Of a stretch of 35,423 nt of DNA, positions 1 to 35,423 are shown one piece after another. The stretch comes from a virus. The DNA is taken from positions 1 to 35,423 of the IMG/VR virus record IMGVR_UViG_3300037056_000015; one strand, given 5' to 3'. How positions within the stretch are numbered: position 1 is the first letter of the stretch; every line of letters begins with the position of its first letter. Made by a program: the position numbers and the translations under genes. Under the pieces are notes generated by a model. The model was given only the letters and a program-made list of their open reading frames with translations, searched no databases and was not told the origin of the DNA.

Positions 1-201
1 CCCCTCTCCTAGGCATTCGCTCGAAGATTTGCCAGTAAGCCGCTCAGCCATATATGTGTGTACCCGAAGGGGGAACACTCATTATGAAATAATGAAGAAG
101 CACTGTCACATAACCAGTCAATTTTAAAAGTAGACCACTTTACGCGACAATCGTATATATTTCTATATTTTTGGGGAACTTCTCAGTACGCACTATTTTT
201 A
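1..201. other. Non-coding left end, AT-rich
   Basis: No supported gene lies here, and together with the promoter-like element at 253-298 about 347 bases at this edge are non-coding. Bases 120-230 are markedly AT-rich. A small interrupted hairpin is formed by GTGT/ACAC and CCC/GGG arms around 58-80. In T7 the equivalent position, downstream of gene 19.5, carries the phiOR promoter and leads into the terminal repeat; whether this edge is a genome end cannot be judged from the window. I found no direct copy of this end at the right edge. Confidence 0.5.
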
Positions 202-252
202 CTAATGAAAAACGACCCCATTAATCACTAAAACGTTAATACGACACGCTAC

Positions 253-298
253 GAAACCTCTTGAGGTATATCTTAGGTAGCCTTTAAAGCTAATAGGG
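253..298 (-). promoter_or_regulatory. Promoter-like repeat, copy 1 (phiOR-like position)
   Basis: On the minus strand this reads GGCTACCTAAGA followed by a hairpin ACCTC-AA-GAGGT and TTTC. The first 12 bases are identical to the copy in front of the capsid gene (21190-21226). The upstream flank (AGCCCTA, then TTTAAAGGCT) resembles the right-end copy (35338-35374). It lies just past the last supported gene and points off the left edge, as phiOR does in T7. The promoter role is inferred from repetition and position only; an RNA-processing or stability element is the alternative. Confidence 0.5.
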
Positions 299-347
299 CT
301 AAGAGACGCTCTAAGAGCCGTTCTCCTACCCCCTAGCCATGGTACCA

Positions 348-500
348 TTAGTCTGACCAACCCTCTCTACGGAGCCTGTGCGCAGCGAGAGCTACTTTGT
401 TACGATTCTTCTCTCTACGCTCTACTGAAATGCTCTCTAAGACGTCCTCAGTGAGCCGATGTAGCCCTAGGGCCATTAATCCTGTTAATAATACACTCAT
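348..500 (-). CDS. Small hypothetical protein, 50 aa
   Basis: A 50-residue ORF starting MSVLLTGLMALGLH and ending REGWSD. The N-terminal ~14 residues are hydrophobic, followed by a strongly charged, Arg/Lys/Glu-rich helix-like region. I recognise no family. The start is preceded by a purine-rich stretch (GAAGAAGAG, about six bases upstream) and by a TTGA-loop hairpin at 515-528 that has a covarying twin in front of the next gene upstream. It is the last convincing gene before the left end, the position of gene 19.5 in T7, but no sequence similarity to that protein is claimed. It could be a small membrane-associated peptide. Confidence 0.5.
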   Translation of the reverse strand: MSVLLTGLMALGLHRLTEDVLESISVERREKNRNKVALAAHRLRREGWSD

Positions 501-514
501 GTTTTACTCTTCTT

Positions 515-528
515 CCACCTCAAGGTGG
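515..528 (-). promoter_or_regulatory. Leader hairpin A (CCACC-TTGA-GGTGG)
   Basis: A perfect five-base-pair stem with a TTGA loop, 15 bases upstream of the ATG of the 50-aa gene. The surrounding sequence (ATTAACCCC before, AGAGTAAA after) is repeated around hairpin B at 659-672. The two stems differ by compensating changes (A-U to G-C and C-G to U-G), so pairing is kept while the bases change. This suggests a selected RNA structure acting on translation initiation. Confidence 0.5.
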
Positions 529-551
529 GGTTAATTACGTGTATCAGGTGC

Positions 552-647
552 TTATAGCCCTAAAGCCGCTTTAAGAACAACTACAATCAGGCAGGAGCCG
601 ACTGCTAGGCACAAGGCCATGACCAGATGGTCTTTATAGTTTGTCAT
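552..647 (-). CDS. 31-aa single-pass membrane peptide
   Basis: A 31-residue ORF (MTNYKDHLVMALC..., ending KAALGL) with one hydrophobic segment at about residues 9-28 that could span a membrane. It has a strong Shine-Dalgarno GGAGGAG six bases upstream, and its ATG overlaps the stop of the 114-aa gene as TAATG, so translation is probably coupled. The ribosome binding site abuts hairpin B, and the gene is enclosed by a perfect 12-bp inverted repeat. No family is recognised. The size and topology would fit a small membrane effector (antiholin, host inhibitor), but that is conjecture. Confidence 0.6.
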   Translation of the reverse strand: MTNYKDHLVMALCLAVGSCLIVVVLKAALGL

Positions 648-991
648 TATTTACTCCTCCGCCTCAAGACGGGGTTAATGAAGCACCTGATAAAGGTGCA
701 TACGGGGATGCTGAATAAAAGGATGAAGAACATGTCCCTTTTGGTAGCATCATAATGCTCTTCGTCACGCTCGAACTCGAACGCTTGTCTACAGTGCCCC
801 TCTCCGTCGATCTCATAGAATGAGGTATCAACGTAGTTCTGGAACGGTTGCCAGAACCATTGCTTAGGGCTATACACGCTGTTATAGAAGGTTCTGCCAC
901 TGATAGTGGACTGCCTGTTACCACGAGAGATAGCATTGCCTACGCAGTCTACGGATACCAGTATGTTTAAGAAATGCTCTTTTTTAGTCAT
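647..991 (-). CDS. Hypothetical protein with C-terminal membrane segment, 114 aa
   Basis: A 114-residue protein, with a soluble part rich in aromatic residues (for example QWFWQPFQNY near residues 43-53) and a single hydrophobic segment near residues 86-106 (DMFFILLFSIPVCTF) followed by a basic tail LRRRSK. That pattern suggests a membrane-anchored protein with its short basic end in the cytoplasm. The start has a clear GAGGAG ribosome binding site. No family recognised. It follows a 188-nt non-coding stretch with two inverted repeats and is translationally coupled to the 31-aa gene downstream. The last codons also form hairpin B. Confidence 0.65.
   Translation of the reverse strand: MTKKEHFLNILVSVDCVGNAISRGNRQSTISGRTFYNSVYSPKQWFWQPFQNYVDTSFYEIDGEGHCRQAFEFERDEEHYDATKRDMFFILLFSIPVCTFIRCFINPVLRRRSK
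659..672 (-). promoter_or_regulatory. Leader hairpin B (CCGTC-TTGA-GGCGG)
   Basis: A five-base-pair stem with a TTGA loop, matching hairpin A with compensating substitutions. Its 3' strand runs into the Shine-Dalgarno GGAGGAG of the 31-aa gene (two of the Gs are in the stem), so folding could limit ribosome access. It also encodes the last residues of the 114-aa protein, so it must satisfy both coding and structure. Confidence 0.5.
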
Positions 992-1011
992 GTTATCTCC
1001 TCATGTCAATT

Positions 1012-1122
1012 GAATAAGTGCTAACACCTTGTCCGAATTAATAGCTGCTTTCTCGGACAAGGGGTTATAGAATAAGTGCCCACCTAGGCGACCGCGTATA
1101 CTCGCAATCCATCAGGTGGGGC
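1012..1122. repeat. Structured intergenic region: two inverted repeats and a direct repeat
   Basis: CCTTGTCCGA at 1027-1036 pairs perfectly with TCGGACAAGG at 1053-1062 (16-nt loop). It is flanked by two copies of GAATAAGTGC at 1012-1021 and 1070-1079. Next to it GCCCACCT (1078-1085) pairs with AGGTGGGGC (1114-1122) with one bulged G. Neither hairpin has a U-run, so they are not classical terminators on the minus strand. They lie between the 57-aa and 114-aa genes in 188 nt without a supported ORF. Confidence 0.5.
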
Positions 1123-1179
1123 TTGGTGCTACTTGTACTACACCCAGTGACTCAACGACAATACGGTCGAATGTTGGTG

Positions 1180-1353
1180 TTACATCATCTTATATAGTAT
1201 CTCGCATAAGATAGCGAGTACTGCTAGGTCTAACGCCTTCATACGGAAGAAGACTTTAACTTTATCTTTAGTGTTATAGCTAATCTCTACTACTTTCACT
1301 GGGCTTCCCAGCGAATTTCTAGAAGCCCTGCCCCGTTCGGTTCTCTCATCCAT
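1180..1353 (-). CDS. Small hypothetical protein, 57 aa
   Basis: A 57-residue ORF beginning MDERTERGRASRN, with a charged N-terminal half and a hydrophobic or amphipathic C-terminus (ALDLAVLAILCEILYKMM) that may associate with membrane. It starts 17 bases after the stop of the LamG-type gene, with a G-rich GGGGGT rather than a textbook Shine-Dalgarno about seven bases upstream. An overlapping ATG four bases later is in another frame. No family recognised. Its placement after the virion-surface block and before the tiny-gene cluster gives no functional clue. Confidence 0.45.
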   Translation of the reverse strand: MDERTERGRASRNSLGSPVKVVEISYNTKDKVKVFFRMKALDLAVLAILCEILYKMM

Positions 1354-1369
1354 GCTTTACTACCCCCAT

Positions 1370-2650
1370 CTATGGTGTATCGTTTGTTATATCTGCTGCT
1401 GTCATATTCTGCATATCTAAATCCAAAGACCCCACGAAATCATAAAGTATAGGGTATGTATCCCCGTCGCCCATCCTCCACCAATGGTCAGGTGGGTTTG
1501 TTAGTGACGTTAAGTAGTGAGGTACACCTGAATTGTAAATACTAGAAACATCTGATGTTATGTCAGAACCCCACAGAGCTAGCTCATCCAAGGTACAACT
1601 ATTTCGCATGTAATTACCAGATGTGCCGTTCCTACCTACCCTAAAATACTCAGGTAATATATCACCTGTGAATCCGAAATTATTATGCTGTCCAGTTAAG
1701 CTTACGCTTGAGCCATTTATGTACATCTTAAACCTACCGTAATAGGATGAGAGCGAACCCGAAGATGCACCTGTTGTTCCTCCATCGTAAGTTATGATAA
1801 AGTGGTTCCAAGCCGTTGTTACTGAGTTAGGTGGAGAGAGTACTGTTACGTTATTACCATCACTGCCATACCTCAATTTTAGCCGCTTGTCTCCACCAGA
1901 TCCATCATACCACAGCTGAACCCTACCCTCATTAGTTTGATCTGAACCTCCAAACATAAGTATGGTTTGCTCGCTATTGGTGTTGCTACCTGCCTTGAAG
2001 AAGAAAGAAACACCCCAAGCATCAGATGACCCAGACCCATTACCTGACCTATAGAGAGGGTTATTTGTGTCTGGCGAGCATTCACACCAATCATTTTGGT
2101 TGAATCTAACGCTTTTAGTGTTAGAGAAAGGCGGGTTACTTACATTAATCACTAGAGTTTCTGAGTCTTGTCCGTTATAATTAATAGCACTCATACCTAC
2201 GTTATAAGTCCCAGCTGCAAGTCCAGTACCCCCTATGAGCTTTCTATTATTACCCTCAGCTGTTGTAAGACCAGCTGGTAGATTTGACCACTCATAACCA
2301 ACACCATAATCCGCTATTAGCTCGTAGTTTATGGTGTTGCCTGTTACTGAGTTTATGCTAGTGGTAGACGTTATTGCAGGTAGTTGGTCTGTACCTGTAC
2401 CTGTCTCTTGAAACACAGAGTTAAGCTCATTAACTACTGTGGCAGAGTCAGCACCGTATGAGATGCTGTTCTCATCAACAAATGAAGAGTACTCTAATTC
2501 ACTCACAATCTCTATATCTCTAGATATGTCACGGATAGACACCTTAGTACCAGAAGATATGGCTTGCAGGTTGTTTAGGAACTGTGCCCCATTACTGTTC
2601 TCGATGAAAACTGCATTTGCAGAGTCATCCCTATATGTTTTTACAATCAT
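1370..2650 (-). CDS. Virion surface protein with Ig-like and LamG/ConA-like domains
   Basis: A 426-residue protein. Residues 1-85 form an acidic domain typical of virion-attachment ends. Residues ~95-170 look like a putative-Ig/cadherin-like fold (YEWSNLPAGLTTAEGNNRKL, then GTYNVGMSAIN). Residues ~178-400 match the LamG/concanavalin A-like jelly roll: AWGVSFFFKAG, WNHFIITYDG, MYINGSSV, LDELALWGSDI and a late WWRMGDG. Such domains bind carbohydrate or act as adhesins on phage appendages. Its start overlaps the previous gene's stop by four bases (ATGA), so it is co-translated with the 172-aa protein. Likely role is host-surface or glycan binding; decoration of the head or a side fibre is equally possible. 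Confidence 0.75.
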   Translation of the reverse strand: MIVKTYRDDSANAVFIENSNGAQFLNNLQAISSGTKVSIRDISRDIEIVSELEYSSFVDENSISYGADSATVVNELNSVFQETGTGTDQLPAITSTTSINSVTGNTINYELIADYGVGYEWSNLPAGLTTAEGNNRKLIGGTGLAAGTYNVGMSAINYNGQDSETLVINVSNPPFSNTKSVRFNQNDWCECSPDTNNPLYRSGNGSGSSDAWGVSFFFKAGSNTNSEQTILMFGGSDQTNEGRVQLWYDGSGGDKRLKLRYGSDGNNVTVLSPPNSVTTAWNHFIITYDGGTTGASSGSLSSYYGRFKMYINGSSVSLTGQHNNFGFTGDILPEYFRVGRNGTSGNYMRNSCTLDELALWGSDITSDVSSIYNSGVPHYLTSLTNPPDHWWRMGDGDTYPILYDFVGSLDLDMQNMTAADITNDTP

Positions 2651-3165
2651 AAAGCTATTACCCCCAAAGCAGTACCCGCGTTGACAAGAGATCCATCCAC
2701 AGACAACCTCACCTGTAGTGCTATTGGATTATCTTTGGTGTTACTATCACCTATGTATATTAGGTCTGGCTTTAAGCTAAACCTGTACTGTATTCCGCTA
2801 CCCCTATCCAACCTACCAAGAGATGTCTCTAGTGTGTATGAACCTGCACCCGTACCAAGCATGTATCGCAGGTCTAGACTGCAATTGTTTGAAGTAGGGG
2901 TTATTGTAAAGTCATTCCTTATATACACCTGATAGCCTATGGGTAATTGCGTAAAATCTAACTCGCCAGATGCTGTATTCATTAAGGAAGATACACCTTG
3001 AGGTAGGCTACCAGAGTTACTAAATAAACCTAAGCCATCGTTAGGTATCGAAGTCCAAACATCAGCGACGAGTGATAATGGTGAGGATGAAGTACTGGTA
3101 TCATTATAATCTGCAAACCCACCTATGGTGTTACCACTGAATGACTCTATTCTTCTTATAGGCAT
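2647..3165 (-). CDS. Beta-rich virion protein, possibly a fibre head, 172 aa
   Basis: 172 residues, almost wholly predicted beta strand, with alternating Ser/Thr/Gly-rich loops and no membrane segment or signal peptide. The pattern of the C-terminal two-thirds (VYIRNDFTITP, LDLRYMLGTG, IQYRFSLKPDLIYIG, IALQVRLSVDG) resembles small jelly-roll head-fibre or tail-tip proteins of marine phages, but I cannot assign a family. It is coupled at both ends (TAATG with the 85-aa gene and ATGA with the LamG gene), which suggests that the three products form one appendage. Confidence 0.6.
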   Translation of the reverse strand: MPIRRIESFSGNTIGGFADYNDTSTSSSPLSLVADVWTSIPNDGLGLFSNSGSLPQGVSSLMNTASGELDFTQLPIGYQVYIRNDFTITPTSNNCSLDLRYMLGTGAGSYTLETSLGRLDRGSGIQYRFSLKPDLIYIGDSNTKDNPIALQVRLSVDGSLVNAGTALGVIAL

Positions 3166-3422
3166 TATGCACCACCTATTATCTTAATGCGACCTGAAGA
3201 GTCGCCTCTTATGTATACTGGTAGGTATGTCGTGTTGTATGTGTAGAAGTTACAACCATTCGGTATTAATATAGAGTCGCTATTATCTAGGGGCGCACTG
3301 TCCCCTATATACAGGTAGATGTTTGTACCTATATTATTGAATATGTCCATATTACCCTTCATACCTACTGGCAGTATCTCTTCATACGAGGTTGTTATGT
3401 CATAACCTATTGTCTTTGCCAT
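3165..3422 (-). CDS. Small beta-sandwich virion accessory protein, 85 aa
   Basis: 85 residues with a clear beta-repeat: NIYLYIGDSAPL, an IPNG turn, YTYNTTYLPVYIRGD, then GRIKIIGG. This arrangement is common in short phage capsid- or fibre-decorating proteins that package position-specific beta strands around an IPxG-like turn. A GGAGGAATAAGT leader gives a strong ribosome binding site. It is the first gene of a three-gene coupled unit with the 172-aa and LamG proteins. Function beyond a structural or adaptor role is not claimed. Confidence 0.55.
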   Translation of the reverse strand: MAKTIGYDITTSYEEILPVGMKGNMDIFNNIGTNIYLYIGDSAPLDNSDSILIPNGCNFYTYNTTYLPVYIRGDSSGRIKIIGGA

Positions 3423-3434
3423 ACTTATTCCTCC

Positions 3435-3836
3435 TTACTTTAAGTTGCGTATTTTAATGTATTGTTGTCTCATCCGTCTAATCGTCTCAAACGGGGAGGG
3501 GAATATATATCCAAGCAAGAAGATGCCGAAGGCAATCCACGCTAGGATCTTAGGGCTAGGCATGTTGTTTACTATAAATGCCTCAGTATCAACACCACCT
3601 TGTATGGCAGTGTTGCTTGTGTCGCTGCTAAGGGTAACGTCGCCACCCTCAGTTTCTATTTCATTCTTACGTTGGTCACCAGCAATAACCTGCTTGTTAG
3701 CTTCTTTACCAACCTGTGCGTGGATCTGGGGGCCACCGCCCCCTAGACCTACAGCTTTCTTGACCATATCCATAGGGCTACAGGCCGTTAAGACCAGTAG
3801 CATCAGGACAAGCTCTATACGTTGAAAAGTTGTCAT
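3435..3836 (-). CDS. Putative unimolecular spanin-like lipoprotein, 133 aa
   Basis: An N-terminal lipoprotein signal (hydrophobic LVLMLLVL followed by lipobox LTAC, Cys at residue 19), a ~75-residue periplasmic linker rich in Gln, Thr and Asn, and one transmembrane segment near residues 98-114 (ILAWIAFGIFLLGYIF) with a basic C-terminal tail. Outer-membrane lipid anchor plus inner-membrane C-terminal helix in one chain is the topology of u-spanins such as T1 gp11, which fuse inner and outer membranes in the last lysis step. It sits among virion-surface genes, not beside the holin. The ribosome binding site AAGGAGAG is good. Alternative: a lipoprotein with a host-membrane role such as superinfection exclusion. 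Confidence 0.6.
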   Translation of the reverse strand: MTTFQRIELVLMLLVLTACSPMDMVKKAVGLGGGGPQIHAQVGKEANKQVIAGDQRKNEIETEGGDVTLSSDTSNTAIQGGVDTEAFIVNNMPSPKILAWIAFGIFLLGYIFPSPFETIRRMRQQYIKIRNLK

Positions 3837-3850
3837 GTGTCTCTCCTTCC

Positions 3851-5515
3851 TTATGCTTCTGGGACTAATATTTCACCTAGGGCTACTGAGCCAGTAGGGT
3901 GAGTTAATACGAAGTCTTCACTATCTACTAATATAGTAGCTGAACAAGCGTATGTGAGGGGCATAGTTACACTTTGTCCTTGCACGAATAGTATCATACT
4001 ATCAGGAATAGCTGTCCCATCAGATACAGTAAAGACTGCTCCATCCTGTCTTGTAAATGTTATGATGTCATTGTCGTAATCAAGTGCTACACCAAACCGC
4101 AGTGAAGTACCTGCGGATTCAGTTGTGTGAAGGGTCACTGGGGTTCCACCTGTAACTCCTCCCGATACTGAAATAGTTTGGGAGTTTCTATCTAAAGCGC
4201 AAGTAACAAAAGCAGACCACCCAGACGATAACTCTGCTAGTGTTGTAAGTAGTTGTGCATACCCAGCTCCTGCGCTAGATGAAGGTAAATCTATTACCAT
4301 TTCGTATGTGACTACACCTGTAACACCTGTTCCTGTAGTATGAGTGCCAGAGGCAAGCACTGCACCTACGCCATCTTCAGTAGCTATCTCACCTCTTCCG
4401 ATAGTACTTGTTACGAAGGTAGCTGTGTTCAGCTTGACGCCTGAATAGTCCATAGAACCATCTGCACCGAACACTTGTGCATCTGCGTCTGATAATCCGA
4501 AGCTCCAATCACTAGCACTGACTGGTGCAGGATCAATAGGCTCCTCCATGCTCAGCCATAGGTTCACATGCTCTATGTCTTCTGCTGTAGGTTCAGTGTT
4601 AAAGATGAATGCCTTTGACAACACCTGTGAGTTATCCATGCCGATAGTGCATCCGTTATAGTAACGATAACCTGCATTCGGCCCTACGCCTGTGTAGCTC
4701 GCTTGCGGAACACCATCAATATATGCGTAAACAGCAGATCCGTTAGTTTTTGAGTCAAGAGCAAGTACAATATTGGTGTACACATCGTCATCGACCATGT
4801 CTATATCACCGATAAGCTTTGAACCACAATCGCCTATCTCTCCATTACACTGACCTGTTGCCCCCAAAGCAGGGTACTTGTAGAATTGGTTCTGGTTAGA
4901 ACTAGAGGAGAACTGTATTACACTTAGCGCATTAGTCCCACCAAAATTAGAACGTACGCCGAAGCAGGCACCATACTCGCCAGAGTTTATCCCTATTGAG
5001 TTAGTTATGGAGCTTGAACCATCTGACCAATTGTTATTTGTTGTATAGAAAGTCTGAGTAGATCCACTCTCCTTAGTAATACCCTTAGCGTGAACAGTGA
5101 TACCGCTACCCCCTTCAAGGTGCGGGTATCCAAGGGCGTCTCCGTGATAGCCCTTAATTGACTTAACCTGATCGCCGATAGCATCAACAGGATTGAGCGC
5201 GCTAATGTCTGAGAACATCATTGTCAGGTCAGTGAAATCATAAGCTATGCCTACCTTACCTGTCTGCATAAGAGTAGTGATATCGAAACCTGCTGAACCA
5301 CCTAAGCCGAAGCCCAGTGTGCCATCATCTTGCTTAACCATGAAGTGGTAAGTGCCCTCTGTATGCACGATGAAGATCTCACCCGCCTCTGACTGGTTAG
5401 GATCTAGGGCCTTAGCGTCTAGGCTATCGTAGATGTGGAGGTTGTTGTATGCCATGCGAACTGGCTGCTTCTCTGTGATGCTACGCTTCGCGTTACCTGT
5501 AATGGATAGTGCCAT
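3851..5515 (-). CDS. Large virion surface protein with ConA/LamG-like and SPRY-like regions
   Basis: 554 residues. The N-terminal ~75 residues start MALSITGNA, identical to the start of the 92-aa gene at 6314-6036, and share its GxxFIxxxxGxYxxMV core, so this is probably a shared docking module. A central region (~120-320) is LamG/ConA-like (DSKTNGSAVYAYIDGVPQ, then HVNLWLSMEE). A C-terminal region (~340-554) has a SPRY-like core, LRFGVALDYDNDIITFTRQDG. No catalytic motif is visible. Likely an appendage or capsid-decorating lectin that binds host surface or matrix glycans. Ribosome binding site GAGGAGGAAG. Confidence 0.65.
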   Translation of the reverse strand: MALSITGNAKRSITEKQPVRMAYNNLHIYDSLDAKALDPNQSEAGEIFIVHTEGTYHFMVKQDDGTLGFGLGGSAGFDITTLMQTGKVGIAYDFTDLTMMFSDISALNPVDAIGDQVKSIKGYHGDALGYPHLEGGSGITVHAKGITKESGSTQTFYTTNNNWSDGSSSITNSIGINSGEYGACFGVRSNFGGTNALSVIQFSSSSNQNQFYKYPALGATGQCNGEIGDCGSKLIGDIDMVDDDVYTNIVLALDSKTNGSAVYAYIDGVPQASYTGVGPNAGYRYYNGCTIGMDNSQVLSKAFIFNTEPTAEDIEHVNLWLSMEEPIDPAPVSASDWSFGLSDADAQVFGADGSMDYSGVKLNTATFVTSTIGRGEIATEDGVGAVLASGTHTTGTGVTGVVTYEMVIDLPSSSAGAGYAQLLTTLAELSSGWSAFVTCALDRNSQTISVSGGVTGGTPVTLHTTESAGTSLRFGVALDYDNDIITFTRQDGAVFTVSDGTAIPDSMILFVQGQSVTMPLTYACSATILVDSEDFVLTHPTGSVALGEILVPEA

Positions 5516-5516
5516 A

Positions 5517-5954
5517 TTATGCTTCCTCCTCTTCTTCTACTGCTGGGCTGTAAGGCTGCAAGTATGTAGGGTTAGTTAGTCCGTTCACTAAGAACAAGTC
5601 TGCTAGTGCAGTCTGGTCGATAGTACGGGTGTCGTTGTCTTCGTAGATACAGTAGTAGTCGATGTCGATTACTGACTTGATGTACGCAATGGCGGCCTCG
5701 CTATACCCTAGGGCTACTAGGAACGAAGGGTAAAGCTCATCGTTGAAGTCGTCAACCAAGTCAGCGAACTCCGACACAGCGTAATGCTCAGCGCCTACAG
5801 CGCCCTCGTCGGACTCCATTACCCACACTTGCTCATGTGTCTCAGCTGGATCTGTTTCAGCGAAAGCTTTAAGTTTATTATGGAGGGCCAAGCCTAACTC
5901 CTTATCCTGTGCTACGATCTGTACCATGTATTGCCATTCTGTTAATTGAGCCAT
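5517..5954 (-). CDS. Hypothetical acidic protein, 145 aa
   Basis: A 145-residue, strongly acidic protein, mostly helical (MAQLTEWQYMVQIVAQDKEL...), ending in a run of glutamates. No signal peptide, membrane segment or known motif seen. It begins after the terminator at 6004-6027, with an ACAGGAGGG ribosome binding site, and its stop lies one base before the start of the 554-aa surface protein. A chaperone or assembly factor for that protein would fit the arrangement (tail-fibre assembly proteins are often small, acidic and adjacent), but nothing in the sequence proves it. Confidence 0.5.
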   Translation of the reverse strand: MAQLTEWQYMVQIVAQDKELGLALHNKLKAFAETDPAETHEQVWVMESDEGAVGAEHYAVSEFADLVDDFNDELYPSFLVALGYSEAAIAYIKSVIDIDYYCIYEDNDTRTIDQTALADLFLVNGLTNPTYLQPYSPAVEEEEEA

Positions 5955-6003
5955 GTGACCCTCCTGTTTGTTTTATTGATGTACTCTGTGCCCAAAGCAC
6001 ATG

Positions 6004-6027
6004 AAGAAAACCCCCGCCGAAGCGGGG
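6004..6027 (-). terminator. Rho-independent terminator
   Basis: Minus-strand stem CCCCGC paired with GCGGGG, loop TTCG, followed by GTTTTCTTC. It stands nine bases after the stop of the 92-aa gene and before the acidic-protein gene, so it closes the terminase/decoration transcript. Confidence 0.8.
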
Positions 6028-6035
6028 ATATTGTA

Positions 6036-6314
6036 TTACGCTGGTGTAGTGTAAACGGTTTCTGTAGCTGCATTAACTAGAACCCAAGTGTCAGTAGTAG
6101 CTGTGCCTGTAGCTGTAACCATTGTGTAAACACCAGCGTTGTTAGCAATGAATAAACCGCCGATATCTTTATTAGATAGAACTGTGTCATTAAGTGCGCT
6201 AGTTGCGTCGTCAAGATCCGCCTTGAGTACTACAGGGATCTCGTCAAATACCAAAGGAGTTGCGTCTAGGATGGGGCCTTCTAATACTGCGTTGCCTGTG
6301 ATTGATAGTGCCAT
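6036..6314 (-). CDS. Small virion protein (decoration-type), paralogue 2, 92 aa
   Basis: 92 residues starting MALSITGNA. The core IGGLFIANNAGVYTMVTATGTATTDTW aligns with DGGLFIFDNGTAPVLCVVDDTG in the adjacent 93-aa gene and with EIFIVHTEGTYHFMV near the N-terminus of the 554-aa protein. The chain is a compact beta-rich module. Its leader contains a perfect 14-bp AT palindrome followed by AACAACAAATGAGG, mirroring the leader of the 93-aa gene. Tandem duplication, then divergence, is the simplest history. A capsid-decoration or appendage-docking role is inferred from position after the large terminase and from the shared module. Confidence 0.6.
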   Translation of the reverse strand: MALSITGNAVLEGPILDATPLVFDEIPVVLKADLDDATSALNDTVLSNKDIGGLFIANNAGVYTMVTATGTATTDTWVLVNAATETVYTTPA

Positions 6315-6335
6315 GATAAATTACCTCATTTGTTG

Positions 6336-6349
6336 TTAAATATATTTAA
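6336..6349. promoter_or_regulatory. Perfect 14-bp AT palindrome in the leader of paralogue 2
   Basis: TTAAATATATTTAA, self-complementary over all 14 bases, directly followed on the minus strand by CAACAAATGAGG, which includes the ribosome binding site. The leader of the adjacent paralogue has a 12-bp AT palindrome in the same place. Candidate operator or promoter element. Confidence 0.4.
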
Positions 6350-6363
6350 GTGCTGCTAAGTGA

Positions 6364-6645
6364 TTAACCTGTGTAATCTGTACCAGATGTCAAAACTGCT
6401 GCTGTTTGTCCAGTTACGCCTGTATCATCTACAACACAAAGTACGGGAGCCGTGCCGTTGTCAAAGATGAATAAGCCGCCATCTGTTACAGACGAGCCAG
6501 CGCCACGGAAATCGTAAGGGCCAGTGCCCTCTACTTCTGCTTCAGCGATAACAGGGATGCTTGTAAAGCAGCGAACAGCTGTAGTGTTCTCCGCTTGGAA
6601 GCTTACAGGCTGTGAATCACCTGAAAATGTAGTGCCATATGCCAT
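6364..6645 (-). CDS. Small virion protein (decoration-type), paralogue 1, 93 aa
   Basis: 93 residues starting MAYGTTFSGDSQP. The stretch SIPVIAEAEVEGTGPYDFRG corresponds to EIPVVLKADLDDATSALND in the neighbouring 92-aa protein, and the following GGLFIFDN matches GGLFIANN there, so the two are paralogues. No membrane segment or catalytic motif. It directly follows the large terminase gene, where T7 has no structural gene, and opens the accessory virion block. A T7-type promoter-like sequence (6656-6674) lies immediately upstream. Likely capsid decoration or appendage adaptor; this is an inference from fold-like pattern and context. Confidence 0.6.
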   Translation of the reverse strand: MAYGTTFSGDSQPVSFQAENTTAVRCFTSIPVIAEAEVEGTGPYDFRGAGSSVTDGGLFIFDNGTAPVLCVVDDTGVTGQTAAVLTSGTDYTG

Positions 6646-6655
6646 GATATGTACT

Positions 6656-6679
6656 CCTATAGTTGTTGATATTAATATC
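6656..6679 (-). promoter_or_regulatory. T7-type promoter-like sequence with AT palindrome
   Basis: On the minus strand TAATATCAACAACTATAGG (6674-6656) matches the T7 late promoter at 14 of 19 positions, including TAATA at -17 to -13 and ACTATAGG over the start site. It partly overlaps a perfect 12-bp palindrome GATATTAATATC (6668-6679) that also contains the large terminase stop codon. It would drive the decoration-protein pair. It differs from the four-copy element elsewhere in the window, so the two cannot both be the main promoter of one polymerase; a chance match is quite possible. Confidence 0.35.
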
Positions 6680-8486
6680 GTTTCTTACGTGTTTGACTCT
6701 TCTGAGCCACTCCTGTCATCCGTTCCCGTCTAAGTGCTGGGTCAAGCATGACTCGAAGTTCTGCCTTCATGTCCTTCACTGCTCGCTCTTTCTCCACCCT
6801 ATGGGCGTCATAGTCAAGCTCTTCAATACATTGCCTCACGGCTCCTGCCAGTGAATCAAGTCTGTCGTCATGCCTCAAGCAGCCACGTTCTCTAGAGATG
6901 TGGGCCATTTGGTGCATGAGAGTATAGGTTATAGCCTTGCCAGTTGGGTATTGGCGGAAAGCCGAAGCTGTGTCTTCCTTGATGACTGCCTCTGATATCA
7001 CCAGCCTATGGTTAGATATAACAGGCTCTAGGATATCGCATATGCGATCTTCCTTCTGACCCATAACATTATCATCTACCAACGTGCATGGGTGGTGTTT
7101 CTCAAATAGTGGCCGAAGTGCAGCCATGTGTGCGCCGTTACCGTAGTTCTTCTCAATGAAGACCTCACGGGCGCCTGCTTTCTTAGCAGCATTAACTAAC
7201 TTCATTAGGCTAGCTTCTTCATAGCCTCCTAATGCACCGCCTATGTCGAGTAAGTACATTGTGGTGTTGATCAGGCCTAATATAGAGTAAGCCATTTCGT
7301 CACCGTTCGCACCGCCACCGGATGGATCAATGTACATGATCTTACGGTCATACACACGCCAGTCGTAGGGTTTATCTACAACGGCTTGGAAGTGGCTATC
7401 TCGCAGGTTGCCTATCTTGGGCAGTCCTTTGATGGTGCTTTCAGCGGCTTTACTATGCATAGGAGAGACTGGCCCTTCTAGTTCATTGTATAGCGCTACT
7501 GCTAAGTTATTAAGCTTGAGAGGGAACTTGCTAGCATCCGACAGTTGCGTATTGAGCATGAATTGCAGCTGGAACTTAGCCGCACCCTGTGAGCCTTCTT
7601 TCTTTGTGAGTCCCGCATCATCTAGGCCATCCATCTCTGGACACGTTGCATGTCCTGAACCACCTCCTATGCCTTGTCCAGATTGCAGCTCTGGGTTTAG
7701 CTCTATGTCACGACGGAACATAGGAGCCAATAGGCCATCAAAGTCTGGCAACTCTTCCACTGTTGGATAACGACCAGTCCAGATACGAACCTCGTACCCC
7801 CGCGCAGGGAGTTCGGTGTAGATACTATCGCTAGATTGCGGAGTACCTAAGTACACGATATCACCACTAGAGTTAATAGATTCAAACTCTTTGGTGGTAT
7901 CTTCTAGGATAGCCTTAGCTTCCACGGTTCGTGTGTTCTTCTGTGATTCAACGTCATCCGCTATCAGGAGACCAGCGCGCATCCCCGCACAACCTGCCTC
8001 AATTGATTGGCACACTACCGATGGTGACTTTGGTGCCCCCTTTAGCGAGTAGTGAACGTCGAACTTCTCAGTGCTGTCACTATCACCATTGCTGGCATCA
8101 GGGCACATGAACTGTAAGTAGTCTACATTTCTGAAGATTTTAACAATCCATGTGGAAATCTCCTTAGCTCGTTTAGAGGACTGGGAGAAGATAACAACAG
8201 CAAGGGAGGGTTTGTGTATAAGCTTGAACACGGCGTAGATAGCTGCAACTGTAGTCTTAGCTTGTCCTCGCTGTGCCATGATCATACGATACAACGGGCC
8301 AGTCTGTAGGAAGTCGAGCATGTCGCCCTGAGTCCTGTTTAGCCTTGGTTTGCCGGGGATTGTCCTCTGTAGGATATCATCAGCGAAGTTAAGGAGGCCT
8401 TCTGTTGTATTAGGGTAGATCTCTTGTAGAGCGGCCAGCAGTTCCCACTGCTTAGCCTGCTCTGCTAGTGTCATCCTTTTAGCCAT
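6672..8486 (-). CDS. terL: Terminase large subunit
   Basis: 604 residues, close to T7 gp19 (586). It is the ATP-driven motor and nuclease that packages DNA through the portal and cuts the concatemer. The ATPase has a Walker A-like loop AQRGQAKTT at about residues 71-79 and a Walker B LLIADDVES near 175. The C-terminal nuclease shows YIDPSGGGANGDEMAYSI and, further on, IEKNYGNGAHM and RHDDRLDSLAGAV, whose acidic residues fit the metal site of the RNase H-like fold. The gene follows the small subunit by five bases, with the ribosome binding site GAGGTAATATAT. Its last codons overlap a palindromic promoter-like region for the decoration genes. Confidence 0.93.
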   Translation of the reverse strand: MAKRMTLAEQAKQWELLAALQEIYPNTTEGLLNFADDILQRTIPGKPRLNRTQGDMLDFLQTGPLYRMIMAQRGQAKTTVAAIYAVFKLIHKPSLAVVIFSQSSKRAKEISTWIVKIFRNVDYLQFMCPDASNGDSDSTEKFDVHYSLKGAPKSPSVVCQSIEAGCAGMRAGLLIADDVESQKNTRTVEAKAILEDTTKEFESINSSGDIVYLGTPQSSDSIYTELPARGYEVRIWTGRYPTVEELPDFDGLLAPMFRRDIELNPELQSGQGIGGGSGHATCPEMDGLDDAGLTKKEGSQGAAKFQLQFMLNTQLSDASKFPLKLNNLAVALYNELEGPVSPMHSKAAESTIKGLPKIGNLRDSHFQAVVDKPYDWRVYDRKIMYIDPSGGGANGDEMAYSILGLINTTMYLLDIGGALGGYEEASLMKLVNAAKKAGAREVFIEKNYGNGAHMAALRPLFEKHHPCTLVDDNVMGQKEDRICDILEPVISNHRLVISEAVIKEDTASAFRQYPTGKAITYTLMHQMAHISRERGCLRHDDRLDSLAGAVRQCIEELDYDAHRVEKERAVKDMKAELRVMLDPALRRERMTGVAQKSQTRKKRY

Positions 8487-8491
8487 ATATA

Positions 8492-8782
8492 TTACCTCTC
8501 AAATGTTAGCACGTTACCTTGGCTCTTCTCGCGAAGCTCCTCAAGTTTCTGAGCTATCTCGCTCTGCTCTTCCGAGTCATCGTTAGAACACACTACTTCG
8601 TTCTGCTGTACCCACTTAGCGGCTGCTAGTAGGTCTTTGGTTTCGATTGTGTAAATACGATCTTCTTCATCAGCACCATCGTGCTTAGTCTTTATCGCAT
8701 TTAGCTTGTCTAGGAAGAGTTCGTTCACAAGACCGTGAACACTCCCTACTTCCGTCTCTGTTGCTACTGTCTTCTTTGACAT
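8492..8782 (-). CDS. terS: Terminase small subunit
   Basis: 96 residues, similar in size to T7 gp18 (89). The small subunit recognises concatemeric DNA and regulates the large terminase. The protein is acidic and helical: a probable DNA-binding/oligomer core (GLVNELFLDKLNAIKTKHDG), a middle amphipathic segment and a charged tail (EIAQKLEELREKSQ). The start has GAGAGG about eight bases upstream, and the first ~33 codons lie inside the 3' part of the holin ORF in another frame. Assignment rests mainly on position between holin and large terminase, as in T7. Confidence 0.8.
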   Translation of the reverse strand: MSKKTVATETEVGSVHGLVNELFLDKLNAIKTKHDGADEEDRIYTIETKDLLAAAKWVQQNEVVCSNDDSEEQSEIAQKLEELREKSQGNVLTFER

Positions 8783-8951
8783 CGTAATTACCTCTCGACA
8801 TGTTAAAAACCATAAGAGCTATACGCATTATAACGTACACCAGTGTCGATATGTACACCCACTCTTGTATGGTAAGGCCCCAGAGCGATAGACCCGTAGG
8901 CACTACCACTGGGGCTATATCCGCTGCTACTTTTAATAAACTATCTGACAT
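8685..8951 (-). CDS. Holin, T7 gp17.5-like (class II)
   Basis: 88 residues with two hydrophobic segments, about 10-27 (ADIAPVVVPTGLSLWGL) and 30-49 (WVYISTLVYVIMRIALMVF), then a charged tail. Two closely spaced membrane helices and position between tail fibre and small terminase match T7 gp17.5, which makes the inner-membrane lesions that time lysis. The start is two bases after the tail-fibre stop, with GAGGAG upstream. Oddly, the last ~32 codons overlap the small terminase gene by 98 bases in a different frame, so the Arg/Cys/Asp-rich C-terminus is constrained by two reading frames. Confidence 0.8.
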   Translation of the reverse strand: MSDSLLKVAADIAPVVVPTGLSLWGLTIQEWVYISTLVYVIMRIALMVFNMSRGNYDVKEDSSNRDGSRECSRSCERTLPRQAKCDKD

Positions 8952-8952
8952 A

Positions 8953-10209
8953 TCAAAAGAACTCCTCTATTATTATTACTCCTGCTGAACCGTCCTGTGG
9001 GTCTGCGTTACCTGTAGTCGAGCCTAGCCCACCTACTCCATAGTTGCCACTAGCAACGTCAAGGTGTCCTGATTGGTTAGCTACTGATCCTCCTAGGAAC
9101 GAGCCACCACCTATTGAACTAAATATTTCATCAGAAGATGTACCGGATGGGTCTGATCTCTCGAAGCGTTTAGTACCGAAAGAGCCACCGAATAGTAACT
9201 GACCTGCTGTGCCTACACCCCCTGCACCGCCTGACCAGTCATCGGGAGAGACTCCCCCGCCGTTACCCCCAGTAGCTACTACGTGTGCGCCTAGAGATGA
9301 TGTACCCCCAGCAGCTCCCGCCACTGGGCCGTTGCCACCTGCTCCTTTAGAGCCTCCTGCTCCCACTGTAACTGTTAGGCTGGCGCCTACAAGAGCTGCT
9401 GTTAGGTAAGCAATAGCGCAACCGCCACCGCCACCACAAGCGCCTGCGTGAGTATTGAAGTTGTATAGCTGGCCACCACCGCCACCGCCTACGACTGTTA
9501 CCTTTACAGTACGCATACCAGTTGTGGGTGTGTATGTACCTGAAGCAGTGAACACTTGCATAGAGGCTGCACCTGTGCCTAATGCACTCGTCACTTGCTT
9601 AGCTGTAACGTAGCGTGTGTCGTCTGTACCTACTGCGAACTCGGCATCAGTGAGCTTCTCAACCGTACCCGCTACCGTCTCGGTTGCATAGGATACGCCG
9701 TTCAGCCCTACAAGTGCGTCATCAACATATGTACTCAGTCCGGCTACACTGTCATCAAGGTAACTCTTAGTAACCGCATCACTATCTAGTGTAGGGACAG
9801 AAAGACCCGTGAGAGAGCCTCCTGACATATCTAGGCCCATAGGCAAGTATGTAACTCCTAAACCATCACCTTCTATGTTTGAGTTATATCCGTCTTCTAT
9901 TTCCTGAACTGCCATGAGTACTTGGTTAAAAGCAATATTCATGTTAGTTGGCTTAGCCATGTTGGCATAGCTAAACGAACTGTATATGTTTGTAGTAGGG
10001 GTACGACGACGAACGAAGACCTTAGCATCAACCGCTGGGGCTGTGTCAAAGGTCAGTACGTTCTCAATGTCGAAGTTAAACCCTGTGTCTATAAGTAGAT
10101 CATCAACATAAACCTCTACGTGGGAGCTATCAAGATAGCCCCCTTTAAAGGCCATAGAGAAGGCCGTTTTGGTTCCGTCGCCTACATGCGAGAATGAAGA
10201 ATTAGCCAT
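8953..10209 (-). CDS. Tail fibre, T7 gp17-type N-terminus with glycine-rich tip
   Basis: 418 residues. Residues 1-~150 match the T7 tail-fibre N-terminal domain that docks to the tail (MANSSFSHVGDGTKTAFSMAF, VFVRRRTPTTNIYSSFSYANM, IAFNQVLMAVQEIEDG). A short shaft follows (YLDDSVAGLSTYVDDAL). From about residue 218 there is a glycine-rich tip domain: VFTASGTYTPTTGMRTVKVTVVGGGGGG and several later GG-rich stretches. Such tips can form polyglycine-type sandwiches in phage adhesins and are often the receptor-binding, fast-evolving part. It is shorter than T7 gp17 (553). It lies between gp16-like and holin genes as in T7. Confidence 0.88.
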   Translation of the reverse strand: MANSSFSHVGDGTKTAFSMAFKGGYLDSSHVEVYVDDLLIDTGFNFDIENVLTFDTAPAVDAKVFVRRRTPTTNIYSSFSYANMAKPTNMNIAFNQVLMAVQEIEDGYNSNIEGDGLGVTYLPMGLDMSGGSLTGLSVPTLDSDAVTKSYLDDSVAGLSTYVDDALVGLNGVSYATETVAGTVEKLTDAEFAVGTDDTRYVTAKQVTSALGTGAASMQVFTASGTYTPTTGMRTVKVTVVGGGGGGQLYNFNTHAGACGGGGGCAIAYLTAALVGASLTVTVGAGGSKGAGGNGPVAGAAGGTSSLGAHVVATGGNGGGVSPDDWSGGAGGVGTAGQLLFGGSFGTKRFERSDPSGTSSDEIFSSIGGGSFLGGSVANQSGHLDVASGNYGVGGLGSTTGNADPQDGSAGVIIIEEFF

Positions 10210-10221
10210 TGTGGCCTCCTG

Positions 10222-13200
10222 TTATTTTAGTTGATTAGTTAGTTGCTGCATAGTCTGAGCGACACCAATAGAGTTAGCTAAGGGAGCCAGCTTGCGCCAC
10301 TTCTCAGCTGTCTTGTAGCCATCACCATCTCCTTTCATAAGGTCTACTAAGCTATGTGTAGCTTCTGCTACATCTTGCCCTAGACCTAGTGCTGGTGCTA
10401 TGGATCCGATGTTGTACCCACTGTAACCTACCTCACCGTGTCGCTGGGCCATAGCTGCGTCAGGTAGCATGTTAAGGGAAGCCAAAGCGTCGCCTGCTAG
10501 GTTGAGTCCTGCTACCTGCGGTAGTGCAGTTGCAATACCCCAACCTAGGTTCTTAGCCTCAAACTTCTCGTCAAGGTAGGCCTGTGGGTCATCCTGACCG
10601 CCAGACTTCATAACGTGTTTAGCTGTATAAGCCAGACCTGCGAACATAGTGGACTGCATGAAGATCAAGGCCGCGATAGTCTTGTCTCCCTGCACATCAT
10701 GTACAGCCTGCTTCTCTATAGAGGTTATCGAGAAAGACTTAAACTGAGTCATCATCTTACCTAGAGTAGTACTCATCCATACGGAGTTATCACCGATGAA
10801 GTTCTTCTGTACAACACGACCAGATATGCGGTGCATGCCTGTGATCAATGTCTCGCGAGCTTCAGGTGTCATAGCGTTGAAGTCCAAGCCCTTACGGCCA
10901 TTAGCTAGAGTCTTGGGGTTAGCCTTCATAGTCTTGGTGAACTCCTTACGGAATGCCTCATCTAATCCTGCCTCATCCATACTCTTAGCGAACTTGCCCC
11001 AGTTACCATCCTGTACAGCATCAGCCATACGGAGGTAGATACCACGCATAGCTACACGCTCATAGTTTCCCTGTATCTGCTGGAAGCCAGAGGCGTACTT
11101 GCCTACACGTCCTAGGCCTGCCATTACGCTATCAAACGCTTGACCAAAGCCCTCGCCTGCATCGTCACCGATAGCTTCACGGTGTACAGAGTGAGCGGCC
11201 ATAGCATTGTCTTCACCAATAGGGAACCCTACTAGAGACTCCATGTCTCGCATAACCTCGTCGTGATGCTCTCCGGCTATCTTGTTACCAGCCCGTTTAG
11301 AGCGAGTCCAGAAGAAGCCAACCTGCGGCACTGACGCCATAGCATTACGGAAACCGAGTACAGAGGTGATACGAGCCATCTCTGGTATCTGAGCGAAGCC
11401 TACGTTCTGTAGTCTTAGAGAGGCAGTAACACCACGTAGGCGTCGGAAGCCCTCGGAGTTCTCACCCTCTAGGGACTGGCCGTAGATAAGCTTAGCAGCA
11501 TCACGGAGGATATCCGCTTCATGCTTAGCATTAGCTGCGTCTTGGCCGTTGTTACGACCTGCACGCTCTGCTGCATCTATCTGCCTCTCAAAGTCTTCCT
11601 GTGTACGGAACCCTTTACGAGCCATAGCAGAGTCTCCCGCTGCTTCTTTGATGTACCCATCAGCAAGTATGCCCATGTCATTATCAAGCAAGTCAATCAT
11701 TTTGACGTCACCAACCTGTGCGTTGATATTCATATGCAACGAACTCTTAGCTCGGTTAGACATGCTTCTTCCGTCTGACTCTCTTGCTGTCTCCTCAACT
11801 AGGTTACGAATAGCACGATCATCTACGCCAGCAGACCTAAGCTCAGCTATGATACGCTCTTTCTCAGCTGCATTAAACACACCATCAAAGGCTTGCTTAG
11901 CGCTCAGCGTAGAGTCTATAGCGCGATTGTACTGTACCTTGGCTATCTTGTTAGCTAACATAGCAGGTATCTTATGACGACCTGTCTGGTAAGCTTTAGA
12001 CATTGTACGACGAACAGCCTGCGGACTAGTACGACTGACAGCATTATCTACTGCTCGACCTTTAATCATAACAGGTGCGTAGGTACGATCTGTTTGTACA
12101 TTCTCGAACCCTACTACATCATTATCCTTTCGGATCTTGAGGCCCATTTCCATCTGGTCAGCGAAGCCCTTTGCGGCCTGCTTTACGCTGGCTGGTGCAC
12201 TTGGGTTAGGGGAGTCCACCTCTAGCCTTACAAGCTTGTCGAACTCTTCACGGTTACGGCCTATGCCACGGGATATGATATTACCGCCCTGTGACTTCAT
12301 CCATGCGTTATATCCTTCGTTGTAGCCGTTCTTACCTGCACCTTGCATCTGCGTCTCGAACTTATGCTTGAGGATAGCTGCTGTCTCTTCGGGTACACGA
12401 TTACCTTGTGGGTTCTCTAGTAAGTCTCGACCTATTGAGCGAAAGGCTCCATTCTGTGAGTGGTCAATAGAGGCGTATGCGCTCTGTACCTTGCTGGTCT
12501 GTGTTGAGCCGCTACCTACGTTGAAGCCCTTAGTGTGTACAGGTACTTCAGCGGAATCACGTACACGCTCTGCCATAGAGTCATACATCTCTTCATCACC
12601 AACTACAAAGGCTTCCTCAGCAATCTCTGTCCCTTCAACCTGTGCCGCGCCTGCGGAGGTATCTTGTTTGGCTAGAGCTTCGTCCCTAAGTGCATCAAGG
12701 GAGTCTGTGTCCATTATGTCATTAGCTGGCTCGTCTATCTGATATGATGCACGTCCTGCATTCTCTGCATGCTCATCATACATATTACGGGCGTTAGCGT
12801 CTGCTGCTAGCTCATCCAGCTCATCCGTAGCATCTGCTAGTTCTGGGTTAGCCTTACGAGTAAGGGCACCTAGGGCACCACCTAATACAAAGGAGCCAAC
12901 TGCTGCCACACCTATCTCATCAATACCACGCTGTGTGTCATTCTGGATAAGGAAGGATTCAATTACTGCACCCTCACCAGCGGCGATAGAAGCACTACGA
13001 AGTACGTTAGCTACCTTACCAACCTTAGCTGATATGCCGATAGGGCCAGTAGCCGCACCAACTGCCCAGCCTACAGGGTCAAGGATAGCCGCTGTCACTT
13101 CTGCTGCTGCCCCACCTAGGCCGTAAGACTGAATAGTTTCAGCTCTGCCCTTGTCTTCTTCTACATACGATATACGGTTACGCATATCGTCTTGGGACTC

Positions 13201-13509
13201 TGACTCACGTAAGTAAGCCACGTCCTCAGTAGACCATTGACGCTGATCATACTCAGACAAATCTACACTGTGAGCATCAAATGATGTATCACTGGCATCT
13301 TCATATTTCTTATCTAGAGATCTATTGGCCCCACGCGCAACTGAGTCAATAACATGGTGTTGCTCAACTGCTGTGGAGAAGGCGTTCCCAAAGTCTTCCA
13401 CAAAGGTACTCGGCTGCTGCTCAAGACGATCTTGTTCTTTATTGATAGCCTCCTCGCTTGGCGGAGTGAAGCTCTGTGCTGTCTGTTGTAAACCCTTCTT
13501 TAAGGCCAT
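10222..13509 (-). CDS. Internal virion protein, T7 gp16-like
   Basis: 1095 residues (T7 gp16 is 1318). In T7 the gp14/15/16 core proteins are ejected first and build the channel across the cell envelope. Here the N-terminal half is helical with a hydrophobic segment around residues 140-215 (LGGAAAEVTAAILDPVGWAVGAATGP, then VAAVGSFVLGGALGALT), and a further hydrophobic stretch near residue 960 (IAALIFMQSTMFAGLAYTA). I do not see the N-terminal lytic transglycosylase of T7 gp16; a lysozyme-like domain is instead at the C-terminus of the adjacent gp15-like protein. Position between gp15-like and tail fibre supports the call. The ATG follows the gp15-like stop by nine bases. Confidence 0.85.
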   Translation of the reverse strand: MALKKGLQQTAQSFTPPSEEAINKEQDRLEQQPSTFVEDFGNAFSTAVEQHHVIDSVARGANRSLDKKYEDASDTSFDAHSVDLSEYDQRQWSTEDVAYLRESESQDDMRNRISYVEEDKGRAETIQSYGLGGAAAEVTAAILDPVGWAVGAATGPIGISAKVGKVANVLRSASIAAGEGAVIESFLIQNDTQRGIDEIGVAAVGSFVLGGALGALTRKANPELADATDELDELAADANARNMYDEHAENAGRASYQIDEPANDIMDTDSLDALRDEALAKQDTSAGAAQVEGTEIAEEAFVVGDEEMYDSMAERVRDSAEVPVHTKGFNVGSGSTQTSKVQSAYASIDHSQNGAFRSIGRDLLENPQGNRVPEETAAILKHKFETQMQGAGKNGYNEGYNAWMKSQGGNIISRGIGRNREEFDKLVRLEVDSPNPSAPASVKQAAKGFADQMEMGLKIRKDNDVVGFENVQTDRTYAPVMIKGRAVDNAVSRTSPQAVRRTMSKAYQTGRHKIPAMLANKIAKVQYNRAIDSTLSAKQAFDGVFNAAEKERIIAELRSAGVDDRAIRNLVEETARESDGRSMSNRAKSSLHMNINAQVGDVKMIDLLDNDMGILADGYIKEAAGDSAMARKGFRTQEDFERQIDAAERAGRNNGQDAANAKHEADILRDAAKLIYGQSLEGENSEGFRRLRGVTASLRLQNVGFAQIPEMARITSVLGFRNAMASVPQVGFFWTRSKRAGNKIAGEHHDEVMRDMESLVGFPIGEDNAMAAHSVHREAIGDDAGEGFGQAFDSVMAGLGRVGKYASGFQQIQGNYERVAMRGIYLRMADAVQDGNWGKFAKSMDEAGLDEAFRKEFTKTMKANPKTLANGRKGLDFNAMTPEARETLITGMHRISGRVVQKNFIGDNSVWMSTTLGKMMTQFKSFSITSIEKQAVHDVQGDKTIAALIFMQSTMFAGLAYTAKHVMKSGGQDDPQAYLDEKFEAKNLGWGIATALPQVAGLNLAGDALASLNMLPDAAMAQRHGEVGYSGYNIGSIAPALGLGQDVAEATHSLVDLMKGDGDGYKTAEKWRKLAPLANSIGVAQTMQQLTNQLK

Positions 13510-13518
13510 AGTAATCTC

Positions 13519-16209
13519 CTACTTCTTTAGTTTAAGTGCGTCTGCTAGGTGCATTGCACGCTCAGTTAGTCGGTCTTCATTACCTGATGGGTCGGTGTAC
13601 TTAGTGACCATCTCCTTTCGGACATCTTTATCTCTGCGATTATTCATTGCATCAATAAGCTTAGGCCATGTCTTATCACTTACATCACCAGTATTGTACT
13701 GTATGCTCTGTAGGATCTTCTGGTACTCGATAGGGTAGTCTGCATAGCCCTTGACGGACTGCGTAAGGCTCTGATCTGCATCTTTAAGTTTGTCACTCAT
13801 TATGTCGTTAGCTATATCAACGGTGATTTCGCTCTGGCCCTCTTTGAAGCTCAAGGTATTACCCCTATGCTCAATATAGCCTTGCTTCATTTCTTTCTTA
13901 CTGAGCTTGTATCCGAACCCCAGAGTAGCCGTTCCACCTTCCACACTTTCATGTGGAGTGAATACATTAGCTCCCCTGTCATATCCCGCACCCACGCCAT
14001 TCTCGACGCCACGCATTGCTTGATTAAAGTCTCGCTCCACACCGACAGCTTGCTCGCTATCAACTGCTGTGAGAATGGAGCGTCCGGCTTTTTTACGATC
14101 TTGCTGGTGACGAGTAAGTCTTGCTCGACCTCTTCGGTCTGTTCTACTACCGTCCTCAGCCCAACTCTGGCGCTCAAGGAATCCATCTCTTCCGACCTTG
14201 ATGTCGGAGAGTGGAGCAGGGCGACTAACAGGGCGACCAGTAACAGCGTCGTTAATAGTAAAGGTGCTTCGGCTCTTGCCAACTTCAAAATATAAGTTCT
14301 CTTTGTCATAGTCTCCTCCTGAAAGTAGTTGCTTCTCATGTAAGTCTAAATAGACGTCAAGTGCTTGGTTAAGGTCATCCTTATTGTTCAGCTCGGTAGC
14401 TGCCAATAGGTCGTTAGTAGGCATATCAATCAAATGGCCGGACTCTGTATTAGTCCAGTTACGATCAAGTGTCTTCTGTGCTAGCTCGGCTGAACCTTCA
14501 GCAGTTGCACCGCCTTTGTAGAACTGTAGAGCTAAGTCCTCTACCATCTCAGCGCGACGCTCAGTAACAGCGCTTGACTGTGTATTGAACATCATACCAC
14601 CAGCAGAATGATCCACTGTGTCGATAGATCGTACCTCAGATGCTAGGTCTTCTCGTACAGACTTATCGATAACGCGAGGCTCATTCTTGGCCTTTTGTGC
14701 TGCAACAACGGCGTCAGACATAGAGCCTGTAGCCTCATAGTGAGCATCAAACACAGACATAGCCGCTAGGTCTTTAGGGGACGTGTGCGCTACCTTCATG
14801 TTATCAGACATAGAGTTCCATAGCTCCATAGTAGATTCAGCGCTATCACCTAGGTCTCCGTCCTCATTCACAACAGACATATCTGTTCGTAGTAAGGTGG
14901 TTATCTGGGCTTTGTACTCAGGATCTGTAGCAGAGTTAGCTTCTAGTAGGGAGTGATAGACGTCGCGAGAACTCTTGTCGATGCTGTCCTCTACTTCAGG
15001 GGTCAGCTCACCAGTCTCTCTCATCTCTGCCTTAGCATCTTCTGCACGCTCTAGCAGTATCTTCTTAGCACCAGTCATACCCTTCTTACGCATAGCAGCG
15101 TTGCCTGTGATATGGTTAAGGCCATCACGGCCCTCTTGGTTAGCCATAAGAAACAAGTTAGCAGCTCGGTCGTCGTCTGTCTTCTTAGACAAGTTGACCT
15201 GACCCTTGCGTATGATCCCAGCGATATATGCAGGAGAGTGTACTTGCGTACCATGCTCTTTGTTCTGCTTATCAGCTAGTTTGTATAACTGGTCAGGATC
15301 TAGGTTGGCCTCATAAGTACTCTCAAGTCCTATCTTCTGCTCAGCGACAGTACCAGCTTTACGTTGTACGTTAAAGCGGTTAGCCGTATTCTGTGCACCC
15401 TGTAGCTTCTTACTTCTATCAAACAAGGATACGCCATCTTTATTCTTAGTTTCTTTAGCCCAGTCGATAACCGCTACACGGCCCTGCTTGCCTTCAGATA
15501 CTCCGAACTCGATAGCTCGATCTTGGGCTTCGTTCTGAGATAGTCCCATAGCGACGCCTTCACGCATAATCATAGCTACCTGTGATGCTCCCTGACCTTC
15601 AGGTGCAGACGCTACAGAAGCCATACGCTCATCTAGCGTATTTACTCGTTGAGTATGCTCGATGTTAATCTTATCCATATCTCTGTTAGCCATAAGCTGT
15701 GGGAGAGATGACTGGAACAAGTGGTTGAGTCGCTCTGTACCGTTACTTACATCTGATACACTGGCATCAGAGTTTTCACCTAACCAGCCTTGTCTAGTAG
15801 TCTCGAACTCATCAGCTATCATATCGTCGAACTCTGCATCAGTTCCAGTAAAGCTCTTAGAGGCAAGCCTTAAACGGGCATTACTCCTAGCTATGTTGTT
15901 CTGCATACCAACCATACTATGGGCCATCTTGCCCTCAGCTGTAGCTTCTGGATCTGGATCTAGTCCGCCTAGGGCGTTACTAGTCTGCTTGATCTCGTCA
16001 CGCTTGATATTACGCTTCTTGATAGCACTACCTACACTAACTGCTGCACCTAATGCCTCTAGTATAGCTGGGCCTACTGGCTCCTTAGCATGGCCTACTG
16101 GCATATGCACTGGGGACTGGTCGCCCAAGTCACCTTGACCTACGCCACGACCAACAGACGGGCGCTTATTGACAAGGCCAGTCTTCCTACGTTGTATTTC
16201 ATTCGCCAT
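13519..16209 (-). CDS. Internal virion protein, T7 gp15-like, with C-terminal lysozyme-like domain
   Basis: 896 residues (T7 gp15 is 747). Residues 1-~720 are helical and of low complexity, as in gp15. Residues ~732-896 look like a GH24/muramidase-type lysozyme: catalytic-type Glu in RGVENGVGAGY (about residue 736), then GGTATLGFGYKLSKKE, corresponding to the conserved TxGxGH strand region, and QKILQSIQYNTGDVSDKTWPKLI, the helix with Asn-x-Gly. This would degrade peptidoglycan during DNA ejection. Such virion-associated activity sits on gp16 in T7. Bases 14309-13887 also carry an out-of-frame ORF with its own ribosome binding site. Confidence 0.83.
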   Translation of the reverse strand: MANEIQRRKTGLVNKRPSVGRGVGQGDLGDQSPVHMPVGHAKEPVGPAILEALGAAVSVGSAIKKRNIKRDEIKQTSNALGGLDPDPEATAEGKMAHSMVGMQNNIARSNARLRLASKSFTGTDAEFDDMIADEFETTRQGWLGENSDASVSDVSNGTERLNHLFQSSLPQLMANRDMDKINIEHTQRVNTLDERMASVASAPEGQGASQVAMIMREGVAMGLSQNEAQDRAIEFGVSEGKQGRVAVIDWAKETKNKDGVSLFDRSKKLQGAQNTANRFNVQRKAGTVAEQKIGLESTYEANLDPDQLYKLADKQNKEHGTQVHSPAYIAGIIRKGQVNLSKKTDDDRAANLFLMANQEGRDGLNHITGNAAMRKKGMTGAKKILLERAEDAKAEMRETGELTPEVEDSIDKSSRDVYHSLLEANSATDPEYKAQITTLLRTDMSVVNEDGDLGDSAESTMELWNSMSDNMKVAHTSPKDLAAMSVFDAHYEATGSMSDAVVAAQKAKNEPRVIDKSVREDLASEVRSIDTVDHSAGGMMFNTQSSAVTERRAEMVEDLALQFYKGGATAEGSAELAQKTLDRNWTNTESGHLIDMPTNDLLAATELNNKDDLNQALDVYLDLHEKQLLSGGDYDKENLYFEVGKSRSTFTINDAVTGRPVSRPAPLSDIKVGRDGFLERQSWAEDGSRTDRRGRARLTRHQQDRKKAGRSILTAVDSEQAVGVERDFNQAMRGVENGVGAGYDRGANVFTPHESVEGGTATLGFGYKLSKKEMKQGYIEHRGNTLSFKEGQSEITVDIANDIMSDKLKDADQSLTQSVKGYADYPIEYQKILQSIQYNTGDVSDKTWPKLIDAMNNRRDKDVRKEMVTKYTDPSGNEDRLTERAMHLADALKLKK
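13887..14309 (-). CDS. Nested out-of-frame ORF, putative membrane protein (possible i-spanin-like)
   Basis: A 140-codon ORF lies wholly inside the gp15-like gene, in another frame of the same strand. Its ATG is preceded by an excellent Shine-Dalgarno, AGGAGGAG, four bases upstream. The product starts MTKRTYILKLARAEAP, followed by a leucine/alanine transmembrane helix at about residues 16-33 (PLLLTTLLLVALLVALL) and then a ~105-residue helical, charged, coiled-coil-like tail. Positive N-terminus, one helix and a long periplasmic helical domain is the topology of inner-membrane spanin subunits (Rz-type, T7 gp18.5). Other long shadow ORFs occur in this window, so ORF length alone proves nothing; the ribosome binding site plus topology raise it above the others. 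Confidence 0.35.
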   Translation of the reverse strand: MTKRTYILKLARAEAPLLLTTLLLVALLVALLHSPTSRSEEMDSLSARVGLRTVVEQTEEVEQDLLVTSKIVKKPDAPFSQQLIASKLSVWSETLIKQCVASRMAWVRDMTGELMYSLHMKVWKVERLLWGSDTSSVRKK

Positions 16210-16229
16210 CTGTTGATCCTCTTAGTTAA

Positions 16230-16385
16230 TTAGCCACGGACACCGATTGTAGCCGTTTTCTTGTGCTTGATCTTATTACGCTTAAAGATACGCATTTCCT
16301 GAGTATCTGTAAGTTCTATCTTCTTCTTAGTAGTCTTAGGTTTTGATAGGTACTTCTTCCGTATCTTATCTAGATGCTGTGGCAT
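16230..16385 (-). CDS. Small basic protein, 51 aa
   Basis: A 51-residue ORF (MPQHLDKIRKKYLSKPKT..., ending KKTATIGVRG) that fills the gap between the gp14-like and gp15-like genes. Its ATG overlaps the gp14-like stop as TAATG, so the two are coupled. The product is highly basic (many Lys/Arg), with no membrane segment. No family recognised. Its charge suggests nucleic-acid binding, or an accessory role of the internal core; both are guesses. The ORF is intact and the frame fills the gap exactly, so I take it as a real gene. Confidence 0.7.
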   Translation of the reverse strand: MPQHLDKIRKKYLSKPKTTKKKIELTDTQEMRIFKRNKIKHKKTATIGVRG

Positions 16386-16897
16386 TAGCTGAATCCTCCG
16401 CCCTGAACATAAGCTTGAGCTGCCTTCGCTCCTGTGCGGAGAGTTGCGGCTGTCTTACTAGGCTTGGTTAATATTCGTGTATCCTTCTGTGAGTTCAATC
16501 CGTGGCGTATGCTACTAGATTGTCTCAACATCTCATGACCTTGTACCCTACGGTTGTGCATGATATTAGACATATCTCTACCACCGGAGGATCTCAGGTC
16601 TTGCATCATTAGATCAAGTGATCCACCAGAGTTACCAGAAGCGGCTTGCTGCGCACGTAATGCGCCAACGTCCTGTATATGCTGCCTCTTAATATCTAGA
16701 GTAGATCGTGCGTCATTGTCACGCTCGTCTGTCTCAGCTATAGACATCTCGCCGTACTGGCGGACTGCCTCTGCATCTTTAGCTTTATTAAAAGCCTCTT
16801 GCTGCTTACTCTGGGCCTTGTACATAGCTGATTGCTGCTTGTACTGCATAACACCTTGGGCGACCTGTAGTCCCCCCATTGCTGCGGGTGCGCTCAT
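16385..16897 (-). CDS. Internal virion protein, T7 gp14-like
   Basis: 170 residues (T7 gp14 is 196). N-terminal MSAPAAMGGLQVAQGVMQYKQQ, then a long Gln/Ala/Lys-rich helix, a glycine/serine turn (AASGNSGGSLDLMMQDL) and an Arg-rich C-terminal part. This layout is typical of the smallest T7-like core protein, which is ejected into the outer membrane at the start of DNA transfer. It sits between the tail tube B gene and the gp15-like gene exactly as in T7, separated from the former by two bases with an AGGAGG ribosome binding site. Confidence 0.8.
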   Translation of the reverse strand: MSAPAAMGGLQVAQGVMQYKQQSAMYKAQSKQQEAFNKAKDAEAVRQYGEMSIAETDERDNDARSTLDIKRQHIQDVGALRAQQAASGNSGGSLDLMMQDLRSSGGRDMSNIMHNRRVQGHEMLRQSSSIRHGLNSQKDTRILTKPSKTAATLRTGAKAAQAYVQGGGFS

Positions 16898-16899
16898 GA

Positions 16900-19359
16900 T
16901 TAAATCCTCCTAGTACTCTGGGTGAATCGGCCTATAATCTCAATATCTCGGATTTGTAGGTCTAAATGATCGTCTGTCTTTATTTGTATCTGCATGTCAC
17001 CAGCCTTGCGGCCAACTCCCATCTTGAACGAGCCTGCCTTCTGAGGAATGTATCCCCACACTGGCTGTAGCCCACCGAATGTACGGGTAGTAAAGAACTG
17101 TTCTTTAGTGTTACCGTTGATGTCAGTGAGGCTAGCTGTCATGGTCTCTGCCTTGTCGTAGTTCACGATGAACTGAGAATGCAGTACCTTGTCCAGAGTA
17201 ATCGGTAGATCTTTGTGATCCTTGATTATAGGCTTGCTAGGTGTATAGCTAGACACATACTTACGCCCTATTATGACCGTAAGGTCAGCTAGAACGTCTG
17301 GTAGTTCCGTAGAGTGGAACTCGCCAGCGCTGTATGTGTACTCTAGAGGTATGCCTACTAGGTAGTCGTAGTCACCAGCAGAAGCCCCAGCATTAACTGA
17401 GTAACCTGTGATGATAGCTAAGCAATCGTCTGCTCCGCCAAGGTCGTCATTGGCACCTGTAGTAGAGTGACCAGTGTCCGTAGCTGTGAACGTAAAAGTA
17501 TCCTTAGCATCTAATCTAACAGGTACGTGGTCGCTTCCATTTACAAACTCGGCTGGGTCTCCAAGCTCCATGCGGAACATATGACTGTGAGTGGTGCCGA
17601 TAAGGGCTATGATTGTAACAGTATTACCTGTCATAACTAGCTTCTCAATAACCCAGTCAGAAGGGAACTCGTAGGTACACCAAGCGCTAATGGCTTTCTC
17701 TTTACCTGCCCAGTGCCACTTGTATACATATACTTCATTTGTGGTAGTACTGGTAGTGACTAGCATTAAGTCATCATTAGGACTAGTTACCATCTCTTTA
17801 ACAGCACCGCCGATATAACGGGGTACATGCTCTGTGATGGGCCTAGCCTTACGTGTATCAAGGTCGCTGTCTGTGAAGAACTCTCGTATGCTTGAGAAGT
17901 CACCCTCGTCTATTGCAAAGAATATGCTATCACCAGCTGATACAGGAGGAGCTACAGGGGAGCTATCAAACGCTGTTGTGCTGACTAGCGTGGCTGTCTC
18001 TGCTGTCTGTATAACGTCACCACCAAGTTTAAGCTGTGCGCCTCGGCTGAAGATGATTAAATCCCCTTCGTGTATAACTGAGTGCAGTAGTGTATCACTT
18101 GATACCGTATCTGCTGTAAGCGAGATAGGATCATCTGAGGCAACGGCTACCACCGAGTTACGGAAGAAGTCGAAGTAATCAGCGGATCGTGACAGGCTAA
18201 GTGTGTCGCCTGCTAGTATATATAGGCGATCTTGGAAGATGCCCATGCTCTGTATAGTCTTGCCTACGAAGTCGGGTAGTGGGTTGCTGTCAAAATCCCC
18301 TGACTCCCTCTGATCCCATGATGCGTTGTTTACTGTGAAGTTAGCTAGGCCACCACCATCAAACCCTGTACGGGTGATAGTGTAAGGCATAGTGAGTACA
18401 TCTATGGGGGAATCAGCGGCTAAGTAAAGCGCATCTGTCTCTTCCCATGTGCAGTTGCCTGTTATACCGCCATTATCTGAATTAGAGATAAGGTAGAACC
18501 CTAAGTCATCACGTGCGTTTGTCTCAACAACCTTGATGATAACACCGCTAATGACACCATGAGGTGGTAAGTCGGAGATTGTCTTGACCTGTCCGTTGAT
18601 GGCTATAAAATCTTTACCCTGCCCACCGTCATCTTCAGTTGTTACAAGTATATCTTTTCCATTTGAGTTGTTTGTGATCTGTATAACACCATCAGTAGCA
18701 TGAGCTATGCAGTTATTGGCGAAGGGTACATCTGCATTTAGGGCAGCTGCTAGCTCGGCTGCGACATTAGCGGGTCTAGCATCTGTCTCTGCGTTAGCGG
18801 CAGTAGCCTCTGGTGTAGTGTGGGTCACTGTTGTGATTGTCACGTTATTGCCAGCATCTACATCACGTACTGTAATAGAGTAAGTGCGGCCATAGTTAGT
18901 GAACTGAACCCAACCGAAAGCTCTCTGGTCGCCTACTGTCTCGATAGTGTTTAACTGATCTACTACCTGAGAGGTATCGTAGAGTATTGTAGTATCTGCT
19001 ACAGTAAGAGCCTTTAGGTTCTCGCTAACGATAGGCGCACCAACTGAGTTATAGTCTAGTGCAGTGTTAGTGACGTTCTGCTCTACGCAGTTCTCGTCAT
19101 ATATCCGTACACCCTCACCTTCTTCTAGGACTACATAGTACTCTTCACCACCGTTGGTATAGTGGTGTATAAAGGAGTTACTTGCGTTCACTCCACCCAT
19201 ACCACCAACTAGAGAGGTACCTGCTCTACGCTGAAGCCCGAAGGTTCCAGACGATATCATATTAGTTTGTTCTGTGCATTGACCTTCACGGCGAGACTCT
19301 TCTGGTTGCTGGGATACGCCTTGAATGGGTCGGCCATAGCTCTGTGAAATCTTAGACAT
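16900..19359 (-). CDS. Tail tubular protein B, T7 gp12-like
   Basis: 819 residues (T7 gp12 is 794). N-terminal MSKISQSYGRPIQGVSQQPEESRREGQCTEQTNM is a signature of podoviral tail nozzle proteins. The rest is beta-propeller-like with many Thr/Asp-rich strands (DRLYILAGDTLSLSRSADYFDFFRNS is another family hallmark), closing with VGRKAGDMQIQIKTDDHLDLQIRDIEIIGRFTQSTRRI. It forms the nozzle to which fibres attach. Neighbours are tail tube A upstream and the gp14-like protein downstream. Confidence 0.93.
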   Translation of the reverse strand: MSKISQSYGRPIQGVSQQPEESRREGQCTEQTNMISSGTFGLQRRAGTSLVGGMGGVNASNSFIHHYTNGGEEYYVVLEEGEGVRIYDENCVEQNVTNTALDYNSVGAPIVSENLKALTVADTTILYDTSQVVDQLNTIETVGDQRAFGWVQFTNYGRTYSITVRDVDAGNNVTITTVTHTTPEATAANAETDARPANVAAELAAALNADVPFANNCIAHATDGVIQITNNSNGKDILVTTEDDGGQGKDFIAINGQVKTISDLPPHGVISGVIIKVVETNARDDLGFYLISNSDNGGITGNCTWEETDALYLAADSPIDVLTMPYTITRTGFDGGGLANFTVNNASWDQRESGDFDSNPLPDFVGKTIQSMGIFQDRLYILAGDTLSLSRSADYFDFFRNSVVAVASDDPISLTADTVSSDTLLHSVIHEGDLIIFSRGAQLKLGGDVIQTAETATLVSTTAFDSSPVAPPVSAGDSIFFAIDEGDFSSIREFFTDSDLDTRKARPITEHVPRYIGGAVKEMVTSPNDDLMLVTTSTTTNEVYVYKWHWAGKEKAISAWCTYEFPSDWVIEKLVMTGNTVTIIALIGTTHSHMFRMELGDPAEFVNGSDHVPVRLDAKDTFTFTATDTGHSTTGANDDLGGADDCLAIITGYSVNAGASAGDYDYLVGIPLEYTYSAGEFHSTELPDVLADLTVIIGRKYVSSYTPSKPIIKDHKDLPITLDKVLHSQFIVNYDKAETMTASLTDINGNTKEQFFTTRTFGGLQPVWGYIPQKAGSFKMGVGRKAGDMQIQIKTDDHLDLQIRDIEIIGRFTQSTRRI

Positions 19360-19370
19360 ATCTGCCTCCT

Positions 19371-20000
19371 TTATCGTACGTGATCGCCGTTAGTGTCGAA
19401 GGGCGCATTGGAGCCGCCAGCCATGAAGCTATTAAGGGCTACAATGTTTCGATTGTGTGTATTCATGCCCACTGGATTCATAGCCAGCTGGTCTTTCTCT
19501 ACCTGTATCTGTGCAGTCTGCGCACGGCCATCTAGTATCTGGTACCTGCTTACATCTCCGTCAATGTCTGCAACGAAGTCACGGACAGCTAGAGCTGTTG
19601 CCCATAGCTTCACGGAGATAGGTACTAGGCTGTAATCTAGCAGTAAGCGGAAGTCAACCGTGATCTCTGTACCGATGTGAGATAGGTCATAAGTGTGATC
19701 ATCTGTATCATACAACTGCTGTCCACGAAGGACTATGTGGTTATACTTTGAGCCACCGTAAGGGATAACAGCTACAGCATTCGCGGGTGTGTACACGAAC
19801 CCTGTAGTCGGGTCTACGGGGAGTTTCCAGTTCTTCTCTTTATTAAACCACCAGTCACGGCTTTGGATTTCAAGTAGCTTGTTCTCAATCATGGCTCTAG
19901 CAGATGATGCGTAGAAATCCTGATCTTCGATACTATCTACGGGTGCTTGGCCTGCTGCGAGTAAACATTTATTCATTGATTCTAATAGTGTACGGGCCAT
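19371..20000 (-). CDS. Tail tubular protein A, T7 gp11-like
   Basis: 209 residues (T7 gp11 is 196). The opening ARTLLESMNKCLLAAGQAPVDSIED, the helix SRDWWFNKEKNWKLP with PYGGSKYNHIVLRGQQLYD, and the late VSRYQILDGRAQTAQIQVEKDQ are characteristic of the gatekeeper ring that connects portal to nozzle. It starts 20 bases after the post-capsid terminator with AGGAGGC as ribosome binding site and is followed by the nozzle gene, as in T7. Confidence 0.93.
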   Translation of the reverse strand: MARTLLESMNKCLLAAGQAPVDSIEDQDFYASSARAMIENKLLEIQSRDWWFNKEKNWKLPVDPTTGFVYTPANAVAVIPYGGSKYNHIVLRGQQLYDTDDHTYDLSHIGTEITVDFRLLLDYSLVPISVKLWATALAVRDFVADIDGDVSRYQILDGRAQTAQIQVEKDQLAMNPVGMNTHNRNIVALNSFMAGGSNAPFDTNGDHVR

Positions 20001-20020
20001 TTTATGCCTCCTAGTGGTTT

Positions 20021-20053
20021 AATAAAAAGAACCCCCTACCAAATAGTAGAGGG
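20021..20053 (-). terminator. Rho-independent terminator after the capsid gene (Tphi-like)
   Basis: Minus-strand stem CCCTCTAC with GTAGGGGG (8 pairs, one G-U), six-base loop, then TTCTTTTT. It lies 21 bases past the capsid stop and just before tail tube A, exactly where T7 has its late terminator Tphi. It would boost capsid messages relative to tail messages. Confidence 0.88.
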
Positions 20054-20073
20054 TAATATATACTACTTACTGA

Positions 20074-21126
20074 TTAAACAGTAGTAGTCTGCTTAGCTTT
20101 ACGTGCAGTACGTGCAGTAACGTCAGCGTTAGTTGAGTTGCCTTCTGTAGTAATAGTACCTACAGCTTCCCAGCGATCAGGGATAGCGCCTTCTGCAATC
20201 CAGCTGTCGATGAAGTAAGATTTGCTCTTCTTGTCAAAGAAGATGTCGCCAGATAGGGCGATTGAACGACCAACTAATAGAGCATCTTCAGTAAAGCAGA
20301 TAGCAACTACAGCGTTATCACCAGCAACAGTGTTATAACGGTTGTCGTTAGATGCCTTAGATAAGATGCTAGTTGCGGTAGCCGCAGTAGGGAAACGGTT
20401 AGAAGGGATTACGCGAACTCCTAGAGAGGGAAGCATGAAACCATCAACCATGTTAGCGCCAACGCCTGCGAAGGTCTTAGATACTACGCGCTCAGAGTCA
20501 CGTAGAACACCCATAGTAACATGGCTGACTAGTACTTTGATTTCGTCGATGTCCATTTCAGCGATCTGCATGTTCTCGATGCAAAGCTCAATGGCTGCTA
20601 ACATAGAGTTAGAGCTAGCTGCTTGTGCAGTAGAGATGAATACTTCTTGAGAGAAGCCGTGACCAGACACTCGAGGTGCAGCGCTACGTGAAGTAGTGTT
20701 GTTGCTACGGGCGCCAAGGATCATCTGTTGAATAAGCATCTCGTCTTCCATCTTCTTGATCTGCTTAGTTTGCTTACGAGCAAGCTTGCTCTTTAGACCA
20801 GCGATATCGCCTTGAACGTCATGTAGTTGAGATACTGCGTTACGAGCGATTACCTGCGCGTCGATAACTAAAGCGTTCTTGTCAGCTTCTACAGGAGTAG
20901 CTGCAACGTCTTCTCCTGCCTGCATGGCCTGTAGAGAAACGTCACCCAAGTACTTGTTAGAAACCATGTTAGTTCCTGTAACTTCATCTACATCAAAGTA
21001 CTGCATAAGGTTCTCACCTTTGATGTACTCTTCATGAACCTTGCCAGTAAACTTCTCGATTAAAAGACTGTCTACTTCACCGGACTGCGAAACTGCGATA
21101 TTGCTTAAAATTGCTGCATCAGACAT
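20074..21126 (-). CDS. Major capsid protein, T7 gp10-like
   Basis: 350 residues (T7 gp10A is 345). HK97-fold capsid: N-terminal arm with GEVDSLLIEKFTGKVHEEYIKGENLMQYFDV, the central spine helix KQTKQIKKMEDEMLIQQMILGAR and the P-domain/A-domain segments (MDIEIKVLVSH region, DGFMLPSLGVRVIPSNRFP). It ends in a basic tail (ARKAKQTTTV) and is followed by a terminator. I see no clear slippery heptamer for a gp10B-type frameshift. The gene has a long (170-nt) leader containing a promoter-like element and hairpins, in keeping with the highest late expression. Ribosome binding site AGGAGG. Confidence 0.95.
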   Translation of the reverse strand: MSDAAILSNIAVSQSGEVDSLLIEKFTGKVHEEYIKGENLMQYFDVDEVTGTNMVSNKYLGDVSLQAMQAGEDVAATPVEADKNALVIDAQVIARNAVSQLHDVQGDIAGLKSKLARKQTKQIKKMEDEMLIQQMILGARSNNTTSRSAAPRVSGHGFSQEVFISTAQAASSNSMLAAIELCIENMQIAEMDIDEIKVLVSHVTMGVLRDSERVVSKTFAGVGANMVDGFMLPSLGVRVIPSNRFPTAATATSILSKASNDNRYNTVAGDNAVVAICFTEDALLVGRSIALSGDIFFDKKSKSYFIDSWIAEGAIPDRWEAVGTITTEGNSTNADVTARTARKAKQTTTV

Positions 21127-21163
21127 AATTAAATATCCTCCTTATTATATAATAACGAAAACA

Positions 21164-21241
21164 GGCTACCCACTCAAGAATGAGAGGATGAAACCTTTTG
21201 GTTCTTCTTAGGTAGCCACTCATTATCGAAATGGAGATAAT
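21164..21241 (-). ncRNA. Structured leader of the capsid mRNA
   Basis: Four stems are seen: GGCTACC (21164-21170) with GGTAGCC (21211-21217), which closes two inner hairpins, CTCA-AGAA-TGAG (21173-21184) and AACC-TTTT-GGTT (21192-21203), written on the plus strand; and a separate ATTATC/GATAAT hairpin (21222-21241). In T7 the capsid mRNA also begins with a stabilising hairpin. Whether the long-range stem and the promoter-like motif, which share bases, are both used is open. Confidence 0.45.
21190..21226 (-). promoter_or_regulatory. Promoter-like repeat, copy 2 (capsid leader, phi10-like position)
   Basis: Minus strand ATAAT, four bases, GGCTACCTAAGAAGAACC, then an AACC-AAAA-GGTT hairpin and TTTC. 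The core matches the three other copies. It stands 64-100 bases upstream of the capsid ATG, where T7 has phi10, whose transcript likewise starts with a GACC-loop-GGTTTC hairpin. The promoter assignment is an inference from repetition, position and the analogy. Confidence 0.55.
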
Positions 21242-21296
21242 CCATCCGACAAGCCAGCCTGAATCCGCTGTTAAGTTATTGATTTTATTAGATTTC

Positions 21297-22139
21297 CTAC
21301 TCAATACCCTTTGCATGAGCTGCACGGCGCATACGGTCATACTTCTCTTCATTCTTGTAGTACTCGCCACTGAGCATTAGTTCACGGAAAGCATCGCCTG
21401 TTAGGGTACTAGATCCGTCCTTAGCAACTGTTTCACCAGCTACTAGCTCTAGGGTCTGTGTACCTTCAGCCGCTTCGTACCGCGACTTCATGTCCTTAAT
21501 GGCTAGATCCTGTGCATATGCTGAGCCTGACTCCATAACTGCATTGAAGTCTTCAAAGGCGCTGTCGTCTAGGTTCTCGGTTGCCCAGTCAGACATTGAG
21601 TTCCAGTTGTCCTCAGAACCTACTACCTCTACTGCTGCTTCCCATGCTTTGGTAGCATCAGCTTCAGCTGTGGCGCGATCTGTGCGCATACCATCTACGT
21701 GCATATCGTTTAGGGTCTTAGTAGAGCTTAGGAAAGCGTCTACCATGAATGCCCCGAACTTCTCGTCTAGAGCCGCTCGCGTCTCTTCAGAGAAACCAAA
21801 GTCTCCCTCATATAACTCTTTCGATAGAACATCAATGTCTAGATCAGACCCCTCGAACTGCGCTCGTAGGTCGTCAGGTACTTCAATGTTTATCTCTTCC
21901 CCGTCGTAACTGAATTGGTGATCATCTTCTGTGGCTTCCTCTTCAGTCCCTTCCTCGGTAGTCTCCTCGGTTGCCTCTCCTGTGCCTTCATCAACGACTG
22001 TCTGTTCTTCTGTTGCAGTCTCTTCTGTGACAGCTTCCTCGGTGACAACATCTTCTGTCACTGGGTTCTCGGTGACTACTTCCTCGACGGTCTCTTGTGT
22101 TTGTGTTGGGAAACTAATGTGTTCTCTTTCTTCACTCAT
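21297..22139 (-). CDS. Scaffold (capsid assembly) protein, T7 gp9-like
   Basis: 280 residues (T7 gp9 is 307). Very acidic, as scaffolds are. Residues ~18-45 are a low-complexity array built on a five-residue unit of the form xxVTE (a 15-bp DNA period), then a Glu/Thr-rich stretch. The middle (DLDIDVLSKELYEGDFGFSEETR) is the conserved gp9 part, and the C-terminus (EYYKNEEKYDRMRRAAHAKGIE) is basic, as needed to bind capsid subunits. It sits between portal and capsid, with ribosome binding site AGAGG. Confidence 0.87.
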   Translation of the reverse strand: MSEEREHISFPTQTQETVEEVVTENPVTEDVVTEEAVTEETATEEQTVVDEGTGEATEETTEEGTEEEATEDDHQFSYDGEEINIEVPDDLRAQFEGSDLDIDVLSKELYEGDFGFSEETRAALDEKFGAFMVDAFLSSTKTLNDMHVDGMRTDRATAEADATKAWEAAVEVVGSEDNWNSMSDWATENLDDSAFEDFNAVMESGSAYAQDLAIKDMKSRYEAAEGTQTLELVAGETVAKDGSSTLTGDAFRELMLSGEYYKNEEKYDRMRRAAHAKGIE

Positions 22140-22151
22140 GGTATAATTCCT

Positions 22152-23699
22152 CTATTGTTGTTGCATCATATTTGGTATAGCCTTAGCGCCTTCTGCTACG
22201 GCTAGGTCTTGGTGAGCGGCTGCCTGCTCCGCTTCTTGGTTCTCAGTTACGGTATCCTCATCCAGTAACCATGTGACCTCTAGGTTCAAGGCAGTACTTA
22301 TAGACTTAGCGTAATCGTTCCAATCTATTCGTCCCTGCATTGCGTCAGGCCATTGGGTAGGAACCTGCATCATCTCAGAGAACTGGGCTATCTTATCAAG
22401 ATCGCCTATGCGTCCAAGTGCGTCAAGTCCTGTCAGGATCTTAGGCTCTATGTGCTGCTTCCACTTCTTCTCCCCTATCTTCAAGTCTCGTAAGAACAGC
22501 TCAGCTAAGGGCTGCTGTAGAGATTGAGAGAAGGAGGTGTAGATGCCACCTAAAGAGGTTTCAAGCTCTCCTGCGTCCAGTCGTAGCTCATATGTGGTGA
22601 CTCGCTCTGCATCTCTGCGGTTAAGCGAGTTCATCATAAAGGCCATGCCGATACGCTTCTTGTACTCGTCGATTACGTTAGCTACTAGCGATAGGTCAGC
22701 GAACTTGTCAACCTGAAAGGCTAGCAAGTCCTCATGATCACCAACCCCAACGTGCCCTGTGTCAGCAGAGATAAAAGCTGCTGCGTCCAGTATAGCCCCC
22801 GGCTTTTGGATATACTTAATATCTGCCATGTTCACAGCACCTTTAGCAAGGGCCTCTGTGAGCATTTCCAGTACGTTAAAGTCACCCGCGTGGTCTTCTA
22901 CTAGCCCTCGTCCGTAGTCTTCACCATAACCAAGATTCCAAACTAGAGGAATCCAAGGGTTATCTTTCTTCTTCTTTGTCTGCATCTTAGTGATGTTGTC
23001 CCACTCGTCAGCGCTCTGTGCTATGTGCCACTTGTTGTCAGCCCCGACCCAGATGCATTGAGTGTATATCGTCACTTCATCAGTCTCTTTGTATTTCTTC
23101 TTACCCTTGCCAGCTGCCGACTTAATCGCGTTCTGCTCTTCCTCAGTGAAGTCACGTAGCTGTTTGGTAGTAGCTACTATGGTCTCCTGAACTTCGCCAG
23201 TAAGCGCTCGTCGAACAACGTAGTTAGTCAGGGGTATACATTGCACAGGAGAGGTCTTGTCATCAGCAACATACATAAGTGCATTACCAGTACAGGGTAG
23301 GTGCTTCATAGCTAAGTTAATAGCATTCCGAAGCTTACGCTGGATCTGGTCATTCTTACTTTTGTTCTCTGCTTTTGATAAAGCCTTCTTCAAGTCCTCC
23401 TCAGTGATACTTTCGCCTTCAAACTGCTCCGCAGCTTCCGCTGTCAAGTCTAGTTGGAAGAAGTTACGCTGGGGCGGGAACAATGTCACAGCTAGCTTGT
23501 TGGAAAGGTGATTAAGAGCTTGCGCTCCAATGCCCTGCCAACCATGCGGAGAAGATCGCTCATTAGGGTGTTCGTCGGATTCAGATAGTAAAGACTTAAC
23601 TGTAAATCCGGCATAAGTTCTAGCCCTATCCAGATACCCCGAACGCTTCCTAGCTAGCTCTTTGTATCTCTCTTGTAGTTTAGCATGTTTATTGTTCAT
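22152..23699 (-). CDS. Portal (head-to-tail connector), T7 gp8-like
   Basis: 515 residues (T7 gp8 is 536). Signatures of T7-type connectors: LQERYKELARKRSGYLDRARTYAGFTVKSLL, HGWQGIGAQALNHLSNKLAVTLFPPQRNFFQLDL, and the later AERVTTYELRLDAGELETSLGGIYTSFSQSLQQPLAELF (crown/wing helix). The dodecameric ring sits at the capsid vertex, nucleates assembly and passes DNA. The downstream gene is the scaffold, 12 bases on, with the same order as T7. Confidence 0.94.
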   Translation of the reverse strand: MNNKHAKLQERYKELARKRSGYLDRARTYAGFTVKSLLSESDEHPNERSSPHGWQGIGAQALNHLSNKLAVTLFPPQRNFFQLDLTAEAAEQFEGESITEEDLKKALSKAENKSKNDQIQRKLRNAINLAMKHLPCTGNALMYVADDKTSPVQCIPLTNYVVRRALTGEVQETIVATTKQLRDFTEEEQNAIKSAAGKGKKKYKETDEVTIYTQCIWVGADNKWHIAQSADEWDNITKMQTKKKKDNPWIPLVWNLGYGEDYGRGLVEDHAGDFNVLEMLTEALAKGAVNMADIKYIQKPGAILDAAAFISADTGHVGVGDHEDLLAFQVDKFADLSLVANVIDEYKKRIGMAFMMNSLNRRDAERVTTYELRLDAGELETSLGGIYTSFSQSLQQPLAELFLRDLKIGEKKWKQHIEPKILTGLDALGRIGDLDKIAQFSEMMQVPTQWPDAMQGRIDWNDYAKSISTALNLEVTWLLDEDTVTENQEAEQAAAHQDLAVAEGAKAIPNMMQQQ

Positions 23700-23707
23700 A
23701 TTATCTC

Positions 23708-23896
23708 CTATACTTTAACGCCAGACACAGGACGTGCCAATGCACGTTTACCTGTCTTCTTACGCCCACTTGCTTTAACGCCTGTCTCAGCGTCGGCGCC
23801 TAAGATAATGTCATCAGCTGCCGTTGACTCTTGACGAATCTGGCGAGGTGCGACTGGCTTAGGTGGTTTGGGTGCTTTTGGTGTCTTCATACTCAT
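23708..23896 (-). CDS. T7 gp7.3-like tail assembly/host-range protein
   Basis: 62 residues, with a Lys/Pro-rich start (KTPKAPKPPKPVAPRQIRQE) and a basic Gly/Arg/Lys C-terminus (GRKKTGKRALARPVSGVKV) that resembles the GRKK...RSSGG end of T7 gp7.3. In T7 this small protein is needed for tail assembly and adsorption. It lies immediately upstream of the portal gene in both phages. The similarity is in composition and end motif, not a long alignment. Confidence 0.65.
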   Translation of the reverse strand: MSMKTPKAPKPPKPVAPRQIRQESTAADDIILGADAETGVKASGRKKTGKRALARPVSGVKV

Positions 23897-23897
23897 T

Positions 23898-24350
23898 TTA
23901 TAACTCCTTACGGTGTTGTATACCTACTTTATGATAACCTAAGTGAGTGTACAGCTCAGAGGTTCTACCCTCTGTTATACCGGACGCTATACTTAATGCT
24001 ATCTGCTTAGCCCCGCGCTCCTTGGCAATCTCCTCATAGCGCCTTATGAGCTTTACGCCATACAAACCCCCACGGAACTCAGGGAGAATATAGAACACAT
24101 TATCTGTAGCAATAAGCTCTTTACTCCATGGGAGGTAGCTTGTCTGTCCCCAAAGAAACCCAATAACAATACCTTCGCGAACTGCAACGAGGAAGATATT
24201 ATCAGGATCTTTGAGAGAGAGTGCCATAGTCGTCATACAAAATTCTACATCATAGGTCAGCGAGTCGTGGTAACGAGCCTCTGCTGCGTACAGAGGGCCA
24301 AGCTCTCCGCAACATCTCAATGAGTCTAGCAGAACTCCGTCCCTAATCAT
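23898..24350 (-). CDS. GNAT-family acetyltransferase
   Basis: 150 residues. The fold is recognisable: IFLVAVREGIVIGFLWGQ (strands 2-4), FYILPEFRGGLYGVKLIRRYEEIAKERGAKQIALSI (the acetyl-CoA pyrophosphate loop in RGGLYGVKL is an altered Q/RxxGxG/A motif), and a late TSELYTHLGYHKVGIQH (strand 6-7 with the usual YxxxGF-like turn). GNAT proteins of this size occur in front of the portal gene of many T7-like phages; the substrate is unknown, perhaps a host protein or toxin. The start overlaps the previous stop (ATGA). Confidence 0.8.
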   Translation of the reverse strand: MIRDGVLLDSLRCCGELGPLYAAEARYHDSLTYDVEFCMTTMALSLKDPDNIFLVAVREGIVIGFLWGQTSYLPWSKELIATDNVFYILPEFRGGLYGVKLIRRYEEIAKERGAKQIALSIASGITEGRTSELYTHLGYHKVGIQHRKEL

Positions 24351-24535
24351 AGCTTAGATCGAGTGGTTATGTCTTGAGCGAACTTGTACGCTCCTATAAC
24401 TGCGCTCTTCTCAGACTCAGAAGATTCGGGCTTCAATGCTTTAAGCTTCTCTAGTGCGTAGAACTCGATAGCCTCGGTCATCTTAGGGTCTAACTTGCGT
24501 AGCTGGTCATTAGCTTTTGTGTAATCACCTCTCAT
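24347..24535 (-). CDS. Hypothetical protein, 62 aa
   Basis: 62 residues, helical and charged (MRGDYTKANDQLRKLDPKMTEAIEFYALEKLKAL..., ending AQDITTRSKL). No motif. Its start overlaps the previous 57-aa gene as TGATG and its stop overlaps the acetyltransferase start as ATGA, so it is the middle of a tightly coupled three-gene string. The position is between metabolism and morphogenesis genes; no function is suggested by the sequence. Confidence 0.65.
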   Translation of the reverse strand: MRGDYTKANDQLRKLDPKMTEAIEFYALEKLKALKPESSESEKSAVIGAYKFAQDITTRSKL

Positions 24536-24708
24536 CAGAAAGCCTCCATAATACTATTAACATCAACGCCTGCATCTTCTGCTTCCGCTCGTAATTCAGC
24601 GTCAGGCTCGATGCCTAACTCTGCGTGTGCTTCTATCTTAGCCTCTAGGTCTACTGACCTAGTAAGCTCATCTACCCAAGACTGGGCAGCTTCTTTAATA
24701 TGGGACAT
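24535..24708 (-). CDS. Small acidic protein, 57 aa
   Basis: An intact 57-codon ORF (MSHIKEAAQSWVDELTRSVD..., ending NSIMEAF) bridging the kinase gene and the 62-aa gene. A GGAGGG ribosome binding site lies in the last codons of the kinase gene, and the two genes overlap by 14 bases; the stop overlaps the next start as TGATG. The product is acidic and probably all helical (Ala/Glu-rich, GIEPDAELRAEAEDAG). No family recognised. The coupling at both ends is strong evidence that it is real. Confidence 0.72.
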   Translation of the reverse strand: MSHIKEAAQSWVDELTRSVDLEAKIEAHAELGIEPDAELRAEAEDAGVDVNSIMEAF

Positions 24709-25309
24709 TTATCCCTCCTAATTTCTTTAGTATTTTGTTTAGTAAGTACTCCGGCGTTGCCTCTGTACTTCTCAGTATTTGAATTGTGCGTTCTGGGTCA
24801 GCAGACTCAACGTAGGCACGGGCGTCTCCCATGAATGAGAAATTAGGGCCAAAGAGGCGTACGACTATAACGTCATGCTCCTTCTCTAGCTCTAAAACCT
24901 CTTCTGGGAACCCGCCATCAGTGATAATAGCCACGTCTACAAGTGCGTCATCTACCATTGCAGCAAGTCTACTTCCGTAGATACCCTTACCCTGTCTCCT
25001 TTTTACTACATTTTCACTAACATGAATAAGCATCTTACGTGGTGACAGGCCCATGTGATTGATTTCACGACCATATGGGCATAAGAAGCTCTGATCTTTA
25101 AGGTCTCTGTCTGCACATGCTTCTTTAAAAGCGAGCTGGCAATGATATAGGTTGTAGTACTCTATAGTGTCCACCATAAGCGACTTCTTGAACTCAAAAT
25201 GACCTGCTTTGCTGCTGGTGCAATCATTGATGTAATCTATAAGCAACTTGCCGATAGTGTCCTTCCCTATCCCAGCTGGGCCGTTCAGGATGATACATAG
25301 CTTTTTCAT
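24695..25309 (-). CDS. P-loop nucleotide kinase, dNMP kinase-like
   Basis: 204 residues with a P-loop GPAGIGKDT at 10-18, a basic helix near residue 110 (NVVKRRQGKGIYGSRL, a likely lid) and a DVAIITDGGFPEE segment with the second conserved acidic strand. This fits phage deoxynucleoside monophosphate kinases of the T4 gp1 type, which phosphorylate dNMPs to supply DNA synthesis. The gene is coupled to the metallophosphoesterase upstream (TAATG) and overlaps the following small ORF by 14 bases. Substrate specificity cannot be read from the sequence. Confidence 0.72.
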   Translation of the reverse strand: MKKLCIILNGPAGIGKDTIGKLLIDYINDCTSSKAGHFEFKKSLMVDTIEYYNLYHCQLAFKEACADRDLKDQSFLCPYGREINHMGLSPRKMLIHVSENVVKRRQGKGIYGSRLAAMVDDALVDVAIITDGGFPEEVLELEKEHDVIVVRLFGPNFSFMGDARAYVESADPERTIQILRSTEATPEYLLNKILKKLGGINVPY

Positions 25310-26238
25310 TAGTATTTCTCCAATAGTCTTTCAAGACTTACGAACTCTGCGTCGTAGTCTAGGTAGCCGAAGCGGTTAGTGAATGCACGGAGGTGATTAA
25401 ACCCTCTAATCTCTGTGTTATTAGCTCCTCGGTAGTCTTCATCCTGTGGGTAGAAGGCTCCTGCACATATACCAAAGTGCGGACGTCCCAGTAGATTCTG
25501 GCGACGTGCGTATTGGTGCTGTTGCTGGTGTCCGTGTACGAAGCTGTGAGGGAACTTAGAGAGCTTACCCTCCATTGCACCTCCTACAGGCTTACCCGAC
25601 ATAGGGTTCTCTAGGTAATGCACGAAGCAGATGTCATTAATCCACAGTGGCACATTCATCTCATGTACTTCCCAGCCCTGATCCAGTACGAACTTATTCA
25701 GATCGAAGCAACCCTCTAAAACAGGGTGCTGTGAGATAAAGCGTTTTAGGCGGTTCTCATGGTTCCCCATGAGGAAGTGCTTCTGCGGGTTGTAATCTGT
25801 TTCATACTCTAGATTCATATATTCAGTGTAGTCCATGATGATCTCGAAGGCGTCAAACCCAGCCTGCAAGTCAGCGTAAAGGCGCTTGCCTTCTGCTTCT
25901 TTAGGTGAGGCGTAGGTAGATAGGCTCTCAAAGTCCCAGTGATCCCCGATGTGTACGATAATGTCTGGCTTATGCTTCCAAATGTAAATAGCTAGTGACT
26001 CTAAGTGGTGCACTGGCGAGTTAGGTGTAATCTGTGTATCGGCAATAACCAGTATATCCTGACCAGCTGCTTGAATGATCTTAGGTGGGTTGATCTTCTC
26101 TCCCTTATAAGACTTCAAGGTCTTCAGCTGGTAGGTAAACTTCTGTCGGCTCATGCTTAGGGCTTTAGCAGCCTTAGTACGGTTGCCACCGAACAGTGCT
26201 AGGGTACTCTCTAGCTCATGTAGTGATAGTTCAATCAT
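25309..26238 (-). CDS. Metallophosphoesterase with N-terminal Fis-type HTH
   Basis: 309 residues. Residues 5-39 (LHELESTLALFGGNRTKAAKALSMSRQKFTYQLK) read as a Fis/NtrC-type HTH, including the typical GGNRTKAAKALxMSR turn. From residue ~62 a calcineurin-like phosphoesterase follows: D67 in VIADTQ, GDHWD at 98-102, GNHENR at 158-163 and HGH at 235-237, the standard dinuclear metal ligands. A DNA-binding domain on a phosphoesterase suggests an enzyme acting on nucleic acid, or recruited to it. It lies between endonuclease VII and a nucleotide kinase, consistent with DNA processing. The start has AGGAG upstream. Confidence 0.85.
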   Translation of the reverse strand: MIELSLHELESTLALFGGNRTKAAKALSMSRQKFTYQLKTLKSYKGEKINPPKIIQAAGQDILVIADTQITPNSPVHHLESLAIYIWKHKPDIIVHIGDHWDFESLSTYASPKEAEGKRLYADLQAGFDAFEIIMDYTEYMNLEYETDYNPQKHFLMGNHENRLKRFISQHPVLEGCFDLNKFVLDQGWEVHEMNVPLWINDICFVHYLENPMSGKPVGGAMEGKLSKFPHSFVHGHQQQHQYARRQNLLGRPHFGICAGAFYPQDEDYRGANNTEIRGFNHLRAFTNRFGYLDYDAEFVSLERLLEKY

Positions 26239-26241
26239 ATA

Positions 26242-26667
26242 TTAAACTCCTGTTAGTCTTTTAAGAATCTCTGCCTCTCTGGCCTTCTTCTTAGCACGAG
26301 CTTTACGAGCCTTGGCGTTTCGGGCTAGTCTCTTAGCGTCGTCGTCTTTGTGTGTAGGATGAATCAACCCCGATGGGTTGTTCTCATGTTCGTTGTAGTA
26401 ATCAACTAGCGCCTGTAGGAATACCTTAGTGTCTTTGGTCTTTCCGTACCCGTTCGCTAATCTCTTGATCTTGCCTTCGGCACCATTACAGCCACGGCAT
26501 AGTGCAGCTCGTACCATGCCTGTTCTATGGCAGTGGTCAAGTACTATATTTATAGGCTGTATGTTGTACAGGCAACCCTTGCAGAGAGGGCACTGCCCCT
26601 TCTGCTTGGTTACTAGGTCACGCTTTACATTAGCGATATCCTTTGTCTTTAATTTGGTGGTCGCCAT
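26242..26667 (-). CDS. Recombination endonuclease VII-like
   Basis: 141 residues from the chosen start. Two zinc-binding pairs, C26-x2-C29 and C57-x2-C60, flank the DHCHRTG motif at 44-50, the hallmark of the T4 endonuclease VII (gp49) His-Me nuclease fold that resolves branched DNA before packaging. It takes the role of the unrelated gp3 in T7. The C-terminus is a basic Lys/Arg tail. A longer reading from 26694 is open, but the GGAGG seven bases upstream of 26667 favours the shorter form, which starts MATTKLKTKD. It overlaps the exonuclease end by 19 bases. Confidence 0.85.
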   Translation of the reverse strand: MATTKLKTKDIANVKRDLVTKQKGQCPLCKGCLYNIQPINIVLDHCHRTGMVRAALCRGCNGAEGKIKRLANGYGKTKDTKVFLQALVDYYNEHENNPSGLIHPTHKDDDAKRLARNAKARKARAKKKAREAEILKRLTGV

Positions 26668-27710
26668 AATTCGCCCTCCTTCTCTTGCATCCAAGCAAGT
26701 CTAGCCTGCTCTCGGAGCATAAGCTCTGGTGTCAGAAATATATCAAGCCCTGTATCCCAGCAAGTTACATTAATACCGTCGCCTAGCTTCTCTCTGTACA
26801 AGCTAAGGGTAGCCTCGTACAACTCAAGCTCCGTCTCGCAGTCTTTGAGCGTCATGTAGGCCAACGTACCGCCTGCGCCTTTAAGGCCGCTGTAACCGTC
26901 CACGGTGTCTCCCATGATGCACTGCGCGTAGAAGAATGATAGGCCAGAACCTCGGAGCTTGTGAATGTACTCAACAATCTCAGTCCCATTCTTAATTCGC
27001 TTAGTCTTTGGCTTGCCCTTGTTAGGGCCACGCTGGAATCTGTCTATACATGCCTCGTCATCACCTTGGTACGGTTCCCCGTCCTTCAGCCACACGACGG
27101 TGTAAGCAACAGCTTCTTTAGTCCTGTACTCCGGCTCTAGCTCTCCAATGCCCCACGTAAAGGTCGTGGTGAAATCTGTAGGGTTACAGTTATAACCACG
27201 GACTATGCGAAGGTCTTTATCTTTAGAGACTATAACCGTCTGTGCGTAGAACCTCTCCATCTCCTCACTATCCCGTAGACTACTGGTCTGCTTGATACTC
27301 ATTAGATCGTCAGCTTCGCAATTGTCAGACATGATGGCGTTATGCTCTGCCCATAGGTGATACCTAAGCTCCTTGAAGAACGGAGGCTTCTCAGCTTTCC
27401 GTGTCCCCTTGTATTGCTGCTGTATAGCTACCTCATTACGGAAATTAGTATCCCCTGTGATATAGATAATAGCAGAGTCGCAGATGGCGCCAGTCACCCA
27501 CGAATTAAGAAGGGCGTCCATCACATTACATCGTTCAGCTAGGTACTTGCCATCCTCATCGTAGGTTGCTCTATGTTCATCAGAGCCGTGCCCTACGATA
27601 TAGGGTAGCATGTCCCCATCAATGAGCGCGGTACGTTCACCAGTGGTAGGCCAAAGACGGAAGTGCGAGACAGTGTCAGCACTGTCAAGCTCTATTCCGA
27701 AATCAAACAT
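26649..27710 (-). CDS. 5'-3' exonuclease, T7 gp6-like (FEN family)
   Basis: 353 residues from the chosen start. FEN/5'-exonuclease signatures: ALIDGDMLPY, the arch region RNEVAIQQQYKGTRKAEKPPF, NCEADDLMSIKQ, TVIVSKDKDLRIV and the helix-two-turn-helix with metal-proximal GDTVDGYSGLKGAG. In T7, gp6 degrades host DNA and removes RNA primers. The reading frame is open up to 27806, but MFDFGIELDSADT at 27710, two bases after the ssDNA-binding protein stop, with GAGGAAGAG upstream, is the better start. The N-terminal FDFGIE echoes the FDFGVE of the ssDNA-binding protein. Confidence 0.88.
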   Translation of the reverse strand: MFDFGIELDSADTVSHFRLWPTTGERTALIDGDMLPYIVGHGSDEHRATYDEDGKYLAERCNVMDALLNSWVTGAICDSAIIYITGDTNFRNEVAIQQQYKGTRKAEKPPFFKELRYHLWAEHNAIMSDNCEADDLMSIKQTSSLRDSEEMERFYAQTVIVSKDKDLRIVRGYNCNPTDFTTTFTWGIGELEPEYRTKEAVAYTVVWLKDGEPYQGDDEACIDRFQRGPNKGKPKTKRIKNGTEIVEYIHKLRGSGLSFFYAQCIMGDTVDGYSGLKGAGGTLAYMTLKDCETELELYEATLSLYREKLGDGINVTCWDTGLDIFLTPELMLREQARLAWMQEKEGELWRPPN

Positions 27711-27711
27711 C

Positions 27712-28437
27712 TTAGTACTCTTCCTCACAGAAGCTAGCTCCGGATGAAGACTCTGACGGTGCTTCTTGTTCAACCTCCCCCTGTGCTGGTGCAACTTTAG
27801 GTGCATCTACAGGGCCACCGAAGTTACAGAACTTCTCGTTCTCAGCTTGGATCTCCTTAATGATCTTCTGCATGTTACTACCGTCGTAGTTAGCGGCTTC
27901 CATACCAATAGAAACTAGCTCTAGGTAAGGGTTCAATGCACGGATATTTTCCTTGGTGTAGTCCCTGTCGAACACTACGCCGTAGTTTGTGGATAATGCA
28001 GGAACCATAGACTCGAACTGCGCGGGTAGCTCGGAAAAGCCACCAACACCAACGTACTTAGGTGTACCGTCTTCATTAGTGCCCTTGCCTGACTGTACAA
28101 TGTTCACAGTACATGCGCTGCCTACGATATCGTCAAAGTTGTTGCACTTAGGGAATGCTGCTAGGAACTTAGTAGCGTTAGCCTTTGATCCTTTCTTTAG
28201 GGCCATGTCCTTAGATACGAAAATACCTGTACCCTCTGTGATGTCACTAGCGTCTAGTAATTCTAGGACGATAGACACGTAAGGGGCTGCTGGCTTAATC
28301 TCTCCCTGCCACTCTGGGGTATATACGCCAAGGTGGAAAATACCTGCTACGCGCGCTGTGTGAGAGCCTACTGTTGGGTTTACGAATGTCTTACTACCTG
28401 CTGCTGCTGCTACTTCTACGCCGAAATCAAAACTCAT
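27712..28437 (-). CDS. Single-stranded DNA-binding protein, T7 gp2.5-like
   Basis: 241 residues (T7 gp2.5 is 232). An OB-fold-like N-terminal part (NPTVGSHTARVAGIFHLG, APYVSIVLELLDA), then a conserved VSKDMALKKGSKANATKFLAAF, and a flexible acidic C-terminus ending SSGASFCEEEY. An acidic tail with a terminal aromatic is the hallmark of gp2.5, where it docks to polymerase and helicase. It starts 13 bases after the 84-aa gene with AGAGGA and is followed by the exonuclease. Confidence 0.83.
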   Translation of the reverse strand: MSFDFGVEVAAAAGSKTFVNPTVGSHTARVAGIFHLGVYTPEWQGEIKPAAPYVSIVLELLDASDITEGTGIFVSKDMALKKGSKANATKFLAAFPKCNNFDDIVGSACTVNIVQSGKGTNEDGTPKYVGVGGFSELPAQFESMVPALSTNYGVVFDRDYTKENIRALNPYLELVSIGMEAANYDGSNMQKIIKEIQAENEKFCNFGGPVDAPKVAPAQGEVEQEAPSESSSGASFCEEEY

Positions 28438-28450
28438 GATATTAATCCTC

Positions 28451-28705
28451 TTATTTAGTTGTCTTTTTATTTGTTTGTGTGGGTGCGCTGACTGTCAGTT
28501 CGACATCAACTTTACGGAAACGAAATGTTGGGGATATGTTCTCTGCATATATCACCATAACTGATGACCCTTTTTTAAAGTACACAATTTCACCGTCAGG
28601 TGCGATAAGCAGCAAGTCACCATGGTCATCTAGGTACGCCTCGCCTACCTCTAGTTCGTGTATTAGTAAGGTCTCTTCTTCAACGTACTTGTTTATTTTT
28701 ATCAT
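28451..28705 (-). CDS. Hypothetical protein, 84 aa
   Basis: 84 residues, beta-rich with two central hydrophobic strands (ELEVGEAYLDDHGDLLLIAPDGEIVYFKKG and SVMVIYAENI), ending in a Lys/Thr tail. No catalytic motif. It sits between polymerase and ssDNA-binding protein genes with a good ribosome binding site (AAAGAGGG), so a replication accessory role is conceivable, but no family is recognised. Confidence 0.6.
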   Translation of the reverse strand: MIKINKYVEEETLLIHELEVGEAYLDDHGDLLLIAPDGEIVYFKKGSSVMVIYAENISPTFRFRKVDVELTVSAPTQTNKKTTK

Positions 28706-28720
28706 ATTACCCTCTTTAAA

Positions 28721-31144
28721 TTAGTGTGTATCTGCCCAACTGTCGCCAATTGAGTACTCGCCTGCTAGTGGACAACGAATCTTTAGGAATTCCCCTGCTT
28801 TCGTCATACCCTCAGCGAGTATCTGGCCTGCTGGGTGATATTGCCGTGTGGCTGTTGTGTCATTTACCTTACTAGGAGCTGACCACATACGACCTTCTGT
28901 GTCGATATGCACTCGCTTCTCTTCGTCTTTCCAATTACCGTACTCGTATTCTATACTAAGCACTTCGCTGGCCTCTACTTCCATCTGGATTTCATCATGC
29001 ACGTTAGCTACGAACGCTGGGTGCCCTGTCTCGTCCAGACCTACACCTCGCTTGCGCATCTCTATGTCAGCAAAGCACAGCCCGTATTTCATAGTTAGGG
29101 AGCCTGTGGTTTGTAATAGCACGTTAAGTAAGGTGTGAGTAAGAGGTTTACCATCTCGGCTACGGATACGAGCTTGACGCCCGTCTACTGCTATAAGGTA
29201 TCCACGATCTGCCACAATCTCAAGTCTGTTTCTGAGAGCTTCGAGTGCTGGCAGTGATTCCGCGAACTGTCTTAGTACAATTTCCATAGCTTTGTGTGTC
29301 ATCCCGCACACCTTGGCTAAGTTGGCTGTCCCTGATCCGTATAAGAAGGCGTAAATAAACGTCTTAGTTACATCACGACTGGGCAAGCCTGCCTTGTCTT
29401 GGTTGTACGAGTGTATGTCACCGTTTAATACTACATCGGTGTATTCTTGGTCATTCATGAAGTGAGCTAGCATACGGAGTTCAAGGCCGGAGCCATCACA
29501 ACCTAGTACTTTCTTACCCTCACTTGCAATGAAGAGGTCACGTAGCGGACTAAGGCCACGTGATGGTATGTTCACCACTACCTTGTGCCTCATACGTGAG
29601 GTGTTAGTAGCGTTCGGGAAAGCCTCTGCTGGCGCTCTCCAGTTCTCCGTTGGGTCGGTAGGCCACTTTCCGTTAGTCTCAAAGTACTCTACAGAAGACT
29701 GCTCGTACTCTGGGTTGAACAGCTTAGCCATTAGCCCCTTACAGCCCTTTGGAGGGAATTGCTTGAAGTCTGCGTAGTGTTCCATGTCCTTGATGTTAAG
29801 TATTTGGTTGGCTCGGCTGAATAGCACGTACCACTGACCAATACTCTTACACCATGCAGGCATACCACCACGAAGCTCCCAAGCTGCTATAGAGTCCTCG
29901 TCTATCTTACCGCACCAAGGGTCTAGGGTTTCCCCGTCGTCCTGCTTGCGTGTCTCTGTATCGCTTAGGTTCACGCCTAACCAGCCATGCTTATGTAGAA
30001 GCTGCTTGATTAAGTCCCTTGAGCCTAGGCCGACCTCTTCATAGACCACTGGGGTGAATGGCCCCTGCACCATAGGTGACTTGTAGTCTGTGATAAAGCC
30101 AGTACACTCTGGATATCGCTTAGTTACTGAAGCTGTGAACTCCCCGCTAGTGTTGCTTTGCTGTACGGGGTTGTCTGCTAGCCATGCCTTTTGGGTTACC
30201 CCATCCGGCTTTCCGCTGATTGAACACCACGTCTTAGGTGTAGGCTTCTTAGTGATAGCCTTAACCTCAGTGGCGTATGATCCATGTTCGCATCCGTTAA
30301 AAGGCACTGGTAGTTTCTTTTTCTTGATACGCAGAGGGATATGGGGGCGGAATTGGGCCTCAGTCGTCTCTAGCTTGTCGCACAGGTCTTCCCAAGTCTT
30401 TAGGGCTAGTCCTGTATTAAAGCGGAACCCTCGTAGCGCCTGACGTGCGATAGCGAATGCTACACGTAGCTCGCACTTGTATGCAGTCTCTATGTCCAAG
30501 CCTGTTGCCTTGTTCGGGACTGCTAGGTGCTTATACCACTCACCCATTAACTTACGGTACAGGCTGTGTCCGATTTCTACATCTTCCACACAACGATGTA
30601 TCATGTGGTCAGTTAGTTTAGACCAGTCCTCATTCTCAGGCTTATAGCGCCCTATCTCGATACCGTGTGCCTCGATTGAGTGCGGCCCTACGTTTCCCTT
30701 GCCAATATTATAGGCTTGGAACGGGGGCTTGCGCTCTGGGTTGAGTACACAAGACATGACATAGGTGTCCATAACTTGGAAGGGGTACTTGTCGTCGTTA
30801 CGTTTGCCGTAGTAGTTGAAGTGGAACTCCTTTCCAAAGACCTTTTCAAATGCTAGGGCATCGTAGCCGCTGAAGTTCTGCGATATAATAACCTCGCACT
30901 GTCGTATAAACTTGATACCTTGATCGAGGTCGCCATCTCTGGTGTCCTCGGATAAAAGCTTCTCCCGATTCTGCGGGTCTCGCTCTGCATACGCGTCAAA
31001 GAATACGAACACCTGTCCGGTATCTGCATCCTTCGCCACGATGATGTGCATAGAGGATTTATCCCCTGCACGAAGCTTACGGACAAGGCCGATAGCTTCA
31101 CTGTCAAGGACTAGCTTTCGTCCTTTTCCGCTTAATTCGTTCAT
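28721..31144 (-). CDS. DNA polymerase, T7 gp5-like family A with 3'-5' exonuclease
   Basis: 807 residues, longer than T7 gp5 (704). The exonuclease domain has D14 and E16 in LDSEAIG, QNFSGYDALAF and HRCVEDVEIGH, the metal ligands of the DnaQ-like site. Polymerase motif A is CDGSGLELRMLAHFM, motif B SRDVTKTFIYAFLYGSG, motif C ANVHDEIQMEV. All catalytic residues appear present, and motif A to B are nearly T7-like. A central insert (residues ~270-420), including GCEHGSYATEVK and SISGKPDGVTQK, may explain the extra length. The gene sits downstream of primase-helicase, as in T7. Confidence 0.95.
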   Translation of the reverse strand: MNELSGKGRKLVLDSEAIGLVRKLRAGDKSSMHIIVAKDADTGQVFVFFDAYAERDPQNREKLLSEDTRDGDLDQGIKFIRQCEVIISQNFSGYDALAFEKVFGKEFHFNYYGKRNDDKYPFQVMDTYVMSCVLNPERKPPFQAYNIGKGNVGPHSIEAHGIEIGRYKPENEDWSKLTDHMIHRCVEDVEIGHSLYRKLMGEWYKHLAVPNKATGLDIETAYKCELRVAFAIARQALRGFRFNTGLALKTWEDLCDKLETTEAQFRPHIPLRIKKKKLPVPFNGCEHGSYATEVKAITKKPTPKTWCSISGKPDGVTQKAWLADNPVQQSNTSGEFTASVTKRYPECTGFITDYKSPMVQGPFTPVVYEEVGLGSRDLIKQLLHKHGWLGVNLSDTETRKQDDGETLDPWCGKIDEDSIAAWELRGGMPAWCKSIGQWYVLFSRANQILNIKDMEHYADFKQFPPKGCKGLMAKLFNPEYEQSSVEYFETNGKWPTDPTENWRAPAEAFPNATNTSRMRHKVVVNIPSRGLSPLRDLFIASEGKKVLGCDGSGLELRMLAHFMNDQEYTDVVLNGDIHSYNQDKAGLPSRDVTKTFIYAFLYGSGTANLAKVCGMTHKAMEIVLRQFAESLPALEALRNRLEIVADRGYLIAVDGRQARIRSRDGKPLTHTLLNVLLQTTGSLTMKYGLCFADIEMRKRGVGLDETGHPAFVANVHDEIQMEVEASEVLSIEYEYGNWKDEEKRVHIDTEGRMWSAPSKVNDTTATRQYHPAGQILAEGMTKAGEFLKIRCPLAGEYSIGDSWADTH

Positions 31145-31156
31145 AATTATCTACCT

Positions 31157-31366
31157 TTACACAGATTCTAGTTCATGATCTACTTCTAGCTTGCGAATTG
31201 TAAGATCCGCTAAGTGACCTAGGAGCAAGTCAGCTGTGCTAGACGCCTCATGACCTAATATACCTATCACTTCCCATAAATCATCCGAAAGTGTCTTTAG
31301 AAGATGCAACTCATGCTGCTTGCGTCCTATCTTCTGTTTTTCTATTTCTTTTAAATTGTCATTCAT
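31157..31366 (-). CDS. Hypothetical protein, 69 aa
   Basis: 69 residues, amphipathic helical (MNDNLKEIEKQKIGRKQHELHLLKTLSDDLWEVIGILGHE...). Starts two bases after the previous stop with AAGG about seven bases upstream. Last of four small genes between primase-helicase and polymerase; function unknown. Confidence 0.6.
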   Translation of the reverse strand: MNDNLKEIEKQKIGRKQHELHLLKTLSDDLWEVIGILGHEASSTADLLLGHLADLTIRKLEVDHELESV

Positions 31367-31368
31367 GT

Positions 31369-31572
31369 TTATTTACCTTCTGAAATGAAGAGGATATCCT
31401 CTAGTGTTGATCTAAGGGATGCCATGTCCAGTATTTGGTCATGTAATAGATCATATAGCTGTCGGTGTTCTACGATGAAACTAGCGGCGCAGTTATCAAG
31501 CCACTCGCTTGTCTTAACTGCTCGGCTCGCTAGGTTCTCGATCTCCGCCTGTACTCCACTTGTATCAATCAT
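31369..31572 (-). CDS. Hypothetical protein, 67 aa
   Basis: 67 residues, helical, ending DILFISEGK. It overlaps the preceding 71-aa gene by eight bases, so the same ribosomes probably re-initiate. No motif. Part of the four-gene coupled string between primase-helicase and polymerase. Confidence 0.6.
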   Translation of the reverse strand: MIDTSGVQAEIENLASRAVKTSEWLDNCAASFIVEHRQLYDLLHDQILDMASLRSTLEDILFISEGK

Positions 31573-31780
31573 ACCATACGGGCTCCGCCTTTGTAAATCC
31601 CTGCATATTCATAAATGGTCGGGCGAACCTAATACCCTTACTGCTAACGTACGAAACGCCTAAGTGCCATATCTTATCCTCCTTAATGTTCAAGCGAGTA
31701 AGGATTACACAATATGTCCCTCCATTAGTGTGCGTGATAAGGTCTCCCTCTTCTAATAAAGCTGCCTCTGAGTGTGTCAT
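31565..31780 (-). CDS. Hypothetical protein, 71 aa
   Basis: 71 residues with an EGDLITHTNGGTYCVILTRLN strand-turn-strand part that looks like a small beta-barrel (SH3-like or similar) domain, followed by a basic, aromatic-rich tail (RFARPFMNMQ). Starts with ATGA overlap from the 95-aa gene. No function assigned. Confidence 0.6.
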   Translation of the reverse strand: MTHSEAALLEEGDLITHTNGGTYCVILTRLNIKEDKIWHLGVSYVSSKGIRFARPFMNMQGFTKAEPVWYD

Positions 31781-32064
31781 ACCTTGTAAGCCTCGTCGTT
31801 GCCTTGAACTACTCGAATATTTCGGTCAAACATGCTTGGGTTCAGTAAGTCGTCAGGCTGTGGCACCTTGTGCTTGTCTGCTGCTGCGAAAGTATTATTA
31901 GCTGTCTCTAGGCTAGAGTTCCGTAGCTCTAGGCTCTTAACCTTCTCGCATAGCTCCACTATCACGTAGTTAGGTACTACCGTTACACTGTCGAGACCTC
32001 GATCTTTAATACCAGCTGTTAGGCTAATAGCTAGTTGGTCTAGTTGGTCGTTGTTTTCACTCAT
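31777..32064 (-). CDS. Hypothetical protein, 95 aa
   Basis: 95 residues with a helical, coiled-coil-like middle (VIVELCEKVKSLELRNSSLETANNTF) and a mixed C-terminal part (DDLLNPSMFDRNIRVVQG). Its start overlaps the primase-helicase stop by four bases (ATGA). The coiled coil suggests oligomerisation. Function unknown. Confidence 0.62.
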   Translation of the reverse strand: MSENNDQLDQLAISLTAGIKDRGLDSVTVVPNYVIVELCEKVKSLELRNSSLETANNTFAAADKHKVPQPDDLLNPSMFDRNIRVVQGNDEAYKV

Positions 32065-33962
32065 ATTAATTCCTCTGCTTTTTGGCCCACTTCTAAGAGT
32101 CTGCCATCATTTGGGTTCATGTTTAGTTTGATTGTCTTACCTGTGGATACTCCACGGATACGAGACTTTACGATTCGTAATGTAGTCATACGCTTTGCTT
32201 CGTCTGTCATTGCCATAGTATCACGCTCAATGCCTATAACTACGTTAGCCCAGAAGCTAATAGACCCAGACCCTCGGAAATCACCGATACTAACAGTGCC
32301 GCCTTCCTCATGAGGTATAGCACCGTCATTAGTTCCTCGCTTGAGGTGAGAAACTAAGTGAATGGTTATAGGCTTCTCGTCTTTGAAAGTACCGATGCGG
32401 CGCATTGCGTCATCAATAGCCTCAACTTTAGAGCCTTTACCTTGCTTCATTTCAATAGCGGTCAGGTTGTCAAGTACAATAGTCTTGATCCCCATCTCTA
32501 CCATCTCATTCATAATAGTCATAACCGTGTCGATGTCCTTCTCTCCTCCTGTATCAGCGATAATCAGGGAGTCTAGGGCTTCTAACTGGTTAAGTGCATC
32601 TGTGCTTTGTTCTTCTGTGTAGTCTAGGTCAGCTGAATAGCCCTCTTCACGGGGGTTATTAATAGGCGGCTCTTGTAGTCGCTTGTTTATAATCTTACCA
32701 GCGAAGCTACGAACAGTCTCAACGTTAGGCTCTTCTAGGTAAATAACTCCGACAATCTCGTCATAGTTACGCATACATTGGAACACGACCTCTTTAGTTG
32801 TCTCAGTCTTACCTACACCAGACCCAGCACCCCAGATGTACAGTGAATGCTCTCGCATACCGAACGTTAGAGGGTTCAGAGAGGGCCAAGGCCAAGACTT
32901 ACCCATAGTAGGCATCTCTTTAGCTTTCTCTATTAAAGAACTCACAGAGCGAAGCTTACCGCCACCTGTTGTGTCTTGTGGGGAGAAGTACGCAGAACAG
33001 AACTCAGCGGCTTTACCCTGTATGATGCAGTCGTTTGGGTCTTTACAGCCTACAGGCATAACAATACGCTGACACTTGCCACGGAACAGGCGTGATACGG
33101 TCTTGGTTAGTTCTTTTCCGGTTTCGTCATCATCAAAAGCCAGTAAGATTTTACTGAACTTGTTGATGTGATCCTTGTTATGGATAAACTCTTCAACAGC
33201 CTTTTCACCCTTCATAGGTGACCAGACATGGGCCAGCTTACCCGCATACGACGAGTTCTTGGCATTAGATTCAGAGATCATCTGGAAAGCTGCCATAGCG
33301 TCACACTCTCCGCCAGTAAGTACTAACGTATGGTAGAATACTCCACTGTCTACCACTTCTTTAGTGGTATTCATACCAAAGAGGTCTCCATTACCGAATA
33401 GCTTACCGATGTTTCCACGGGTAAAATCTTTAGGTAAGGTTCTGCACTTAGCGCCAGTAAGTACTCCATTATCGTAGCGGGGGTAGTAGTGCCGCTCCAC
33501 TTGGTTTTTCTCATCAACTCCACAATGGACGTTGTAAACCTTAGCCGCTAGCCCTTTGATCTTGCGACCCTCTAGGCTACGTACCTTTAGTTTATTAAAG
33601 TAAGCTATTTCGTTATCCCACTGGGCCTCTTTCTCTTCACGCTCTAAGTCATTCATAACATAGTATGCGTTCTCGTTAGACATGCCAGACATAGCCAGAG
33701 AGCGCGTATAAGGAGAGTTAATTTTCCCCTCATCAAGCAACGTCTGATACTGTTGCGTCGTGTAGCGGATCTTACCGTTGATCTCAGTGCTAAGTATGAA
33801 GTCTTCACCTGTTGGGTGTACATAGTGAGACTCTCCGTCACGGTGGTATGTACTACGGTTGCATAGCATGCCCCCATCCTCAAACACCATAAGGTGGTTG
33901 CCAGACGAGTCGTGGCCGTTCTCTTGGCACTTAGGGCAAGGTAGGTTGGATACAATAGCCAT
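32061..33962 (-). CDS. Primase-helicase, T7 gp4-like
   Basis: 633 residues (T7 gp4A is 566). N-terminal zinc-binding region: C9-x2-C12, C34 and H40, instead of the four-cysteine set of T7. Then TOPRIM primase motifs (LVLTGGECDAMAAF with the Glu, ILLAFDDDETGKEL with the acidic triad) and a RecA-like helicase with Walker A WGAGSGVGKTET, Walker B IKTIVLDNLTAI and the H4/sensor HLVSHLKRG. It primes and unwinds at the fork with the gp5-like polymerase. It follows a small basic gene directly (stop and start separated by one base). Confidence 0.93.
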   Translation of the reverse strand: MAIVSNLPCPKCQENGHDSSGNHLMVFEDGGMLCNRSTYHRDGESHYVHPTGEDFILSTEINGKIRYTTQQYQTLLDEGKINSPYTRSLAMSGMSNENAYYVMNDLEREEKEAQWDNEIAYFNKLKVRSLEGRKIKGLAAKVYNVHCGVDEKNQVERHYYPRYDNGVLTGAKCRTLPKDFTRGNIGKLFGNGDLFGMNTTKEVVDSGVFYHTLVLTGGECDAMAAFQMISESNAKNSSYAGKLAHVWSPMKGEKAVEEFIHNKDHINKFSKILLAFDDDETGKELTKTVSRLFRGKCQRIVMPVGCKDPNDCIIQGKAAEFCSAYFSPQDTTGGGKLRSVSSLIEKAKEMPTMGKSWPWPSLNPLTFGMREHSLYIWGAGSGVGKTETTKEVVFQCMRNYDEIVGVIYLEEPNVETVRSFAGKIINKRLQEPPINNPREEGYSADLDYTEEQSTDALNQLEALDSLIIADTGGEKDIDTVMTIMNEMVEMGIKTIVLDNLTAIEMKQGKGSKVEAIDDAMRRIGTFKDEKPITIHLVSHLKRGTNDGAIPHEEGGTVSIGDFRGSGSISFWANVVIGIERDTMAMTDEAKRMTTLRIVKSRIRGVSTGKTIKLNMNPNDGRLLEVGQKAEELI

Positions 33963-33963
33963 A

Positions 33964-34113
33964 TTATTTAGTCTCCTGAGAGCGCTTGAGGTCTCTTGTG
34001 CTGCGATTCATGTTTCGCTTGATCTTAAACTTCTTGGTAGCTGTTAGACTCTCGTCGTCATATCTTTTCTGGGGACGTTGACGAGTAATCTTCACTGTAT
34101 TACTGTGGTTCAT
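33964..34113 (-). CDS. Small basic protein, 49 aa
   Basis: A 49-residue ORF (MNHSNTVKITRQRPQKRYDD..., ending KRSQETK), very rich in Lys and Arg. Its stop lies one base before the primase-helicase start, and it starts with AGAGG upstream, 18 bases after the previous gene. Charge suggests nucleic-acid or phage/host protein contact. It resembles the 51-aa gene at 16385-16230 only in composition. No family recognised. Confidence 0.68.
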   Translation of the reverse strand: MNHSNTVKITRQRPQKRYDDESLTATKKFKIKRNMNRSTRDLKRSQETK

Positions 34114-34131
34114 GGTGTTTCCTCTTAATTA

Positions 34132-34365
34132 TTAGTAAGCGCAGTTCTCGTATGTGCTGTTTACTGCTTCTTCTACTTGGATAGCGAATTCTCGCTTACA
34201 ATATTGTTCTGAGTAAATAGCGCTACATGGTAGCTCTTCACCTTCGTGAGACAGTACGCCATCTACAACCCAGCTGATATCATTGCGCTCTTTAAGGGCG
34301 GTGATACTTACGGTTACGTCGTCCAACTCAATATCAAGTAATGTAGTGAAGGGGGTGTTATTCAT
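34132..34365 (-). CDS. Hypothetical protein, 77 aa
   Basis: 77 residues, acidic, beta-rich (LLDIELDDVTVSITALKERNDISWVVDGVL) with cysteines at about residues 47, 56 and 75. First gene after the promoter-like element at 34406-34427, whose start site would lie about 40 bases upstream of the ATG. The leader ends AACAGGACTT, an acceptable ribosome binding site. Function unknown. Confidence 0.62.
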   Translation of the reverse strand: MNNTPFTTLLDIELDDVTVSITALKERNDISWVVDGVLSHEGEELPCSAIYSEQYCKREFAIQVEEAVNSTYENCAY

Positions 34366-34405
34366 GTTAAGTCCTGTTTGTTTAAGTTAAAAGTTTGTCT
34401 CCGTA

Positions 34406-34427
34406 TTCTTAGGCTGCCGCCTATTAT
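34406..34427 (-). promoter_or_regulatory. Promoter-like repeat, copy 3
   Basis: Minus strand ATAAT, four bases, GGCAGCCTAAGAA: same spacing and 17 of 22 positions shared with the capsid-leader copy. Unlike the other three it is not followed by an ACC/GGT hairpin. It would start the replication operon (77-aa protein, basic protein, primase-helicase onward). It is next to a G-tract ACTAGGGGGG. Confidence 0.45.
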
Positions 34428-34434
34428 TTCCCGA

Positions 34435-34500
34435 CCCCCCTAGTAGCCCTTATGGGTAAAGGCTTACTGGGTGTTTTTAAGGGGTGTTTTCAGGGGGGTG
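34435..34500. repeat. G-tract, hairpin and GGGTGTTTT iterons upstream of the replication operon
   Basis: GGGTGTTTT occurs at 34469-34477 and 34482-34490, with a partial third copy GGGTGTAA at 34496, spaced 13 and 14 bases. Between 34442 and 34468 there is an interrupted AGTAGCC/GGCTTACT hairpin. CCCCCCTAGT (34435-34444) is repeated exactly at 35127-35136. The T-run after the hairpin makes it a possible terminator only for plus-strand transcription, where I see no gene. Confidence 0.4.
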
Positions 34501-34503
34501 TAA

Positions 34504-35061
34504 TTATGCCGATTTTCGGCTATGCATCTCTGCCGCATTTACCTGACGGGAGACGAACACACAAGTTGTAGGGCCATACACTTTCTTCTCTATACCTTGC
34601 TGTAGTATGTCCTTATCTAGGTCTTGGCCTTCTTTATGGTTACACTCGTAGAACTCTGCGAAGTTCTGATAGTTGTGCCAGTCCGGATGTACAGTGACTC
34701 CCTTAGCTCCGTAATACTCATAGGCTGGGACAGCCTCAACATAACAACGCATAAGTATTCCTTTCCATACATTATAAGCAGGTACGGCTTTCGTATTAAT
34801 AGATACGGGGTAATCACCAACACCAGCGTAGCCTACTCCACACACGTTAGGTCTAAGAGGGTCTCTTACTTTCTTGCGGCGTAGGCAGCTTAAACTTACT
34901 ACAGTCTCGTAGCCAGTCTCTAAGAACTGTACGTGCATGTTTCCTGCATCGTTTCTATCTAGTATCTTTAACTTACCATAACTCTTTGTCTCTAGGACAT
35001 AGCCCACCACGTATTTAAAAGGACGTCCTACTTTGTTAATGTTATCTGCTTTTGTTATCAT
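34504..35061 (-). CDS. AP2/HNH-like phage protein, 185 aa
   Basis: 185 residues. N-terminal part beta-rich (KYVVGYVLETKSYGKLKILDRNDAGN). The C-terminal half matches a phage family with W-x-[GM]-[IL]-L-x-R-C-Y (VWKGILMRCY), AYEYYGAKGVTVHPDWHNYQNFAEFY and LDKDILQQG, often ending in a Tyr-rich YGPTTCVFV strand. These proteins are treated as HNH/homing-type or AP2-like DNA-binding proteins; no full HNH set (two His and an Asn) is obvious here, so nuclease activity is not claimed. It is the first gene after the promoter and terminator cluster at the right end. Confidence 0.65.
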   Translation of the reverse strand: MITKADNINKVGRPFKYVVGYVLETKSYGKLKILDRNDAGNMHVQFLETGYETVVSLSCLRRKKVRDPLRPNVCGVGYAGVGDYPVSINTKAVPAYNVWKGILMRCYVEAVPAYEYYGAKGVTVHPDWHNYQNFAEFYECNHKEGQDLDKDILQQGIEKKVYGPTTCVFVSRQVNAAEMHSRKSA

Positions 35062-35126
35062 GCTTATATTCTCTTAGTTAATTAGTATCAAAACAAGGTG
35101 TGCCGTTAATTCAATAAAGCCCCCCT

Positions 35127-35210
35127 CCCCCCTAGTCTCTTTCTTTTCTTCTTCTGTCTTCTTCTTTCTCTTCTGTCTTCTTGTAGTCTTCTAGTGTCTT
35201 CTTGTAGTCT
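35127..35210. repeat. 21-bp tandem repeat and G-tracts
   Basis: TGTCTTCTTGTAGTCT occurs at 35174-35189 and 35195-35210, a 21-base period, in a region rich in CTTCT on the plus strand. CCCCCCTAGT at 35127-35136 adjoins another C-tract. A 38-codon minus-strand ORF (35222-35106) reads the repeat as RLQEDT/RLQEDR, but its ribosome binding site is poor and I do not call it a gene. Confidence 0.45.
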
Positions 35211-35295
35211 CATGCTCCGCATCGTTCTCTAGGTACTGTCTTTCATAGGGAAAGAGGAGAGAGAGTAATGTGTGTTCTTGGTCTTCTTGTGTCTA

Positions 35296-35331
35296 CTAGC
35301 GTCTTACCGTTAGTTTCTAGCGTTTACCGTT
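35296..35331. repeat. Second 21-bp-period repeat pair
   Basis: CTAGCGTCTTACCGTT (35296-35311) and CTAGCGTTTACCGTT (35317-35331) start 21 bases apart, one indel apart in sequence. The period equals that of the repeat at 35174-35210, about two DNA helical turns. It lies just downstream of promoter-like copy 4. Candidate protein-binding sites. Confidence 0.45.
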
Positions 35332-35337
35332 GGATAG

Positions 35338-35374
35338 GAAACCTTTCGGTTCTACATAGGAAGCCTTTAATAAT
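35338..35374 (-). promoter_or_regulatory. Promoter-like repeat, copy 4 (right end)
   Basis: Minus strand ATTAT, four bases, GGCTTCCTATGTAGAACC, then an AACC-GAAA-GGTT hairpin and TTTCC. The 16-base hairpin block differs from that of the capsid leader at one base. It lies 20-60 bases after a terminator and would drive the HNH-like gene and what follows. The surrounding AAT-rich sequence forms a second interrupted hairpin at 35359-35389. Confidence 0.5.
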
Positions 35375-35395
35375 TTATTAGGGCTTTCCAGATAC

Positions 35396-35423
35396 AAAAA
35401 AGCTCCCAATCTTTCGATGGAAG
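35396..35423 (-). terminator. Rho-independent terminator at the right edge (early-region end)
   Basis: Minus-strand stem CTTCCATC with GATTGGGAG (8 pairs, one bulge), a GAAA tetraloop, then CTTTTTTG. It would end transcription entering from the right, where the early genes and RNA polymerase are expected, like TE in T7. The left arm runs up to the window edge, so it may be longer. Confidence 0.75.

Follow-up and report, generated by a model that had tools for sequence, protein, structure and literature searches.

Can phage proteins of very different size share one N-terminal module, and what would such a module do? The question is raised by three proteins of 93, 92 and 554 aa, which are encoded behind the large terminase gene of a 35,423-base virus record (the window, meaning the whole stretch of DNA that was analysed), the main genes of which lie on the minus strand. 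The major capsid protein of the window shares 53-56% identity with SP6, Proteus PM 93 and similar phages (among the best matches listed), and its large terminase shares 46-53% identity with 28 IMG/VR loci, and because of these identities the phage is classed as SP6-like, of the T7 type. No close relative of it was present in the collections searched.

Gene Order Behind the Large Terminase

The large terminase gene is followed by P0004 (93 aa), P0003 (92 aa), P0002 (145 aa) and P0001 (554 aa), and then by genes for proteins of 133, 85, 172 and 426 aa. The features of this region are:

6672..8486, minus strand: gene of the large terminase (604 aa), which serves as the positional anchor, since module genes lie directly downstream of it in relatives
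6364..6645, minus strand: P0004, 93 aa, putative diverged first copy of the module, directly behind the terminase
6036..6314, minus strand: P0003, 92 aa, placed firmly in the post-terminase module family by a profile built from other phages only
6010..6029, minus strand: intrinsic-terminator-like hairpin (CCCCGC TTCG GCGGGG and a T-rich tail), closing the P0004-P0003 pair
5517..5954, minus strand: P0002, an acidic protein of 145 aa, not a module copy, with a profile score at the level of shuffled sequences
3851..5515, minus strand: P0001, 554 aa, with an arm, a doubtful module core and a large C-terminal region, which may be an adhesin or an enzyme

Three terminator-like sites were observed between positions 3300 and 7000 versus 2.4 expected, hence the hairpin at 6010..6029 is called on its quality; lying behind P0003, it would stop a late transcript there. 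A terminator as a conserved trait of the module genes was rejected, as a strict rule found one for 1 of 67 relatives' genes. The stop codon of P0002 lies one base ahead of the start of P0001, and owing to this spacing their translation is probably linked; P0002 might conceivably be a partner or chaperone of P0001.

P0003 and the Post-Terminase Module Family

P0003 scored 49.5 bits (E 3e-15) against the profile built from other phages only, which had no further match above the chance level in the window. It reached 56.2 bits with a wider profile of relatives, which contains P0003 itself, and matched phrog_2725 (N-terminal part) with an E of 2.2e-10, and these sequence comparisons place it firmly in the family of modules encoded behind the terminase. 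P0003 carries the core signature of this family, N...SGK..G...A.G....D.W, and in a 25-row family alignment N42, S47, K49, G52 and W77 are invariant. Its two parts are:

6288..6314, minus strand: MALSITGNA arm of P0003, residues 1-9, taken from the sequence, an extended, low-confidence N-terminus in the model
6063..6242, minus strand: predicted folded core of P0003, residues 25-84, taken from the profile alignment, with the signature N...S.K..G...A.G....D.W

In the AlphaFold2 model of P0003, residues 1-25 are of low confidence and are followed by a confident core (residues 26-80; strand, helices, hairpin, strand), which is a small alpha/beta fold. Compared with predicted viral proteins, the model had 13 hits with an E of 0.001 or lower, of which the named ones come from this kind of phage and include a 558-aa esterase. 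Foldseek returned no match in the PDB at E up to 0.001; in a second comparison, RsmE-type methyltransferases were best (Z 4.8, rmsd 1.8-2.4, 54-56 aligned) and a small capsid chain of phage LME-1 (9eg4_H) stood lower (Z 3.0, rmsd 2.8, 54 aligned), both unremarkable by the scale of the tool. Two family profiles had no sequence match among solved structures, and a viral-contig scan with P0003 found no relatives.

Of the 28 IMG/VR loci, 23 have module ORFs directly downstream of the large terminase; in the other five, the contig stops no more than about 310 bp from the terminase match. The module is also found behind the large terminase in SP6, K1E, VEN, Vc1, BD5, R25D, Njord and uligo, as well as in Alpheus, HJG, MGD2, CPG1g, Achelous, Nerthus and Ulitu01, and the family members include SP6 gp42-gp44, K1E gp41-gp42 and proteins of Colwellvirinae phages. 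A profile search of 20 records gave one to three copies per record, and in the window only P0003 passed; the records had been picked via the terminase or via the family, and the majority of them had contributed to the profile. In a tree of 69 rows, which has few columns and many unresolved forks and places P0003 and P0004 on long branches, copies from the first, second and third position mostly cluster with others from their own position, and since the copies group in this way, the tree points to an ancient duplication of the module. SP6 gp42, gp43 and gp44 and K1E gp41 and gp42 (phrog_2725) resemble the window copies in their position after the terminase, their arm and their tandem arrangement, and have the core signature in common with P0003, but the window copies are more diverged. 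Kinship with phiKMV gp47 and gp48, which are annotated as minor head proteins, was rejected, as there was no profile match.

The Diverged 93-aa Protein P0004

We take P0004 as a very diverged paralogue of P0003 and a copy of the family, because of its arm match, its first-copy slot and its pairwise likeness to P0003. It has the family arm and lies directly behind the large terminase, and the likeness of its first 20 residues to MAYSTTIGDAQP-type arms was equalled by 1 of 2000 shuffles and by none of the 348 external or 90 window controls. The arm test is blunt, as the arm of P0003 itself gave no clear signal in it (35 of 348 controls equally good). In the pairwise comparison of P0004 with P0003, 20 of 5000 shuffles were as good, and this result and the arm match bear out the proposal of the sequence-only reading that the 92- and 93-aa genes are tandem paralogues. 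Over its full length P0004 scores poorly with the profile, 16 to 20 of 2000 shuffles doing equally well, and with the wider relatives profile it scored 1.7 bits, a value that 45 of 5000 shuffles reach, as do the starts of 27 of 419 unrelated ORFs. Its core is without SGK and W, and it forms the longest branch of the tree. The motif GxxFIxxxxGxYxxMV fits P0001 as written, is one residue shorter in P0003 (GGLFIANNAGVYTMV) and is reduced to GGLFI...CVV in P0004. A viral-contig scan with P0004 found no relatives.

The Arm and the Putative Core of P0001

P0001 had been proposed to begin with the same module as the two small proteins, and two parts of its N-terminus bear on this proposal:

5489..5515, minus strand: MALSITGNA arm of P0001, residues 1-9, the peptide being identical to that of P0003
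5306..5443, minus strand: residues 25-70 of P0001, which may be a degenerate module core, not significant by profile

The proposal holds for the nine-residue arm, which P0001 firmly shares with P0003 as far as sequence can tell, and is doubtful for the core, so that P0001 can be credited with the whole module only weakly. Compared with the arms of relatives, the first 20 residues of P0001 were equalled by none of the 348 external controls, by one of the 90 from the window and by 32 of 2000 shuffles, and the best match was the extended copy L012 (MALPVTGERP). The likeness of the P0001 N-terminus to P0003 was reached by 7 of 5000 shuffles, and by 380 of 5000 when the first nine residues were left out; there was no likeness to P0004 (4131 of 5000 shuffles as good).

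These numbers leave room for a reading, to which we give slightly less than an even chance, in which P0001 is unrelated to the module past its first nine residues, the arm being a linear docking peptide that was copied or constrained, with a separate fold behind it; such an arrangement would be compatible with the docking role proposed below. Besides the shuffles without the nine residues, this is favoured by the score of the P0001 N-terminus with the wider relatives profile, which lies at the control level (0.1 bits; 60 of 419 unrelated ORF starts as high), and by the missing signature residues of the family (N, SGK, W). It is opposed by the short GxxFIxxxxGxY stretch, which aligns in place, and by a low-confidence AlphaFold2 model of residues 1-85 (single sequence, mean pLDDT 52), in which residues 1-22 are of low confidence and the order of the strands that follow (strand 25-29, hairpin 46-52/55-61, strand 67-73) resembles the P0003 model, a likeness too uncertain to carry weight. 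Unrelated predicted folds, named beforehand as the refuting outcome, did not emerge from this low-confidence model. A structure search with the same low-confidence model gave no recognised family member among the 50 matches listed.

The large C-terminal region of P0001 had no family match above cut-off; residues 458-491 gave a sub-threshold SPRY match (E 0.13). With tblastn in phages, P0001 remained unmatched at E up to 1 and had one chance match at E up to 10, and compared with the sequences of solved structures it had one chance match (E 1). Viral-contig scans with whole P0001 and with its residues 1-85 found no relatives.

Conservation of the MALSITGNA Peptide

That two of the three proteins begin with MALSITGNA was confirmed for P0003 and P0001, which are the sole ORF pair of the window with their first six residues in common. 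The DNA encoding the peptide is identical at 23 of 27 positions, and the four differences all fall on third codon positions and are synonymous; they affect four of the eight codons that have synonyms, and no DNA likeness was found upstream or downstream of the 27 bp. The earlier description of nearly identical DNA with synonymous changes only was thus correct as to the kind of change, but the DNA is less conserved than the peptide, which was kept while its DNA drifted. A recent exchange of this DNA, which the same reading had suggested, was rejected, because the codons differ at half of the places where a synonym exists and the sequences on either side show no likeness. MALSITGNA is best read as the local version of the starting arm of the family, the pattern of which is MAxxxTG[DEKN].

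Swapped Ends in Relatives

In 18 of 68 distinct family members, a sample that was partly chosen because the loci looked fused, more than 30 aa follow the module. The ends found behind it in Uliginvirus and other relatives include a GDSL lipase, beta-rich domains, repeat segments and head-fibre-type ends, so that the idea of one N-terminal tag placed before different heads is supported by C-terminal swapping in related phages. The second copy of Njord shares 67% identity with that of HJG over residues 3-78 only, after which the ends differ. The lipase ends were recognised by phrog_6102 in uligo (E 4.5e-131) and by PF13472 in Ulitu01 (35.3 bits versus a cut-off of 32.9), and this lipase also occurs in unrelated Pseudomonas syringae phages, with alignments that mostly begin behind the module, the exception being PHB09, for which the alignment begins at residue 35. 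With 558-580 aa, uligo gp43 and Ulitu01_00044 have an overall layout like that of P0001, namely an MA(L)VTG-type arm, the module core and a large head; in contrast to P0001, their core keeps SGK and W and their head is a GDSL lipase, for which the head of P0001 gave no match.

Head-fibre ends were matched in an Era103-type copy (L008; phrog_4366, E 4.5e-11) and in VL73 gp43 (phrog_4366, E 7e-9; PF11133, 26.7 bits versus a cut-off of 24.6), and no match to PF11133 or phrog_4366 was found in P0001, P0003 or P0004. What VL73 gp43 and L008 have in common with the head-fibre proteins is a C-terminal segment only, which may occur on fibres elsewhere, and the module lies outside that family. The window encodes a relative of one such end as a separate protein:

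2647..3165, minus strand: 172-aa protein, with relatives that make up the C-terminal half in fusions of the module, e.g., Vibrio phage Vc1 gp18

This protein matched positions 120-218 of phrog_2725 (E 1.2e-6), a phmmer search gave it an E of 2.2e-7, and its match in the Vc1 record, at 21690-21980, lies within gp18, where module and domain are joined.

A Proposed Docking Role and Its Alternatives

Interchangeable N-terminal anchors are familiar in tail fibres and spikes, and the module, which is encoded next to the terminase in SP6 and K1E, appears to be an N-terminal anchor with exchangeable ends and to do the same job. We propose, at roughly even confidence, that it is a docking piece on the virion surface, i.e., on the capsid, which is carried bare or with swapped heads and of which P0001 uses at least the arm. 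The flexible N-terminal arm and the small alpha/beta core would bind a site that recurs on the virion; module-only copies would coat the particle, and C-terminally extended copies would use a site of this type to mount a head (an esterase, a trimeric fibre or a beta-rich binding domain). In the window phage, P0003 and P0004 would be the bare copies, and P0001 would mount a large surface domain via at least the same arm. We infer the virion location of the module, its place on the capsid rather than the tail and the docking of P0001 through the arm; the capsid is a better guess than the tail because of the head-fibre ends in relatives, which hint at it indirectly. A wider version, which is speculative and on the doubtful side, is that SP6-type phages and Colwellvirinae possess a capsid plug system, in which spare copies of a module of about 80 residues gain heads by horizontal transfer (e.g., esterases, fibres or lectin-like domains) and exchange them independently of the tailspikes, and that in the window the docking part has shrunk to the arm on a 554-aa adhesin.

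The module could instead be a tail-associated anchor or a tailspike-accessory piece rather than a capsid decoration, as several extended copies bear enzyme heads like those of tail-mounted spikes and the spike genes of SP6 lie close downstream. We consider this unlikely, because the tail fibre gene of the window is a separate gene (8953-10209), which matches relatives by itself, and the head-fibre-type ends point to the head. A role outside the virion, as a packaging or assembly accessory that acts with the terminase and received its ends for other reasons, would account for the invariable position directly behind the large terminase and for the small size; it is rated as slightly less likely still, as fusions to lipases and fibres make little sense for a packaging factor and no module profile match was found around the large terminase genes of T7 and phiKMV. 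Finally, the records of relatives, including several SP6 and K1E proteins, and the description of phrog_2725 name these proteins acetyl-CoA acetyltransferases. That they are such enzymes is scarcely credible and the annotation was rejected: the proteins have only 90-99 aa, P0003 scored at best 12.4 bits with the NCBIfam thiolase models, versus a cut-off of 462, and it matched no Pfam family with an E of 1 or lower, so that size and model scores leave the enzyme name unsupported.

The docking reading, with the capsid as its favoured site, meets a literature in which, as far as searched, neither virion proteomics or a structure of any module member nor a description of the post-terminase module was found, and passages of PMC5384007, PMC3765740, PMC7412075, PMC3347319, PMC10537623 and PMC4099482 report no proteomics of module carriers. 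For the T7-like vibriophage Peru-2, a recent preprint describes an abundant small vertex decoration, P2_50, and an abundant virion lipase, P2_42 (PMC13320782). According to that description P2_50 is a vertex protein with an Ig-like fold, in contrast to the small alpha/beta core of the P0003 model. Peru-2 may serve as a useful analogy only. The family was already known as phrog_2725, under an enzyme name, and what is probably new here is the reading of this overlooked family as an anchor module. If the module does sit on the capsid, SP6-like phages would have a second, tail-independent place for the swapping of surface proteins.

The predicted structure of the module protein of 92 aa (P0003, AlphaFold2 model) weakly matched UPI001EAA2096, a predicted protein of 473 aa, in BFVD. 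The first row of a Foldseek comparison with the PDB was 9eg4_H, a small capsid chain of phage LME-1, a match too weak to count. The virion lipase P2_42 of the T7-like vibriophage Peru-2 (PMC13320782) has 473 aa, the same length as UPI001EAA2096.

Two further proteins of the window are:

1370-2650, 426 aa, in which Laminin_G_3 scores above the Pfam cut-off (30.4 vs 27.6 bits)
3435-3836, 133 aa, lipobox-like at its start (LVLTACSP) and hydrophobic at its end

The former is a candidate for another surface-binding protein; the latter, which has a relative in locus L006 (E 3.6e-5), possibly acts in lysis or at the envelope.

In Aeromonas phage HJG, an unannotated ORF of 251 aa (L041:2798-3553) combines the module with repeated SVNGV.PDE segments. 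The Ulitu01 lipase protein (L046:2801-4474) is matched by Pseudomonas phage PHB09 (95 kb) from residue 35 onward, and hence part of the module may be present in PHB09, outside the SP6-like/Colwellvirinae group.

Follow-up and report, generated by a model that had tools for sequence, protein, structure and literature searches.

A candidate membrane-protein gene overprinted in the lysozyme-domain ejection-protein gene of an SP6-related podophage

The gene for a lysozyme-domain ejection protein of an SP6-related podophage contains, on the same strand and in another frame, a 140-codon open reading frame (ORF) that is likely to be coding. Slightly less firmly, and judged from features of the sequence, this nested ORF is probably a genuine, lineage-specific overprinted gene that is translated into a single-pass inner-membrane protein, a judgement that does not extend to a role in lysis. 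The rarity of the open frame, the ATG led by a Shine-Dalgarno (SD) sequence, and the shifts in hydrophobicity and acidity of the encoded protein together favor an overprinted gene over a by-product of the host coding sequence.

The window, that is, the whole stretch of DNA that was analyzed, is a 35,423-base viral contig, probably incomplete, of an autographivirus-type podophage related to SP6. Its minus strand carries the genes for the terminase, the portal-type adaptor, the capsid, the tail, and the ejection proteins. The features that concern the nested ORF are the following.

13519..16209, minus strand: host gene, encoding an 896-residue internal virion (ejection) protein with a C-terminal lysozyme domain; homologue of SP6 gp36 (phrog_4290, E = 5e-67)
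13887..14309, minus strand: nested +1-frame ORF, ATG at 14309, 140 residues, predicted single-pass membrane protein (from translation, open-frame statistics, and composition tests)
14211..14270, minus strand: hydrophobic segment of the nested product, approximately residues 14–33 (EAPLLLTTLLLVALLVALLH), with a Kyte-Doolittle value of 2.40 over 19 residues
14313..14320, minus strand: SD sequence AGGAGGAG, which ends 3 nt ahead of the ATG, with AGGAGG ending 5 nt ahead

The host gene and the start of the nested ORF

The host gene lies in an ejection operon, in which its neighbors are a gp14-like gene and a gene for an ejection protein of phrog_342. The phrog_4290 profile matches the host protein over residues 48–810, and 79 phage records match it over at least 80% of its length at approximately 22–25% identity. 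The host frame belongs to the family of lysozyme-domain ejection proteins that includes SP6 gp36 and K1E gp35; these proteins are gp15-like and, in the SP6/K1E group, carry a lysozyme domain (PMC8954989). Five of the nine aligned family members, including SP6 gp36, match the Pfam model Phage_lysozyme (PF00959). No match to this model was found for the host protein itself, and the start of its lysozyme domain, near residue 728, was placed by alignment.

The nested ORF spans the linker ahead of the lysozyme domain and approximately the first 46 residues of the domain. The original prediction had described a 140-codon ORF, out of frame on the strand of the host gene, that overlaps residues ~634–774 of a gp15-like protein. 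Both the ORF, which runs from 14309 to 13887 on the minus strand, and the overlap, which lies in the +1 frame of the SP6 gp36-like gene, are confirmed. The product of the ORF is MTKRTYILKLARAEAPLLLTTLLLVALLVALLHSPTSRSEEMDSLSARVGLRTVVEQTEEVEQDLLVTSKIVKKPDAPFSQQLIASKLSVWSETLIKQCVASRMAWVRDMTGELMYSLHMKVWKVERLLWGSDTSSVRKK. Arginine makes up 15% of the host stretch 634–720, compared with 5.4% outside of it, and this richness fits the arginine enrichment that has been reported for overlapping genes in viruses (PMC6195259). A local drop in the conservation of the host frame within the overlap was looked for, and none was seen.

The start region of the nested ORF reads TTTCAGGAGGAGACTATG. The SD sequence that had been noted ahead of the ATG is present and strong, but the distance of four bases given for it requires correction, since AGGAGGAG ends three bases from the ATG; the spacing of 5 nt between AGGAGG and the ATG is normal. 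An earlier in-frame ATG at 14339, which would give a product of 150 residues, has no SD sequence ahead of it. Among the genes of the window, an SD match of at least 6 nt precedes 8 of 361 out-of-frame ATGs versus 8 of 26 gene starts. Across 19 phage loci, the nested ORF is the sole one in which a 6-nt SD sequence and an ATG are followed by at least 100 codons. The predicted RNA structure near the start is unremarkable (z = 0.59) and speaks neither for nor against initiation.

Open-frame statistics, composition, and relatives

The open interval, 150 codons in length, is rare given the host protein. None of 20,000 synonymous shuffles of the host gene left it open, and the analytic probability of an open interval, given the host protein and its codon usage, is 10^-5.3 (~5e-6), the same with or without next-base context. 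The remainder of the host gene is ordinary in this respect, with 52 stops in the +1 frame versus 55.8 expected. When all genes of the window were recoded, a nested ORF on the same strand reached 140 codons or more in 11 of 1500 and in 27 of 6000 trials (~0.5–0.7%), and one of this length that begins with an SD-led ATG arose in none of 6000 recoded genomes. The length test was calibrated on 123 genes from 19 related loci, among which the nested ORF ranks first; because five genes reach p < 0.01 versus approximately one expected, the shuffle null is only roughly calibrated and slightly liberal. The p-values also overstate the case, because the candidate came from a reading that set out to find oddities. 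The nested frame is unlikely to have been left open by chance.

The composition of the predicted product departs from that of by-products in two independent ways. The N-terminal hydropathy of 2.40 exceeds that of 98.6% of open synonymous recodings (mean of 1.23, p = 0.014). The product contains 15 Asp or Glu residues versus 8.0 in random recodings, a difference with p = 0.006 given an open frame, in a test that was selected after the composition had been seen. The 19 loci contain 28 nested +1 ORFs that reach 100 codons, and the ORF described here is alone among them in being unusual both in its membrane segment and in its acidity. Other properties of the product resemble those of by-products: its basic N terminus is what any recoding would give, the helix propensity of its tail is on par with that of by-products (p = 0.33), and the single Cys of the tail is uninformative, as recodings average 1.7. 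The heptad score of the tail gives p = 0.10 against recodings.

The alternative that survives best is that the frame is open by chance. The ORF would then be a purposeless by-product of codon choice and of a Gly/Arg-rich linker in the host protein, and its SD sequence would be accidental; we regard this as possible, although on balance unlikely. Long nested +1 ORFs do arise by chance in such phages, and eight genes across the 19 loci contain one that reaches 130 codons. Against this explanation stand the rare coincidence of length, ATG, and SD sequence (the 0 of 6000 above) and the paired departures in hydrophobicity and acidity, which none of the other 27 nested ORFs combines.

The comparison with relatives is in line with a chance origin, in that relatives, homologues, and conservation in SP6-family phages are all lacking. 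Scans of viral contigs, genome contigs, and phage records with single proteins, profiles, and DNA found no close relatives of the phage; the best terminase among the viral contigs is 52% identical, and the nearest phages are at ~50%. No relatives of the host gene above ~25% identity were found in these three collections. Searches of PHROGs, Pfam, NCBIfam, and phage, plasmid, and solved-structure sequences gave no homologue of the nested product, which also does not match the SP6 ORF gp47 of the lysis region. None of the 13 SP6-family homologues that were read (~22–24% identical) has a long +1 ORF with an SD sequence at this site, the +1 frame being either interrupted or without an SD sequence. 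An ancestral origin of the nested ORF in the family is rejected on these grounds; a real ORF would be recent or lineage-specific. Hydrophobic +1 stretches are often found at the same site in these homologues, as is also compatible with a by-product, because the host-frame motif PVxxAxPLSxIK is conserved. Host-frame motifs common to the relatives (PVxxAxPLS and Gly-Gly) supply part of the hydrophobicity of the nested product and part of the SD sequence.

Predicted topology and possible roles

The basic N-terminal stretch and the one strong transmembrane helix of the original prediction are borne out at the level of prediction: Lys and Arg residues, with a net charge of +3 in the first 20 residues, precede a single strongly hydrophobic segment of hydropathy 2.40. 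The product is probably oriented with its N terminus inside the cell, according to this modeled topology. The long helical tail fares less evenly. AlphaFold2, run on the single sequence, predicts an all-helical protein (helices at residues 3–32, 43–71, and 78–130), but with a pLDDT of only 59, and the helix propensity is no higher than in by-products.

With the nested ORF taken as an overprinted gene, translation, topology, and late expression may be inferred as follows. Ribosomes would start within the ejection-protein mRNA at the AGGAGG-5 nt-ATG element and would translate 140 codons in the +1 frame. Once inserted into the inner membrane, the product would have its basic N terminus on the cytoplasmic side and would extend a tail of ~105 residues, mostly helical, into the periplasm. 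Because it is encoded on the message of a structural gene, its synthesis would fall late in infection, together with that of the ejection proteins. The likeliest role for it, as a guess, is an accessory one at the envelope when infection ends, in lysis or in its timing, and this guess is considerably more apt to miss than to hit; granted that the gene is real, such an action is a tentative suggestion. A functional lysis gene, whether i-spanin-like or a self-sufficient membrane lysis protein, overprinted in the virion-lysozyme gene of a dsDNA phage is unlikely. If there were one, a single stretch of DNA would encode part of the lysozyme for entry and a protein for exit.

Two genes elsewhere in the window bear on these roles.

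8685..8951, minus strand: holin gene, 88 residues (phrog_920 holin, E = 6.8e-12), between the tail fibre and small terminase genes, as on the SP6 map
3435..3836, minus strand: u-spanin-like gene, 133 residues, with the lipobox LTAC and, at the C terminus, a transmembrane segment (Rz-like spanin profile phrog_1804, E = 1.4e-8)

The second of these was named in the original prediction as a rival u-spanin and is real; it also matches NCBIfam spanin2_3 (E = 4.9e-5, below the curated cut-off). As the nested product would be, this u-spanin (T1 gp11 type) is a small envelope protein of the phage, but its arrangement of an N-terminal lipobox and a C-terminal transmembrane segment is the reverse of that in the nested product. 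No endolysin was recognized on the contig, which is probably incomplete.

A different function for a late inner-membrane protein would be superinfection exclusion or modulation of the lysozyme, in which the periplasmic tail of a protein anchored in the inner membrane would keep out the DNA or ejection proteins of another infecting phage, or would hold back the virion lysozyme in whose gene it is encoded. The T4 proteins Sp and Imm are functional precedents, the predicted topology would suit such a function, lysis genes are already located elsewhere on the contig, and the coupling to an ejection-protein gene would mean co-expression. Nothing in the sequence points specifically to this function, however, and late expression would be unusual for exclusion; we consider it rather improbable.

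Less probable still is the role suggested in the original prediction, that of an i-spanin, the inner-membrane half of a two-component spanin, and this part of the prediction was not borne out. The likeness to the two-component i-spanins (λ Rz, those of the SP6/K1-5 group, and T7 gp18.5) consists of an N-terminal transmembrane segment, a predicted helical periplasmic tail with one Cys, and a similar length, the size of the nested product being close to those of λ Rz and T7 gp18.5. This topology resembles that of an i-spanin and also that of any single-pass inner-membrane protein. SP6, K1E, and K1-5 are listed with two-component spanins by Kongari et al. (PMC6139136), and embedded spanin genes are known, as in λ Rz1 within Rz (PMC6139136). 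The nested product, in contrast, has no similarity to known spanin families in PHROGs, Pfam, or NCBIfam, and its tail lacks a significant heptad pattern. The nested ORF lies within the ejection-protein operon, away from the holin and u-spanin genes and outside any lysis cassette, and the u-spanin would by itself serve for disruption of the outer membrane. An o-spanin partner was not found on the coding strand of the probably incomplete contig, because the only credible lipoprotein ORF returned by a lipobox scan is the u-spanin at 3836–3435. An o-spanin nested inside the nested ORF itself was considered and rejected, as ORFs in the third sense frame do not exceed five codons along the host gene and the lipobox scan gave none there.

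A +1 frameshift near host residue 630, which would yield a shortened ejection protein that ends in a membrane anchor, is highly improbable: around the site, 152 codons of the +1 frame are free of stops and the junction carries an SD-like element, but that element is downstream of the only CTT-T context whereas prfB-type +1 shifts have it upstream, initiation at the SD-ATG pair is the simpler account, and the remaining sense frame has no ORF of more than five codons.

Nested genes in other phages and elsewhere in the window

The protein encoded by the lysis gene E of φX174 is shorter than the nested product, acts alone on MraY, and is the product of the only lysis gene of that phage, whereas the phage studied here encodes both a holin and a u-spanin; no sequence relation between E and the nested product was found. 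The likeness is one of arrangement. Gene E lies wholly within the scaffold gene D, in another frame and under a common promoter, and thus a small protein with a transmembrane segment is nested in a virion-assembly gene in this phage as well (PMC4825663), a precedent in view of which the description of the nested ORF as a new arrangement was too strong.

If the overprinted gene is confirmed, it would be a lineage-specific counterpart of E in D, but in a tailed phage already equipped with holin and spanin genes, and would show that a gene was born within an ejection protein that carries an enzyme. In a limited literature search, no membrane-protein gene was found nested in a tailed-phage virion-lysozyme gene, and we know of no report of one. 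Ordinary gene callers omit nested genes, so counts of de novo membrane proteins that arose within long virion genes in tailed phages may be too low.

Several further overlaps and one repeated sequence were observed in the window. On the minus strand, the holin gene (8685–8951) and the small-terminase gene (8492–8782) overlap out of frame by ~98 bases. Opposite the u-spanin-like gene, an antisense ORF of 126 codons with a TTG start (3445–3825, plus strand) is matched in length in none of 500 synonymous shuffles of that gene. A nested +1 ORF of 100 codons (33653–33955, minus strand), also with a TTG start, lies where the primase/helicase gene begins (p ~0.003) and has a by-product-like composition, and the HNH endonuclease gene (34504–35061, minus strand) holds a +1 ORF of 68 codons (p = 0.002). 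The proteins encoded at 3851–5515 and 6036–6314 on the minus strand have the N terminus MALSITGNA in common, which suggests a duplicated N-terminal module.
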